64,000 bases of DNA from Pengzhenrongella sicca. GTDB taxonomy: Bacteria > Actinomycetota > Actinomycetes > Actinomycetales > Cellulomonadaceae. The stretch is from the NCBI RefSeq assembly GCF_017569225.1, contig NZ_CP071868.1, positions 1 to 64,000 on the forward strand, given 5' to 3'. The number at the start of each line of letters is the position of its first letter. The stretch's first letter is position 1. Made by a program: the position numbers and the translations under genes. The notes beneath the pieces were generated by a model. The model worked only from the letters and a program-made list of their open reading frames with translations, did not search any database and was not told the origin of the DNA. Positions 1 through 64,000 of the stretch are shown in pieces.

Positions 1-98
1 GCTGCTGCTGTCGACGCCTCGGCGTGCACACCGCTTCGCGGCGGGCAGGTTCGCAGAGCGCAGAGCGGGCACACCTGCGTCATGCGGGCACGACGCAG

Positions 99-117
99 CA
101 GCCGTCAACAACGGCTG
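99..117. repeat. Small hairpin upstream of dnaA
   Basis: Seven-base arms (99-105 and 111-117) pair perfectly around a five-base loop. It lies within the 315-base stretch left of dnaA, where no gene is supported. Its role is unknown; it could be a weak terminator or a protein site. Just to its right, at 116-124, is a 7/9 match to a DnaA box. Confidence 0.4.
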
Positions 118-235
118 TTCCACATTACGCTGGCTCACACGGGTCGGTCAAACGAGACCAGACACCCCGCCTCCTCGCGACGACCACTCCCGCGGCCAGC
201 CCCAACGACGATCGGGTTCCCAACCGACCACAACC

Positions 236-256
236 TGTGGAAAAGTGTGTGGACCA
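236..256 (-). promoter_or_regulatory. DnaA-box pair in the dnaA upstream region
   Basis: Two sites on the minus strand, TTTTCCACA (236-244) and TGGTCCACA (248-256), each match the box consensus TT(A/G)TCCACA at 8 of 9 positions. They lie 60-80 bases before the dnaA start, where DnaA commonly represses its own gene. Autoregulation is inferred from position. I could not assign a convincing -35/-10 pair here. Confidence 0.55.
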
Positions 257-315
257 GTTCGACGGTGGAAGACTTCCGGGCGGACGATCGTTCGAAGATC
301 AGCGAGGAAGACCAC

Positions 316-1773
316 GTGTCAGAACAGGACGACGGCTTTGCCGAGGTTTGGGATCGCACCGTCGATGAGATCGAGCAGAGTCCCGACGTCACTCCCCGAC
401 AGCTTGCCTTCGTCAAGCTCGCGCGTCCGCTCGGGCTGCTCAACGACACCCTGATCCTCTCCGTCGGCAATGACCTGACGAAGGACTACCTCGAGTCGCG
501 CGTGCGCGCCGAGGTCACCGAGGCGCTGTCGCACGCACTGGGTCGCGAGGCGCGATTCGCCATCACCGTCGACTCGGCGATGGAGATGTCGACCGCCGCG
601 CTACGCCCGGTCGCCTCGACCGCAACGGTGCCCGGACACACGGCCTACGCGCTGCCCGACGACGGACAGGTCGACGAGCCGCTGCAGACCGCCTACACAG
701 GCCACCGATCTCAGCACGGGAAGAAACCCCCGGTCGAACCCGTCCGCCTCAACCCGAAGTACCTGTTCGAGACCTTCGTCATCGGCGCCTCGAACAGGTT
801 TGCGCACGCCGCCGCCGTTGCCGTCGCGGAGGCCCCGGCCAAGGCCTACAACCCCCTGTTCATCTATGGCGACTCCGGCCTCGGCAAGACGCACCTGCTC
901 CACGCGATCGGCCACTACGCACACAATCTCTATCCCAGCGTGCGGGTCCGCTATGTGAACTCGGAAGAGTTCACGAACGACTTCATCAACTCCATCCGCG
1001 ACGACAAGGCCGGCGCGTTTCAGCGGCGGTATCGCGACGTCGATGTGCTGCTCGTAGACGACATCCAGTTCCTGCAGGGCAAGGAACAGACGATGGAGGA
1101 GTTCTTCCACACGTTCAACACCCTGCACAACGCGAACAAGCAGGTCGTGATCACGTCTGACCTGCCACCCAAGCAGCTAAACGGCTTCGAGGACCGCATG
1201 CGATCCCGGTTCGAGTGGGGCCTGATCACCGATGTTCAGCCACCCGACCTCGAAACCCGGATCGCCATCCTGCGGAAGAAGGCGGGGAACGAGGGCCTCC
1301 AGGCACCGGACGACGTGCTCGAGTACATCGCCTCCAAGATCTCGGCGAACATCCGCGAGCTCGAGGGCGCACTCATCCGGGTGACCGCGTTCGCCAACCT
1401 AAACCGCCAGCAGGTGGACCGCCCGCTGGCCGAGATCGTGCTGAAGGACCTCATCAGCGACGAGAACGCCGAGCAGATCACCGCGTCGGCCGTCATCGGC
1501 CAGACCGCCTCGTACTTCGGCCTCGCCATCGAGGACCTCTGCGGGCCTTCAAGGTCCCGGGTGCTGGTCACTGCACGGCAGATAGCGATGTACCTGTGCC
1601 GCGAGCTCACCGACATGTCGCTGCCGAAGATCGGCCAGGCCTTCGGTAATCGCGACCACACCACGGTGATGCACGCGAACCGCAAGATCCGAGAGCAGAT
1701 GGCCGAGCGTCGGTCGACCTACAACCAGGTCACCGAGCTCACCAGCCGCATCAAGCAGCAGCGGCGCGGCTGA
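316..1773 (+). CDS. dnaA: Chromosomal replication initiator DnaA
   Basis: DnaA binds oriC, oligomerises with ATP and opens the origin. The GTG at 316 is chosen because GAGGAAG lies six bases upstream; the frame is open further left but that extension (from 82) has no DnaA-like sequence. The product is 485 aa. An N-terminal helicase-interaction domain (about 1-90) and a linker precede the AAA+ domain with Walker A GDSGLGKT near residue 185 and Walker B VLLVDDIQF near 245. The C-terminal DNA-binding domain has the signature DHTTVMHANRKI near 447. It is followed by oriC and dnaN, the usual actinobacterial order. Confidence 0.98.
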   Translation: MSEQDDGFAEVWDRTVDEIEQSPDVTPRQLAFVKLARPLGLLNDTLILSVGNDLTKDYLESRVRAEVTEALSHALGREARFAITVDSAMEMSTAALRPVASTATVPGHTAYALPDDGQVDEPLQTAYTGHRSQHGKKPPVEPVRLNPKYLFETFVIGASNRFAHAAAVAVAEAPAKAYNPLFIYGDSGLGKTHLLHAIGHYAHNLYPSVRVRYVNSEEFTNDFINSIRDDKAGAFQRRYRDVDVLLVDDIQFLQGKEQTMEEFFHTFNTLHNANKQVVITSDLPPKQLNGFEDRMRSRFEWGLITDVQPPDLETRIAILRKKAGNEGLQAPDDVLEYIASKISANIRELEGALIRVTAFANLNRQQVDRPLAEIVLKDLISDENAEQITASAVIGQTASYFGLAIEDLCGPSRSRVLVTARQIAMYLCRELTDMSLPKIGQAFGNRDHTTVMHANRKIREQMAERRSTYNQVTELTSRIKQQRRG

Positions 1774-2258
1774 CCTCCGCCGACGCCCGGAACCGGGTCG
1801 TTCGCACTCCCCCTAACACGATCCCGAGATGAATGTACACACCTGTGTATATCTCTGTGGATGGTGGTGGATGACCCGCATGAGCCAATGTGGACGAGCG
1901 GCTGTGATTCGGTGGACGGCCCTCCATGCCAGCAGACTCGTCCACCGCTCGAGCGCTGATCCACACTGGCGGTCCACCTGAGCGTCCACACGCCGCCGAC
2001 GCATGTGACCTGCAAAGTCATGGCTTCTCCACATCGTGCACAGAGGCGATGACAACGATGAACTTGATCTCATTGGAAAATCCACAACGCCTTCATCACG
2101 AGCACCAGCCCGCCCCGGCCAGGCAGGCGAACCACCGCCCGCTAAGCGTTCCCGACGCTCGTCGCACTCGCGTAGTGTTCGCACAAAACTTGGCTGCGCC
2201 CACAGGATCGACGGGCCCAGCCCTCCACTGCGAGGCGCAGCTCAACGAAGGGCGTGGC
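1774..2258. other. oriC: Putative replication origin oriC
   Basis: This 485-base spacer between dnaA and dnaN holds many degenerate DnaA boxes on both strands. Minus-strand examples are 1856-1864 (CCATCCACA) and 1889-1897 (TCGTCCACA). Plus-strand examples are 1938-1946, 1957-1965 (TGATCCACA), 1982-1990 (GCGTCCACA), 2025-2033 (TTCTCCACA) and 2078-2086 (AAATCCACA). Most match 7-8 of 9 consensus positions and none is perfect. Relatively AT-rich patches at about 1831-1858 and 2040-2086 could serve as the unwinding element. The assignment rests on position and box clustering. No gene is supported inside it. Confidence 0.85.
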
Positions 2259-3389
2259 ATGAAGTTCCGGGTCGAACGTGATGTGCTGGCCGAAGCCGTC
2301 ACCTGGACCGCGAGATCGTTGCCCACCCGACCGCCGGTTCCCGTCCTTGCCGGCGTGCGGATCGAGGCCGACTCCAGCGGTGTGCTCCACCTGTCGACGT
2401 TCGACTACGAGGTGTCCGCACGCTCGGAGATCGCGGCCGAGGTCAGCGAACCGGGCGTCGTCCTGGTCTCCGGGCGACTGCTCGCGGAGATCTCGCGGGC
2501 GTTGCCGGCCAAGCCTGTCGACGTCGTCCTGGATGGCACGAAGGTCACCGTCACCTGCGGGGCCAGCAGGTTCACCCTCCTGACGATGCCGGTCGAGGAC
2601 TACCCGGCGCTCCCGGCCATGCCGGCGCTGTCCGGCACGATCGACGGAGACAAGCTCACGCTCGCGGTCGCCCAGGTCACGATTGCTGCGAGCCGCGACG
2701 ACACCCTTCCGCTGCTCACGGGCGTACGGATGGAGATCGAGGGCGAGAAGATCACCCTGCTCGCAACGGATCGCTACCGGCTTGCCCTGCGCGAGCTCAC
2801 CTGGAACCCGGCGTCCCCCGACATCTCGACCGTGGCCCTCGTGCGCGCGCGGACGCTGTCCGACGCCGCGAAGTCCCTCGGCGGTGCTGCTCAGGTCAAC
2901 GTCGCGCTTGCCACCGGAGCGGGCGTCGATCTCATTGGGTTCGAAGCGGGCGGCCGGCACACCACGTCCCTGCTCGTCGACGGCGACTACCCCGCGGTGC
3001 GCAGGCTGTTCCCGGACGAGACGCCCATCCACGCAGTGGTCTCGACCCAGGCCCTGGCCGACGCCGCGAAGCGCGTCGCCCTCGTTGCCGAGCGCAACAC
3101 GCCGATCCGGTTGACCTTCTCGGCGGGCCAGGTCGTGCTCGACGCCGGGCAGGGCGATGATGCACAGGCATCTGAGGCACTGGAGGCGACGCTCGAGGGT
3201 GACGACATCTCGGTGGCGTTCAACCCGCAGTTCCTGCTCGACGGGCTCGGGGCGCTCGCGACGGAGTTTGTGCGGATGTCGTTCACCCACCCGAACAAGC
3301 CGGTCGAGTTCACCGGGCAGGCCGCGCTCGACGGTGAGGACCTCAAGGACTACCGATACCTGCTGGTTCCGATCCGCTTCGCAAGCTGA
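2259..3389 (+). CDS. dnaN: DNA polymerase III sliding clamp, beta subunit
   Basis: The beta clamp forms a ring around DNA that tethers the replicative polymerase. The ATG at 2259 is preceded by GAAGGG with six bases spacing and begins MKFRVERDVLAEAV, a typical clamp N-terminus; the frame is open further upstream into oriC but that part is not clamp-like. The product is 376 aa, the usual length, and ends in the normal YLLVPIR(F) region. It lies downstream of oriC and upstream of gnd and recF. A promoter inside oriC is likely but was not pinpointed. Confidence 0.98.
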   Translation: MKFRVERDVLAEAVTWTARSLPTRPPVPVLAGVRIEADSSGVLHLSTFDYEVSARSEIAAEVSEPGVVLVSGRLLAEISRALPAKPVDVVLDGTKVTVTCGASRFTLLTMPVEDYPALPAMPALSGTIDGDKLTLAVAQVTIAASRDDTLPLLTGVRMEIEGEKITLLATDRYRLALRELTWNPASPDISTVALVRARTLSDAAKSLGGAAQVNVALATGAGVDLIGFEAGGRHTTSLLVDGDYPAVRRLFPDETPIHAVVSTQALADAAKRVALVAERNTPIRLTFSAGQVVLDAGQGDDAQASEALEATLEGDDISVAFNPQFLLDGLGALATEFVRMSFTHPNKPVEFTGQAALDGEDLKDYRYLLVPIRFAS

Positions 3390-3452
3390 CTCCTGGCCGG
3401 CGAGGCGTCGGCACGCCAGCACAGACGACGGACTCGGTCGAAGGGATTGACG

Positions 3453-4367
3453 ATGCAGATAGGTCTCGTAGGGCTGGGCAAGATGGGCGCGAACATGGCC
3501 GAACGCCTGCGCGCCGCAGGCATCGCCGTGACCGGGTACGACCGCAACCCCGCGGTCTCGGATGTCCCCTCGCTCGCCGCGTTGGTCGAGGCGTTGCCGG
3601 GCGGGCAGCGCATCGTGTGGGTGATGGTGCCCGCCGGAGCCCCGACCTCCGCGGTCATCACCGAGCTCGGTGGGCTGCTCGGCTCGGGTGATCTGGTCAT
3701 CGAGGGTGGTAACTCGCATTTCACTGACGATGCGGTGCATGCCACCGCCCTCGCCGCGTGCGGCATCGGCTATCTGGACGTCGGCGTCTCGGGCGGAGTG
3801 TGGGGTCTGGCGAACGGCTATGGGCTGATGGTGGGTGGGGCGGCGGCCCAGGTTGCCGAGGCCATGCCGGTCTTCGACGCGCTACGCCCGCCGGGACCGC
3901 GCGACGAGGGTTTCGTGCACGCGGGCGGGGTCGGTGCCGGCCACTACGCGAAGATGGTCCACAACGGCATCGAGTACGGCCTCATGCAGGCATACGCGGA
4001 AGGGTATGAGCTCCTCGAGGCGCAGGATCTCGTGACCGACGTCACCGGCACCCTCAAGGCGTGGACGCGCGGCACGGTCGTGCGGTCCTGGCTGCTCGAC
4101 CTGTTGGTCAAGGCGCTCGAGGAAGACCCCGAGCTTGGCGACATCAGCGACTGGGTCGAGGATTCCGGGGAGGGTCGCTGGACTGTCGATGCCGCGATCG
4201 ACGCCGCGGTTCCGCTGCCCGTCATCTCCGCTGCGCTGTTCGCTCGCTTCTCCTCACGGCAGGTCGACTCCCCCGCGATGAAGGTCGTCGCGGCGCTGCG
4301 CCAGCAGTTCGGTGGGCACGCCGTCAAGCCTGCACACGCCGCGGGGTCGGCGGGCACGGTCAGCTGA
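3453..4367 (+). CDS. gnd: 6-phosphogluconate dehydrogenase, decarboxylating, short form
   Basis: Oxidises 6-phosphogluconate to ribulose 5-phosphate and CO2 in the pentose phosphate pathway. The ATG at 3453 has GAAGGG seven bases upstream; a TTG two codons earlier is less likely. The 304-aa product has the nucleotide-binding motif GLVGLGKMGANM at the N-terminus, the substrate segment EGGNSHFTDD, the signature DVGVSGGVWG and the catalytic Lys/Asn segment KMVHNGIEYG. Its length fits the GndA-type short family rather than the ~470-aa form. Its place between dnaN and recF is a known arrangement in this order of bacteria. Confidence 0.95.
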   Translation: MQIGLVGLGKMGANMAERLRAAGIAVTGYDRNPAVSDVPSLAALVEALPGGQRIVWVMVPAGAPTSAVITELGGLLGSGDLVIEGGNSHFTDDAVHATALAACGIGYLDVGVSGGVWGLANGYGLMVGGAAAQVAEAMPVFDALRPPGPRDEGFVHAGGVGAGHYAKMVHNGIEYGLMQAYAEGYELLEAQDLVTDVTGTLKAWTRGTVVRSWLLDLLVKALEEDPELGDISDWVEDSGEGRWTVDAAIDAAVPLPVISAALFARFSSRQVDSPAMKVVAALRQQFGGHAVKPAHAAGSAGTVS

Positions 4368-4370
4368 CCG

Positions 4371-5570
4371 GTGTACGTCTCGCACCTTTCTCTTGTCGAC
4401 TTCCGGTCCTACGCCGGGGTCGATCTCGAGCTGGAGCCAGGCGTCACGGCGCTGGTCGGTCCGAATGGCCAGGGCAAGACCAATCTCGTCGAGGCGCTGG
4501 GCTACGTCGCCACCCTGAGCAGCCACCGGGTGTCGTCCGACGTGGCCCTGATCAAGAGTGGGGCGCCGCGCGCGGTTGTGCGCGCGCGGATCGTCCGGGC
4601 CGACCGGGCACGCCTGGTGGAGATCGAGATCACGGCGGGCAAGGCCAACCGCGCGCGGATCAACCGATCGCCGGTTCCCCGGGTGCGCGACGTGCTCGGG
4701 ATCCTGCGAACGGTGGTCTTCGCACCGGAGGACCTGGCGCTCGTCAAGGGAGACCCGGACGGCCGGCGGCGATTCCTCGATGAGCTCGCCGTGCTCGTCA
4801 CCCCGAGGATGGCCGGCACCCTCGCCGACTACGACCGGGTGCTTCGCCAGCGCGGTGCGCTGCTGAAGTCGGCCGGCGCCGCCATGCGCGCCTCCCGGGG
4901 GGGTGCCGACCTGCGCACGCTCGACGTCTGGGATGCGAAGCTCGCCGAGGTCGGCGCCCAGATCATCGCGACGCGGCAGGCGCTCGTCGCCGCCCTGAGA
5001 CCCCACGTGCAGGCGGCATATGAGCAGGTCAGCGCCGGTCAGGGGATTGCCCAGCTGACCTACCGGTCGTCGCTCGACGCGACCTCGGCGGCCGAGCACG
5101 GCGATCGCGTGGGACTCCCGGCGGAGCTGCCCGGGGTCGACCTGCTCGAGGCGCAGTTGATGGAGGCGATGGGTCGGCTCCGCTCGCGCGAGCTCGAGCG
5201 TGGCGTCTGCCTCGTCGGCCCGCACCGCGACGACCTCGTGCTGGACCTGGGTGACCTCCCGGTGAAGGGGTACGCCAGTCATGGAGAGTCGTGGTCGTTC
5301 GCGCTCGCGCTACGTATCGCGTCCTACCGGCTACTCACGGAGCCCGACGGTCCGGAGTGGGTCACCGACTGGGGCACGGATGGCGAGCCGGTCCTGATCC
5401 TGGACGACGTGTTCGCCGAGCTCGACACGCGGCGTCGCGACCGGCTGGCGGACCTCGTCTCGAGCGCCGGCCAGGTGATCGTCACCGCGGCCGTCCCGGG
5501 CGACGTGCCGGAGCAGCTCGCCGGGGCGCGCGTCGACGTCATGCAGGGGCAGGTGCAACGTGTCCTCTGA
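4371..5570 (+). CDS. recF: DNA replication and repair protein RecF
   Basis: RecF is an SMC-like ATPase that helps load RecA at single-strand gaps. The 399-aa product starts at GTG 4371, only three bases after the gnd stop, so translational coupling is likely; no good ribosome-binding site is visible. Walker [10 protein letters not shown] lies near residue 30. The [10 protein letters not shown] segment lies in the C-terminal half, and Walker [12 protein letters not shown] is near 345, as in the family. The next gene starts inside its last codons. Confidence 0.97.
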
Positions 5571-6132
5571 GGACCCGCCGGAGGCCGCGGTGGATCCCAC
5601 CGACGACGCGAGCCTGCCCGTGGGCGACCGGGTGGAGCTCACGCCGCCGGCCGAGGTGGCCCGTGCGGCGTTGAACCGGGCCAAGGCCGCGGCGGCGGGG
5701 CGGGGTATCAGGCCAGGTCAGGAGCCTCGTCGCCGCACGCCACTCGAGCCGTTGCGGGGCACGCCCGGCAAGGGTGGCCGCGATCCTCGGCTCGTCTCGG
5801 ACACGCTCGCCGCCCTGGTGCGCGATCGCGGCTGGACCCAGGACGTGTCGGTCGGCGGCGTGATCGGGCGCTGGCGCGACGTCGTCGGCGATCAGATCGC
5901 CGATCACTGCACGCCGGAGACGTTCGAGGCGGGCGAGCTGGTCATCCGCACGGACTCGACCAGCTGGGCGACCAACCTGAAGCTGCTGGTGCCGCAGCTG
6001 CTGCGCCGACTTGCCGACGACGTCGGCGAGGGTGTGGTGCGCGAGGTCCGCGTTCTCGGCCCCGCCGGACCCGGATTCAAGCGGGGTCCGCGTTCGGTTC
6101 CCGGGAGGGGCCCCCGAGATACCTTCGGCTGA
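5560..6132 (+). CDS. dciA: DciA-type helicase-associated protein (DUF721)
   Basis: A 190-aa protein of the DUF721/DciA family, which in actinobacteria acts with the replicative helicase DnaB in place of DnaC. The N-terminal ~75 residues are charged and probably disordered. The conserved domain (about 80-185) contains [29 protein letters not shown] and an [18 protein letters not shown] strand-helix. The GTG start overlaps the recF end by 11 bases, and an AGG-rich segment inside recF can serve as its ribosome-binding site. The position between recF and gyrB matches the mycobacterial Rv0004 locus. Confidence 0.88.
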
Positions 6133-6150
6133 GGGCTGTGCACATGAGGT

Positions 6151-6174
6151 CCTGGCGCTGTCGCCAGGTAGACT
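6151..6174 (+). promoter_or_regulatory. gyrB promoter region with hairpin
   Basis: A perfect inverted repeat (CCTGGCG at 6151-6157, CGCCAGG at 6162-6168, four-base loop) directly abuts a good -10 hexamer, TAGACT (6169-6174). The hairpin occupies most of the -35 to -10 spacer. The start of transcription would be near 6181, about 100 bases before the gyrB GTG. The -35 element is weak. A role in supercoiling-sensitive control is only a hypothesis. Confidence 0.45.
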
Positions 6175-6285
6175 GTGGAGGTCATTCCTGGCGCGTCTGT
6201 GCCTGGAAATTCAGCGCCCGGTAGTGATCCGGCCCATCGGCTCGGTCCATCCGCGTGTGCGAGAGCTTGAGGAGTACCCCCGCCC

Positions 6286-8334
<2,049 letters not shown>

Positions 8335-8449
8335 CCCAGCTGCGGGCCGAGCAGGCCGCCGCAGATCAGCACGGAACCACCCAGCGGTGGTGCACGCCCC
8401 GGCCCGAGAGCGCCGGGGGGTGCGCGCCGCCCGAAAGACGAGGTAGACG

Positions 8450-11125
8450 GTGACCGATCAGACCCCCGGGCCCAGCGATGGCGGCCAGAACAGCGACGCG
8501 ACCGAGGTCGTGCGCAGCGACGCGGACGAGGTCGCCGCCGCGTTCGCGATGCACGGCCGGATCGAGCAGGTCGACCTGCAGCTCGAGATGCAGCGGTCGT
8601 ACCTCGACTACGCGATGAGCGTCATCGTCGGGCGCGCGCTGCCCGATGTCCGGGACGGCCTCAAGCCGGTGCACAAGCGCGTGCTCTACGCGATGTACGA
8701 CGGCGGCTACCGGCCCGACCGGGGCTACAACAAGTGCTCGCGCGTCGTGGGCGACGTCATGGGCAAGTACCACCCCCACGGCGACTCGTCGATCTACGAC
8801 GCGCTGGTGCGCCTCGTGCAGGACTGGTCCATGAGGTACCCGCTCGTCGCCGGGCAGGGCAACTTCGGCTCCCCCGGCAACGACCCGGCCGCCGCGCCGC
8901 GGTACACCGAGTGCCGGATGGCGCCGCTCGCGATGGAGATGGTCCGCGACATCGACGAGGGCACCGTCGACTTCCGGGACAACTACGACGGCAAGAACCA
9001 GGAGCCGATCGTCCTGCCGTCGCGGTTCCCGAACCTGCTCGCCAACGGCAGCGCCGGCATCGCCGTCGGCATGGCCACGAACATCCCGCCGCACAACCTG
9101 CGCGAGATCGCCGACGGCGTGCAGTGGCACCTCGCGAACCCGGACGCGACGAAGGAGGAGCTCCTCAACGCCCTGATCGAGCGCATCAAGGGCCCGGACT
9201 TCCCCACGGGCGCCACGATCCTCGGCCACGGCGGCATCGAGGACACCTACCGCACCGGCCGCGGCTCCATCACCATGCGCGCGGTCGTGAACGTCGAGGA
9301 GATCCAGAACCGGATCTGCCTCGTCATCACCGAGCTGCCGTACCAGGTCAACCCCGACAACCTCGCGCAGAAGATCGCCGAGCTCGTCAAGGACGGCCGC
9401 ATGCAGGGCATCGCGGACATCCGCGACGAGACGTCGGGCCGCACCGGCCAGCGCCTCGTGATCGTGCTCAAGCGCGACGCCGTCGCGAAGGTCGTCCTGA
9501 ACAACCTCTACAAGCACACCCAGCTCCAGGAGAACTTTTCCGCGAACATGCTGGCGCTTGTCGACGACGTGCCGCGCACGCTCAGCCTCGACGCATTCAT
9601 CCGGCACTGGGTCACCCACCAGCTCGACGTCATTGTGCGCCGCACGACCTTCCGGCTGCGCAAGGCGCAGGAGCAGGCGCACATCCTGCTCGGCTACCTC
9701 AAGGCGCTCGACGCGCTCGACGAGGTCATCGCGCTGATCCGTCGCTCCCCCAACGTCGACCAGGCGCGCACCGGCCTGATGGCGCTGCTCGAGGTCGACG
9801 AGGACCAGGCGACGGCGATCCTCAACCTGCAGCTGCGCCGCCTCGCGGCGATGGAGCGGCAGAAGATCACCGACGACTACGACGAGCTCCAGCGCAAGAT
9901 CACGGACTACCAGTCGATCCTCGGCTCGCCGCAGCGCCAGCGCGACATCGTCGGCACCGAGCTCATGGAGATCGTCGATCGCCACGGCGACGACCGGCGC
10001 ACCGTCATCCTGCCGTTCGGCGGCGAGGTCTCCATGGAGGACCTCATCGCCGAGGAGGAGGTCGTCGTCACGATCACGCGCGGCGGCTACGCCAAGCGGA
10101 CCCGGATCGACAACTACCGGCAGCAGAAGCGCGGCGGCAAGGGCGTGCGCGGCGCCGCGCTGCGCGAGGACGACATCGTCGACCACTTCTTCGTCACGAC
10201 GACGCACCACTGGCTGCTGTTCTTCACGAATCTGGGCCGCGTCTATCGCGCGAAGGCGTACGAGCTGCCTGAGGCCGGCCGCGACGCCAAGGGTCAGCAC
10301 GTCGCGAACCTGCTCGCGTTCCAGCCCGGGGAGCAGATCGCCCAGGTGCTGGACCTGCGCGACTACGGCCACGCCGAGTACCTCGTGCTCGCCACGAGGC
10401 GCGGCCTGGTCAAGAAGACCCGGCTGACCGAGTTCGACTCGAACCGCACCGGCGGCGTCATCGCGATCAACCTGCGCGAGAACGGCGAGGGCGAGTCCGA
10501 CGAGCTCGTCTCCGCGCGCCTGGTCGACCCGACCGACGACCTGATCCTCGTCTCGCGCAAGGGCCAGTCGATCCGGTTCACGGCGAACGACGACACGATG
10601 CGCCCGCTCGGGCGCGCGACCTCCGGCGTCACGGGCATGAAGTTCCGGGCCGGGGACCACCTGCTCGCGATGGACGTCGTTCGGCCCGGGGCGGACCTGT
10701 TCGTGGTCACCGAGGGTGGTTTCGCCAAGCGGACGTCGGTGGACGAGTACCGGGTGCAGGGCCGCGGCGGCCTGGGCATCAAGGTCGCGAACCTCGTCGA
10801 GGCGCGCGGCGACCTCGTCGGCGCCCTGATCGCGGACGAGGACGACGAGGTCCTGGTGATCATGGAGCGCGGCAAGATCGTGCGGTCCGCGGTCAACCAG
10901 GTCACCTCGACCGGGCGCAACACGCAGGGCGTGACCTTCGCGAAGCCGGACCGCGGCGACCGGATCATCGGCATCGCCCGCAACAATGAGCGACAGGTGG
11001 CGGACGATGCCGCTACCGTGGACGGCGAGCCCGCGGCGTCGACCGGCGAGCCGGCGGACATCGCCGACAGCGTCACGGATCCGGACAGCGGCTCGATGGC
11101 AACGACCAGTGAGGGCGAGGAATGA
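8450..11125 (+). CDS. gyrA: DNA gyrase subunit A
   Basis: Breakage-reunion subunit of gyrase. It starts at GTG 8450 with GAGG six bases upstream; 891 aa. The active-site Tyr lies in APRYTECRM near residue 152. The quinolone-contact region reads [13 protein letters not shown], keeping the Ser and Asp associated with drug-sensitive enzymes in other species. The C-terminal beta-pinwheel carries the GyrA box QKRGGKG. The tail after about residue 845 is acidic and low-complexity. Its stop overlaps the start of the next gene (ATGA), which indicates coupling. Confidence 0.98.
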
Positions 11126-11970
11126 GCAACGACCAGCAGGTCCCGCCCTCGATCCCGCCGCGCAAGCGGCCCGCGGGAGCGGCCTCGCCCGCGCCTTCGA
11201 TCGCCGTGCCCGTCGCGGCGACGGCGCGGCCCACCTCGACCGTGCACCCGGGGGTCCCGGCGCAGCCCGAGCCCGCCGCGCCGCGTCCCGCCGCGACGCA
11301 GTCCGCCGCGGCGAGCGTTCCTGCCGCGCCCAGCGTTCCTGCCGCGCCGACGCTCCCCGCCGCGGCCGGCCGGGTGCCGGCCAGCCCGACCCCCGCCACG
11401 CCACGCCCCGACTCCACGAAGGCGGTACCGACGATCGCTCCCACCGAGACCCAGCCCGCTCCCGCCCGCGTCCCGGCCGCCGCAGCCGCTCCAGCTGCCG
11501 CGGCTCCGGCCGCTGCGGGAGCCACCTCCACCGCGCCGCGCAAGGAGGCCACCTCCGAGGGTGCCTCGAGCGCGCGGCTGCCGGCGCCGTCGGCGGCCAC
11601 CGCGGGCGCCCCTCGGCGGGTGCGCCTGTCGATCTCCCGGGTCGACCCGTGGTCGGTGATGAAGTTGTCGTTCCTGCTCTCGGTCGCGATCGGCATCATG
11701 ATCGTGATCGCCGCCGCGGTCGTGTGGTTCGCCCTCGACGGGCTGACCGTGTTCACCCGCGTGAACGACATGATCACGGAGATCGTCGGGGAGGAGTCCC
11801 CCATCGACGTCCTGCAGTACGTCGCGTTCAGCCGCGTCGTGTCGGGGGCCACCGTGGTCGCCGTGGTCGACGTCGTGCTGCTGACGGCGCTGTCGACGAT
11901 CGGCGCCTTCCTGTACAACATCACGGCCGCACTCGTGGGCGGCGTGACGCTGACTCTCACGGACGACTGA
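11122..11970 (+). CDS. DUF3566 family transmembrane protein
   Basis: A 282-aa protein whose start overlaps the gyrA stop by four bases. The first ~170 residues are almost only Pro, Ala, Thr and Ser and are probably disordered. The conserved DUF3566 part (about 172-282) begins [21 protein letters not shown] and has two membrane segments, near 188-212 and 245-270. The same family sits downstream of gyrA in mycobacteria (Rv0007). Its function is unknown; the co-translation with gyrA is conserved and unexplained. Confidence 0.85.
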
Positions 11971-11977
11971 CCCCCGG

Positions 11978-12007
11978 TTGGGTCGTACGGCCGCGCTGGG
12001 GTAGTCT
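11978..12007 (+). promoter_or_regulatory. Putative promoter of the tRNA-Ile/tRNA-Ala unit
   Basis: TTGGGT (11978-11983), an 18-base spacer and TAGTCT (12002-12007) form a plausible -35/-10 pair about 37 bases before tRNA-Ile. It lies just after the DUF3566 stop. Confidence 0.45.
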
Positions 12008-12044
12008 CAACCGGCGCCTCGGGTCACACCGCGGTCGTGAGTGC

Positions 12045-12118
12045 GGGCCTATAGCTCAGACGGTTAGAGCGCTTCCCTGATAAGGAAGAGGTCAGAGGTT
12101 CAAGTCCTCTTAGGCCCA
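12045..12118 (+). tRNA. ileT: tRNA-Ile(GAT)
   Basis: A 74-nt cloverleaf. The acceptor arm GGGCCTA pairs with TAGGCCC and leaves discriminator A. The anticodon stem TTCCC/GGAA(G) surrounds CTGATAA with anticodon GAT, and the T arm contains GGTTCAAGTCC. CCA is not encoded. Confidence 0.97.
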
Positions 12119-12146
12119 CTCCAGAAGTACGCGACAGGGGGGTTCG

Positions 12147-12266
12147 ATGAAGAAGTTCATGCTGCTTCTCGGCGCCGCGACGCTTGGGTACCTCGTGTGG
12201 CGGCGGTTCGAGGACGATCGCGACGACCGCGACCTGTGGGCCGAGGTCACCGACACGTTCGAGTAG
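12147..12266 (+). CDS. DLW-39 family micro-protein
   Basis: A 39-aa ORF lying between the two tRNA genes. ATG 12147 is preceded by a strong AGGGGGG (12136-12142). The peptide has one hydrophobic N-terminal helix (MKKFMLLLGAATLGYLVW), then a charged linker RRFEDDRDDRD and the motif DLWAEVTD. Length, layout and the DLW motif match the small actinobacterial DLW-39 family as I know it. Function is unknown; a single-pass membrane peptide with a cytosolic acidic tail is likely. A GC-rich hairpin (12271-12289) follows its stop. Confidence 0.8.
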   Translation: MKKFMLLLGAATLGYLVWRRFEDDRDDRDLWAEVTDTFE

Positions 12267-12270
12267 TTCG

Positions 12271-12289
12271 CCGGGCGCTCGCCGCCCGG
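12271..12289 (+). terminator. Hairpin between the micro-gene and tRNA-Ala
   Basis: Perfect seven-base arms CCGGGCG (12271-12277) and CGCCCGG (12283-12289) enclose a five-base loop, with no T tract. It ends five bases before tRNA-Ala and may be a processing or pausing structure rather than a full terminator. Confidence 0.4.
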
Positions 12290-12293
12290 TAGC

Positions 12294-12366
12294 GGGGCCA
12301 TGGCGCAAGTGGTAGCGCACCTGCTTTGCAAGCAGGGGGTTAGGGGTTCGAGTCCCCTTGGCTCCA
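12294..12366 (+). tRNA. alaT: tRNA-Ala(TGC)
   Basis: A 73-nt cloverleaf. The acceptor arm GGGGCCA pairs with TGGCTCC (one G-T pair) and leaves discriminator A. The anticodon stem CCTGC/GCAGG holds the loop TTTGCAA with anticodon TGC; the T arm contains GGTTCGAGTCC. CCA is not encoded. Confidence 0.97.
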
Positions 12367-12520
12367 CCCTCTCCTCTGTTCTCCTCCTGGCCCGCAGCGG
12401 CCAGCTGAGGGAGTCGTCGTACCAGGGGGCTCGATCCGCGCCGAGATCCTCCCGTTCGTCGGTCGGCGAGAGCGCGCCAAGGTCCGCGCCAAAGCCGGGT
12501 CCCGAAGACCGCGTCCGGAT

Positions 12521-12534
12521 TGGACAAGTGTCCA
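12521..12534. promoter_or_regulatory. Inverted-repeat site upstream of the DUF3494 gene
   Basis: TGGACA-AG-TGTCCA is a perfect two-arm site of operator-like size. It sits in the 296-base gap between tRNA-Ala and the DUF3494 gene, just before a terminator-like hairpin. Which protein would bind it is unknown. Confidence 0.35.
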
Positions 12535-12539
12535 TGCTG

Positions 12540-12567
12540 GTACCCGCACCTCTGCGGTACATTTTTT
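12540..12567 (+). terminator. Rho-independent terminator with T tract
   Basis: The stem GTACC(C)GCA / TGCGGTAC (12540-12548 and 12553-12560, one bulged C, four-base loop) is followed by A and six T residues. This is the clearest classical terminator in the window and probably ends tRNA-Ala transcription. The rest of the 12367-12662 gap shows nothing else I can assign except the inverted repeat at 12521. Confidence 0.65.
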
Positions 12568-12662
12568 CGTAGGCAAGGCGACCTGAGCGTCCCCGAGTCC
12601 CGGCCAGCGTGGGCCGGCGGGCGGCGGCGCAGAGCGGTGACTATCGAGGGACGGAGCCTCCC

Positions 12663-13676
12663 GTGTCGAGAAGCACACAGATCACGAAGCCGCGGCCGAC
12701 CACCCTGGGGGTCGGCGTCGTGGTCCTCGGAGCCGCAAGCCTCGTCGGGCTCGTCGTCACGAGCGCCCAGGCAGCGACCGCGCCGGGTCTAGGCACCGCC
12801 GACGCGTTCGTGGTGTTGGCCGGCGCGGGAGTCACCAACACCGGGCCGACGACCCTCAACGGTGACCTCGGCACCTTCCCCACGACCTCGGTGTCGGGGG
12901 CGGGCTCGATCACCCTGAACGGGACGAACCACGGCGGCGACTCGGTGACGCAGGGCGCGAAGGATGACCTCGTCACCGCGTACAACGCGGCGGCGGCCGC
13001 CTCCTTGCCGACGTTTCCGATCGTGACCGACCTCGAGGGACTCACGCTCGTTCCGGGCGTCCACAACTCGGCGTCGTCCATCTCCCTGACCGGGGAGCTC
13101 ACCCTCGACGGCCAGGGCGACGCGGGGGCGGTGTTCATCTTCCAGGCGGGGAGCACCCTCACGACGGCCTCCGCCAGCTCGATCACCCTCATCAACGGCG
13201 CGCAGGCCTGCAACGTGTTCTGGCAGGTCGGCAGCTCCGCGACGCTCGGCACCGCCTCGACGTTCCGGGGCACGATCCTCGCGCTCACGGACATCACCGT
13301 CACCACGAGCGCGACCATCGAGGGTCGGGTGCTCGCGCGTAACGGCGCCGTGACGCTCGACACGAACACGATCAGCCGGCCGGTCTGCGCCGCGCCGCCG
13401 CCACCGCCGCCGCCAGCGGACGACGCCGCGGCCGCGGCTGCCGCCGCGGCGGCAGCTGCAGCAGCGGCCGCCGACGCCGAGACGGCTGCCGCCGCGGCCA
13501 ACGCACGTCGTGCGGGCCAGGTCACGCGGGTCCCGTCGGGCGGCGTCAGCACCGGTGACGGCAGCATGAGCGCCTCGGCGGGCGCCGGGACGGCGGATCT
13601 CGTCGGCGTCGGCGCGCTGGTCCTCGCGGGGATCGGCGCCTCCTCGGTCGTCTGGCGACGTAACCGACGCGCCTGA
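12663..13676 (+). CDS. DUF3494 (ice-binding-like) cell-surface protein
   Basis: A 337-aa secreted protein. GTG 12663 has GGAG six bases upstream. A signal peptide (about 1-38, ending AQAATAPG) precedes a DUF3494 beta-helix domain (about 40-240; LGTADAFVVLAGAGVTNTG, LTLDGQGDAGAVFIFQAGST, FWQVGSSATLGT). A Pro stretch and a long poly-Ala segment follow, then PSGGVSTGDGS, a hydrophobic helix and the basic end RRNRRA. This tail looks like a sortase signal without LPXTG, and a class F sortase gene follows after 14 bases. DUF3494 includes ice-binding proteins, but many actinobacterial members probably serve adhesion or other surface roles; ice binding is not shown. Confidence 0.85.
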   Translation: MSRSTQITKPRPTTLGVGVVVLGAASLVGLVVTSAQAATAPGLGTADAFVVLAGAGVTNTGPTTLNGDLGTFPTTSVSGAGSITLNGTNHGGDSVTQGAKDDLVTAYNAAAAASLPTFPIVTDLEGLTLVPGVHNSASSISLTGELTLDGQGDAGAVFIFQAGSTLTTASASSITLINGAQACNVFWQVGSSATLGTASTFRGTILALTDITVTTSATIEGRVLARNGAVTLDTNTISRPVCAAPPPPPPPADDAAAAAAAAAAAAAAAADAETAAAAANARRAGQVTRVPSGGVSTGDGSMSASAGAGTADLVGVGALVLAGIGASSVVWRRNRRA

Positions 13677-13690
13677 GGGTTCGCACGCCG

Positions 13691-14395
13691 GTGCCTGGCC
13701 CGCGCTCGAGCCGCCGCCCGGGTCGCGCGCCGGCCTGGTGCGCGGCCGCGTCGGTCGCGCTCGTCCTCGGCGCGGCCGTCCCCGGTTGCGCCGCGGAGCC
13801 GTCCGCGCCGCCCGCGGACGCCGCCTCGCCCGCCGAGGCGTCGTCGGCACCGCCCGCTCCCGCCACCTCCCTGTCGCCGAGCGTGTCGCCGACCCCGTCG
13901 TGGATCACGGGCGAGCCACCGCTCGGCCCGTCGACGCCGGTGGAGCTCCAGATCCCGTCGATCGGCGTCACCACCACCCTGATGGAGCTCGGGCTGCGTG
14001 CCGACGGGTCCATGGAGGTCCCGCCCGGGGGCTTTCCCGCCGGCTGGTACTCCGGGGCGCCGACGCCGGGCGAGGTCGGTCCCGCGATCCTCGCCGGCCA
14101 CGTCGACTGGTCGGACGGCCCCGGGGTGTTCTACCGGCTCGGCGAGGTCCAGCCGGGCGACGAGGTCACGGTGATCCGCGAGGACGGCAGCGCCGCGGTC
14201 TTCCGCGTGAGTCGGGCGGGGCGATATCCGAAGGACGCCTTCCCGACAGCCGAGGTGTACGGAGACCTCGACCACGCGGCGCTGCGGCTGATCACCTGCG
14301 GCGGGACCTTCGACCGAGCGGCAGGGCACTATCGCGACAACGTCGTGGTGTTCGCCGAGCTCGCGGCGACCCGGGCTGCCGCGGCTCAGCCCTGA
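13691..14395 (+). CDS. srtF: Class F sortase
   Basis: A 234-aa sortase, a membrane-anchored transpeptidase of the cell surface. It starts at GTG 13691. A hydrophobic N-terminus contains VPGC, a possible lipobox, followed by a Pro/Ala/Ser linker (to about 78). The catalytic domain shows the His in ILAGHVDW, the Cys in LITCGG and the Arg in HYRDNVVVFA. The Cys is followed by GG, as in class F, rather than the TCHP of class E. The preceding DUF3494 protein is the likely substrate. Its end overlaps the convergent DUF4349 gene by 10 bases. Confidence 0.9.
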   Translation: MPGPRSSRRPGRAPAWCAAASVALVLGAAVPGCAAEPSAPPADAASPAEASSAPPAPATSLSPSVSPTPSWITGEPPLGPSTPVELQIPSIGVTTTLMELGLRADGSMEVPPGGFPAGWYSGAPTPGEVGPAILAGHVDWSDGPGVFYRLGEVQPGDEVTVIREDGSAAVFRVSRAGRYPKDAFPTAEVYGDLDHAALRLITCGGTFDRAAGHYRDNVVVFAELAATRAAAAQP

Positions 14396-15336
14396 CCAGG
14401 GCGGGGCCCGCCCGGACCGCCGTCGCCGAGGTCGCCGGCGGTCGCTGGCACCGGGACGGGTCCACCCGGGCCGGCGGGGCGACGACGGCGCACGAGCCGC
14501 ACGACGGCGAACGCCGCGCCGCCCAGCACGGCGACGAAGGCCAGCCACGGCAGGAGGACGCCCGTGACGATCAGCACGGCCGCCAGCGTCGCCAGGAGAC
14601 CGTTCCAGCCGCTTTCTAGGCCCGTCCAGAATCCGCGCGGGCTGGTGACGACGACGGTCGGGCTCGCGGTGAGGTCGAGGGTGATCGTGGTGAGCTCGAC
14701 CTGGTCGGCCAGCCCGGCCCGCTGGGCCTGCATCGACTCGAGGTCCGCCTGCCGGCCGGACAGCGCGGACTCGAGCTCGACCAGGTCCGTGCTCGTGTTC
14801 GCCGCGCCCAGCAGCGCCTCGAGGCGCCCGACCGAGACCGTCAGGGCGGAGATCCGCGCGTCGAGGTCCTGCACCTGACCGGTGACGTCGGTGGCCGAGA
14901 GCTCGAGGCGCTCGACCTTGCCGAGCTCCGCGAACGCGTCCAGCGTCTCGGTCAGCCGGGCGGCGGGGATCCGCAGGATGAGGTGGGCGCTCGCGCCCTG
15001 GTCACCGGAGGCGGCCTGCTCGGTGCGCCCCTCGACGCGACCGCCGGCGGCCTCGGTCAGGGCGGTCGCCTGCCGCGCGGCGTCGGTGGGGTCCGGGGCG
15101 ACGATCCCGACCGTCCCGACGGTGACGACCTGACGGTCGGTCGCGTCGGCGGCCAGGGCGGGGTCGGTCACCGCCTGCGCCTCGGCGTCCTGCGCGAGCG
15201 AACCGGACCCCGCGGAGTCGGCCTCGACCCCCTGCGGAGCGGCCGAGTCGCCGCCGTCGGTGCTGGTCGCCGAGCACCCGGCCGCAAGCCCGGCGACCAG
15301 CACAGACAGCACGACCGGGCCGACGAGACGTCTCAT
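14386..15336 (-). CDS. DUF4349 domain lipoprotein
   Basis: A 316-aa predicted lipoprotein. ATG 15336 is chosen because MRRLVGPVVLSVLVAGLAAGC is a clean lipoprotein signal peptide with lipobox LAAGC; a GTG ten codons earlier lacks that logic. A low-complexity linker leads to the DUF4349 domain (about 70-245) with a long heptad-like segment (DVTGQVQDLDARISALTVSV). It ends with a membrane helix near 255-290 and a Gly/Pro tail. The family is found in many bacteria with no assigned reaction. It is convergent with the sortase gene. Confidence 0.8.
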   Translation of the reverse strand: MRRLVGPVVLSVLVAGLAAGCSATSTDGGDSAAPQGVEADSAGSGSLAQDAEAQAVTDPALAADATDRQVVTVGTVGIVAPDPTDAARQATALTEAAGGRVEGRTEQAASGDQGASAHLILRIPAARLTETLDAFAELGKVERLELSATDVTGQVQDLDARISALTVSVGRLEALLGAANTSTDLVELESALSGRQADLESMQAQRAGLADQVELTTITLDLTASPTVVVTSPRGFWTGLESGWNGLLATLAAVLIVTGVLLPWLAFVAVLGGAAFAVVRLVRRRRPAGPGGPVPVPATAGDLGDGGPGGPRPGQG

Positions 15337-15438
15337 GCCGCGACCGTACGGCGCTGGCGCCGCCACGGAGGGCAGTTGGCGAAATCGTGACCCGGTCGTG
15401 ACGAACCGACCCGAGGGGCGATCCGCTGCGGCTGTCAG

Positions 15439-16416
15439 TCAGGCGGTCGGGGCGTCCTTGGCCTCGTCCTCCGCCGCGAGGGCGTCCGCGCCGCTGTTGG
15501 CGTCAGCGTCGGTGACCCCATCGGCCGGGTCGGCCTCGTCGGCGGACGTTGCCGACGAGCGTCGGCGCGAGGTCGCCTTGCGGGTCGCCTCGCGCGCCTC
15601 CGCCATCTTCTCGGTCACGTCGTCGCGCACCTCGGCCACCTTGTCGGCGGCCTTCTTGGAGGCCTCCCGGCTCATGGCGACGGTCGCGCCCGCGGCCTCG
15701 CCGACGGCCTCGGCGGCGTCCCCGACGGCACCCTGCAGGTCGTGACCCGTCTCCGCGCTGCGCGTGGGCGCGCCGGCAGGCTCCCACGGGTCGGCCCACG
15801 GGTCGGTCGTGGGCTGCGTGCGGCGCCAGGCGGCGAACGCCCCGGCGACGGCCGCAAGTCCCGCGAACAGCCAGAACACCTTGGCGCCCGTGTGCTTCTT
15901 CTTCGTGGCGGTGACGCCGGCCGCGGCCGCGGCCACGACGGCCGGTGCCTGCGCCGCGTGATCGGCCGCGCGCTCGACGGCGGCACCCGCGCGCGTGGCG
16001 GCGTCGTTCACGGCCGCCACGAGCCGCGGGAGCAGCTCGTCGACGAGCTTGTCGTGGGCCGAGTCGATCGCGGGGGCGGCCATGCCCGCCGCCTTCTCGA
16101 CCTTCGGCGCGGCCGCCTTCACGCTCTCCTGCCAGGCGTGCTCGATACGCGGGGCGAGCCAGTCGATCGTCGCCTCCAGCTTCGGGGCCGACCACTCCTT
16201 CGCCTGGCCAGCGGCCTCGATGGCCTGCGCGGTCGCCTCGGCGGCGGCCGCGCGGGCCACGGTCGCCGCGTCGCGCGCCTGGTCGGCGAGGTGCCCGGCG
16301 GTCTGGCCGGCGTTCTCGCTCACGTCGGCGATCGAGGCGCCGACCCGGTCTTTGATCCGGGCGGTGTCGATGTTCTCGACGGTCGAGCTGGCGGAACGTC
16401 GGATCCGGTCGAACAT
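15439..16416 (-). CDS. Ala-rich coiled-coil membrane protein, unknown function
   Basis: A 325-aa protein I cannot assign to a family with certainty. ATG 16416 is preferred over GTG 16422 because AGGGGA directly abuts the GTG but lies six bases from the ATG. Residues about 1-165 are amphipathic, Ala-rich helices, resembling apolipoprotein- or YtxH-like repeats. A single membrane helix lies near 180-202 (VFWLFAGLAAVAGAFAAW). The C-terminal half is a second charged helical region ending in an acidic tail. It may be an envelope-associated scaffold, but that is speculation. Confidence 0.65.
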   Translation of the reverse strand: MFDRIRRSASSTVENIDTARIKDRVGASIADVSENAGQTAGHLADQARDAATVARAAAAEATAQAIEAAGQAKEWSAPKLEATIDWLAPRIEHAWQESVKAAAPKVEKAAGMAAPAIDSAHDKLVDELLPRLVAAVNDAATRAGAAVERAADHAAQAPAVVAAAAAGVTATKKKHTGAKVFWLFAGLAAVAGAFAAWRRTQPTTDPWADPWEPAGAPTRSAETGHDLQGAVGDAAEAVGEAAGATVAMSREASKKAADKVAEVRDDVTEKMAEAREATRKATSRRRSSATSADEADPADGVTDADANSGADALAAEDEAKDAPTA

Positions 16417-16521
16417 GTCCACTCCCCTAGTCGACTACACGTGCATGTCAGGCTTCCACTCTGCCACCCGCAGACACGGCGTGCCGAGCCGCCGGGCGAC
16501 GCGCGCGGTTCCCGTGGAACA

Positions 16522-17070
16522 ATGGCGCGCATGTTCGCGACTATGCATACCACTGCCGGTGACATCCGCATCGAGCTCTTTCCCAACCACGCACCGAAGA
16601 CGGTGGCCAACTTCACGGGCCTCGCCACGGGCACCAAGGCCTGGACGGACCCGCGCACGGGCGCGGAGAAGACCGAGCCCCTGTACGCCGGAGTGGTCTT
16701 CCACCGCGTGATCGCCGGCTTCATGATCCAGGGTGGCGACCCCCTCGGCACCGGAACGGGCGGCCCGGGCTACTCGTTCGACGACGAGATCCACCCTGAG
16801 CTCGGCTTCACGGAGCCATACCTGCTCGCGATGGCTAACTCGGGCCAGCGCCGCGACCCCGTCACGGGCAAGGCCGGCGGGACCAACGGCTCGCAGTTCT
16901 TCATCTCCGTCGCCCCGACCACCTGGCTCACCGGCAAGCACACGATCTTCGGCAAGGTCGCTGACGACGCGAGCCGCGCCGTCGTCGACGCCATCGCCAG
17001 CGCGACCACGCGCCCGGGCGACCGCCCGGTCGAGGACATCGTGCTCACCACGGTGACGGTCGAGGACTAG
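16522..17070 (+). CDS. ppiA: Cyclophilin-type peptidyl-prolyl cis-trans isomerase
   Basis: A 182-aa isomerase that speeds proline isomerisation during protein folding. No signal peptide is present, so it is cytoplasmic. Motifs include HTTAGDIRIELFPNHAPKTVANF, FHRVIAGFMIQGGDPLGTGTGG and NGSQFFISV; the catalytic Arg lies in FHRV. ATG 16522 is chosen for family length, and ATG 16531 is possible. Its place near the rhomboid gene and crgA is common in actinobacteria. Confidence 0.95.
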   Translation: MARMFATMHTTAGDIRIELFPNHAPKTVANFTGLATGTKAWTDPRTGAEKTEPLYAGVVFHRVIAGFMIQGGDPLGTGTGGPGYSFDDEIHPELGFTEPYLLAMANSGQRRDPVTGKAGGTNGSQFFISVAPTTWLTGKHTIFGKVADDASRAVVDAIASATTRPGDRPVEDIVLTTVTVED

Positions 17071-17100
17071 CTCCTCGCCGGCGCCGAGCCGCTCGCAGCC

Positions 17101-17961
17101 ATGTCGACGTTCGACGCAGCACCGCCGGAGCCGCCGCCGGTGTGCCCGCGCCACCCGGACCGCGTCTCGTACGTGCGGTGCCAGCGGTGCGGGCGCCCGG
17201 CCTGTCCCGAGTGCCAGCGCCCGGCCGCGGTGGGCGTGCACTGCGTCGACTGCGTCCGGGAGGCCGCCCGCGCGGTGCCCGCCACCCGTACCGCCTTCGG
17301 CGGACGGGCGCGCGGGGGCCGGCCGGTCGCGACGCTGACGATCATCGGGCTCTGCGTCGTCAGCTTCGTGCTCCAGTTGCTCGTGCCGGGCTGGACCTCG
17401 CGCTGGGCCTTCTCCCCGGCCGCGGGAGAGGTCGAGCCGATCAGGTTCATCTCGTCGGCCTTCCTGCACTCCGAGGGCAACATCCTGCACCTCGGGTTCA
17501 ACATGTACGCGCTCTACCTCGTCGGCCCGTACCTCGAGCACACGTTGGGCCGGTGGCGCTTCGTCGCGCTCTACCTGCTCGCCGCAGTGGGCGGCTCGGT
17601 GGGTGTGCTGCTGCTCGCCTCCCCGGTGGTGACCGCGACGAGCTTCGCCTGGGTGTCCGGCGTCGTCGGTGCCTCGGGTGCCGTGTTCGGCATGTTCGGC
17701 GCCATCCTCGTCGTGCTGCGCCGGCTCGGGGGCGACGCTCGGCAGATCGTCGTGCTCATCGGGATCAACGCCGTGCTCGGGTTCGTCGTGCCGGGCATCG
17801 CCTGGCAGGCCCACCTCGGGGGGCTCGTCACCGGCCTCGCGCTGGGTGCGGCGTACGCCTACTCGTCGCGCGAGCGCCGGGACCTGGTGGCCGTCGTGGC
17901 CACGGTCGCGATGGCGGTGCTCCTGGTCGGGCTCGCCCTGGCCAAGTACGCGAGCGCCTGA
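17101..17961 (+). CDS. Rhomboid-family intramembrane serine protease with N-terminal zinc finger
   Basis: A 286-aa membrane protease. Residues about 14-55 hold a B-box-like zinc-binding segment (CPRHPDRVSYVRCQRCGRP, CPECQ, GVHCVDC). The rhomboid domain follows with about six membrane helices, the HxxxN-type segment LHLGFNMYAL, the catalytic serine in GASGAVFG (near 200) and the histidine in AHLGGLVTG (near 240). The catalytic dyad is intact. The substrate is unknown. It starts 30 bases after the cyclophilin stop and may be co-transcribed with it. Confidence 0.93.
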   Translation: MSTFDAAPPEPPPVCPRHPDRVSYVRCQRCGRPACPECQRPAAVGVHCVDCVREAARAVPATRTAFGGRARGGRPVATLTIIGLCVVSFVLQLLVPGWTSRWAFSPAAGEVEPIRFISSAFLHSEGNILHLGFNMYALYLVGPYLEHTLGRWRFVALYLLAAVGGSVGVLLLASPVVTATSFAWVSGVVGASGAVFGMFGAILVVLRRLGGDARQIVVLIGINAVLGFVVPGIAWQAHLGGLVTGLALGAAYAYSSRERRDLVAVVATVAMAVLLVGLALAKYASA

Positions 17962-17989
17962 CTCTCCACCGGCACCCGCTCCGCCGAGT

Positions 17990-18046
17990 TACACCGGTGT
18001 AGTTATCCACAGGTCAGTCCACCGGTGGGGATAACCACACCCGTGT
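17990..18046. promoter_or_regulatory. Palindromes interleaved with inverted DnaA boxes
   Basis: A perfect DnaA box TTATCCACA (18003-18011) faces a near-perfect inverted one, TTATCCCCA on the minus strand (18026-18034). Seven-base arms GTTATCC (18002-18008) and GGATAAC (18029-18035) are exact. Around them are TACACCGGTGTA (17990-18001), CCACCGGTGG (18019-18028) and ACACCCGTGT (18037-18046). The boxes match the consensus better than any in oriC. It lies between rhomboid and crgA, about 16 kb from the origin. Confidence 0.6.
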
Positions 18047-18099
18047 GACTCAGTCTTCGCTGGTCCGACCGGCGCTGAGAGAGCGGTGTTCGGGAGCGG

Positions 18100-18345
18100 T
18101 CAGTGCCAGCGGGTCGTGAGGCTGAAGCCGGCGATGATCAGCACGAACCCGATGGCCAGGTTCCACTGGCCGATCCCGGGGATCGGGTAGGCCGACTGGA
18201 ACATGTAGGTGGCAACGATCCACAGCAGGCCGAGCACCATGAGTGTGACCATGACCGGCACGAGCCAGCCCGGGTTGGTCACCGGCGCCGCCTTGGCGGG
18301 CGGCGGAACGTATGCGGCTTTCTTCCGCGACCTAGACTCAGGCAC
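18100..18345 (-). CDS. crgA: Cell division protein CrgA
   Basis: An 81-aa membrane protein of the divisome, found only in actinobacteria, which interacts with FtsZ, penicillin-binding proteins and other division factors. GTG 18345 is preceded by AAGGAG nine bases upstream; the open frame to the left is not CrgA-like. After a basic, Pro-rich N-terminus (SRSRKKAAYVPPP) come two membrane helices (about 30-50 and 60-78) with the typical NPGWLVPVMVTLMVLGLLWI and WNLAIGFVLIIAGF. It is divergent from the DUF881 gene. Confidence 0.95.
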   Translation of the reverse strand: MPESRSRKKAAYVPPPAKAAPVTNPGWLVPVMVTLMVLGLLWIVATYMFQSAYPIPGIGQWNLAIGFVLIIAGFSLTTRWH

Positions 18346-18447
18346 TGTGTGAGGCTCCTTGCTGTGCGGCAGGCGGGGTAGCGACGGGATTCGGCGCCGC
18401 CCTCGTGTCAACTAGCGTAGTGCCGAGATCCAGGGACAGGAGCGCCC

Positions 18448-19221
18448 GTGAGCCATCACCCGGGGCACCGGCCCGCCCGCCGGTTGCGGGGGACCGCCTC
18501 CGTCGGCCTCGTGCTCGCCCTCGCCGGGCTGCTCTTCACCGCGAACGCCAAGCTCGCGGCGGGCCAGGAGACGCGCCACCCCGCGGACCTCGGGGAGCTG
18601 GCGGCAGTCGAGTCGGACCGGGTGGAGACCCTCGCGGGCGAGGTCGACGCGCTGCGTGCCGAGGTCGAGGAGCTCACGAGCGAGCAGTCCGTGGCGCTCG
18701 ACACGGGGGAGCCGGAGCTGGTCGGGCGCATCGCGCTCGCCGCCGGCCGGACGCCCGTGACCGGGCCCGGCCTCACCGTGCGCCTGACGGACGCCCCGGC
18801 GGACGGCTCCCAGCCCGAGTGGGCCGGCCCGGATGACCTGGTCGTCCACCAGCAGGACATGCAGGCCGTGATCAATGCGTTGTGGGCCGGTGGCGCCGAG
18901 GCGATGGCGCTGCAGGACCAGCGGGTCACGGCGACGACGGCCTTCCGGTGCGTCGGCAACGTCCTGTCCCTCGGTGGCCGGCTCTACTCGCCGCCGTACG
19001 AGGTGCGCGCGATCGGTGACCCCAAGCAGTTGCGCGCCGCGCTGCTCGCGGACCCCGAGATCCAGCGGTACCTGGAGTACGTCGACGCCGTCGGGCTCGG
19101 CTGGTCGGTCGACGCGTCCGACGACCTCACCCTGCCGGGCACCGAGGGCGGCTCGACGCTCGAGTTCGCGACGGTGCCCGCCGGGACGGTCGTGTTCCCC
19201 GGCGCGCGGGCGCTGTCATGA
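18448..19221 (+). CDS. DUF881 family protein
   Basis: A 257-aa protein with an N-terminal membrane anchor (about 18-36), a short coiled coil (SDRVETLAGEVDALRAEVEEL) and the DUF881 domain (about 95-240; GPGLTVRLTDAP, LVVHQQDMQAVINALWAGGAEAMALQDQRV). GTG 18448 follows CAGGAG. DUF881 genes sit near division or septum-related genes in many Gram-positive bacteria, but no activity is established. The stop overlaps the class E sortase start (ATGA). Confidence 0.88.
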   Translation: MSHHPGHRPARRLRGTASVGLVLALAGLLFTANAKLAAGQETRHPADLGELAAVESDRVETLAGEVDALRAEVEELTSEQSVALDTGEPELVGRIALAAGRTPVTGPGLTVRLTDAPADGSQPEWAGPDDLVVHQQDMQAVINALWAGGAEAMALQDQRVTATTAFRCVGNVLSLGGRLYSPPYEVRAIGDPKQLRAALLADPEIQRYLEYVDAVGLGWSVDASDDLTLPGTEGGSTLEFATVPAGTVVFPGARALS

Positions 19222-19985
19222 CGGTCGAGGCGGCCCCGCGCGGGGAGCGCCGCCGATCGCCCGGCGGCAGGCGCGGGCGGCGGCTCGGGCTGGACGTGAC
19301 CGGCGTCGTCGGCGAGCTCATGGTCACGGCCGGGGTGTTCCTGCTCGCGTTCGTCGCGTGGCAGCTGTGGTGGACCGACGTCGAGGGCAACCGCGCCCAG
19401 GCGGAAATCGTCGAGAGCCTCGACTGGGCGCCGGTGCCGACGGCCGAGCCGGCGGCGCCGGCGGTCGACCCCCGCCGGGACGCGCCGCCAGTGCTCGCCG
19501 AGCCCGAGCACGCGGTCACCTTCGCGACGCTGCTCGTGCCGCGGTGGGGCGCCGACTACGAGCGGCCCGTGAGCGAGGGCGTCGACCGGGCCGGGGTGCT
19601 GGACCCGCTGGGGATCGGGCACTACCCGGGGACGGCGATGGCCGGGGACGTCGGGAACTTCTCGATCTCCGGGCACCGGACCACCTACGGCAAGCCGTTC
19701 AATCGGATCACGGAGCTCGTCGAGGGCGACGCGGTCGTGGTCCGCACGGCCGACACCTGGTACGTCTACCGCGTCACGACGACCGAGATCGTCAGCCCGA
19801 GCGACGTGCGCGTGATCGGCCCGGTCCCCGCCGATCCCGCCGCCGTCGCGACCGAGCGGCTCATCACGCTCACGACCTGCCACCCGATGTACTCGGCGCA
19901 GCAGCGGTACGTCGTGCACGGCGTGCTGGACTACTGGCTCCCGACCACCGCGGGGTTCCCGGTCGAGATCACCGGAGGCGCATGA
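19218..19985 (+). CDS. srtE: Class E sortase
   Basis: A 255-aa membrane-anchored transpeptidase, the housekeeping sortase class of high-GC actinobacteria. A basic N-terminus and one membrane helix (about 30-52) precede the catalytic domain. The His lies in ISGHRTTYGKPF, the Cys in TLTTCHPMYSAQQRY and the Arg in the same segment. The TCHP context is typical of class E, which prefers LAXTG signals. No gene in the window encodes a clear LAXTG substrate. It is coupled to DUF881 upstream and a small membrane protein downstream. Confidence 0.95.
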   Translation: MTVEAAPRGERRRSPGGRRGRRLGLDVTGVVGELMVTAGVFLLAFVAWQLWWTDVEGNRAQAEIVESLDWAPVPTAEPAAPAVDPRRDAPPVLAEPEHAVTFATLLVPRWGADYERPVSEGVDRAGVLDPLGIGHYPGTAMAGDVGNFSISGHRTTYGKPFNRITELVEGDAVVVRTADTWYVYRVTTTEIVSPSDVRVIGPVPADPAAVATERLITLTTCHPMYSAQQRYVVHGVLDYWLPTTAGFPVEITGGA

Positions 19986-20149
19986 TGTATCCCTGGCTCT
20001 GGCGGCACCTGCCCGGACCCGTCTGGGTGCGTGTGGGCACGCTCACGCTCGCGGCGGTCGGCCTCCTGGCGCTGTGCTTCCTGTGGTTGTTCCCGGCGAT
20101 CGCGCCGCTGATGCCCTTCAACAACACGACGGTGGGTGGTGCGCAGTGA
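19985..20149 (+). CDS. Small single-pass membrane protein
   Basis: A 54-aa protein squeezed between the sortase and the amidotransferase. Two adjacent ATGs exist (19982 and 19985). The second is preferred because GGAGG (19974-19978) lies six bases from it and only three from the first. It has one membrane helix (LTLAAVGLLALCFLWLFPAI) and ends with APLMPFNNTTVGGAQ. Its stop overlaps the next GTG start. Equivalent tiny proteins occur at this position in related genomes as I recall. Function is unknown; a link to the sortase is a guess. Confidence 0.7.
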   Translation: MYPWLWRHLPGPVWVRVGTLTLAAVGLLALCFLWLFPAIAPLMPFNNTTVGGAQ

Positions 20150-20781
20150 CGAAGATCCTGGTCGTCGACAACTACGACTCGTTCGTCTACACGATCGTGG
20201 GCTACCTCGCGCAGCTCGGGGCCGAGGCGGTCGTGGTCCGCAACGACGCGGTCCCGCCCGCGACCGAACGCGCGGCCTACGACGGCGTGCTCATCTCGCC
20301 CGGGCCCGGCGCCCCCGCCGACGCGGGCCAGAGCATGCAGGTCATCCGCGACTGCGCGGCGTCGGGCACCCCGATGCTGGGGGTCTGCCTCGGTCACCAG
20401 GCGCTCGGCGAGGTGTTCGGGGGAATCGTCACCCACGCCCCCGAGCTCATGCACGGCAAGACGAGCCGGGTCGAGCACGACGGCGCCGGCGTGCTCGCCG
20501 GGCTACCCGATCCGTTCACCGCGACGCGCTACCACTCGCTCGCCGTCGTGACCGGCACGATCTCGGCCGAGCTCGAGGTCACCGCGAGCGTCTCGTCGGC
20601 GTACGGGCCGATCATCATGGGCCTGCAGCACCGGACGCTCCCGCTGCACGGCGTCCAGTTCCACCCCGAGTCGGTGCTCACCGAGGGTGGGCACCGACTC
20701 CTGGCGAACTGGCTCGCGATCTGCGGCGAGGCCGACGCCGTCGAGCGCTCGGCGGGCCTGCACCCGCTCGTGCGGGGCTGA
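20146..20781 (+). CDS. pabA: Aminodeoxychorismate/anthranilate synthase glutaminase subunit
   Basis: A 211-aa class I glutamine amidotransferase that supplies ammonia to a chorismate-using synthase. GTG 20146 overlaps the previous stop. Motifs: DNYDSFVYTIV at the N-terminus, ISPGPGAP, catalytic Cys in GVCLGHQALGE (near 80) and the His-Glu pair in HPESVLTEGG (near 175). Sequence alone does not decide between folate (PabA) and tryptophan (TrpG) use; one protein may serve both. No chorismate-binding partner is in the window. Confidence 0.93.
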   Translation: MTKILVVDNYDSFVYTIVGYLAQLGAEAVVVRNDAVPPATERAAYDGVLISPGPGAPADAGQSMQVIRDCAASGTPMLGVCLGHQALGEVFGGIVTHAPELMHGKTSRVEHDGAGVLAGLPDPFTATRYHSLAVVTGTISAELEVTASVSSAYGPIIMGLQHRTLPLHGVQFHPESVLTEGGHRLLANWLAICGEADAVERSAGLHPLVRG

Positions 20782-20811
20782 CGAGGCGCTCCGGACGAGC
20801 GGCGGCGCCCG

Positions 20812-22830
20812 CTACCTCGTGACCGTCGCCGCGGCGGCGCCGGCCGCGGGAGGGGGCGTCGCCTGTTCGGTGTTCGACACGGTGAGCGTGACCGTGGACC
20901 CGAGCTCGACGACGGTGCCCTTGGTCGGGTTCGATGAGACGACCGAGCCCTTCGGCTGCACGTCGCTAGCGGCCTCCACCCTGGCCGGGACGAGCCCGAG
21001 GGCGCTGAGCTGCGCGGCCGCGTCCTCGTAGGTCTTGCCGACCAGGTCGGCCGGGATCGTCGCGGTGGTCGGCGCGATCGCGACGTTCAGCGTGATCGTC
21101 GTGCCCTGCTGCACGAGCCCCGGGGTGCGGTCCTGGGCGATGATGGTGTCGAGGGCCTCGCTGGACTCCACGGTGTTCGTGTTGGAGTTCAGCTTGAGCT
21201 CCTGCAGCTTGGCCAACGCGTCGACCCGCGACATCCCGACCAGGCTGGGCAGGTCCACCTGCCCCGATGCCACGAAGATCGTCACGCGGCTACCGGCCGC
21301 GACGGCCGTGCCCGCGACGGGATCGGTCTTGGTGACGTCTCCGGCGTCGACCGGGACGTTCTCGGTCTGCACGTTCCCGGCGGCCAGCCCGGCGTCCTCC
21401 AGGGAGGCCCGAGCCTGGTCCTGGTTCTGGCCGGTGACGTCGGGCACGGCGATCTGTTCCGGCCCGGTCGAGATCCAGACGTCGACGCTCGCGCCGACGT
21501 CCACGAGCTCGCCGTCGGCGGGATCGGTGCGGGTCACGGCGTCGACCGCGACGGAGTCGCTCGCCTCCGCCTGGCGCACGGGGGTCAGGCCCAGCTCGGT
21601 GAGTGCGGCGAAGGCCGCCTCCTGGGTCTGGCTGGTCAGGTTCGGGACGGTGACCTGCTCGACGTCGGCCTCGCCGGAGCGCCCGTTGGCGTAGACCAGC
21701 GCGACGATGCCGATGATGGCGGCGACGGCGATCGCGATGAGGGTCCACATCAGCCCCCGGCGCCGCGGCTCGTCCTCCTCCGGCGCGGTGGCCGTGGCGG
21801 GCGGTTCCCCTGGCGTCGCGCCGGCCTGCGTCGAGCCCCATGCGGGCGAGCCGGTCGGGACGATCTGGGTCTGCCCGGTCATCGGGGCGAGCACCTGGGT
21901 CGCCTGTCCGGCCGCGGCGTCGGCGAGGGCGGCGGCCGCGAGGACGCCGATCGCGGGCGCGGTGACCGTGCCGCCGCGGACGGCGGACTCGAGGTCGGAG
22001 CGGAACTCGGCGGCCGTGCTGTACCGGTTGTCGCGGTCCTTGGCGAGCGCCTTGAGCGTGATCCGGTCGAGGGACTCGGGGACGTCGGAGGCCAGCGAGC
22101 TCGGGGTCGGCGCGGGCTCGCGCACGTGCTGGTACGCGACGGCGACGGGGGAGTCGCCCATGAACGGCGGCCGCCCGGTGAGCAGCTCGAAGAGCAGGCA
22201 ACCGGTCGAGTACAGGTCGCTGCGCGCGTCGACCTGCTCGCCGCGCGCCTGCTCGGGGGACAGGTACTGCGCGGTGCCGATGACGGCCTGCGTCTGCGTC
22301 ATGGTCGCGGCTGAGTCGGCGATCGCGCGCGCGATGCCGAAGTCCATGACCTTGACCGCGCCGGTGGGCGTGAGCATCACGTTCGCGGGCTTGATGTCGC
22401 GGTGCACGATGCCGGCGTGGTGGGAGTAGCCGAGGGCCGACAGGACGCCCGCCGTGATCTCGACGGCCTCCTCGATCGGCACGGCCTGACCGTCGCGGAG
22501 GATGTCGCGGACGGTGTGGCCCTCGACGTACTCCATGACGATGAACGGCGCGTGCGTGCTCGTGCCGTTCGCGTCCGTGGTGATGTCTTCGCCCGTGTCG
22601 TAGACCGCGACGATCGACGGGTGGTTCAGCGACGCGGAGGCCTGCGCCTCGCGCCGGAACCGGGCCTGGAAGGAGGGGTCGCGGGCAAGATCGGACCGCA
22701 GGATCTTGATCGCTACGGTCCGTCCCAGGCGGGTGTCGTGGCCGATGTGAACCTCGGCCATGCCACCGCGCCCGATGAGGTCGCCAACCTCGTACCGGTT
22801 GGCGAGGATCCGGGGTGCGTCGTCCACCAC
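20812..22830 (-). CDS. pknB: Ser/Thr protein kinase PknB with four PASTA domains
   Basis: A 672-aa membrane kinase that senses peptidoglycan fragments and controls growth and division. The N-terminal kinase domain (about 11-275) has the glycine loop GRGGMAEV, the VAIK lysine, HRDIKPANV, DFG and SPEQA. A linker and one membrane helix (about 360-382) lead to four extracellular PASTA repeats, each starting with a V/I-P-x-L/V motif. It starts at GTG 22830, whose first base is the last base of the pknA stop (TAGTG); a second GTG follows at once. It is the last gene of the operon. Confidence 0.97.
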   Translation of the reverse strand: MVDDAPRILANRYEVGDLIGRGGMAEVHIGHDTRLGRTVAIKILRSDLARDPSFQARFRREAQASASLNHPSIVAVYDTGEDITTDANGTSTHAPFIVMEYVEGHTVRDILRDGQAVPIEEAVEITAGVLSALGYSHHAGIVHRDIKPANVMLTPTGAVKVMDFGIARAIADSAATMTQTQAVIGTAQYLSPEQARGEQVDARSDLYSTGCLLFELLTGRPPFMGDSPVAVAYQHVREPAPTPSSLASDVPESLDRITLKALAKDRDNRYSTAAEFRSDLESAVRGGTVTAPAIGVLAAAALADAAAGQATQVLAPMTGQTQIVPTGSPAWGSTQAGATPGEPPATATAPEEDEPRRRGLMWTLIAIAVAAIIGIVALVYANGRSGEADVEQVTVPNLTSQTQEAAFAALTELGLTPVRQAEASDSVAVDAVTRTDPADGELVDVGASVDVWISTGPEQIAVPDVTGQNQDQARASLEDAGLAAGNVQTENVPVDAGDVTKTDPVAGTAVAAGSRVTIFVASGQVDLPSLVGMSRVDALAKLQELKLNSNTNTVESSEALDTIIAQDRTPGLVQQGTTITLNVAIAPTTATIPADLVGKTYEDAAAQLSALGLVPARVEAASDVQPKGSVVSSNPTKGTVVELGSTVTLTVSNTEQATPPPAAGAAAATVTR

Positions 22831-24068
22831 TACGCGTCCTTAGCTGTCGTTGTGCCCGCGACGACCGGGGGTCCGGTCGGCACGCGTGCTGTGATCATCC
22901 CACCGATTGCGGCGGGTTCCAGGGATTGCTCGCGCGGGTGGAACGACGTCGTGTCCACGGTTGTCGAGGACTCGGTGCCGGGGTTCGGCCCCATGAGCGT
23001 ATCGGCCAATTTCGCTCCAAGCAGCGCGATGAGCAGCAGGAGCAGTGCCAGGAGCGGCCAGGTGAGCCGCCCGAGCCGGCCAAACCGCCGCCCGGTGGTG
23101 GCCCGGCCGCGCGTGGCGGCGGGCGCGGCGCTCGCGCGGGAACCCGCCGCGCGCCCGCCCGGAGGGTAGGACGGCGGCGGTGTCGTCGGCCGGCCCCCGC
23201 TCGACGGCGGCGCGGGTGCAGGCGCGACAGCCGGCACCCCGGACGGCGGCGTGCGGGGCACGAGCGCGTCGAACGACTCCGCGAGCTCGCGCGCGGACCC
23301 CGGCCGGTCCGCCGGCTCCTTCGCGAGCAGCGCGAGCACGAGGGCCGCCAGCGCGGGGTCGAGCTGGCGTGGCAGCGGCGGCACCGGATCGTTGACGTGC
23401 GAGATCGCGATGTCGACGGCACTCGGCCCGGTGAAGGGCCGGCGCCCGACGAGCGACTCGAAGGCCACGATCCCGAGCGAGTACAGGTCGGAGGCCGGGG
23501 TGGCGGGTCGCCCGACGGCCTGCTCGGGGGACAGGTACTGCGCGGTGCCCATGACCATGCCGGTCGCGGTCAGCGGCGCCTGGTCGGCGGCGCGGGAGAC
23601 CCCGAAGTCCGTGATCTTCACGCGGCCGGCGCGGTCGAGCAGGATGTTCCCGGGTTTGACGTCTCGGTGCACGAGGCCGGCCCGGTGGGCGGCCTCGAGG
23701 GCACGGGCGGTCTGCGCCAGGATCGGTAGGACCGTGCGCGCCGGCAGGACCGGCTCGCGCTCGAGCAGGTCGCTCATCGGCTCGCCCTCGACGAGCTCCA
23801 TCACGAGGTAGGCCGACCCGTCCTGCTCGCCGTAGTCGTACAGCTGGGCGATGTTCGGGTGGGACAGGGACGCCGAGTTGCGCGCCTCGACCCGGAAGCG
23901 CGCCAGGAAGCCGGAATCGCCGGCGAACTCCTCGCGCAGCACCTTGACCGCGACCTCACGCGCGAGGGCGTCGTCGCGCGCGACCCAGACCTCGCCCATG
24001 CCGCCGACGGCGAGCTGCTGCTCGAGCCGGTAGCGGTCGCCGAGCGTCAGGCCCTGGACCGGCTTCAC
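22830..24068 (-). CDS. pknA: Ser/Thr protein kinase PknA
   Basis: A 412-aa membrane kinase without PASTA domains. The kinase domain (about 12-270) has AVGGMGEVW, VAVKVL, HRDVKPGNI, DFGVSRAAD and YLSPEQA. A Pro/Ala-rich linker with Arg patches precedes a single membrane helix (about 340-360) and a short outer tail. In this conserved operon PknA phosphorylates cell-shape and wall-synthesis proteins. Its GTG overlaps the pbpA stop (GTGA). Confidence 0.96.
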   Translation of the reverse strand: MKPVQGLTLGDRYRLEQQLAVGGMGEVWVARDDALAREVAVKVLREEFAGDSGFLARFRVEARNSASLSHPNIAQLYDYGEQDGSAYLVMELVEGEPMSDLLEREPVLPARTVLPILAQTARALEAAHRAGLVHRDVKPGNILLDRAGRVKITDFGVSRAADQAPLTATGMVMGTAQYLSPEQAVGRPATPASDLYSLGIVAFESLVGRRPFTGPSAVDIAISHVNDPVPPLPRQLDPALAALVLALLAKEPADRPGSARELAESFDALVPRTPPSGVPAVAPAPAPPSSGGRPTTPPPSYPPGGRAAGSRASAAPAATRGRATTGRRFGRLGRLTWPLLALLLLLIALLGAKLADTLMGPNPGTESSTTVDTTSFHPREQSLEPAAIGGMITARVPTGPPVVAGTTTAKDA

Positions 24069-25513
24069 TGGGCGAGCACCGCCTCGATGACGGCCTTCGC
24101 GATGGGCGCCGCGACGCGGCCCCCGGTCGCCTCGCTGCCCTGGCTCCCGCCGTTCTCGACGATCACCGCGACCGCGACGCGCGGGGCGTCCGCCGGGGCG
24201 AACGCCGTGAACCAGGCGTGCGGCGCGGCGTCGTCGGTGGTCTGCGCGGTGCCCGTCTTACCCGCGACCCGGACGCCTGAGATCTGGGCCGCCGAGCCCG
24301 TGCCGTTGTCGACGACGTCGACCATCATGTCCCGCAGCGCCGCGGCGGTGGACGCCGAGACCGCGGTGCCGAGCTTCGTCGGCGTGGCCTCCTGGACGAC
24401 CTCGAGGTCGGGGTTGCGCACGGTCTGGACGAGGTACGGCGTCATGGTGGTGCCGCCGTTGGCGATCGCGGCCGAGACGAGGGCCATCTGCAGCGGGGTC
24501 GCCCGCACGTCCCACTGGCCGATCGCCGAGATGGCGGTCAGGGCGTCGTCGGGCGGGAGCGGGTACTCGCTCGCCACGACGGGCAGCGGGATGTCGAGCT
24601 CGGCGCCGAATCCGAACGCCTCGGCCTGCGCCTGCAGCGCGTCGGCGCCGACGTCGATGCCGAGCTGGGCGAAGGCGGTGTTGCACGAGATGCGCAAGGC
24701 CTCGGCGAGGGACACCGTCGCCCCCGGGCCGCAGGCCTCGCCGCCAAAGTTTGGGATCGAGGAGCTGGAGCCGGGCAGTGGGAGGGTCTGCGGAGCCGCG
24801 ACCTGCGTGTCGGGGGTCAGGCCGGCCTCGAGGGCTGCGGCGGCGGTGACGAGCTTGAAGGTGGAGCCGGGCGGGTAGGTCTCCCGCGTGACCCGGTTGA
24901 TCAGAGGGCTCGCGGGGTCGGCCTCGAGTGCGCGGTAGGCCTCGTTGACGGCCGGCGTCGAGTGCCCGGCGAGCGCGTTCGGGTCGAAGCTGGGCTTCGA
25001 CACCAGCGCGAGGATCGCCCCGGTCGTGGGGTCGAGCGCGACGACGGCGCCGCGCTGGTCTCCCAGCGCGTCCCAGGCCGCCTGCTGGACCGCGGGGTCG
25101 ATCGTGAGCTCGACCGACGAGCCCTGGGGCTGGCGGCCCGTGAACAGGTCCTGGATCCGCGAGAGGAATAGGGAGTCCGCCGTGCCGGTGAGGAAGTCGT
25201 TCTCCTCCCGCTCGATCCCGGTCCGGCTGTAGACGACCGAGTAGAACCCCGTCACGTGGGCGAACAGTGGGCCGTTCGTGTAGCTGCGTTGGTACCCGAA
25301 GGCGTCGCCCGACGGCGTCGACGCCGCGACGGGCTCGCCGCCGATGACGATGGGGCCGCGGGAGTTGTCGAACTCGCGGTACAGCGTCCGGACGTTGCGC
25401 GGGTCGTCGTTGAGCGCAGGCGCGCGGACGTACTGCGTCCAGGTGGCCGCGCCCATGAGCGCGATGAACATCGTGACCACGACGATCGAGATGCGGCGCA
25501 GCGGGGTGTTCAT
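24065..25513 (-). CDS. pbpA: Peptidoglycan D,D-transpeptidase PbpA
   Basis: A 482-aa class B penicillin-binding protein that crosslinks peptidoglycan with its SEDS partner. ATG 25513 is chosen because it opens with a short cytoplasmic segment and a membrane anchor (ISIVVVTMFIALMGAATW); the frame open to the left overlaps rodA. The transpeptidase domain has the SxxK serine in PPGSTFKLV, SCN in RISCNTAF and KTGTAQTTD. All three motifs are intact. The start overlaps the rodA stop (ATGA). Confidence 0.96.
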   Translation of the reverse strand: MNTPLRRISIVVVTMFIALMGAATWTQYVRAPALNDDPRNVRTLYREFDNSRGPIVIGGEPVAASTPSGDAFGYQRSYTNGPLFAHVTGFYSVVYSRTGIEREENDFLTGTADSLFLSRIQDLFTGRQPQGSSVELTIDPAVQQAAWDALGDQRGAVVALDPTTGAILALVSKPSFDPNALAGHSTPAVNEAYRALEADPASPLINRVTRETYPPGSTFKLVTAAAALEAGLTPDTQVAAPQTLPLPGSSSSIPNFGGEACGPGATVSLAEALRISCNTAFAQLGIDVGADALQAQAEAFGFGAELDIPLPVVASEYPLPPDDALTAISAIGQWDVRATPLQMALVSAAIANGGTTMTPYLVQTVRNPDLEVVQEATPTKLGTAVSASTAAALRDMMVDVVDNGTGSAAQISGVRVAGKTGTAQTTDDAAPHAWFTAFAPADAPRVAVAVIVENGGSQGSEATGGRVAAPIAKAVIEAVLAQ

Positions 25514-26928
25514 TCGCGCGCCTGCTTCAGGCCACGGAGCATCTCGGTCTCCTGCAGGTCCGCCGTCGTGGTGGGCGGTTCGACGAACTCGCTGAGCGGG
25601 GGTGCCGGCCGGCGCGCGCTGTCGGAGATTCGCAGCAGCAGCGCGACGACCACCCAGTTCGCGAGCAGGGACGAGCCGCCGTAGGCCATGAACGGCAGTG
25701 TGAGCCCGGTGAGCGGGATGAGGCGGGTCACGCCCCCGACGACGACGAAACACTGGAACGCGACGACGAACGCGAGGCCGCCCGCGAGCAGCTTGCCGAA
25801 GCCGTCGCGCACGCCGATCGCGGTGCGCAGCCCGCGCTGGGCGAGCACCAGGAAGCAGACGAGGATCGCCAGGATGCCCGTGAGGCCGAGCTCCTCGCCG
25901 AGGGAGGCGAAGATGAAGTCGGACTCCGCGTACGGGACCAGGCCCGGGCGGCCCTCGCCCCAGCCGGTGCCGAACAGCCCGCCGCTGGCCATCCCGAACA
26001 GGCCGCGGACGAGCTGGCCCGAGCCGCCCGGAGACTGGTTGAACACGTCGTTGTCGAACGCGTTGAGCCAGGCCTCGAACCGGTCGCCGACGTGCCGGAA
26101 GAAGTCCGCGGCCAGCACCGCGCCGACGGCGAACATCACCATGCCGAGCACGATCCAGCTCAGGCGCTCGGTCGCGAGGTACAGCATCGCGACGAACAGC
26201 CCGAAGAACAGCAGCGACGTGCCGAGGTCTCGCTCGAGCACGAGGACCGCGAGGGAGAACGCCCAGACCACGATGATCGGGCCGAGGTCCCGGATGCGGG
26301 GCAGCTGGAGACCGAGGACCTTCGGGCCAGCGAGCGCGAGCGTGTCGCGGTTGGTCACGAGGTAACCGGCGAAGAACACGGCGAACGCGATCTTGGCGAA
26401 CTCGGCCGGCTGCAGCGACTGGCTGCCCACGTGCACCCAGATCCGGGCGCCGTTGATCGTCGTGCCCAGGCCCGGCACGAGCGGCAGGAGCACGAGCGCC
26501 AGGCCGGCGACCATGGCCGTGTAGGTGTATCGCCGCAGCGTGCGGTGGTCGCGCAGCACGACCAGCACCACGGCCGCGAGGACGACCCCGATCGCGGTCC
26601 AGCCGAGCTGCCGGGTGGCGAAGGACGTCGGCTCGGCGTGCGAGAGGTCGATCCGGTAGATCATCGCGAGCCCGATGCCGTTGAGGGCGATCGCGACCGG
26701 GAGGATCACCTGGTCCGCGTACGGAGCGCGCAGCCGCAGGATGACGTGCAACCCGACCCCGAGCAGCACCATGCCGGCGCCGTAGCCGAAGATGTTGGCG
26801 GGCAGCGCGCCCGTCACGTTGAGGCCGACGAGCGCGTACGCGGCGACGCCGAGCGCGAGCGCGAGCGCGAGCAGGCCGAGTTCGACGCTCCGGCCGGGCC
26901 GGACGGGGAGCGGGCTGATCGTGGCCAT
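25510..26928 (-). CDS. rodA: SEDS-family peptidoglycan polymerase (RodA/FtsW type)
   Basis: A 472-aa protein with about twelve membrane helices. SEDS proteins polymerise lipid II into glycan strands and work with a class B PBP, here the coupled pbpA. Family segments include WVHVGSQSLQPAEFAKIAF, VLERDLGTSLLFFG, FGTGWGEGRPGLVPYAESDFIF and LTLPFMAYGGSSLLANW. The tail (about 440-472) is cytoplasmic. Membership of the pstP-pbpA-pknAB operon supports the RodA assignment rather than the dcw-cluster FtsW. Confidence 0.95.
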   Translation of the reverse strand: MATISPLPVRPGRSVELGLLALALALGVAAYALVGLNVTGALPANIFGYGAGMVLLGVGLHVILRLRAPYADQVILPVAIALNGIGLAMIYRIDLSHAEPTSFATRQLGWTAIGVVLAAVVLVVLRDHRTLRRYTYTAMVAGLALVLLPLVPGLGTTINGARIWVHVGSQSLQPAEFAKIAFAVFFAGYLVTNRDTLALAGPKVLGLQLPRIRDLGPIIVVWAFSLAVLVLERDLGTSLLFFGLFVAMLYLATERLSWIVLGMVMFAVGAVLAADFFRHVGDRFEAWLNAFDNDVFNQSPGGSGQLVRGLFGMASGGLFGTGWGEGRPGLVPYAESDFIFASLGEELGLTGILAILVCFLVLAQRGLRTAIGVRDGFGKLLAGGLAFVVAFQCFVVVGGVTRLIPLTGLTLPFMAYGGSSLLANWVVVALLLRISDSARRPAPPLSEFVEPPTTTADLQETEMLRGLKQARE

Positions 26929-26941
26929 CAGCGGGGCCCCA

Positions 26942-28207
26942 TCAGCTGGTGGTGTCCTCGGCGAGCCGCGAGACCCGCTCGCGCGCGTCTGCCAGCGACG
27001 TCGCGGGGATCGTCTGGTCGAGCCGGGTCTGCACGTAGCCGGGCAGCTGGTCGGCCACCAGGGCGGTCCGCTCGACGACGTCGGAGAGCGCGAGCGGGCC
27101 GAGCGTCTGGGGGATGCCGCGGTAGATCGCCACGTCGCCGTCCGCCACCCCGACGTAGTACTGCGTCTGGGTCCACTGGTACGCGGCCGTGCCGACCCCG
27201 GCGATCGCGAGCACCAGGGCGGCGATCGCGACGAGCATCAGCACGCGGCGCCGACGGCGGTGCCGCCGCGTCTCGTCGTCCTCGTCGTCGTCCTCGTCGT
27301 CGGGATCGGGCGACGCGGTGGCGGTGGCCGTGCCCTTCGGGGGAGTGGTCGCGGCCTGGGTGAGCGTGGCGGCCCGCGCCGCCGGGCCGTCGGCGGCGGC
27401 GCTGGGGCGGTTGCGGGAGGTCGCGGCGGACCCGACGATCGTCGACGTCGTGGTGGGGGCGCCGCCGTCGGGCAGCCGGTCGAGGTCGACGACGTCGGCG
27501 ATGATCACGGTGATGTTGTCCGGACCCCCGCCACGCAGCGCGAGCTGGATCAGCCGCTCGGCGCACGCGTCGACGTCCGGGACGCCGCGCAGCGTGTCGC
27601 CCAGGGTCTCCGCGCTCACGACGCCGGACAGGCCGTCGGAGCACAGCAGCCAGCGGTCGCCCGGGCGGGCTTCGCGGACCGACAGGTCGAGCACGATCTC
27701 CATGTCGAAGTCGCCGAGCACCCGCATCACGACCGAGCGCTGCGGGTGGTGCTCGGCCTCCTCCGCGGTGATCTTCCCGGTGTTGACCAGGTGCTGCACG
27801 AACGTGTGGTCGGTCGTGACCTGCGCCATCTCGCCGTCGCGCAGCAGGTAGGCGCGCGAGTCCCCGATGTGCGCCATCGCGAGCTTGCTGCCGGTGCGCA
27901 GCAGGGCCGTCACGGTCGTGCCGAGGCCGGCGAGCTGCGGGTCGCGCTCCGCCCGGGCCAGCAGCTCGTCCTGGGCGGCGTGCAGCGCGCGGTCGAGCTC
28001 CTCGAGGGCGTCGTCCGGGCCGTGCGCCTCGTCGTCGAGCGGGGCGAGCGTCGCGACGGCGACCGACGACGCGACGTCGCCGCCGGCGTGGCCGCCCATC
28101 CCGTCGGCGACGACGAGCAGGTGCGGGCCTGCGTAGGCGGAGTCCTGGTTGTTGGCGCGCACGAGCCCGACGTCGGAGCGTGCGGCATACCGCAGGGCGA
28201 TGGTCAC
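26942..28207 (-). CDS. pstP: PP2C-type Ser/Thr phosphatase PstP
   Basis: A 421-aa membrane phosphatase that reverses PknA/PknB phosphorylation. GTG 28207 opens with TIALRYAARSDVGLVRANNQD, a typical PP2C start, and has TAAGGA just upstream. The catalytic domain (about 1-235) carries DGMGGH, GDSRAYL, CSDGLSG and GPDNITV, so the metal-binding aspartates are present. A linker with an acidic run (DDEDDDEDDE) and an Arg-rich patch precedes a membrane helix (about 310-335) and an outer domain. rodA follows after 13 bases. Confidence 0.96.
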   Translation of the reverse strand: MTIALRYAARSDVGLVRANNQDSAYAGPHLLVVADGMGGHAGGDVASSVAVATLAPLDDEAHGPDDALEELDRALHAAQDELLARAERDPQLAGLGTTVTALLRTGSKLAMAHIGDSRAYLLRDGEMAQVTTDHTFVQHLVNTGKITAEEAEHHPQRSVVMRVLGDFDMEIVLDLSVREARPGDRWLLCSDGLSGVVSAETLGDTLRGVPDVDACAERLIQLALRGGGPDNITVIIADVVDLDRLPDGGAPTTTSTIVGSAATSRNRPSAAADGPAARAATLTQAATTPPKGTATATASPDPDDEDDDEDDETRRHRRRRRVLMLVAIAALVLAIAGVGTAAYQWTQTQYYVGVADGDVAIYRGIPQTLGPLALSDVVERTALVADQLPGYVQTRLDQTIPATSLADARERVSRLAEDTTS

Positions 28208-28224
28208 TGTGTCCTTACCGGCCC

Positions 28225-28728
28225 TTACCTCTGGAGCTCGACGACGCTCTGCCCGATGCGCACGTGCGCGCCGGGCGGAACGGGGGTGGGCTCTTCGACA
28301 CGGGTCGTGCCGAGGAATGTTCCGTTGGTGGACCCGAGGTCCTCGACGAACCACTGCCCCCCGCTGGGAAAGATGCGCGCGTGCCGCGAGGACGAGTAGT
28401 CGTCGTCGAGCACGAGGGTGCACGACGGCGCTCGGCCGATGAGGATCGCCGAGCTGGTCAACGGGAGGCTCGTGCCGCGCAGGGGGCCCTCGGTGACGAC
28501 GAGCCGCGTGGGCGCCTGGTCGCGGCCGCGCGGGGCGGCGGCGGCCGGAGCCGCGCCGTTCGGGGCAGGAGCCGGGGTGGGCGCGCGCCGGTTCGCGGCC
28601 TTCCCGCCGCGCGCGGTGATCTTCGTCCCGTACAGGTCCCGGCGCAGCACGCCGATCGCGGAGAGCACGAAGACCCACAGCAGGATGAGGTAGCCCAGGC
28701 GGAGCAGGGTGACGGCGAGCTCGCTCAT
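28225..28728 (-). CDS. fhaB: FHA domain protein FhaB
   Basis: A 167-aa protein with an N-terminal membrane helix (about 8-26), an Ala/Pro linker and a C-terminal FHA domain (about 75-165; LIGRAPSCTLVLDDDYSSSRHARI, DLGSTNGTFLG). FHA domains bind phosphothreonine. In mycobacteria the FhaB counterpart (FipA) links PknA/PknB signalling to FtsZ and division. The conserved Arg, Ser-x-x-His and Asn residues are all visible. It lies 17 bases before pstP. Confidence 0.94.
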   Translation of the reverse strand: MSELAVTLLRLGYLILLWVFVLSAIGVLRRDLYGTKITARGGKAANRRAPTPAPAPNGAAPAAAAPRGRDQAPTRLVVTEGPLRGTSLPLTSSAILIGRAPSCTLVLDDDYSSSRHARIFPSGGQWFVEDLGSTNGTFLGTTRVEEPTPVPPGAHVRIGQSVVELQR

Positions 28729-28786
28729 GCGGCCCCGGCGCTCGTGGCGCGCGTCGGGCGAGTGGCGCAGCTCGCCCTCGACCTGC

Positions 28787-29500
28787 TCACTGGTCGTCCT
28801 CGTCCGTGTCCTGGCCGGTCCAGAACATGATCCGGGTCCGGCCGATCGTCATGGTGTTGCCGTCGAGCAGGGTCGCCGCGGGCACCTGGTGACCCTCGAC
28901 GAACAGCCCGTTGGTCGAGCCCAGGTCCGATGCGACGACCCCCGCGGGCGTGACCCGGATCTCGAGGTGGCGGCGTGAAACCCCCGGGTCGTCGACGATG
29001 ATGTCCGCCTCCGAACCGCGCCCGATCACCGTGACGGGCCCGGTGAGCAGGTAGCGCTGCCCGTCGATATCGACCAGCGGGTGCCGCGCGCTCGGGGTCG
29101 CTGCGGCGGCGGCCGGCGCGACGGCCCCGCGCACCGTCGCGCTGCGGACCCGGAAGCGGCCGGTCTCGAGGTCCTCGTGGAGCGCGAACGCGACGGTCAC
29201 GGGGCCGACGAACGCGTACCGCTGTGTCGACGCGTGCTCGGTGACGTTGGCCGCGAGCTCGTCGGCGAGCGGCTCGGCGCCCCAGTCAATGATCTGCTGG
29301 TGATCGGTGGGGGAGAGTTCGATGGTGAAGTCGTTCGGCACGACCGTGCGCTCGCGGCCCACGACGGCGGCTCGGTCGTCGACCTCGCGGCGCAGCGCAC
29401 TCGCCAGCTCGACCGGCTTGACCTCGCTGTGGAACGCCTTCGCAAAGGCAGTGTTGACCACGCGCTCCACGCCTTGTTCGAATCGATCGAGGATGCCCAT
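28787..29500 (-). CDS. fhaA: FHA domain protein FhaA with DUF3662 domain
   Basis: A 237-aa protein, first gene of the kinase/wall operon. ATG 29500 is chosen because GGGAGG overlaps the upstream in-frame GTG (29506) and lies five bases from the ATG. The N-terminal DUF3662 domain (about 1-120; ILDRFEQGVERVVNTAFAKAF) precedes a short linker and the FHA domain (about 150-232; VIGRGSEADIIVDDPGVSRRHLEI, DLGSTNGLFV). In mycobacteria FhaA binds the phosphorylated pseudokinase domain of MviN and restrains wall synthesis. The linker here is shorter than in mycobacterial FhaA. Confidence 0.94.
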   Translation of the reverse strand: MGILDRFEQGVERVVNTAFAKAFHSEVKPVELASALRREVDDRAAVVGRERTVVPNDFTIELSPTDHQQIIDWGAEPLADELAANVTEHASTQRYAFVGPVTVAFALHEDLETGRFRVRSATVRGAVAPAAAAATPSARHPLVDIDGQRYLLTGPVTVIGRGSEADIIVDDPGVSRRHLEIRVTPAGVVASDLGSTNGLFVEGHQVPAATLLDGNTMTIGRTRIMFWTGQDTDEDDQ

Positions 29501-29653
29501 GCCCACCTCCCAGTGCGTCGTCGTCGTACGCCGGGAGACCTCCCGGATTCGGGCAGGCGACGCGCAGGGCGCTCGCCGCTAGCCCTGATCGTAACGATCC
29601 CTGCGGCCCAGCGATGCCGCCACGCGCGTTCGAGCAGGCTCGATGTGGCCCGA

Positions 29654-29689
29654 GTCAACCACGCCGCCGACCGAGGACGGCCGGTTGAC
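29654..29689. repeat. Inverted repeat between fhaA and tRNA-Leu
   Basis: GTCAACC (29654-29660) and GGTTGAC (29683-29689) form exact arms with a 22-base spacer in the 237-base divergent gap. Each arm contains TTGAC, a -35-like core pointing outward, but no matching -10 was found at normal spacing for either direction. Confidence 0.3.
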
Positions 29690-29737
29690 CAGGCGCGATG
29701 CGGGTAGGCCGGGTCCACCGTGCTAATGTGCTCCGGC

Positions 29738-29820
29738 GCGCGAGTGGCGGAATGGCAGACGCGCTGGCTTCAGGTGCCAGTGTCCGAAAGGGCGTGGGGG
29801 TTCAAGTCCCCCCTCGCGCA
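29738..29820 (+). tRNA. leuT: tRNA-Leu(CAG)
   Basis: An 83-nt class II tRNA with a variable arm. The acceptor arm GCGCGAG pairs with CTCGCGC and leaves discriminator A. The anticodon stem CTGGC/GCCAG holds TTCAGGT with anticodon CAG. The T arm contains GGTTCAAGTCC. A -10-like TAATGT lies at 29724-29729. Confidence 0.97.
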
Positions 29821-29856
29821 CGTAGGTGAACAGTTCCCGCCCGAGCTGTTCGAACA

Positions 29857-29897
29857 ACGAAGCTCCCGGTCAGGATGTCTCTGCCCGGGAGCTTCGT
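29857..29897. terminator. Strong hairpin terminator after tRNA-Leu
   Basis: Perfect 13-base arms (29857-29869 and 29885-29897) enclose a 15-base loop. There is no T tract. It lies 36 bases after tRNA-Leu and 33 bases beyond the end of the convergent GGDEF-EAL gene, so it can serve both strands. Confidence 0.7.
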
Positions 29898-29929
29898 GCG
29901 TCGGGCGACGCCCGCCTGGTCCGGACGCG

Positions 29930-32032
29930 TCAGGCCCCGGCCGCGCGCTGTGCCGACGGGGCCGGGAGCTGCCAGCGGACGTCCTGCGGCGGTCCTGGGC
30001 GGGCGAGCAGGTAGCCGGTGGCTGTGTCGCAGTCAGTCGAGCGCAGGATCGCGAGCTGCTCGGGTGTCTCGACGCCCTCCGCGATGACGTGGGCGCCGAT
30101 CGAGTGCGCGAGGTGCACGACGCTCGCGAGCATGCCGTCCCCGGCGGCCGTGCCGAGCCGCGCGGCGAACGACTGGTCGATCTTGATCACGTCCACCGGC
30201 ATGCGCACGAGGCGGGCGAGCGAGCTGAAGCCGGTCCCGAAGTCGTCGACGGCGATCGCGACGCCGAGGTCGCTCACGGCGCGCAGCTCGCGCGTGAACT
30301 GGCCGGGCTCGGCGATCGTCGACTCGGTCACCTCGATCCCGAACCGGTCGGGGGCCACGCCGGCGCGGTCGAGGTGCGCGGCGAGCAGGTCCCGCAGGCC
30401 CGGCACCGCGAGCTGGCGCGGCGAGACGTTGACCCACACGCGCAGGTCCGGCCGGTGCGCCCACGCGGCGGCCTGCTCGGCGGCGCGCGCGATCGCCCAC
30501 TCGCCGATGCGGCCGATCAGGCCGCAGTCCTCGGCGACGGGGATGAACCTGCCCGGCGGGATCCAGCCGCGGGTCGGGTGGTGCCACCGGGCGAGCGCCT
30601 CGACGTGCCGCGCGCGGCCGCTGGTCAGGTCGAACGAGGGCTGGTAGGCGAGCGAGAGCTTGTCGGCCGCCAGCGCGGCGCGCAGTCCCTGCTCGAGGCG
30701 GACACGGTCGATGGCCTGCGCGAGCAGGCGATCGTCGAACCAGGCCACCGCCTCCCGGCCGGCCTCCTTCGCGCTGTACAGCGCCGCGTCGGCCTCGCGC
30801 AGCAGCCGGCCGAGGTCCGGGGCGCCGGAGCTGCGCGCGATCCCGACGCTCGCCGTGACCCGCAGCGAGCTGGCACCGAGGCGAACGGGCTCCCGGCTGG
30901 CATCGACGATGCGTTCGGCGAGCGTGTTCGCCTCGGCGGTCGTCGCGCTCGCCAGGGCGACCACGAACTCGTCGCCGCCGAAGCGGGCCAGGATCGCGCC
31001 CGCGGGCGCCAGGGCGCGCAGGCGGTCCGCGAAGACCGCGAGCAGCTCGTCGCCGGTGGCATGGCCGAGCGTGTCGTTGACCAGCTTGAACCGATCGAGG
31101 TCGACGAACAGCACGGTCAGCGTGAGCCGCGCGTCGGCGGCGCGGGCGCGGTCGACGCGCTCGAGCAGCCCCGACCTGTTCAGCAGGCCCGTGAGGCCGT
31201 CGTGGGTCGCGCGGTCGGCGAGCGCGATCTGCGCGAGCTCGGCGGACGCGCGGGCGCTCCGCTCCGCGGCGAGCAGCCGCTCGCGTTCCTGCTCGACGGC
31301 GAAGCGGGCGGAGGTGTCGACGAAGTAGATCCCGATCCCGCCGCCGAGGAGCCCGAACGCGCGTACCTCGCAGTGCAGCGCCACCTCCTCGAAGTAGCCC
31401 TCGACGGAGTCGGCCTCGCCCGTGCGCATGACCGCGCGGAAGTGCTGGCCGAGCGTCGTGTCGCGGGTGCCAGGGAAGGCCTGCCAGAAGTCGGTGCCGA
31501 GGATCTCGCGCCGCACGACCCGCAGGAGCTGCTCGGCGCGGCGATTGACGTAGCTCAGGTTCCAGTCGGCGTCGACTGCGATGTAGGCGTCAGCAACCGA
31601 CTCGAGCGTCTCGACGACGCTCGCCGCCGCCCGCAGCTCCGGCACGTCCCGCGCCAGGTCCAGGGCGTCCAGGACCTCGTGGAAGCTCACGTAGGAACTG
31701 AGCTCACCGCCCTCGTGGAACACGGCCGACGACAGCTCCACCTCCAGCGGCGAGCCGTCGCCGCGCAGCATCCGCACGCGCCCGCGGAAGTGCCCGTCGC
31801 GGCGGCGTGCCTCGATCCCCTCGGCCCAACGCGTATCGGTGACGTCGGCGACGCCGGCGCGCCCGAGCGCGCAGATCTCCGCCTCGGTCCGGGCCAGTGC
31901 CCGGCACGCGGCCCGGTTGGCGGCGAAGATCGATCCGTCCGGGCTCGTCAGCAGCATGCTGTCGACGTTGTCATCGAACAGCGCGACGTACACGCGCGGG
32001 TTCACCCCGCGAGGGTTGAGCTCGGCTGTCAC
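29930..32032 (-). CDS. PAS-GGDEF-EAL cyclic di-GMP signalling protein
   Basis: A 700-aa protein without obvious membrane segments. Two PAS-like sensor domains (about 15-125 and 130-265) precede GGDEF (about 280-440) and EAL (about 450-690). The diguanylate cyclase signature RFGGDEF is intact, but the RxxD inhibitory site five residues upstream reads APAG, so product feedback is probably absent. The phosphodiesterase domain retains VEALARW, NVSPRQL, EVTES, VDDFGTG, IKIDQSF and EGVETPEQ. Both activities are possible and sequence does not tell which dominates. It starts at GTG 32032 after an AGG-rich stretch. Confidence 0.93.
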   Translation of the reverse strand: MTAELNPRGVNPRVYVALFDDNVDSMLLTSPDGSIFAANRAACRALARTEAEICALGRAGVADVTDTRWAEGIEARRRDGHFRGRVRMLRGDGSPLEVELSSAVFHEGGELSSYVSFHEVLDALDLARDVPELRAAASVVETLESVADAYIAVDADWNLSYVNRRAEQLLRVVRREILGTDFWQAFPGTRDTTLGQHFRAVMRTGEADSVEGYFEEVALHCEVRAFGLLGGGIGIYFVDTSARFAVEQERERLLAAERSARASAELAQIALADRATHDGLTGLLNRSGLLERVDRARAADARLTLTVLFVDLDRFKLVNDTLGHATGDELLAVFADRLRALAPAGAILARFGGDEFVVALASATTAEANTLAERIVDASREPVRLGASSLRVTASVGIARSSGAPDLGRLLREADAALYSAKEAGREAVAWFDDRLLAQAIDRVRLEQGLRAALAADKLSLAYQPSFDLTSGRARHVEALARWHHPTRGWIPPGRFIPVAEDCGLIGRIGEWAIARAAEQAAAWAHRPDLRVWVNVSPRQLAVPGLRDLLAAHLDRAGVAPDRFGIEVTESTIAEPGQFTRELRAVSDLGVAIAVDDFGTGFSSLARLVRMPVDVIKIDQSFAARLGTAAGDGMLASVVHLAHSIGAHVIAEGVETPEQLAILRSTDCDTATGYLLARPGPPQDVRWQLPAPSAQRAAGA

Positions 32033-32101
32033 GCCTACCTATCGGCCCTGGCGGCGGGCAGATGAGCGCCCGCCGCCGCCCAGTGCGCTCAGGCAGTGCA
32101 C

Positions 32102-32752
32102 TCAGGCGACCCCGACCGGCCGCTGCGCGGCCGCGAGGGCCCGCTCCAGTTCGGCGGCGTCCAGGCGCGGGCCGTAGGCAGGCGTGCCGGGCTGGAAGCG
32201 CCAGCCCTGCTCGAGGGGCCCGGCGTCGACGACGTCGTACCCGAGCTGGTCGATCAGGCGCGCGACCTGGGATCGCGCGTCGGCGTCGTCGCCCGCGATC
32301 GCGAGGGCGCGGCGCCCAGCGGTGCCGGCCGCCGCCGGCTGGGAGCCGAGGTCGCCCGAGGTGATGTGGTTGAACGCCTTGACCACCGGCGTCGTGCCCA
32401 GGTGCTCCTGGAGCAGCTCCGCCGAGGTCGAGCGCTGGGAGTCGAGCGCCGCGACGGCGCCGTCGCGCTGCGGGTAGTAGTTGTTGGTGTCGATCACGAC
32501 CGTGCCGGCGAGCGCCGCCGCCGGCACCTCGCGGTAGCTCTTGAAGGGGATCGTCACGACGACGACGTCGGCCGACTCGGCGGCCTCGGCCGGAGTACCG
32601 GCCCGCGCGCTGTCGCCGAGCTCGGCGACCAGGTCGACGAGGGTCTCCGGGCCGCGCGAGTTGCTCACGACGACCTCGTAGCCCGCCGCAACGGCGAGCC
32701 GGGCGAGCGTTCCGCCGATGTGTCCTGCTCCGATGAAACCGATCGTTGTCAT
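32102..32752 (-). CDS. NADPH-dependent F420 reductase-like oxidoreductase
   Basis: A 216-aa Rossmann-fold protein. The N-terminus MTTIGFIGAGHIGGTLARLA holds the dinucleotide-binding GxGxxG. It is followed by VVVSNSRGPETL, VVVVTIPFKSYREVP, IDTNNYYPQRDG and VVKAFNHI, which fit the F420-dependent NADP reductase/NADP-binding family. True F420 use is not proven, and many relatives have unknown substrates. It lies 59 bases downstream of the ramB-like gene on the same strand and may be co-transcribed. Confidence 0.8.
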   Translation of the reverse strand: MTTIGFIGAGHIGGTLARLAVAAGYEVVVSNSRGPETLVDLVAELGDSARAGTPAEAAESADVVVVTIPFKSYREVPAAALAGTVVIDTNNYYPQRDGAVAALDSQRSTSAELLQEHLGTTPVVKAFNHITSGDLGSQPAAAGTAGRRALAIAGDDADARSQVARLIDQLGYDVVDAGPLEQGWRFQPGTPAYGPRLDAAELERALAAAQRPVGVA

Positions 32753-32811
32753 GCCAGCGACAACCCCGGCCGACGCCCAGGTGTTCCGCCGGCGTGGATC
32801 AGCCGCGGAGA

Positions 32812-34293
32812 TCAGGGCCGGGGCGCGTGCCGCTCGAGGAACGTGAAGACCTCGGTCTGGTCCACCCCGGGGAACGCCCCGGTGGGCAGGGCCGCGAGCA
32901 GGCTCGCGTGCGGCCGCGCGCTCGGCCAGGACTTGGAGGCCCAGCGCTGCGCGAGCTCGTCGGGCGCGCGCCGGCAGCAGTCGGGGTCCGGGCAGCGCGA
33001 CGTCGCGCGCTCGGTCGTCTCGCGGCCGAGGAACCAGCGCACGTGCGCGAACGGGACGCCGACGCTCACCGAGAACTCGCCGTCGGCGGAGCCCTGCACG
33101 CGCGAGGTGCACCAGTAGGTGCCGGTCGGGGTGTCCGTGTACTGGTAGTACGGGCTGAACCGGTCGGGCACCCGGAACACGATGCGCGCGGTCCAGTGCC
33201 GGCAGACGGGCTGGCCCTCGATCGAGCCCAGGGGGTCGGTCGGGAAGCGCACTCCGTCGTTCTCGTACGCCTTGTGCAGGGTCCCGCTCTCGTGCGCCTT
33301 CATGAAGTGCACCGGGATGTCGAGGTGCCGGGTGGCGAGGTTGGTGAACCGGTGCGCGGCGGTCTCGTACGGCACGCCGTACGCGTCGCGCAGGTCCTCG
33401 ACGGACAGCCGGCGCTCCGCCTTCGCGGCGCGGAGCAGGGCGACGGCCCCGTCCTCGGGCAGCATGAGCGCCGCGGCGAGGTAGTTGTTCTCGACGCGCT
33501 GGCGCAGGAAGTCGCCGTACCCCCGCGGCTCGGTGTGCCCGAGCACGTGGCTGGCGACGGCCTGGAGCAGCGCCGAGCGCGGGTCGTTCGCCTGCGTCAG
33601 GGCGTGCGGCAGGTAGATCCGGCCGTTCTCGAGGTCCGTGACCGAGCGGGTCGAGTGCGGCAGGTCGTGCACGTAGTGCAGCGAGAAGCCGAGGTGGGCG
33701 GCGATGTCGGCGGTGCTGCGCTGCGACAGGGGCCCGCCGGGGTGGTGGACGGCCGTCAGCAGGCGGCGGGCGTGCTCCTCGAGCTCGGGGAAGTAGTTGT
33801 CCTGCGCCCGCATGGTCGCGCGAAGCTCGGCGTTCGCGCGGCGCGCCTCCTCCGGGGTGGCGGCGTTCTCGGTCAGCAGCCGGCGGACCTCGGCCTGCAG
33901 CCCGAGGATCGCCTCGAGCGCGTCCGTCGGCAGCGACTTCGCCACCTTGACGGTGGGCAGCTTGAGCGCCGCGAACAGCGGGCCGCGCTGCGCGCGCTCG
34001 AGCTGGATCTCGAGCGCCGCCCGCCGGGTCGGGGCCTCGCCCGCGAGCAGCTCGGCGAGCGGCACGTCGAGCGCGACCGCGACCTGCTGCAGCAGCGACA
34101 GCTTCGGCTCGCGGTGGCCGTTCTCGAGCATCGAGACCTGCGAGGCGGCGCGGCCGATCGCGGCGCCCAGGTCGTCGAGCGTCAGCCCCGCCGCGGTGCG
34201 CAGGTGCCGGATCCGCCGCCCGAGCAGGAGCGTGTCGATCTCGCCGTCCGGCGCGGGGGCGGGGTGAGGGCGAGGCGTCAGGGTCGGGGCCAT
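32812..34293 (-). CDS. ramB: RamB/ScfR-type transcriptional regulator
   Basis: A 493-aa regulator with an N-terminal XRE helix-turn-helix (about 22-80; LGRRIRHLRTAAGLTLDDLGAAIG), an IrrE-like peptidase-fold domain (about 195-300; ASHVLGHTEPRGYGDF) and a C-terminal short-chain-fatty-acyl regulator domain (about 310-470). In Corynebacterium and mycobacteria RamB controls acetate and glyoxylate genes. It is divergent from aceA-aceB, which strongly supports the same role. The zinc-protease motif is degenerate (HVLGH, not HELGH), so peptidase activity is unlikely. Confidence 0.92.
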   Translation of the reverse strand: MAPTLTPRPHPAPAPDGEIDTLLLGRRIRHLRTAAGLTLDDLGAAIGRAASQVSMLENGHREPKLSLLQQVAVALDVPLAELLAGEAPTRRAALEIQLERAQRGPLFAALKLPTVKVAKSLPTDALEAILGLQAEVRRLLTENAATPEEARRANAELRATMRAQDNYFPELEEHARRLLTAVHHPGGPLSQRSTADIAAHLGFSLHYVHDLPHSTRSVTDLENGRIYLPHALTQANDPRSALLQAVASHVLGHTEPRGYGDFLRQRVENNYLAAALMLPEDGAVALLRAAKAERRLSVEDLRDAYGVPYETAAHRFTNLATRHLDIPVHFMKAHESGTLHKAYENDGVRFPTDPLGSIEGQPVCRHWTARIVFRVPDRFSPYYQYTDTPTGTYWCTSRVQGSADGEFSVSVGVPFAHVRWFLGRETTERATSRCPDPDCCRRAPDELAQRWASKSWPSARPHASLLAALPTGAFPGVDQTEVFTFLERHAPRP

Positions 34294-34339
34294 GCCTCAC
34301 TGTGCCGCATCCGGCCCGTCGCTGGCATGTTTCTCCTGA

Positions 34340-34361
34340 CAGAAGATCGCCAATTCTTCTG
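34340..34361. promoter_or_regulatory. Candidate operator between ramB and aceA
   Basis: CAGAAGA (34340-34346) and TCTTCTG (34355-34361) form an exact inverted repeat with an eight-base spacer in the 149-base divergent gap. It is locally AT-richer than its surroundings. Binding by the RamB-like regulator is inferred from position. The site does not match the Corynebacterium RamB motif as I remember it. Confidence 0.5.
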
Positions 34362-34442
34362 CTAACACTCGGGCCGAATTGTGGTTGACCTTCAGCCACA
34401 GTGGTGCTCACCAGGACGAACGAGAACCAACGGAGGATCATC

Positions 34443-35768
<1,326 letters not shown>

Positions 35769-35769
35769 C

Positions 35770-37404
35770 ATGTACACCACGACCCCCGGGATCGAGATCA
35801 CCGGTCCCCGCGTCGCCGGCACGGACGAGATCCTCACGCCCGAGGCGCTCGCGTTCGTCACGGAGCTGCACACCTGGTTCCTCGGCCGCCGTCACGACCT
35901 GCTGCTCGCGCGGCAGGTGCGACGCGAGCGGTTCGCCAATGGGCTCGACCCCGACTTCCTCGCCGAGACGGCCGCGATCCGGGCCGACCCGAGCTGGCGC
36001 GTCGCGGGCGCGGGTCCGGGCCTGGCCGACCGCCGGACCGAGATCACCGGCCCGACCGACCGGAAGATGGCCGTGAACGCGCTGAACTCCGGCGCGCAGG
36101 TCTGGCTCGCCGACCTCGAGGATGCGACGTCGCCGACGTGGGAGAACATCGTCGGGGGGCAGCTCAACCTCGCGGACGCGATCCGCCGCCGGATCGACTT
36201 CACGGCGGACGGCAAGGAGTACCGGCTCGGGACGCAGACCCCGACGATCGTGATGCGCCCGCGGGGCTGGCACCTCGCCGAGAAGCACCTGCGGTTCACC
36301 GACCGCTCGGGCCAGCGCAGCCCGGCGTCGGCGAGCCTGGTCGACTTCGGGCTGTATGCCTTCCACAACGCGCAGCGGCTCATCGACACCGGGACCGGGC
36401 CGTACTTCTACCTGCCCAAGCTCGAGGGCCACCTCGAGGCGCGGCTGTGGAACGACGTGTTCGCGTTCACGCAGTCCTACCTCGGGATCGCGCAGGGCAC
36501 GATCCGCGCGACGGTCCTGATCGAGACCATCACCGCGGCCTTCGAGATGGACGAGATCCTGTACGAGCTGCGCGAGCACTGCGCCGGCCTGAACGCGGGG
36601 CGGTGGGACTACATCTTCTCGATCATCAAGAACTTCCGGACGCGCGGCGAGGGCTTCGTGCTGCCGGACCGCGCGCGGCTGACGATGGCCGTTCCGTTCA
36701 TGCGGTCGTACACCGAGCTGCTCGTGGCGACCTGCCACCGGCGCGGGGCCCACGCCATCGGCGGCATGTCGGCGTTCATCCCGAACCGGCGCGATCCGGA
36801 GGTCACCGAGCGCGCGTTCGAGCAGGTCCGGGCCGACAAGGAACGCGAGGCCGCGGCCGGCTTCGACGGCTCGTGGGTCGCGCACCCGGACCTGATCCCG
36901 GTCTGCCGCGCGGTGTTCGACGGCGTGCTGGGGGAGCGGCCGAACCAGGTCGACCGCCGGCGCGACGACGTGCGCGTCACCGCCGCGGAGCTGCTCGACT
37001 TCGCGTCGGCCGGCTCCGTGGTGACCGACGCCGGGCTGCGGGGCAACGTCCAGATCGCGCTGCGCTACATCGACTCCTGGCTGCGGGGGGTCGGCGCCGC
37101 GGCGATCGACAACCTCATGGAGGACGCCGCGACGGCCGAGATCTCGCGCTCGCAGGTCTGGCAGTGGATTCACCAGGGCACGGTCACCGCCGAGGGCACC
37201 CGCATCACGGTCGAGCGGGTCGAGGCGGTGCTCGCCGACGTGCTCGCGGGCCTGCCGCGGGCCCCGGGCGACCGGTTCGCCGACGCCGAGGCGGTGTTCC
37301 GGGAGGTCGCGCTCGCCGAGCGGTACCCGACGTTCCTCACCGTCTCGGCGTACACGAGGTTCCTGGTGCACCAGCGGTCCGAGCGCGCGACCCAGGCCGC
37401 GTAG
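35770..37404 (+). CDS. aceB: Malate synthase A
   Basis: Condenses glyoxylate with acetyl-CoA to malate, completing the shunt. The 544-aa length fits the A isoform rather than the larger G type. ATG 35770 follows GGGAGG inside the aceA end. Signatures include LADLEDATSPTWENIVGGQ, KLEGHLEARLWNDVFAFTQ, ATVLIETITAAFEMDEIL and SAFIPNRRDPEV. Expression with aceA under the RamB-like regulator is expected. Confidence 0.98.
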   Translation: MYTTTPGIEITGPRVAGTDEILTPEALAFVTELHTWFLGRRHDLLLARQVRRERFANGLDPDFLAETAAIRADPSWRVAGAGPGLADRRTEITGPTDRKMAVNALNSGAQVWLADLEDATSPTWENIVGGQLNLADAIRRRIDFTADGKEYRLGTQTPTIVMRPRGWHLAEKHLRFTDRSGQRSPASASLVDFGLYAFHNAQRLIDTGTGPYFYLPKLEGHLEARLWNDVFAFTQSYLGIAQGTIRATVLIETITAAFEMDEILYELREHCAGLNAGRWDYIFSIIKNFRTRGEGFVLPDRARLTMAVPFMRSYTELLVATCHRRGAHAIGGMSAFIPNRRDPEVTERAFEQVRADKEREAAAGFDGSWVAHPDLIPVCRAVFDGVLGERPNQVDRRRDDVRVTAAELLDFASAGSVVTDAGLRGNVQIALRYIDSWLRGVGAAAIDNLMEDAATAEISRSQVWQWIHQGTVTAEGTRITVERVEAVLADVLAGLPRAPGDRFADAEAVFREVALAERYPTFLTVSAYTRFLVHQRSERATQAA

Positions 37405-37427
37405 GCGGATCGGGTTCGAGAAAAGCC

Positions 37428-37456
37428 TTGGCGCCGCCGCCTTCACGTCGTACCGT
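37428..37456 (+). promoter_or_regulatory. Promoter of the map leader
   Basis: TTGGCG (37428-37433), an exact 17-base spacer and TACCGT (37451-37456) give a good housekeeping-type promoter. Transcription would start near 37463, a few bases before the strong ribosome-binding region of a micro-ORF and about 300 bases before map. Confidence 0.6.
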
Positions 37457-37486
37457 TCTCGCATCGAGGAAGGAGGTGGTCCCGAG

Positions 37487-37525
37487 GTGAATTTTCTTCG
37501 GACGCGAGAGGTGACTGTCCGCTAG
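37487..37525 (+). CDS. Twelve-codon leader peptide upstream of map
   Basis: GTG 37487 to TAG 37525 encodes MNFLRTREVTVR. It is preceded at 37467-37482 by AGGAAGGAGGTGGTCC. This matches the reverse complement of the 16S rRNA 3' end (AGAAAGGAGGTGATCC) at 14 of 16 positions, and both differences allow G-U pairing. Inside the ORF, CGGAC (37499-37503) can pair with GTCCG (37517-37521). A leader peptide whose translation senses something and controls downstream RNA folding is my inference. I do not recognise it from a characterised system. The antisense reading resembles short hypothetical proteins I believe are annotated in other actinobacteria, which would imply nucleotide conservation, but I could not verify this. 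Confidence 0.6.
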   Translation: MNFLRTREVTVR

Positions 37526-37614
37526 TCGCCGCGCCTGCTGATGTAGACGCATCGGACGGACTGTCCCGTCGTTCGCCAGGCCGCGTGCGGCCAGCGAGTT
37601 CCAGGCAGTCACCG

Positions 37615-37681
37615 CAGCCCGTGGGAGCCGCGATCTCGTCCATCGCGGCAGGGTTCCTCACCGAACCCGGCCCACGGGCTG
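37615..37681 (+). ncRNA. Three-way-junction RNA element in the map leader
   Basis: The outer helix pairs 37615-37625 with 37671-37681 (11 perfect pairs). Inside are two perfect hairpins: 37627-37634 with 37642-37649 (8 pairs, loop CUCGUCC) and 37651-37656 with 37663-37668 (6 pairs, loop CUCACC). Junction strands are only A, A and GG. All 25 pairs are Watson-Crick. It lies 89 bases after the micro-ORF and 79 bases before map. It does not match any riboswitch class I know. A further GC-rich hairpin-forming run (about 37690-37723) lies between it and map. The rest of the 37405-37760 gap holds nothing else I can assign. Confidence 0.6.
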
Positions 37682-37760
37682 TTCCCTGCCCGCCGGCCGG
37701 CCGGCCGCACGGCCGCGGCCCGGGAAGTGAGCGAGTCCTGGGAAGTGACAGAGTGCAGTC

Positions 37761-38525
37761 ATGGTCGAGTTGAAGAGTCGCGAAGAGATTGAGCTCATCC
37801 GGGAGGCCGGCAGGTTCATCGCCTCCGTGCTCACGTCGCTGCGGGGCAAGGCCGCCGTCGGTGTCAGCCTTCTGGACCTCGACGCCCACGCGCACGCGAT
37901 GATCGACGCCGCCGGCGCGCGGTCGGTGTACCTCGGGTACCACCCGTCGTTCGGCGCGATGCCGTACCCCGGGGTCCTGTGCACATCGGTGAACGACGCC
38001 GCGCTGCACGGCCTGCCCTCGGCCCACGTGCTCGCCGACGGCGACCTCCTGAGCATCGACTTCGCGGCCGAGCTCGGCGGCTGGGTCGCGGACTCGGCGG
38101 TCTCGTTCCAGGTCGGCACCCCCGACCCCGAGTCGCAGCGGCTGATCGAGGTCACCGAGCGGGCGCTCGCGGCCGGGATCGCGGCGGCGCGACCGGGGGC
38201 GAAGATGGGCGACATCTCCGCCGCGATCGGCCGGGTCGGCCGCGACGCCGGCCTCGGGATCAACGCGGACTTCGGCGGGCACGGCGTCGGCCGAACGATG
38301 CACGAGGACCCGCACGTGCCCAACCTGGGCCGCGCGGGCCGCGGGATGGTGCTGCGGCCGGGGCTCGTCATCGCGATCGAGCCGTGGTTCATGGCCGGCG
38401 GCGACGGGTACGTGATCGACTCCGACGGCTGGACGATCCGGTCCGCCGACCATTCCCGGGCCGCGCACGCGGAGCACACCATCGCGGTCACCGCCGACGG
38501 GCCGGTCATCCTCACGCGCCCCTGA
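37761..38525 (+). CDS. map: Type I methionine aminopeptidase
   Basis: Removes the initiator methionine from nascent proteins. The 254-aa enzyme starts at ATG 37761 and has no N-terminal zinc-finger extension. The metal ligands are visible: D in [17 protein letters not shown] (two Asp), H in [19 protein letters not shown] in IAIEPWF and E in HAEHTIAV. The substrate-pocket His lies in SVNDAALHG. It is preceded by a roughly 300-base structured leader and has only a weak ribosome-binding site, which fits control by that leader. Actinobacteria often have more than one map gene; this may not be the only copy. Confidence 0.95.
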
Positions 38526-38620
38526 ACCATCGACGACGGCTCACATCTGCCCCGACCCGTCCGATGGGAACCGCTGGGATCGCCTTCGCCGTCCCAGCAG
38601 AACCCGCAGACAGGGACGTC

Positions 38621-40261
38621 ATGAGCAGCGCACAGGTAGCCGCGACCCATCCGATCGATCGACGCCGCAGCGTCGGGGGCTGGATCGGTGACCGGTCCGT
38701 CCGAGCGAAGATCCTGGCGGTCGTGGGGCTGCTCGCCGTCGTCGCGGTCGCCACCGCGACCGTGGCCACCGTGTCGCTCCGGTCGGTCGAGTCCGACACC
38801 CAGCACCTCGCCGAGATCCAGCGCGGCTCGACGTACCTGCGAGGCCAGATCCACATCAAGCAGGTCGTGGCGCGGCAGATCGTCGGCAACATCGCGGGGC
38901 TGTCCACCGACGAGGCGAAGGACGAGTGGATCGTCAAGCAGACCGACAACGACGCCGGGATGCGGGAGAAGCTCGACGAGTTCGCCGCGAGCGAGGGCGG
39001 CGCACTGCCGAGCTGGCCGATCTTCCTCGAGCACTACAACGACTGGCTCGCTGCGCGGGACGCGACGATCGTCCCGGCCGCGCTCGCCAACAGCGAGGAG
39101 CACGGGTTCGAGGTGGAACTCACCGACGTCAGCGCGCCCCTGATCACGGCCTTCGTCGCGGACATGGATAGCCTCGAGGCCGAGATCACGGCGCTGTCGG
39201 ACGGCGTCGCCGACGAGGCCGAAGCGACGTCCCAGTCGGCCGTGCGCCTGCTGATCGGGTCGCTCGCCGCCGGGCTCGTCCTGTCGCTCGTGCTCGCTTT
39301 CGGGACCGCGAACGGGATCCGCAGCGGGCTGGACTCGGTCAAGCGGGCCCTAGAGGCCATGGCGCACGGAGACCTGAGCGTTCCCGCGGAGGTTCGTGGC
39401 CGGGACGAGGTCGGCCAGATCGCGGCCGCGCTCACCGTCGCCCAGGTTTCGCTGCGCGCCACTCTGACCGGGGTCGGCGAGACGGCACAGGCCGTCGCCG
39501 CGGCGGCGGAGGAGTTGTCCGCGGCGAACACGCAGGTGTCGGCAGGTTCGGAGGAGACCAGTGCCCAGGCCGGAGTCGTCGCCGCCGCCGCCGAGCAGGT
39601 CAGCCGGAACGTGCAGACCGTCGCGGCCGGCGCGGAGCAGATGGGCGCCTCGATCCGGGAGATCGCTCAGAACGCGAACCAGGCCGCCAAGGTCGCCGCC
39701 GAGGCGATCGGCGTCGTAGCGACAACGAACGACACCGTCGCGAAGCTTGGCGTCAGCAGCCAGGAGATCGGGAACGTGGTCAAGTCGATCACCTCGATCG
39801 CGGAGCAGACCAACCTGCTTGCGCTGAACGCGACGATCGAGGCCGCGCGGGCGGGGGAGGCGGGCAAGGGGTTCGCCGTCGTCGCCGGCGAGGTCAAGGA
39901 GCTCGCGCGCGAGACCGCCAAGGCCACCGAGGAGATCACCCGGCGGGTCGAGTCGATCCAGGTCGACACGACCGGGGCCGTCGCCGCGATCCGCGAGATC
40001 TCCGACGTCATCGCCGCGATCAACGACTACCAGCTGACGATCGCCTCGGCGGTCGAGGAGCAGACGGCGACCACGAACGAGATGTCCAGGTCCGTCACCG
40101 AGGCGGCGACCGGTTCGGGGGAGATCGCGGGCAACATCAGTGGCGTCGCGACCGGTGCGGCGGCGTCGAGCCAGGTGCTGGTTCAGATGGGCGCGTCGGT
40201 CGACGAGCTGGCCCGGATGTCGGCCGACCTGCACCTGCGGCTCGCGGCCTTCACCTACTGA
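38621..40261 (+). CDS. Methyl-accepting chemotaxis protein (copy 1)
   Basis: A 546-aa transmembrane chemoreceptor. ATG 38621 is preceded by AGGGAC. The order is membrane helix (about 25-50), four-helix-bundle-type sensor (about 50-205), second membrane helix (about 206-230), HAMP (about 230-285) and signalling domain. The tip sequence is [28 protein letters not shown]. No C-terminal CheR-binding pentapeptide is present. It is closely similar to the receptor at 44534-46168, including the sensor motif QIHIKQ. No other che gene is in the window. The ligand is unknown. Confidence 0.95.
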
Positions 40262-40283
40262 GCGTCGCGACCGGCTGAAGCCC

Positions 40284-40313
40284 GCGCGCCTGGCGGAGAA
40301 CCGTCAGGCGCGC
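40284..40313. terminator. Bidirectional hairpin terminator
   Basis: A 13-pair stem (40284-40296 with 40301-40313, one G-U pair) capped by an AGAA tetraloop lies between the convergent chemoreceptor and NmrA-like genes. It overlaps the stop codon of the latter. There is no T tract. Confidence 0.7.
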
Positions 40314-41182
40314 AGGTGCTCCAACGCCTGCGGGTTGGCCTCGAGCCACTGCGGAAAGCTCTGCGCGTCGCGGGCGGTCAGCCGCGGCACGGTCGGCGAG
40401 ACCACTTCCAGGTCGCCGGCGCCGATCGCCGTGTAGGACGTGACCCACCCCTCGACCTCGTACGCGGGCGCGCCGTAGTGGGCGCGGGACGCGTACGCCT
40501 GGTCGACCGTCTCGGGCTCGTAGCGGATCTCCCGGCCCGTGGCCCGCGTGAGGTGCGCCGCGGCGTCGGCCATCGAGATCGGCTCCGGGCCGGTCACGTC
40601 GTACGCCCGGCCGTCGTGGACGTCCGCGCGCTCGTCGAGCAGCACGGCGGTCGCGACGTCGGCGACGTCGTCGTGCGCGACGCTCGCGACGCGACCCGTG
40701 CCCGCGGGGCCGCGGATGACGCCGTCGGCGCCGACGAGGTGCCCGAACATCGCGTGATAGAAGCTGTCGCGCAACAGCGTGAAGCGCACGCCGGTGCCCC
40801 GCAGGTGCTGCTCGGTGGCCCAGTGCTGGCGCCCGAGGGTGAACGTCGAGGTCGGCGACGCGCCCAGGAACGACGTGTAGACGATCCGAGTCACGCCGGC
40901 GTCGACGGCCGCGTCGATCGCCGCGACGTGCTGCTCGACCCGGTCGGCGGCCTCCCGGCCGGACACCAGGAAGAGGGTGTCGGCGCCGTCCAGCGCGGCG
41001 CGCATGCCGACGGCGTCGCTGTAGCCGCCGGCGACCGCGATCTCGGTTCCCGGCAGCGACGGTGCGCGGCTGGGATCGCGGACGATGAGGCGCTGGCGCG
41101 CGCCCTCGGCCGCGAGGCGCAGTGCGAGGCGGCCGCCGAGCAGGCCGGTGGAGCCGGTCACGGCGATGAGAGACGGTGTCAT
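40304..41182 (-). CDS. NmrA-like NAD(P)-binding SDR-family protein
   Basis: A 292-aa Rossmann-fold protein of the atypical SDR/NmrA group, related to quinone oxidoreductase QorB-like proteins. The N-terminus IAVTGSTGLLGGRLALRLA is the GxxGxxG cofactor motif. RQRLIVRDPSR supplies the NADP-type arginines and IVYTSFLGASP replaces the catalytic YxxxK region. ATG 41182 has no ribosome-binding site but a -10-like TACGTT ends six bases before it, so the mRNA is probably leaderless. It is divergent from the phosphatase gene. Confidence 0.85.
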   Translation of the reverse strand: MTPSLIAVTGSTGLLGGRLALRLAAEGARQRLIVRDPSRAPSLPGTEIAVAGGYSDAVGMRAALDGADTLFLVSGREAADRVEQHVAAIDAAVDAGVTRIVYTSFLGASPTSTFTLGRQHWATEQHLRGTGVRFTLLRDSFYHAMFGHLVGADGVIRGPAGTGRVASVAHDDVADVATAVLLDERADVHDGRAYDVTGPEPISMADAAAHLTRATGREIRYEPETVDQAYASRAHYGAPAYEVEGWVTSYTAIGAGDLEVVSPTVPRLTARDAQSFPQWLEANPQALEHLRA

Positions 41183-41239
41183 ACCGAAAACGTAGCCCGG
41201 GTCGGGCGAACCGGCTGCAAAGTCGGTCAGAATGGTCCG

Positions 41240-41758
41240 ATGGGCGCCCCGTACCGCGTGATGACCGTCTGCACCGGCAACATCTGCCGTTCGCCGATCG
41301 CCGAGGTCGTGCTCCGCGCCCGGTTCGATACGGCGGGCCTCGGCGACGTCGTGGTCGACTCGACCGGGATCAGCTCCGAGGAGCACGGCAACCCGATCGA
41401 CCCGCGCGCGGCCACCGCGCTCGCCGCGCACGGCTACGCGGTGCCGACCCGCGTCGCGCGGCAGGTGACCAGGTCCGACGTCGCCACGGCCGACCTCGTG
41501 CTCGCGATGACGTCGGAGCACGCCGCGGCGCTGCGGTCCCTCGCACGCGCCGACCCCGGAGCCGCGGGCCGGGTGCTGATGTACCGCTCGTTCGACCCCG
41601 ACGCGCCCCGGGTCGCCCCGGGCGGGCCCGAGCACCTGCTCGACATCGACGACCCGTGGTACGGGGACGCCGCCGACTTCGAGGACTGCGTCGGGCAGGT
41701 CGAAGCGGCCGCCGACGGGATCGTCGAGCACGTCCGGACGGCGCTGGCCGAGCGGTAG
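41240..41758 (+). CDS. Low-molecular-weight protein tyrosine phosphatase
   Basis: A 172-aa cytoplasmic phosphatase. The P-loop VCTGNICRSP near residue 10 has the catalytic Cys and Arg (CX5R), and the general acid lies in DIDDPWYGD near 140. ATG 41240 lacks a ribosome-binding site. A -10-like CAGAAT lies six bases upstream, consistent with leaderless transcription divergent from the NmrA-like gene. The substrate is unknown; no tyrosine kinase or capsule locus is nearby. Confidence 0.95.
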   Translation: MGAPYRVMTVCTGNICRSPIAEVVLRARFDTAGLGDVVVDSTGISSEEHGNPIDPRAATALAAHGYAVPTRVARQVTRSDVATADLVLAMTSEHAAALRSLARADPGAAGRVLMYRSFDPDAPRVAPGGPEHLLDIDDPWYGDAADFEDCVGQVEAAADGIVEHVRTALAER

Positions 41759-41765
41759 TCGGGCG

Positions 41766-42758
41766 TCAGAGCCAGTCGTTGCGGCGGAAGAGCCAGTGCA
41801 GCCCGACGCAGATCGAGGCGATGAGGCCGAGCACAGCGAAGTAGCCGTACCGCCACTGCAGCTCGGGCATGTTGTCGAAGTTCATGCCATAGATGCCCGC
41901 GATCGCCGTCGGCACGAGCGCGATCGCGGCCCAGGCCGAGATCTTGCGCATGTCCTCGTTCTGCCGGACCGACTGGCGGCTCTGCTCGACCGTGATCTGC
42001 GCGAGCTCGGCCTGCAGCACGTTGGTCAGCAGGTTGTCGTAGCCCTCGATCGCGTCCGACGCCTTCAGCACGTGGTCGTGCACGTCCCGGAAGTACTGCT
42101 GCGCCGACGCGCCGACCCACTCCACCTCGCCCGCGACCAGGCGCTGCAGCGGCATCGTCAGAGGCGCGACGGCGCGGCGAAACTCCAGCACCTCGCGCTT
42201 GAGCTTGTAGATGCGCTCGGCGTGCTCGCCGGACTCGCCGCCGAACACCTGCTCCTCGATCTCGTCGATGTCGACGCCGATCGCCTCGACCACCTCGAGG
42301 TAGCTGTCGACGGCGTGGTCGAGCGCCCGGTAGAGCACCCCCGCGGGTCCGTGGGCGAGCAGCTTCGAGTTGGTCAGGTACTCCTTGCGCACGACCGCCG
42401 GCACGTCCGAGACGCCGTGCCGGACCGTGATCACGAAGTGCTCGCCCAGGAAGATCGCGAGCTCGCTGATCTCGACGACCTCCTCGTGGTCGACGTACCG
42501 CACGGGCTTCACGACGGCGAACGTCACGTCCCCGTACCGCTCGAGCTTCGGGCGCTGGTGGGCCTGGATGGCGTCATCGACCGCCAGCGGCGGCAGGGCG
42601 AACGACTGCGCCAGGTCCGCGAACTCCGCCGCCGACGGCTCGAACAGCCCGATCCAGACGAAGCCGCCCGAGCTCTGGGCCTCGGCCAGCGCCTGCGCGA
42701 CGCTGGTGACGCCGAGTCGCCCGCGCCCCTCGATGTATAGCGCGCAGTCGACAATCAT
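41766..42758 (-). CDS. corA: CorA-family magnesium/cobalt transporter
   Basis: A 330-aa divalent cation channel. The N-terminal cytoplasmic alpha/beta domain and long helices (to about 265) precede two C-terminal membrane helices. The signature GMNFDNMPEL closes the first (GMN motif intact) and the tail is RRNDWL. It is convergent with the phosphatase gene, seven bases away. A -10-like TAGCCT lies six bases before the ATG, suggesting a leaderless mRNA. Confidence 0.96.
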   Translation of the reverse strand: MIVDCALYIEGRGRLGVTSVAQALAEAQSSGGFVWIGLFEPSAAEFADLAQSFALPPLAVDDAIQAHQRPKLERYGDVTFAVVKPVRYVDHEEVVEISELAIFLGEHFVITVRHGVSDVPAVVRKEYLTNSKLLAHGPAGVLYRALDHAVDSYLEVVEAIGVDIDEIEEQVFGGESGEHAERIYKLKREVLEFRRAVAPLTMPLQRLVAGEVEWVGASAQQYFRDVHDHVLKASDAIEGYDNLLTNVLQAELAQITVEQSRQSVRQNEDMRKISAWAAIALVPTAIAGIYGMNFDNMPELQWRYGYFAVLGLIASICVGLHWLFRRNDWL

Positions 42759-42820
42759 GCGCCGAGGCTACCGCCGGGTCCGAGGTTCGCCCGACGGCCA
42801 CGACGGACGAGGATGGGGTG

Positions 42821-44005
42821 ATGAAGGTCTCGCGCCGCGCCCACGTCCCGCCCTTTGCCGTGATGGAGATCCTGGCGGCCGCGAACGCGCGCCGGGCCGC
42901 GGGGGAGTCGGTGCTCAACCTCTGCGCCGGCGAGCCGTCGACCGGGGCCTCCGACGTCGTCCGCGACCTCGCCGCGCAGCTGTTGGCCTCGGGCGACCTC
43001 GGCTATACCGAGTCCCTCGGCGCGCCCGCACTGCGGCGTGCGATCGCCGGCCACTACCGCCGGTGGTACGACGTCGAGATCGACCCGCGGCGGGTCGCCG
43101 TCACGACCGGGTCCTCCGGCGGCTTCCTGCTGGCGTTCCTCGCGGCGTTCGACGCCGGCGACCGGGTCGCGCTCGCGCGGCCGGGGTATCCCGCGTACAA
43201 GAACATCCTCACCGCGCTGGGCTGCGAGGTCGTCGAGCTCGACTGCGGGCCGGCGACCCGGTACCAGCCGACCGTCGCGCAGCTCGAGGCCATCGACGGG
43301 CCGATCGACGGGCTGATGATCGCGAGCCCGGCCAACCCGACCGGGACGATGATCCGGGCGGGCGAGCTCGCCGCGCTCGTTGCCTGGTGCGCCGACCACG
43401 GCGTCCGCCTGATCAGCGACGAGATCTACCACGGCATCACCTACGGGTCGCAGGCGTCGGTCGGCGACGACGGCGCGGGCGCGGCGAGCGCGGCGCGGTA
43501 CCTAGACTCCGGCGTCGTCGTCGTGAGCTCGTTCTCGAAGTACTGGGCGATGACGGGGTGGCGGCTCGGGTGGCTGCTGCTGCCCGCGGACCTCGTGGCC
43601 CCGGTCGACGCGCTCGCGGGCAACGTCGCCCTGTGCCCGCCGGCGCTCGCGCAGCACGCCGGCGTCGCGGCCTTCAGCGCCGCCGGGTACGCGGCCGCCG
43701 AGGCGAACGTCGAGCGCTACGCCGCGTGCCGCGAGCTGCTGCTGGCGCGGCTGCCCGAGCTCGGGTGGACGCGGACCGCGCCGGCCGACGGCGCGTTCTA
43801 CCTGTACGCCGACATCTCCGCGTCGGGCCTGGACTCCGTCACGTGGTGCGCGCGCCTGCTCGACGAGGCGGGGGTCGCGCTCACGCCCGGGACCGACTTC
43901 GACGGCGTCGACGGCGCGTCCTGGGTGCGGCTCTCGTTCGCGTCCTCGGTCGAGGTGGTGCGCGAGGCGGTCGACCGCATCGTCCGCTGGCAGCAGACGC
44001 TCTGA
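42821..44005 (+). CDS. PLP-dependent aminotransferase, class I/II
   Basis: A 394-aa fold-type I aminotransferase. The PLP lysine lies in SSFSKYWAMTGWRLGW (near 240), with the upstream motifs NPTGT and SDEIYHGI and a C-terminal Arg in WVRLSFA. ATG 42821 follows GAGG; a GTG directly before it is possible. The sequence resembles aspartate/alanine-type and actinobacterial pyridoxal aminotransferases of uncertain substrate. It is divergent from corA. Confidence 0.88.
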   Translation: MKVSRRAHVPPFAVMEILAAANARRAAGESVLNLCAGEPSTGASDVVRDLAAQLLASGDLGYTESLGAPALRRAIAGHYRRWYDVEIDPRRVAVTTGSSGGFLLAFLAAFDAGDRVALARPGYPAYKNILTALGCEVVELDCGPATRYQPTVAQLEAIDGPIDGLMIASPANPTGTMIRAGELAALVAWCADHGVRLISDEIYHGITYGSQASVGDDGAGAASAARYLDSGVVVVSSFSKYWAMTGWRLGWLLLPADLVAPVDALAGNVALCPPALAQHAGVAAFSAAGYAAAEANVERYAACRELLLARLPELGWTRTAPADGAFYLYADISASGLDSVTWCARLLDEAGVALTPGTDFDGVDGASWVRLSFASSVEVVREAVDRIVRWQQTL

Positions 44006-44110
44006 GCCCGGCGCGTCGCGCCGGCGCCTGGCACCGATGGGGGCGGTTGCGCGTTGGAGGGGGGACAGGCTGGGCACCGCGCCCGGCCCTGAGCACAAGG
44101 GGTCGTCAGC

Positions 44111-44533
44111 ATGAAGTGTCCCGTGGACGCCGAGGTCGACCTGGTGATGTCCGAGCGGCAGGGCGTCGAGATCGACTACTGCCCGACGTGCCGCGGCGTG
44201 TGGCTCGACCGCGGCGAGCTCGACAAGATCCTCGATCGGGCCGCGACCGTCGGCGCCCCCGCGGTGGCCGCTCCCGTGGTCGAGGTACCCGCCCCGCGCA
44301 CGAGCGCCGCGCCCCTGCCGTACGGCGACGATCCCCGCCGCGATCCCGCCTACGGCGACTCTCGGCCGGACCGGCGGTACGACCAGCCGCGCGACGACGA
44401 CCGACGCCCGGATCCGCGGTACGACCCCCGGTACCGCGATGACCGCGACCGCGACCGCGACGACCGCGGGCGCCCTGGCTACAAGAAGAAGCGCAAGGAG
44501 TCCTGGCTCGGCGACATCCTCGACTTCGGCTGA
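44111..44533 (+). CDS. TFIIB-type zinc-ribbon domain protein
   Basis: A 140-aa protein. The N-terminal zinc-binding domain (about 1-45) has MKCPVDAEVDL and DYCPTCRGVWLDRGELDKI. The first half-site shows only one Cys with Asp where a second Cys is often found. The remainder is Arg/Asp-rich and low-complexity (RDDRDRDRDDRGR) and ends with KKKRKESWLGDILDFG. Such proteins occur in many bacteria without a known role. Its stop directly abuts the stop of the convergent chemoreceptor. Confidence 0.85.
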   Translation: MKCPVDAEVDLVMSERQGVEIDYCPTCRGVWLDRGELDKILDRAATVGAPAVAAPVVEVPAPRTSAAPLPYGDDPRRDPAYGDSRPDRRYDQPRDDDRRPDPRYDPRYRDDRDRDRDDRGRPGYKKKRKESWLGDILDFG

Positions 44534-46168
44534 TCAGTACACGAAGGCCGCGAGGCGCTCGCGCAGGTCGGCCGACATTCGGGCGAGCTCGTCGACGGAT
44601 CCGCCCATCTGCGCGAGCACCTCGCTCGAGCTGGCCGCACCCGAGGCGACCCCGGCGATGTTGCCGGCGATCTCGCCCGACCCCGTCGCCGCCTCGGTGA
44701 CCGACCGCGACATCTCGTTCGTCGTGGCGGTCTGCTCCTCGACGGCGCTCGCGATCGTCAGCTGGTAGTCGTTGATGGCCGCAATGATCTCGCTGATCTC
44801 GCCCATCATCACGACGGCCCCGCTGGTGTCGACCTGGATCGCCTCGACGCGGCGGGTGATCTCCTCGGTCGCCTGCGCCGTCTCGCGGGCGAGCTCCTTG
44901 ACCTCCCCGGCGACGACGGCGAACCCCTTGCCCGCCTCGCCGGCGCGCGCCGCCTCGATCGTCGCGTTCAGCGCGAGCAGGTTGGTCTGCTCGGCGATCG
45001 ACTTGATCGTCTTGACGACGTGACCGATCTCCTGGCTGCTCGTGCCGAGCTGCGTGACGGTGCTGTTCGTGGCGGCGACGACGCCGGTGGCCTTGGTCGC
45101 GACCTTCGCGGCGTCGTTGGCGTTCTGGGCGATCTCCCGGATCGAGGCCCCCATCTGCTCCGCGCCGGCGGCGACCGTCTGCACGTCGCGCGACACCTGC
45201 TGCGCCGCCGCGGCGACCACACCCGCCTGCGCGCTGGTCTCCTCGGAGCCCGCCGCCACCTGCGTGTTCGCGGCCGACAGCTGCTCAGCGGCCGCGGCCA
45301 CGGTCTGCGCGGTCTCACCCACCCCGGTCAGGGTCGCGCGCAGCGACGCCTGCGCCAGCGCGAGCGACCGGGCCATCTCGCCGATCTCGTCCCGGCTCGT
45401 CACGCTCGCGCGCACCGTCAGGTCCCCGCCCGCCATCGCGTCGAGCGCGGAGCGGACCCGCTCCACGCCGCGCCGGATGGCCTGCGCCGTCAGGAAGCCC
45501 AGCGTGACCGCGACGACGAGCCCGGTCGAGAGCGCGATCAGAAGCACCTGCGTGGCCTCCGTCGACTTTGCCGCCGCGTTGTTCGAGATCTCTTCGGCCA
45601 TCTCGATCAGGGCCGCATCGAGCTCGTCGAGGTTCGCCGCGTACGCGGTGGTGAGGGGCACGCTGACGTCGTTGAGCAGGTCTTCGTAGTCGCCCGTAGC
45701 CGGATTGGTCAGCGCCGCCGGCACGATCTGCGCGTCGCGGGCAGTGATCCACGCCGCGTAGTTTGTTCGAAACTCTGCCCAGGACGGCAGCTCAGCGCCC
45801 TCCGTCGCGGCGAACTCGTCGAACTTCTCCTGCAGTCCGGCGTCGTTGTCGGTCTGCTTCTGCAGCCAAGCCTCCTGCGCTTCGGGTGTGTGCACCGCCG
45901 CGAGGTTGCCCACGATCATCCGGGCAGACATCTGCTTGATGTGGATCTGGCTCCGCAGGAACGCGGGGCCGCTCTGGATCGAGGCCAGGTGCGCGGTATC
46001 GGCGGCGACGGCCCGCATCGCGGAGATCGCGAGTGCCCCGGTGCCGGCCGCAACCACGGCGAGCAGGCCGACCACGGCCAGGATCTTGGTGCGGACCGAT
46101 CGGTCGCCGACGAGCGCGAACGCGCCCCGACGAGGCAGCGGGGACGATGCAGCGGACTCAGAGCTCAT
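44534..46168 (-). CDS. Methyl-accepting chemotaxis protein (copy 2)
   Basis: A 544-aa chemoreceptor, paralogous to the one at 38621-40261. ATG 46168 follows AGGAAA. It has the same architecture: membrane helix, four-helix-bundle sensor with SQIHIKQ and [21 protein letters not shown], second helix, HAMP and an MA domain that is nearly identical to copy 1. It ends LAAFVY with no pentapeptide. The two sensors share a skeleton but differ in detail, so ligands may be related. It is divergent from the glycine cleavage operon. Confidence 0.95.
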
Positions 46169-46410
46169 TGCGGATTTCCTACTTCACGTCGATCGGAACG
46201 GTTGAGGGATATCGCTCCACCCATCGACCGGGCTGCGCACGAAACCACCGGTCGCCGACGTGGTCCGGGTCACAGGCGCGGGAGCGGGCGGCGGACGACG
46301 CGCAGTCCGAGGCCTCCACCTGCGCGGTCGCGAACGGGGTACGGATCGGGCCGGAGAGCCCGTACGCTGGCTCCTGTTCCACAACCACATACGAATACGT
46401 GCTGCTCGAG

Positions 46411-46672
46411 CTGCGGCGGGAGAGTCCTCCCGCGCGTCGTCGGACGATCGCTCGCCGATCCCGACGGCATCGGCGAGGCGCCGAAGGAGCAACCCTCCCC
46501 GGGAATCTCTCAGGCCCCCGTACCGCCGTGGCAAGGCAACTCTGGAAAGCGGCCCCGCACCCAGCGCGGCCCACCGACGGTGCAAGCCGGCGCGCCCCGA
46601 GCCTCGACACGAGGCACTGGCGGACCGGCAAAACTCTCAGGTCGATGGCTGTGCGCCGTCCGATGACAGAGC
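46411..46672 (+). promoter_or_regulatory. Tandem glycine riboswitch
   Basis: Two glycine aptamers in series precede gcvP. Aptamer 1 shows GGGAGAGTCC (46418-46427), GCGCCGAAGGAGCAA (about 46478-46492) and ATCTCTCAGGC (about 46505-46515). Aptamer 2 shows ACTCTGGAAAG (about 46540), CCGACGGTGCAAGCC (about 46574-46588), AAACTCTCAGGT (46631-46642) and the typical end ATGACAGAG (46663-46671). The class is known to activate glycine cleavage genes when glycine is high. The 3' end lies about 55 bases before gcvP; no clear terminator is seen, so control of translation or premature termination is undecided. Confidence 0.92.
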
Positions 46673-46727
46673 GGGGAGGCCACCCGTCGCTTTCCGGCGC
46701 CCGCCGGACGTACATCGGAGCCGCACC

Positions 46728-49694
<2,967 letters not shown>

Positions 49695-49738
49695 GCTCCC
49701 CGACCCGTCCGCCGCGCCCCACCGAAAGCGAGCCGTCA

Positions 49739-50923
49739 ATGACCGACGTCCCCGACCTGCAGAGTCAGTCAGACCAGCAGAGTCAGTCGGATCGGCACAG
49801 CCCTCTGCACGCCGAGCACCTCGCGCTCGACGCGGTGATGGTGCCGTTCGCCGGCTGGCTCATGCCGCTGCGCTACTCGAGCGACCTCGCCGAGCACAGG
49901 TGCGTCCGCCGCGCAGCCGGGATCTTCGACCTCTCGCACATGGGCGAGCTCCGGGTCGAGGGCGCCCAGGCGGGCGCGGCACTCGACTACGCGCTCGTCG
50001 GCAACCTCACGGCGGTGCCCGTCGGCAAGGCGCGATACACGATGATCTGCGCGGCCGACGGCGGCGTCATCGACGACCTGGTCGTGTACCGGACCGGCGC
50101 GCAGGCCTACCTCGTCGTCGCGAACGCGTCGAACGCCGAGGTCGTGTTCGCAGAGCTGCTCGCGCGCGCGGCGGGCTTCGAGGCGAGCGTCACGGACGAG
50201 TCCGCGCAGACCGCGCTGATCGCCGTCCAGGGCCCGCACGCGCAGCGCATCGTGACCGCCGTGACCGCGGCCGGCGACGTCGACGCCGTCGCGAACCTGA
50301 AGTACTACACGGGGCTGCCCGCCACGGTCGCCGGGGTCGAGGCGCTCGTGGCCCGCACCGGCTACACCGGCGAGGACGGCTTCGAGCTCTTCGTGCCGGC
50401 GGCCCGGGCCGCCGAGCTGTGGCGCGCGTTGCTCGCCGCCGGCGAGCCGGCCGGCCTCGTGCCCGCCGGCCTCTCGGCGCGCGACAGCCTCCGGCTCGAG
50501 GCGGGCATGCCCCTGTACGGCAACGAGCTCGACCGGACGACGACGCCGTTCGAGGCGGGCCTGGGTCGGGTCGTCAAGCTCGACAAGGTCGACGCCGACG
50601 GCGCACCGCTCGCCTTCGTGGGCCGCGGCCCGCTCGCGGCGCGCAGGTCGTCCCCACCGGCGCGCGTCCTGGTCGGGCTCGAGGGCCTCGGCAGGCGCGC
50701 CGCCCGGCACGGCTTCGCGGTGCTCGCCGGGGTGGAGAAGGCGGACGTCGTCGTCGGCCACGTCACCTCGGGCGCGCCGTCGCCGTCGCTCGGCCATCCG
50801 ATCGCGATGGCGTACGTGACCCCCGAGCTCAGCGCCGCGGGCACGCTCCTCGCCGTGGACGTGCGGGGCCGGGCCGAGCCGGTGCGCGTCGTGGCGTTGC
50901 CGTTCTACCGTCGTCCCCAGTAG
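49739..50923 (+). CDS. gcvT: Aminomethyltransferase, T protein
   Basis: Transfers the methylene group from lipoyl-GcvH to tetrahydrofolate and releases ammonia. The 394-aa product starts at ATG 49739, 44 bases after gcvP. A hydrophilic N-terminal extension contains a duplicated QSQSD segment, encoded by an 11-base direct repeat (49760-49770 and 49778-49788). The catalytic domain has [26 protein letters not shown], the [13 protein letters not shown] signature and [21 protein letters not shown]. It yields 5,10-methylene-THF, the precursor used by MetF. Confidence 0.97.
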
Positions 50924-50984
50924 TCGCACCCGACTCGCCCCGCATCCGCACAGCCCGCCCCGCACCGCATCAGAGGAGACCCGC

Positions 50985-51356
50985 GTGAGCACCTTCCCCG
51001 CCGACCTGTCCTACACCGCCGAGCACGAGTGGCTCGCGCAGGGCGACCCGGTCGCGTTCGGCATCACGGACACGGCGTCGGAAGCCCTGGGCGACATCGT
51101 CTACCTCGAGCTGCCCGCCGTCGGCGACGAGATCGTCGCGGGCGCCGTGTGCGGAGAGATCGAGTCGACCAAGTCCGTGTCCGAACTGTTCTCGCCCGTG
51201 AGCGGCACCGTCGTCGAGGTCAACCAGGCAGCGGTGGACGATCCGTCACTGGTCAACTCCGACCCGTACGGCGCCGGCTGGCTCCTCAAGGCGACCGTGA
51301 CGGCCACCGGCCCGCTGCTGAGCGCCGCCGAGTATCAGGTACTGACTGCTGGCTAG
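50985..51356 (+). CDS. gcvH: Glycine cleavage system H protein
   Basis: A 123-aa lipoylated carrier that shuttles the aminomethyl group between P, T and L proteins. GTG 50985 follows GAGGAG. The lipoylation lysine is in [15 protein letters not shown] near residue 64, and the N-terminus YTAEHEWL is typical. It is the last gene of the operon; the L protein is not in the window. Confidence 0.97.
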
Positions 51357-51586
51357 CCTGTTCGGGTGATGTGGCCGAAATAACATTGAACGCTCTAGCA
51401 GTGCTGTGACCTGCATAGATGCGTCGAAGTCGACCCATCTGGTCCCCTCCTGTGCGCAGGTGAAGGAGTTCACCGGGGAAGTTCGCGTCATAGCCTCGCC
51501 GCCTTGACGTCTCACATGGTGTCAGGCAACCGCGGCGTAATCGCCAAGTCGTTGGCGGGGCTACCGTGATCATCCGGAGGTATGGC

Positions 51587-51829
51587 ATGAGCACTCTCGA
51601 ACTGGTCAGGAACACCGACACCGCGACGACGCTCGTCGAGCCGCTCACCCGGCGGGAGCTCGTCGTTCTCGGGCACCTCTCGGACGACGTCACCCTCGAA
51701 GAGATCGCCTCGACCCTGTTCGTCACCCGCAACACGGTGAAGTCACAGGTTCGCAGCCTCTACCGCAAGATCGGCGTCTCGTCGCGAGCCGACGCCGTCG
51801 CCTGGGCACAGACCGTCGGTCTGCGCTGA
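51587..51829 (+). CDS. Orphan LuxR-type DNA-binding protein
   Basis: An 80-aa protein made up almost only of a GerE/LuxR helix-turn-helix (about 22-80; LTRRELVVLGHLSDDVTLEEIASTLFVTRNTVKSQVRSLYRKIGVSSRADAVAWA). ATG 51587 is chosen because GGAGG (51576-51580) lies six bases upstream. There is no receiver or ligand domain. The preceding 230-base gap after gcvH is AT-richer than its surroundings and contains no gene I can support. Whether it is an intact stand-alone regulator or a truncated response regulator is open; the clean start argues for the former. Confidence 0.85.
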   Translation: MSTLELVRNTDTATTLVEPLTRRELVVLGHLSDDVTLEEIASTLFVTRNTVKSQVRSLYRKIGVSSRADAVAWAQTVGLR

Positions 51830-51982
51830 CCCCTCCCGCTCCGCACTGGCCCTCGGCTCCGCACTGACTCTCGGCTCCGCACCCCCTGGGGAACCGGCCG
51901 CCAGTGACCGACCGCCCCACTCCCTGACACCACCCCCGCAACGCACGAGCTGCCACCGACCCGCGCCTGGCACACTCGCGCC

Positions 51983-52408
51983 ATGACTGCCGCCCCCGTC
52001 CTGGTCGTCGCCGCAGCACTCGTCGACGACCTCGCCGCGCCGAGCGCGCTGCTCGCCGCCCGCCGGTGCACGCCGGCGGCGCTGGCGGGCAGGTGGGAGT
52101 TTCCGGGCGGGAAGGTCGAGCCCGGCGAGCCGCCGCGGGACGCGTTGCGGCGCGAGATCCGCGAGGAGCTCGGCGTCGAGATCCGGCTGGGCGCCGAGCT
52201 GGTCGGCCCGGCCGAGGGCGCGTGGCCCCTGGCCCGGCCCTACGTGCTGCGGCTGTGGCTGGCCGCCGTCGTCGGCGGAACCCCGCGCCCCCTCGTCGAG
52301 CACGACGAGCTGCGCTGGCTGCCGGCCGGCCGCTGGCACGACGTCCCGTGGCTCGACGCCGACCTCCCGATCCTCACCGCCCTGGTCGGCGCGGTGGTCC
52401 CCCGCTGA
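51983..52408 (+). CDS. Nudix hydrolase, MutT-like
   Basis: A 141-aa Nudix enzyme. The Nudix box GGKVEPGEPPRDALRREIREELGVE is complete, and the strands before it (AARRCTPAALAGRWEFPGG) resemble MutT-type (d)CTP or 8-oxo-dGTP pyrophosphatases. Sanitising oxidised nucleotides is the likely role. ATG 51983 has a -10-like CACACT six bases upstream and no ribosome-binding site, so a leaderless mRNA is likely. The gene ends inside a strong hairpin. Confidence 0.9.
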   Translation: MTAAPVLVVAAALVDDLAAPSALLAARRCTPAALAGRWEFPGGKVEPGEPPRDALRREIREELGVEIRLGAELVGPAEGAWPLARPYVLRLWLAAVVGGTPRPLVEHDELRWLPAGRWHDVPWLDADLPILTALVGAVVPR

Positions 52409-52423
52409 GCGGACCACCGCGCC
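52388..52423. terminator. Hairpin spanning the Nudix stop codon
   Basis: Perfect 13-base arms (52388-52400 and 52411-52423) with a ten-base loop that contains the TGA. It separates the convergent Nudix and metE genes. A third segment, 52453-52461, repeats part of the left arm and can pair with 52412-52420 instead, over the metE stop. Confidence 0.7.
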
Positions 52424-52459
52424 GACCGTGCTGCCGGGCCGACGCCGCGGCGGCGGTGG

Positions 52460-54856
52460 TCAGGCCGGCAGCGTCGCGCGCACGGTCTTCGCGGCCGCGA
52501 CGATGTGCTCGAGGCTGCCGATCACCTCGTCGTACTTGCGCGTCTTGAGGCCGCAGTCGGGGTTGACCCACAGCTGATCGGCCGCGACCGAGCCGACGGC
52601 CTTGCCGAGCAGCTCGGTGACCTCGGCCTCGCTCGGGATGCGGGGCGAGTGGATGTCGTAGACCCCCGGGCCGATGCCGCGCTGGTAGCCCTGCGCCGCG
52701 ATGTCGGCCAGGATCTCCATCCGCGAGCGGGCCGCCTCGATGCTCGTCACGTCGGCGTCCAGGCCGTCGATCGCGCCGAAGATCTCGCCGAACTCTGAGT
52801 AGCACAGGTGCGTGTGGATCTGGGTCTCGGGCCGCACGCCCGAGGTGGCAAGCCGGAACGACGCGACGGACCAGTCCAGGTACGCCGCGTGGTCAGCCGC
52901 GCGCAGGGGGAGCAGCTCGCGCAGCGCGGGCTCGTCCACCTGCACGACGCCGATGCCGGCGGCCTCGAGGTCGCCGATCTCGTCGCGGAGCGCGAGCGCG
53001 ACCTGGTTGGCGGTGTCCCGCAGCGGCTGGTCGTTGCGCACGAACGACCAGGCCAGGATCGTGACCGGGCCGGTCAGCATGCCCTTGACCGGCTTGTTCG
53101 TCAGCGACGCGGTGAACGTGGACCAGCGCACCGTGATCGGCGCGGGCCGCGCGACGTCGCCCCACAGGATCGGGGGCCGCACGCAGCGCGAGCCGTAGGA
53201 CTGGACCCAGCCGTTCTGGGTGGCCGCGAACCCGTCGAGGTTCTCGGCGAAGTACTGCACCATGTCGTTGCGCTCGGGCTCGCCGTGCACGAGCACGTCG
53301 AGGCCGATCCGCTCCTGCAGCTCGACGACCCGGCGGATCTCCGCCTGCATCTCGGCGTCGTACTGCTCGGTGGTCAGGTCGCCCTTGGCGTGCGCGGCCC
53401 GGGCCTTGCGGATCTCCGGGGTCTGGGGAAACGAGCCGATCGTCGTGGTCGGCAGGGGCGGGAGCTGCAGGCGGGCGGCCTGCTCCGACTTGCGCGTCGC
53501 GAAGTCCCCGCGGTGGAAGTCTCCGTCGGCGAGGTCCGCCAGGCGGCCCCGCACCTCCGGGCGTACGACGCCGGGCGCCTGGGTCCGGTTTGCGAGCCCG
53601 GCCCGGGAGGCCTCGAGGCGGTCGGCGACGGCGTCGCGCCCCTTGGTCAGCCCCTGCGAGAGGGTGACGACCTCGCCGACCTTCTGGTCGGCGAACGCGA
53701 GCCAGGCGCGCAGGGTCGGGTCGAGCGCGGGCTCGTCCTCGACGTCGTGCGGGACGTGCAGCAGCGACGTCGAGGTGCCGACGGCGACGGCGGCGGCGCC
53801 GAGCCCGCGCAGGGACTCGAGCGTGTCGAGCGCGGAGCCGAGGTCGGCGCGCCAGATGTTGTGGCCGTCCACGACGCCCGCGACCAGCGTCTTCGTCTCC
53901 AGCCCGGCGACCGGGCCGGTCGGGGCGGCGCCCCGGACGAGGTCGATCGCGATCGCGTCGACGTCGGTGCTGGCGAGCACCGGCAGCGCCGAGCCGAGGC
54001 CGCCGTAGGGCGCGGCGACGACGATCGCGGGCCGGTTCGGCCGTGTGAGCTCGGTGGACAGCACGCCGTAGGCCTCCACGAGCGCGGCGAGCACCCGCTC
54101 GGGGGTCGCCTCGATCGAGTCGGAGACGAGCGCGGGCTCGTCGAGCTGGACCCACGTCGCGCCGGCCGCGGCGAGCGCGGTGAGCAGCTGGACGTAGACG
54201 GGCAGGAGGTCCGCGAGCCGGTCGATCGGCGCGAAGCCCGCCGGGGCGCCGTCGGCGGCCTTGGCCAGCAGGAGGAACGTGACCGGGCCGACGAGGACGG
54301 GGCGGGTGAGCACGCCCTCGGCGAGGCCCTCGGCGAACTCGTGGACCACGCGGTCGTCCGCGAACCGGAACGCGGTGTCCGGGCCGATCTCCGGCACGAG
54401 GTAGTGGTAGTTGGTGTCGAACCACTTGGTCATCTCGAGCGGCAGGTCGTCGCCCGCGCCGCGCGCCAGCGTGGAGTAGCCGGCGAGGTCGAGGCGGCCC
54501 GTGGCCGGGTCGGCCAGGTGCGCGAACCGGGCGGGCACGACGCCGGCGAGCACCGCCGCGTCGAGCACCTGGTCGTAGTACGAGAAGTTCGACGGGATCG
54601 AGGCGTTCGACGGGTCGAGGCCCAGCTCGACGAGGCGGGAACGGGTGCGCGTGCGGAGCGCGGCGGCGGCGGTCTCGACGTCGGCGGCGCTCGAGCGACC
54701 GGCCCAGAAGGACTCGATCGCCTTCTTGAGCTCGCGGCGCGGGCCGATCCGGGGGTAGCCGAGGATCGTCGCGGCCGGGAACTCCGGCGCGGCGGGAGAG
54801 GTGTTCGGGGTGGGGGAGGTGCTGAGCGGAGTGGTCGGGCTGGGCTGTTCGGTCAT
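52460..54856 (-). CDS. metE: Cobalamin-independent methionine synthase
   Basis: Transfers the methyl group of 5-methyl-THF polyglutamate to homocysteine. The 798-aa length is usual. The N-terminal Pro/Thr/Ser extension (about 1-28) is not conserved. The substrate segment [19 protein letters not shown] follows. In the catalytic half the zinc ligands are visible in HTHLCYSEF (His, Cys) and NPDCGLKTR (Cys). ATG 54856 has GAGG upstream. It starts nine bases after metF and is probably controlled with it by the SAM riboswitch. Confidence 0.98.
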
Positions 54857-54865
54857 GTCGATCCT

Positions 54866-55900
54866 CTAGATGGAGATGTAGTCAGGCTGGGCGGGCGTGC
54901 TCTGCGGCCTTCCGGCCGGCGGGGGAGCCATCGGGGCTCCCCCGCGCAGGTGCGCGCCCTCGAGCAGGTCAAGTGCGGCCTCGTGCTTGTTGAACGTATA
55001 GATGTGCAGGCCAGGGGCGCCGCCGTCGAGCACGGCCTTGGCCACCTCGACGCTTGCGCGGATCCCCACCCGGTGCCGTTGGGCGGGGCTGTCCGCCGCC
55101 TCGAGGGCGGCCAGCAGCTCGCGGGGGACTCTGATGCCGCTGAGGGCCTCGACCCGCAGCAGCCGCGCGGGCTCCGTGGTCGGGATCAGTCCCGCGACGA
55201 TCGGGATCGTGATGCCGGCGGCGCGCGCGTCCCGCACCAGGTCGAGGTAGTGCTGCGGATCGTAGAAGAGCTGGGTGATCGCGAAGTCCGCGCCGGCGTC
55301 CTGCTTGGCCTGCAGCGCGCGCAGGTCCTGCTCGCGGCTGCTGCCGGCGATCGGGTTGCCGTTCGGGAACGCCGCGACCGCGACGCTCAGGCGGTGGGCG
55401 GCGCCGCGCAGCGCCTGGCTCGGGGACAGCCCGCAGCGGGCCGCCTCGACCTCGCGGATCAGGTCGACGAGCTCGCTCGCGCGGGTCAGCCCGGCCGGGT
55501 TCGGGCGCCAGTCCGGCTGCCCGGCCGGCGGGTCCCCGCGCAGCGCGAGGAAGCTGCGCACGCCCTCGTCGAGGAACTCCTCGATGATCGCGGTGACCTC
55601 GTCGCGCGAGGTGCCGACGCAGGTCAGGTGGGCGATCGGCAGGACCGAGGTGCTCGCGAGCAGCTCGCGGACCAGGTCGCGGGTGGTCTGGCGCGTCGAC
55701 CCGGACGCGCCGTACGTCACCGAGATGAAGTCGGGGCGGACGGCGGCGAGCGCCTCGACCGTCGTCCAGAGCTTCTCGAGCGTCTGCGGGGTCCGCGGCG
55801 GGAAGAGCTCGAACGAGACCGTGGGCCGGTCGTTGGCGCGCGCTGGGCGGGGCGCGGCGCGCTCGGGACTCGGTGCGCCTGAAAAACCGGTAGTCGGCAT
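54866..55900 (-). CDS. metF: Methylenetetrahydrofolate reductase
   Basis: Reduces 5,10-methylene-THF to 5-methyl-THF, the methyl donor for MetE. The 344-aa product starts at ATG 55900, with GGAG five bases away; an in-frame GTG at 55933 lies within the riboswitch and is less likely. Motifs: TVSFELFPPRTPQTLEKLW at the N-terminus, HLTCVGTSRDEV, LALRGDPPAGQ and FAITQLFYDPQHY. The C-terminal Pro-rich tail is variable. Confidence 0.97.
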   Translation of the reverse strand: MPTTGFSGAPSPERAAPRPARANDRPTVSFELFPPRTPQTLEKLWTTVEALAAVRPDFISVTYGASGSTRQTTRDLVRELLASTSVLPIAHLTCVGTSRDEVTAIIEEFLDEGVRSFLALRGDPPAGQPDWRPNPAGLTRASELVDLIREVEAARCGLSPSQALRGAAHRLSVAVAAFPNGNPIAGSSREQDLRALQAKQDAGADFAITQLFYDPQHYLDLVRDARAAGITIPIVAGLIPTTEPARLLRVEALSGIRVPRELLAALEAADSPAQRHRVGIRASVEVAKAVLDGGAPGLHIYTFNKHEAALDLLEGAHLRGGAPMAPPPAGRPQSTPAQPDYISI

Positions 55901-55907
55901 GTCAACT

Positions 55908-55998
55908 CCATCGGTCCTGGCGGAAGCACCCACACCCTCGCACGCGAGGGGGGTTGCTGCGGCATCATCGAGCCAGGTCTCTCAGCCGCTCTGGATGG
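55908..55998 (-). promoter_or_regulatory. SAM riboswitch of the metF-metE operon
   Basis: On the minus strand the leader reads CCAUCCAGAGCGGCUGAG (55998-55981), then ACCUGGCUCGAUGAUGCCGC, GCAGCAACC, a GC hairpin, GGGUGCUUCC, and CCAGGACCGAUGG up to 55908. This is the S-box core. CCUGG can form the pseudoknot with CCAGG. The closing helix CCAUC/GAUGG includes two bases of the metF ribosome-binding site, so ligand binding should hide it. The subclass (SAM-I or SAM-IV like) is not certain. A -10-like TATGCT (56011-56006) would place the transcript start at the aptamer's first base. Confidence 0.9.
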
Positions 55999-56106
55999 TG
56001 TCGAGAGCATAGACCGGCGCAGAGGACCGCGATACCCCCGCGCCGCATCGTGGGACGGTGGCGCTCGCGACGCTGCCGCAGCGGGGGACGCAGGCGCGCG
56101 GCGCGA

Positions 56107-56688
56107 TCAGGACCGGCCCGCCCGCGCCAGGACGACCGGGCAGCTCGCGAGGTGGTCGTCCACCAGGCCGCACGCCTGCATCGACGCGTACGCCGTCGTC
56201 GGGCCGACGAACCGGAACCCGTTGGCCTTGAGCTCGCGTGCGAGCGCCGTCGACTCGGGCGTGAGCCCGGGCACGCCCTCCCACGACTGCGGGCGGGGCC
56301 GCGCGACGTCGGCGCTCGGGGCGTGGGACCAGACGAGCTCCGAGAGCGTCCGGCCGCTGTCCCACAGCCCGAGGATCGCGCGCGCGTTCGCGATCGTCGC
56401 CGCGATCTTCAGCCGGTTGCGCACGATCGAGGCGTCGGCCAGCAGCCGCGCGGTGTCCTCGTCGCCGAAGCGCGCGACGACCCTCGGGTCGAAGTCGGCG
56501 AACGCGGCGCGAAAGGCCGGGCGCTTGCGCAGGATCGTCAGCCACGACAGTCCGGACTGGAAGGCCTCGAGGCTCACGCGCTCGAAGAGCTCGTGCTCGC
56601 CGCGCACCGGGACCCCCCACTCGGTGTCGTGGTACTCGGCGTAGAGCGGGTCGCCATCACCGAAGCAGCGGGCGCCGGGAGTTGTCAT
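56107..56688 (-). CDS. tag: DNA-3-methyladenine glycosylase I
   Basis: A 193-aa base-excision repair enzyme that removes 3-methyladenine. ATG 56688 is chosen because the family N-terminus RCFGDGDPLYAEYHDTEWGVPV follows. Further motifs: QSGLSWLTILRKRPAFRAAF, VRNRLKIAATIANA, GFRFVGPTTAYASMQACGLVDDH. The zinc ligands expected from E. coli Tag (N-terminal Cys and His, C-terminal His and Cys in DDHLASC) are present. Confidence 0.96.
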   Translation of the reverse strand: MTTPGARCFGDGDPLYAEYHDTEWGVPVRGEHELFERVSLEAFQSGLSWLTILRKRPAFRAAFADFDPRVVARFGDEDTARLLADASIVRNRLKIAATIANARAILGLWDSGRTLSELVWSHAPSADVARPRPQSWEGVPGLTPESTALARELKANGFRFVGPTTAYASMQACGLVDDHLASCPVVLARAGRS

Positions 56689-56741
56689 GGGGCCCAGTGT
56701 TTCCTGTCGCGCCCACACCCGGCGAACACCGGGTCAAAGCC

Positions 56742-56782
56742 TGTGGACGACGCCGAGCGTTGGCGTCGCCGCTTGTGGACGA
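56742..56782. repeat. Paired DnaA-box-like sites
   Basis: TGTGGACGA occurs at 56742-56750 and 56774-56782, each inside a longer shared TGTGGACGACG. The reverse complement TCGTCCACA is the same 8/9 box found in oriC at 1889-1897. The pair lies in the 251-base gap between tag and hrpA. Confidence 0.4.
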
Positions 56783-56788
56783 CGACGA

Positions 56789-56905
56789 GTGTGGGCGTTC
56801 GGCTCGATCGCGCCCGAGTGTGGGACTTCTGCTGGCTGAATCGGCTCCGAACCGGCAGATCGCCCACACGCGCCGGGGTCTGAGCGGAACGCCCACACTC
56901 GCGCC
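56789..56905 (+). repeat. Dispersed intergenic repeat, copy A
   Basis: About 117 bases, similar along its length to the inverted copy at 63806-63922. Shared blocks: GTGTGGGCGTTCGGCTC at the left end, a central GAACCGGCAGAT(C/T)GCCCACAC, and GCCCACACTCG at the right end. GTGTGGG and CCCACAC modules alternate in orientation. It is non-coding and lies between tag and hrpA. Confidence 0.65.
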
Positions 56906-56939
56906 GCCCACCCCAGCCCGGCCGGCGGCGCCGCGCCGC

Positions 56940-59900
56940 TCAGGTCAGGATCGCGCGGATCCGCTTCTCCGAGATCGGCGTCGGGGTGCCGAGCTGCTGG
57001 GCGAACAGGCTGACGCGCAGCTCCTCGAGCATCCAGCGGACCTCCGCGAGGGCCGCGTCCCGGACCGGGTCAGGAGCGGCGCTCGCCGCGCGCTGGCGCG
57101 CCTGCGCATAGGCGTCCTCGAGGTCACGGATCCGCCAGCCGATCTCGGCGTCCCGGTTCGGGTCCTGGGCGGCCTTGGTGAGGCGGTGCCGCGCCGCGCG
57201 GAGGTACCGCGCGAGATGAGGAAGGCGCGCCGCACCCGCCTCGGCGACGAAGCCGTCGTGCACGAGCGCCGCCGACTGCTCGCGGATGTCTTGCAACGTG
57301 TTCAGCAGGGCGAGGCTGGTGGCCGCCCGGACGGCGCCGTCGAGCTCGCGCGCCGCCGTGAGCACGGTCACGACGTCGGCGACCGTGCGGTGGACGGCGT
57401 CCTCGAGCTCGCCACGCGCCTGGTCCCGGACCCGTGTGTACGTGACCAGGTCGCGCACCCCGGCCGTGGGCGCCGCGGCGTCGAGCAGCGAGCCGACGGT
57501 GGCGAGCTGCACGTCGGCGACGAGCGCCGGGGTGCTGCGGTAGGGGCTCGCGGCGAGCGTGAGCGCCTGCGTCCCGGACCAACGCGACGTGATGCGCGCC
57601 GTCGCGAGCCCGGTCTCCAGGAGCAGCAGTCTGCGCAGCCCGCGCGCGTGCGCCGCGGCCTGCCGGGCCGGGTCGGCCAGGACCCGCAGCGAGACCTGGA
57701 GCTCGCGGGCAGGGCCGCGCTCCTCGACGAGCGCCGGGTACCCGCGCACGGTGAGTCCGCCGGCGACGGGCGTCTCGACCAGGTCGGGGATGCGCCCGCC
57801 GTCGAGGCCGGTCGGCCAGGTGGTCAGTGCGGTGCGCTCCGCGATCGCGGGCGCAGCGGAGGTCTCGGGGTTGCCGGCGCTACCGGCGCCGGCGCCCGAT
57901 CCGGGGGCCGGCCGGGCGGGAGCGCTGGGCCGGGGACCACCGCCGGCAGTCGTACCGACCGGTGCCGCACGACCGCCGGCCGTGGTCGGGCCGGCCGCCG
58001 TCGCGGCCCGCGCCGACTCCCGTGCCGACTCCCGCACGGCGTCGCGCACCGCCGAGCGCACCGCGACCCGGACGGCGTCCTGGGTGTGCGCGGCGAGCCG
58101 GCGCTGGAGCACGACCAGGTCCTTGCCCTCGTCGACGACGACGGACGCGCTGCCGCGCTCCTCCTCGACCCGGAACGTCATGCGCAGGTGCGCGGGGAGC
58201 CGCTCGTCGTCCCACGCGTCGGCGGGGATCTCGACCCCGCGCAGCTCGCGAACCGCCGCGGCCACGGCGTCGTGCATGGACCCCGCCATGTCGCCCGCCC
58301 GCACCGTGTCGAGCCACGACGGCAGGTTCGCGTCGATCCAGCCGACGACGTCGCGCGCGACGTCGGGCGCCGGCACCAGCTGCACGCGCACGGGCTTCGC
58401 GAGCGAGCGGATGAGTGCGACAACGAGCTCCTCGCGGACGCCGGGGACCATCTGGTCGAAGCCCTCGGGGCGCACGCGGTTCAGCACCACGACCGGGAGG
58501 TGCACGGTCACGCCGTCGGCGTCGGTGCCCGGCTCGAACTGGTACGTCAGCGGCAGCTCGAGGTCGCCCTGCGGCCAGACGTCCGGGAAGTCGGTCTCGC
58601 TGACCGCCCCGAGCTCGGTGTCGGGCACGAGCATCGCGAGCGTGAAGTCGAGCAGGTCGGGCTCGGTGCGCTGCGCCGTCCTCCACCACGTGTCGAAGTG
58701 CCGCGCGGAGACGACGTCGGCCGGCACGCGCTCGTCGTAGAAGGCGTAGAGCGCGTCGTCGTCGACCACGAGGTCGCGGCGGCGCGCGCGGTGCTCGAGG
58801 CTCTCGGCCTCGGCCAGCAGCGCGCGGTTGTCGTGGAAGAACGCGTGGTGCGTGGTCCACTCGCCGTCGACGAGCGCGTGCCGGATGAACAGCTCGCGCG
58901 CGTGCTCGGGGTCGACCTTCGCGTACAGCACGCGGCGCTGGGCGACGATCGGGACGCCGTAGAGCAGCACCTTCTCGGACGCCATCGCGGCGCCCTGCTT
59001 CGTGGACCACGCCGGGTCGGAGTACGTGCGCTTGACCAGGTGCGCGGCGAGGTCCTCCGCCCACTCGGGCTGGATCCGGGCGGCGTCGCGCCCCCACAGC
59101 CGCGAGGTCTCCACGAGCTCGCCGACCATGATCCAGGCCGGGGGTTTGCGGGACAGCGGCGAGCCGGGGAAGATCGCGAACCGCGCGCCGCGCGCCCCCA
59201 GGTACTCGTTGCGCCCGCCCTTGCGGGCCGACGCCGGGGGCTTGCGCTGGGGGTGGGCCGCGGCGGCGCGCACCTCGGTCACCTCCTGCATGCCGAGCTG
59301 CGAGAGCAGGCCGGACAGCAGCGAGACGTGGATGCGGTCGCCGTCCCAGTCGAGCCGCAGCGCCGTCGGGTCAGGCCCGGTGTCGCTCGCGAGCTGGGTC
59401 TGCGCGGCGCCCGGGGCGGTGCGGCGCCGGGGCGCGGCGGGGGCCGACGACGTCGCGCCGGTCGGTCCCGACGACGTCGCGGCGGGGATGGCCGCGTCGG
59501 GCGCGCTCCGCGGCGCGGGCGGCTCGACCCGGATGCCGAGCGGCTTGGCCATCTGGCGCAGCTGCGTCACGACGTCCTGCCACTCGCGTAGGCGCATGTA
59601 GTTGAGGTGCTCGTTGCGGCACATCCGGCGGAACGCCGAGCTGGAGAGCTCGCGCTGAGAGTCCTTCACGTGCTCCCACAGGTTCAGGTACGTGAGGAAG
59701 TCGGAGGTCGGGTCGGCGAACCGCGCGTGCAACTGGTCGGCCTGCTGGCGCTGCTCGAGCGGGCGCTCGCGCGGGTCCTGGATGGACAGCGCGGCGGCGA
59801 TGATGATGACCTCGCGCGCGACGCCGCGGCGCCCGCCCTCGACGATCATCCGGCCCAGCCGCGGGTCCATCGGCAGCTGCGCGAGCGCCCGGCCGACCTC

Positions 59901-61544
59901 GGTCAGCCGCGCGCCGGGGCCGTTCGCGACGCCCTCGAGCGCGCCGAGCTCGGTGAGCAGCTGGACCCCGTCCCGGATCGAGCGCGTGTCGGGCGGCTCG
60001 ACGAACGGGAACTTCGCGACGTCGTCGGGCGTGGAGGCGACCCCGACCGCGACCATCTGCAGGATGACCGCGGCCAGCGACGTGCGCAGGATCTCGGGCT
60101 CGGTGAACTCGGGCCGGGACTCGAAGTCGGCCTCGGAGTACAGCCGGATCGCGATGCCGTCCGCGACGCGCCCGCACCGGCCCGCGCGCTGGTTCGCGCT
60201 CGCCTGGGAGATCGGCTCGATCGGCAGCCGCTGGACCTTGGTCGCCTTCGAGAACCGCGAGATCCGCGCGGTGCCCGGGTCGACGACGTACCGGATGCCC
60301 GGCACCGTCAGCGACGTCTCGGCGACGTTCGTGGCGAGCACGACGCGGCGCGTACTGTGCCGCTCGAACACCTTGTGCTGCTCGGCGGACGACAGGCGCG
60401 AGTACAGCGGGATGATCTCGACGGAGTCCGAGCGGCGCTGGTCGGCGACCCGCGGGCCGAGGTGGCCCACGAGCGCGTCCTCGGCGTCGCGGATCTCGCG
60501 CTCGCCCGAGAAGAACACGAGGATGTCGCCCGGGCCCTCGGCGCACAGCTCATCGACCGCCTCGCAGACGGCCGTGAGCGGGTCGCGCTCGTCCTGCTTG
60601 GGCGCGCGCGCGGCGGGGGCCCCCGCGCCGGCCTCGGGCGGATCGGGCGTGAGCGGGCGGTACCGGATCTCGACCGGGTAGGTGCGGCCGGTGACCTCCA
60701 CGACCGGCGCGGGCGCGCCGTCGGCGGAGGCGAAGTGCTCGGCGAACCGCGCGGAGTCGATCGTCGCGGAGGTGATGACGACCTTGAGGTCCGGGCGCTG
60801 CGGCAGCAGGCGCGTGAGGTACCCGAGGATGAAGTCGATGTTGAGCGAGCGCTCGTGCGCCTCGTCGATGATCAGGGTGTCGTAGGCGCGCAGCATCGGG
60901 TCGCGCTGGATCTGAGCGAGCAGGATGCCGTCGGTCATGACCCGCACGAGCGTGCCGTCGCTCGAGGTGTCGGTGAACCGGACCTGGTACCCGACGATCT
61001 CGCCGAGCGGCGTGCCGATCTCCTCCGCGATCCGCTCCGCGACCGTCCGCGCGGCGATGCGCCGCGGCTGCGTGTGCCCGATCTGCCCGGCGCGGCCCCT
61101 GCCGAGCTCGAGCAGGATCTTGGGCAGCTGGGTCGTCTTGCCGGACCCGGTCTCGCCGGAGACGATCACGACCTGGTGGTCGCGGATCGTCGCGGAGATG
61201 TCGTCGCGCCGCGCGGAGACGGGCAGGTCGGGCGGGTAGTGGATCGGCGGGACGACGACGGCGCGGCGCACCTGGGCCTTGCGGCCCACCCGGGCCGTCT
61301 GCTGCGCGTCCACCTGCTCGGGGCGGTGCTCGCCGCCGTGGTCGCGGCGATCGCCTCGATCGGCGCGGTCGCTGCCGCGTGCCTTCGTGTCAGTGGTCCG
61401 CGGCGCCCCGCCGCGGGCGCGCGGACCCCCGCCGCGACGTCGTCGGCCGCGGGTCGGGGTGGTCGGCGTGGTCGGGGTCGACGCGGTCGCCGACTCGTGC
61501 GGGGTCGGGCCCCCGCCGTCCGTGCCCACCTCGTGCTCGCCCAT
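56940..61544 (-). CDS. hrpA: ATP-dependent RNA helicase HrpA
   Basis: A very large (1534 aa) DEAH-box helicase. The N-terminus (about 1-85) is Arg/Gly/Thr-rich and probably disordered. The helicase core (about 95-560) has GETGSGKTTQ, TQPRRIAARTVAERIAEE, IIDEAHERSLN, SATID, ATNVAETSLTVPGI and QRAGRCGRV. The HA2/OB region and the long DUF3418 C-terminal domain follow, as in bacterial HrpA. E. coli HrpA resolves stalled ribosomes on mRNA; the same role is possible here. A low-complexity Ala/Gly insert lies near 1210-1270. Confidence 0.96.
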   Translation of the reverse strand: MGEHEVGTDGGGPTPHESATASTPTTPTTPTRGRRRRGGGPRARGGAPRTTDTKARGSDRADRGDRRDHGGEHRPEQVDAQQTARVGRKAQVRRAVVVPPIHYPPDLPVSARRDDISATIRDHQVVIVSGETGSGKTTQLPKILLELGRGRAGQIGHTQPRRIAARTVAERIAEEIGTPLGEIVGYQVRFTDTSSDGTLVRVMTDGILLAQIQRDPMLRAYDTLIIDEAHERSLNIDFILGYLTRLLPQRPDLKVVITSATIDSARFAEHFASADGAPAPVVEVTGRTYPVEIRYRPLTPDPPEAGAGAPAARAPKQDERDPLTAVCEAVDELCAEGPGDILVFFSGEREIRDAEDALVGHLGPRVADQRRSDSVEIIPLYSRLSSAEQHKVFERHSTRRVVLATNVAETSLTVPGIRYVVDPGTARISRFSKATKVQRLPIEPISQASANQRAGRCGRVADGIAIRLYSEADFESRPEFTEPEILRTSLAAVILQMVAVGVASTPDDVAKFPFVEPPDTRSIRDGVQLLTELGALEGVANGPGARLTEVGRALAQLPMDPRLGRMIVEGGRRGVAREVIIIAAALSIQDPRERPLEQRQQADQLHARFADPTSDFLTYLNLWEHVKDSQRELSSSAFRRMCRNEHLNYMRLREWQDVVTQLRQMAKPLGIRVEPPAPRSAPDAAIPAATSSGPTGATSSAPAAPRRRTAPGAAQTQLASDTGPDPTALRLDWDGDRIHVSLLSGLLSQLGMQEVTEVRAAAAHPQRKPPASARKGGRNEYLGARGARFAIFPGSPLSRKPPAWIMVGELVETSRLWGRDAARIQPEWAEDLAAHLVKRTYSDPAWSTKQGAAMASEKVLLYGVPIVAQRRVLYAKVDPEHARELFIRHALVDGEWTTHHAFFHDNRALLAEAESLEHRARRRDLVVDDDALYAFYDERVPADVVSARHFDTWWRTAQRTEPDLLDFTLAMLVPDTELGAVSETDFPDVWPQGDLELPLTYQFEPGTDADGVTVHLPVVVLNRVRPEGFDQMVPGVREELVVALIRSLAKPVRVQLVPAPDVARDVVGWIDANLPSWLDTVRAGDMAGSMHDAVAAAVRELRGVEIPADAWDDERLPAHLRMTFRVEEERGSASVVVDEGKDLVVLQRRLAAHTQDAVRVAVRSAVRDAVRESARESARAATAAGPTTAGGRAAPVGTTAGGGPRPSAPARPAPGSGAGAGSAGNPETSAAPAIAERTALTTWPTGLDGGRIPDLVETPVAGGLTVRGYPALVEERGPARELQVSLRVLADPARQAAAHARGLRRLLLLETGLATARITSRWSGTQALTLAASPYRSTPALVADVQLATVGSLLDAAAPTAGVRDLVTYTRVRDQARGELEDAVHRTVADVVTVLTAARELDGAVRAATSLALLNTLQDIREQSAALVHDGFVAEAGAARLPHLARYLRAARHRLTKAAQDPNRDAEIGWRIRDLEDAYAQARQRAASAAPDPVRDAALAEVRWMLEELRVSLFAQQLGTPTPISEKRIRAILT

Positions 61545-61603
61545 GTCCGACCATTCTCCCCCGAGCCGGGCGGGGGCGCGCCGCGGCGCGGGTCGAGGCG
61601 GCG

Positions 61604-61648
61604 CGGGTCAGGACGCAGCGGGTCACGACGCAGCGGGTCAGGACGCCG
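61604..61648 (+). repeat. Three 15-base tandem repeats
   Basis: CGGGTCAGGACGCAG (61604-61618), CGGGTCACGACGCAG (61619-61633) and CGGGTCAGGACGCCG (61634-61648). The last unit carries the stop codon of the META lipoprotein gene on the other strand, and each unit would offer a TGA in the same frame. It lies in the gap before hrpA. Confidence 0.75.
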
Positions 61649-62090
61649 CGGTGAAGGTGAGCACCTCGTTGCCGTCCGCGTCGGCGAGCGTGAGCTGGTC
61701 GTCGGTCGCGTCGTACGCCGTCGCCTGGGCGAGCAGGTCGGTGAACGCCGACTCCGCCGCCATCGCCGGTTCGGGCCCGGCCATCAGCGTGGACCGGAGC
61801 GTGCCGACCGAGAAGCCGCCGTCGTCGTCGGCCGAGTACTCCCCGCCGTAGGTGTTGACGCCGGACGAGCCGGTGACCTGGCCGTCCGCGAACTCGGCCG
61901 TGATCGTGACGGAGGCGGGGTCGATCGCGCTGGCCGACGACCGGGTGAGGGTCCACGACGTGCCGTCGAGCGCGTCGCCGCCGCCCGAGCAGCCCGCGGC
62001 GGCGAGGGTCACGGCGAGCACGAGCAGCGGGACGAGGCCGGCCCGTCGCCGGTGGGTCGGGCGCTGGCCGGTCGCGCGCCTGCCGGTCAT
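61638..62090 (-). CDS. META domain lipoprotein
   Basis: A 150-aa predicted lipoprotein. ATG 62090 overlaps the stop of the upstream holin-like gene (ATGA). The signal peptide ends in the lipobox LAAAGC. The META/HslJ domain (about 40-148) shows LDGTSWTLTR, GQVTGSSGVNTYGGEY and a C-terminal LTLADADGNEVLTF. META proteins are often envelope-stress or inhibitor-resistance lipoproteins; the role here is unknown. Confidence 0.88.
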   Translation of the reverse strand: MTGRRATGQRPTHRRRAGLVPLLVLAVTLAAAGCSGGGDALDGTSWTLTRSSASAIDPASVTITAEFADGQVTGSSGVNTYGGEYSADDDGGFSVGTLRSTLMAGPEPAMAAESAFTDLLAQATAYDATDDQLTLADADGNEVLTFTAAS

Positions 62091-62512
62091 GCGCTCGCGG
62101 GGGTGCCCGGGCCGGTGTTCTCGCGGCCCGGAGTGCGCTTGTCGAGCACGCGCTTGACCACGATGACGGGCAGCAGGAGCGTCGCGATCATGGTCGTGAT
62201 CCACACGATGAGGGAGGCGAAAACCCACGTGTCGAACCCGTCGATCGTCAGCCCGTCGGTCACGAAGGACGTGATCAGCAGGGCGACGACGGTCGTCACG
62301 AGGCCGATGCCGCCGAGGACGGGCGGCGCGTACCGTTTGGCCAGCATGGCCACGAAGGGGGCGAGGATCGACTGCGCCGCGGCGAACACGACGACCACGG
62401 TGACGAAGCCGCTCGTGGTGAGGTTCATGCCGTCGAGCAGGTAGGTCGCGACCAGGAGACCCGCCGCCGCCGAGACGAGCCAGACCGCCAAGCCGAGGAG
62501 AAATCGGATCAT
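62087..62512 (-). CDS. Four-TM holin-like (mycobacterial phage-holin superfamily IV) protein
   Basis: A 141-aa protein with four membrane helices (about 4-24, 33-55, 66-88, 100-122). ATG 62512 has GGGAG six bases upstream; a GTG just before it is closer than usual. The family (PF04020) is chromosomal in most bacteria despite its phage name, and no phage genes surround it. It is coupled to the META lipoprotein. Confidence 0.88.
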   Translation of the reverse strand: MIRFLLGLAVWLVSAAAGLLVATYLLDGMNLTTSGFVTVVVVFAAAQSILAPFVAMLAKRYAPPVLGGIGLVTTVVALLITSFVTDGLTIDGFDTWVFASLIVWITTMIATLLLPVIVVKRVLDKRTPGRENTGPGTPASA

Positions 62513-62595
62513 CACAGGCTCCCTTGGGTGCGGACTCCCCTGACAGCACGGGCCAGCGAGAGCGAGGCGCCACGGTGCGTCTCATTCCGCGCATT

Positions 62596-63060
62596 TCAGG
62601 CTAGCGCGTCGCCCGCACGCTGACCAGGACCCTCCGCCCGGGCGCGCAGCTTGAGGCACAGCCGCTTGAGCTCCGCCTGCTCGGCCGGGCTCAACGCCGT
62701 GCCGACCCGCGCCACGATCGACCGGCTGTGCCGGCGGCCGAGCTCGAGCTGGGCCGCACGGCCGTCGGCCGTCAGCCCGACGAGCGTGCCCCGACCGTCG
62801 AGAGGATCGCGTTCGCGCCGGACGAGCCCCTCGCCCTCCATGCGCTCGATGAGGCGGCTCAGGCCCGGCTGGCTGAGCCGCACCGTCGCCGCGAGCTCGC
62901 CGAGCCGCGCCGTCCCGCCCGGAAACCCGGTCAGCGTGTAGAGCACGTCGTACTCGGCCATGGAGACGCGCTCGCCGCGAAAGTCCTCGGCGAACTCCTT
63001 GATGAGGGTGACGTGGGCGCGCAGCAGCGCCTCCCAGGCATCGACGGCGAGGTGGGTCAT
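62596..63060 (-). CDS. MarR-family transcriptional regulator
   Basis: A 154-aa winged-helix regulator. ATG 63060 begins MTHLAVDAWEALLRAHVTLI. The DNA-binding region (about 45-105) has MAEYDVLYTLTGFPGG, RLGELAATVRLSQPGLSRLIERMEGEGLVRRERDPLDGRG, the typical recognition helix and wing. The ligand and targets are unknown. It is divergent from the YbaK gene (123 bases), which may be one target. Confidence 0.92.
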   Translation of the reverse strand: MTHLAVDAWEALLRAHVTLIKEFAEDFRGERVSMAEYDVLYTLTGFPGGTARLGELAATVRLSQPGLSRLIERMEGEGLVRRERDPLDGRGTLVGLTADGRAAQLELGRRHSRSIVARVGTALSPAEQAELKRLCLKLRARAEGPGQRAGDALA

Positions 63061-63183
63061 CGGCCCGGCCTGCTCTCGTGGGGGCGGATCCGGGGGAGGG
63101 CGCGGGGTCGATGCGGGTGCATGGAGACAACGGTAGGCCGCCAGTGCCGACCCCGGCCGCCGCGCGAGCCCTAGAGTGCCGGG

Positions 63184-63699
63184 ATGACGGCTGAAGGGAC
63201 GGGCACCGGGGCTGCGGCGCCTGAGGGTGCGGCGCGCGCTGCGGCGGCGCTCGACGCCGCGGGGCTCGGCTACGTGCTGTCCGCGCACGGCCCGGTCTCG
63301 TCCCTCGCCGAGGCAGCGGCGGCGCGGGGGCTCGACCCGAGCGCCATCGTGAAGACGCTCGTGGTGCGCCGGGCGGATGACGACTTCCTCTTCGTGCTCG
63401 TCCCGGGCGACCGGTCGATCTCGTGGCCCAAGCTGCGCGAGCTGCTCGGCGTCGCGCGCCTGTCGATGCCCGACGCCGCGATCGCCAAGGCGGTGACCGG
63501 GTACGCGCGGGGCACGATCACCCCGTTCGGCGCGGCGCGCGCCTGGCCCGTGGTCGCCGACGAGCGCGTGACCGGCCGGCCGGTCTCGATCGGCGCGGGT
63601 GCGCACGGCGTCGCGGCGACGGTCGACGGCACGGAGCTCGTCCGGGTCCTCGGGGCGACCGTCGCGGACGTGACCGAGGCCCTCGCGCCGCCCGCCTGA
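63184..63699 (+). CDS. ybaK: YbaK/EbsC-family Cys-tRNA(Pro) deacylase-like protein
   Basis: A 171-aa aminoacyl-tRNA editing protein. Motifs: ALDAAGLGYVLSAHGPVSSLAEAAAARG, the lysine segment AIVKTLVVRR, LVPGDRSISWPKLRELLGV, GYARGTITPFGAARAWPVV and DERVTGRPVSIGAGAHG. Members remove wrongly attached amino acids from tRNA; the exact substrate here is not determined. ATG 63184 has a -10-like TAGAGT six bases upstream and no ribosome-binding site, so a leaderless mRNA is likely. Confidence 0.93.
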   Translation: MTAEGTGTGAAAPEGAARAAAALDAAGLGYVLSAHGPVSSLAEAAAARGLDPSAIVKTLVVRRADDDFLFVLVPGDRSISWPKLRELLGVARLSMPDAAIAKAVTGYARGTITPFGAARAWPVVADERVTGRPVSIGAGAHGVAATVDGTELVRVLGATVADVTEALAPPA

Positions 63700-63712
63700 G
63701 CCTGGGGACGAC

Positions 63713-63760
63713 GGGACCCCGGGAAGTCGGGACCCGGGGAAGTCGGGACCCCAGGTAGTC
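63713..63760 (+). repeat. Three 16-base tandem repeats
   Basis: GGGACCCCGGGAAGTC (63713-63728), GGGACCCGGGGAAGTC (63729-63744) and GGGACCCCAGGTAGTC (63745-63760), followed by a partial fourth unit GGGCCCCCAGG. It directly follows the ybaK stop. Confidence 0.8.
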
Positions 63761-63805
63761 GGGCCCCCAGGCCCCCGAGACGTCGACCCGACGCCGAGCG
63801 CGCTT

Positions 63806-63922
63806 GCGGCGAGTGTGGGCAATCTGCTGACGCACCGGCCGGTGTGGGCAATCTGCCGGTTCAGATCGCTCGAGGGGGACCGAAGGACCACATTCGCGTG
63901 CGTGAGAGCCGAACGCCCACAC
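63806..63922 (-). repeat. Dispersed intergenic repeat, copy B
   Basis: Inverted copy of the element at 56789-56905, aligned over about 117 bases with the same block order. On the plus strand it carries GTGTGGGCAATCTGC twice (from 63813 and from 63842) and ends with GAGCCGAACGCCCACAC. Apart from the two repeats, nothing codes between 63700 and the window end. Confidence 0.65.
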
Positions 63923-64000
63923 GCCCGACCCCGCTCGGCCCCGCCCGACGCCGCCCGACCCGGTCCGGGGGCTCCGGGCCGGCCGGGCGGGTCGCTTCCG

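Follow-up and report, generated by a model that had tools for sequence, protein, structure and literature searches.

The three-way junction upstream of map in Pengzhenrongella sicca is the 3' domain of Ms_IGR-5, a conserved small RNA with a micro-ORF and a 5' end able to pair with the free 16S rRNA tail

In the window analysed here, a stretch of 64,000 nucleotides of Pengzhenrongella sicca DNA, a compact three-way-junction RNA lies upstream of the gene map and downstream of genes that, from reading their proteins, we take to encode isocitrate lyase and malate synthase. A search with Rfam 15 showed that this junction, at 37615-37681, is the 3' third of a larger RNA, since the family RF02471 (Ms_IGR-5, 'Actinobacteria sRNA') matches 37462-37687 on the forward strand over its entire model (1-184 of 184) with 72.3 bits, 27 bits above the gathering score of 45. 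This is the single match of the family in the whole P. sicca genome, and no other family and no riboswitch aptamer was found between 37380 and 37800 at E values up to 1, in agreement with the preliminary description, which saw no likeness to the riboswitch classes. That description had proposed a new cis-regulatory RNA or a small RNA. A conserved structured RNA and the option of a small RNA are borne out; the match to a named family, an outcome that the description itself had set against novelty, rules out a new RNA family or riboswitch, and the cis-regulatory part is not supported by the genomic setting described below. Elsewhere in the window, Rfam matched a glycine riboswitch aptamer (46407-46535, forward strand, 58 bits) and a SAM (S-box) riboswitch (55905-56001, reverse strand, 58.8 bits). 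A short direct repeat, GGGAAGTGA, is present at 37722-37750 just upstream of the map start, and no clear Shine-Dalgarno sequence for map was seen by eye. The features of the locus are collected in Table 1.

Table 1. Features of the Ms_IGR-5 locus in the window.
Feature	Positions	Strand	Details
Promoter-like region	37420-37456	+	A-tract 37421-37424; -35-like TTGGCG 37428-37433; 17-nt spacer; -10-like TACCGT 37451-37456
Extended Shine-Dalgarno AGGAAGGAGGUGGUCC	37467-37482	+	Can pair with all 16 nt of the 16S tail GGAUCACCUCCUUUCU, two G-U
Micro-ORF, GTG start, 12 codons, MNFLRTREVTVR	37487-37525	+	Stop TAG 37523-37525
Pseudoknot strand GGAC	37500-37503	+	ORF nt 14-17 (codons 5-6); pairs with GUCC 37638-37641 in L2
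Internal Shine-Dalgarno-like GAGGUG	37508-37513	+	Codons 8-9; 6 nt ahead of codon 12
P4, 5' strand, GGUGACUGUC	37510-37519	+	Codons 8-11; covariation
P4, 3' strand, GGCAGUCACC	37604-37613	+	Foot of the three-way junction; covariation
Three-way junction P1/P2/P3	37615-37681	+	Fold, covariation, RNAalifold
P1, 11 pairs	37615-37625 with 37671-37681		
P2, 8 pairs	37627-37634 with 37642-37649		
Loop L2 CUCGUCC	37635-37641	+	GUCC 37638-37641 is the pseudoknot partner
P3, 6 pairs	37651-37656 with 37663-37668		
Pyrimidine-rich tail after P1, terminator-like	37682-37691	+	Weak U enrichment (186 RNAs)

The stretch 37615-37681 folds exactly into the helices of 11, 8 and 6 pairs with four unpaired junction bases (1+1+2) that had been described, at -45.4 kcal/mol compared with -25.18 (sd 3.34) for 200 dinucleotide shuffles, none of which was as low (z -6.05). 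In a MAFFT alignment of 38 RNAs of the window's family, taken from the 42 in a set of 81 loci after four with a wrong or missing P1 were left out (L062, L118, L126 and L138), 92.5% of 975 cells pair, versus 39-45% when the partners are slid by 1-3 columns. Both sides have changed in at least one RNA at 16 of 26 junction pairs, giving 151 such cells; the compensatory changes whose lack would have spoken against the fold are thus present. The paired fraction, the both-sided changes and the covariation score were attained by none of 500 shuffles, and the number of pair types was attained by 117 of the 500. RNAalifold on the same alignment returned the same junction with 24 pairs, and conservation does not extend to the innermost, eighth pair of P2, which 30 of the 38 RNAs do not form. 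Folds of single sequences were kept out of the covariation evidence because pairing is built into them; they covered 80 of the 81 loci (L073 has no anchor) and gave two branches in 71 and none in nine, several of the nine being wrongly anchored. The covariation counts here and below ignore the relatedness of the RNAs. The junction covaries and is a real conserved structured RNA.

A broader set of 196 RNAs was placed by the anchors GGAGGTG and GAGGT, with one of 197, a reoriented locus, left unplaced; none was lost for want of anchors, and 14 that were unplaced at first lay on the other strand. P1 was assigned in 195 of the 196, doubtfully in six, in which another stem was taken as P1 and the L2 motif was therefore not found. 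Two hairpins lie inside P1 in 169 of the 195 and one hairpin in 24. The single-hairpin form, seen for example in L066, from a family whose high model scores make it look mycobacterial, resembles the Rfam structure line, which has one terminal hairpin, whereas the RNA of the window adds P3 to form the three-way junction; the 5' block and the position of P1 and P2 are the same in both. Since the two-hairpin form is common, P3 corrects the Rfam model rather than excluding membership in RF02471. The likeness between the two hairpin loops (CUCGUCC and CUCACC) to which the preliminary description drew attention looks like chance. L2 is conserved and L3 is not, with 31 different loops in 40 three-way-junction RNAs of the window's family, which rules out the similar loops as a paired signal.

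RF02471 matched at E <= 0.001 in 192 of 296 genomes of the class, 191 of them exceeding the cut-off, and in 135 of 150 genomes of the window's family (126 exceeding it). In the other classes of the phylum, a sequence pattern for the 5' half was found in 52 of 296 genomes, a few of them chance-like by eye, versus one for the reversed pattern, and two of nine such loci attained the RF02471 gathering score. Mycobacterium, Nocardia, Amycolatopsis, Micromonospora, Frankia, Nocardioides and Cellulomonas are among the matches listed for the 5' pattern. One genome (G085) has two RF02471 matches and the other genomes listed show one. The model matched none of 14 control genomes, Corynebacterium glutamicum included, and none of the 13 genomes listed for one family of the window's order (f5), in which a looser pattern matched 5 of 40 genomes, none with GGAY ahead of GAGGTG. 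Given these absences, Ms_IGR-5 is not universal, and f5 appears to be a natural loss to set against neighbours that retain the RNA. Eleven pattern matches in viral contigs were rejected as viral copies: none attained the Rfam gathering score, none had the stop codon in place, and they are traversed by reading frames 80 to 1119 codons long, so they were taken as chance.

The surroundings of the RNA, up to 4 kb in either direction, were viewed in the 81 loci. Homologues of map follow in 15 loci, starting 20-125 nt past the RNA, and these are 15 of the 42 loci of the window's family and 0 of the 39 outside it; among the 66 loci without map is one (L094) in which hardly any DNA is available beyond the RNA. 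In 45 of 80 loci the first gene predicted downstream is encoded on the opposite strand, and the neighbours, predicted by an ad hoc rule on ORF length and GC at third positions and not by a gene finder, differ between lineages. The name 'map leader' given earlier does not survive these counts, and no conserved association with map was found. The order of promoter, micro-ORF, junction, GC hairpin and map that had been read as a control region is present in the window; map and the GC hairpin (by eye) are not part of the conserved unit. Because map is rare downstream and the neighbours change, Ms_IGR-5 is best taken as a gene of its own, presumably also transcribed separately in P. sicca. Consistent transcripts come from two passages of the literature, in which Ms_IGR-5 is seen as a transcript in Streptomyces lividans (PMC8079986) and as an sRNA transcription unit in S. 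avermitilis (PMC8780764).

A strict sigma-70 scan gave no sites in the window, and the promoter rests on conservation: an A-tract, a TTG-type and a TAnnnT element occur at similar distances upstream in 81 loci aligned on GGAGGTG. Transcription would start near 37462, about 10 nt ahead of GGAGGTG. At the 3' end a strict terminator scan likewise gave no sites; the strong P1 is followed by the pyrimidine-rich tail, and in 186 RNAs the frequency of T is 0.41-0.58 at six of the first eight positions past P1 versus about 0.14 farther on.

The 16S rRNA of P. sicca, present in three copies, ends in the 3' tail GGATCACCTCCTTTCT. All 16 pairs with the 5' end of Ms_IGR-5 are possible, at -28.5 kcal/mol, and the next best run over all positions and both strands of the window is 11; the DNA beyond the tail reads AAGGAGCT, and by eye it has no complement in the RNA. 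The core 12-mer AAGGAGGTGRTC has four occurrences in the 4.4 Mb, one in the Ms_IGR-5 RNA and three on the antisense strand of the 16S ends. On the assumption that the relatives share the tail read in P. sicca, the unbroken pairing run is 16 nt in 170 of the 196 relatives, 15 in 23, 14 in two and 12 in one; misfits occur at the outermost base in 21 of the 196 and number six in all over the other 15 bases. Among the 16 positions, those opposite U vary between A and G, those opposite G between C and T, and those opposite C or A are fixed except for one cell. This substitution pattern matches what a retained duplex with the 16S tail would predict, with the reservation that transitions are common anyway and that GGAGGTG doubled as an anchor. 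The 5' end of Ms_IGR-5 can thus pair with the whole free 3' tail of 16S rRNA. A 16-base complement of the entire tail, kept across many families and found elsewhere only antisense to 16S (in one genome), is unusual and needs an explanation.

Downstream of this block, an ATG, GTG or TTG lies 10-13 nt past GGAGG in the frame of GAG GTG in 195 of the 196 RNAs, compared with 49 and 0 for the other two frames. An ORF length of 12 codons is found in 191 of the 196, and a stop follows 15 nt past GAG in 194 (TAG in 181, TGA in eight and TAA in five). Ten RNAs of other classes (L229-L238), found without using the stop, have it at the same place in all ten and a start in place in eight. By eye, the second Shine-Dalgarno sequence inside the ORF is a full GGAGGTG in six of these ten, and several of them have a separate terminator-looking hairpin farther downstream; an ATT start at the conserved spacing is apparent in L015, the one exception among the 196, and in the pattern matches of G675 and G685. 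The conserved start, the frame and the fixed place of the stop, at which different stop codons interchange, argue for a translated small ORF. Together with published ribosome footprints on its homologues, ORF conservation suggests that the micro-ORF is translated. Those footprints were reported on MS_IGR-5 in M. abscessus and M. smegmatis in a passage that also cautions against equating footprints on non-coding RNAs with translation (PMC4974804). Counted from the last codon, the peptide consensus is M-x3-R/W-T-R-E-V-A/T-A/V-R. GAGGTG is present in 196 of 196 RNAs and is constant even at its synonymous positions, which points to a constraint at the RNA level as well.

The micro-ORF is joined to the junction in two ways. 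Helix P4 pairs codons 8-11 with the foot of the junction, and in 189 of the 196 RNAs (the one without P1 and the six with a doubtful P1 left out) 1797 of 1890 cells of its ten pairs are paired. Whole-strand shuffles (500) gave a mean of 1653 with sd 7.8 and a maximum of 1679, and slid partners pair in 27-58%. The second connection is a pseudoknot between GGAC in the ORF and loop L2. Nine RNAs from three families have GGAU in place of GGAC; seven of them, from two families, have AUCC in L2, and two keep GUCC, with which a G-U pair is possible. AUCC occurs in none of the 185 GGAC RNAs, for six of which L2 was not found. The pairing was put to a prediction test on RNAs collected by a search with the 5' pattern: from 86 places, 52 loci were obtained, of which two chance matches (L387 and L400) and seven from genomes already used were set aside, and all 43 new GGAU RNAs, from two families, have AUCC in L2 (36 read by script and seven by eye, L381, L395, L396, L410, L423, L425 and L428). 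As 29 of these 43 come from one family and look closely related, they are not 43 independent events. GGGAC stands with GUCCC in five of the ten other-class RNAs (by eye), and in L140 AGAC with GUCC leaves one pair broken. Covariation thus supports a micro-ORF tied to the junction by P4 and by the L2 pseudoknot. The micro-ORF had been listed as a neighbour of the junction; it is there, and it is not a separate element, since the helix and the pseudoknot make it part of the same RNA. An alternative 5' hairpin between the UCC of the extended Shine-Dalgarno tail and GGAC is a further possibility, its core pairing being possible in nearly all 196 RNAs and its flanks pairing slightly above shuffles.

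The position of these elements suggests how the RNA might work. Given the footprint sizes of initiating 30S subunits and terminating ribosomes, GGAC would be covered when a 30S subunit initiates on the ORF, P4 would be opened by the passage of a translating ribosome, and codons 8-11 would lie under a terminating one. Because both GGAC and the P4 strand lie within the part of the ORF that ribosomes cover, the closed fold and translation should, on geometry, exclude each other. Through the full-tail duplex with 16S rRNA, Ms_IGR-5 may capture 30S subunits or ribosomes very tightly, and the pseudoknot and P4 fold together with the internal Shine-Dalgarno sequence could control whether these proceed, halt at the stop or remain trapped; a Shine-Dalgarno sequence 6 nt before codon 12 is spaced such that it could hold back a ribosome whose A site contains the stop codon. 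The RNA would then act as a translation-coupled switch or a ribosome trap and not as a leader for a downstream gene, and its candidate outputs are ribosome sequestration, the peptide or a released antisense surface. We give even chances to the reading of Ms_IGR-5 as a stand-alone RNA that engages ribosomes and in which 30S binding and ORF translation compete with the fold. Held more tentatively, and somewhat short of even chances, is the fuller proposal that Ms_IGR-5 is a ribosome-capture RNA, old in the phylum, in which whole-tail pairing, a second site pairing with the anti-Shine-Dalgarno sequence and a junction pseudoknot trap and release 30S or 70S particles; such an RNA would report on or limit translation capacity. 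A very strong Shine-Dalgarno sequence may also simply give strong initiation and no trapping. An output as peptide or antisense RNA fits the observations less directly than the holding of ribosomes.

Four other explanations were weighed against this ribosome-engaging reading. The best placed of them, although we think it unlikely, is that the RNA belongs to the WhiB7/WblC translation-stress regulon and is made when ribosomes are inhibited. The A-tract a few bases before the -35 element, with A in 67 of 81 loci at the best column, recalls WhiB7 promoters as a passage of PMC3905903 describes them. A similar layout precedes the whiB7 homologue with an AT-hook in P. sicca, where AT-rich TTTAAT stands 3 nt ahead of a -35-like TTGTGC (L377, G000:C1:682221-682367). 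However, the motif is weak and was viewed in the promoters of the RNA and of this whiB7 homologue; membership would moreover concern the regulatory input and not the mechanism, and is compatible with ribosome capture.

Slightly less probable is a dual-function mRNA whose product, acting alone, is the 12-aa peptide, the RNA structure merely tuning its synthesis. Frame, length and stop are conserved, the stop also in the ten RNAs of other classes. However, residues 2-4 of the peptide are free, and GAG GTG without synonymous variation in 196 RNAs points to a constraint on the RNA; selection on the RNA could by itself account for the invariant GAGGUG and GGAC, and the peptide sequence may be unimportant. 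Lower still, and improbable in our view, stands a trans-acting antisense sRNA in which L2 (UCGUCC) or another single-stranded part pairs with mRNAs and the ORF does no more than control exposure. The C-rich loops of 6C/B11 are comparable to L2 in this role, and the conservation of L2 and the stand-alone gene agree with it, but L2 is already accounted for by the pseudoknot with the RNA's own ORF. Finally, a cis-acting map leader or attenuator, in which translation of the micro-ORF would decide termination at the junction and hence map expression, draws on the 15 loci with map close downstream but is, on the synteny (15/81, 0/39 outside the family, 45/80 on the opposite strand), rejected as very improbable, the more so as P4 and the junction are adjacent and not mutually exclusive, so that the usual anti-terminator pairing is missing.

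The architecture connects Ms_IGR-5 to the ribosome in a specific way that is open to experiment, and it suggests that an RNA regarded as 'non-coding' has both a coding role and a pseudoknot; a consensus with the three-way junction, P4 and the pseudoknot should also serve better for finding and modelling the family. The literature passages found do not state a function for Ms_IGR-5. Among the matches listed on anti-Shine-Dalgarno pairing and dual-function sRNAs, no title or abstract describes this architecture, part of which the founding M. smegmatis paper may already describe, and the term 'IGR' is absent from a review of mycobacterial sRNAs (PMC4109619).

Compared with the Rfam entry, which is typed as an sRNA gene and has no ORF, the RNA described here adds P4 (codons 8-11 with GcAGuCACC) and the pseudoknot, both absent from the RF02471 structure line. 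The 6C/B11 and Ms1 sRNAs are, like Ms_IGR-5, stand-alone and widely conserved actinobacterial RNAs, and these families do not match the Ms_IGR-5 locus even at E up to 1. In 30S entrapment of the rpsO/S15 type, an mRNA pseudoknot near the ribosome binding site competes with or traps the initiating 30S subunit. Ms_IGR-5 likewise has a pseudoknot near the ribosome binding site; unlike rpsO/S15, it has no known regulator protein or ribosomal-protein gene, and its pseudoknot starts from within the ORF and connects it to a distal junction. In the extended Shine-Dalgarno initiation of Staphylococcus aureus, as an excerpt of PMC13009471 presents it, more of the 16S tail is likewise paired than the canonical Shine-Dalgarno core; there the pairing is on ordinary mRNAs, whereas in Ms_IGR-5 a small RNA with a 12-codon ORF offers a 16-base complement that spans the free tail completely.
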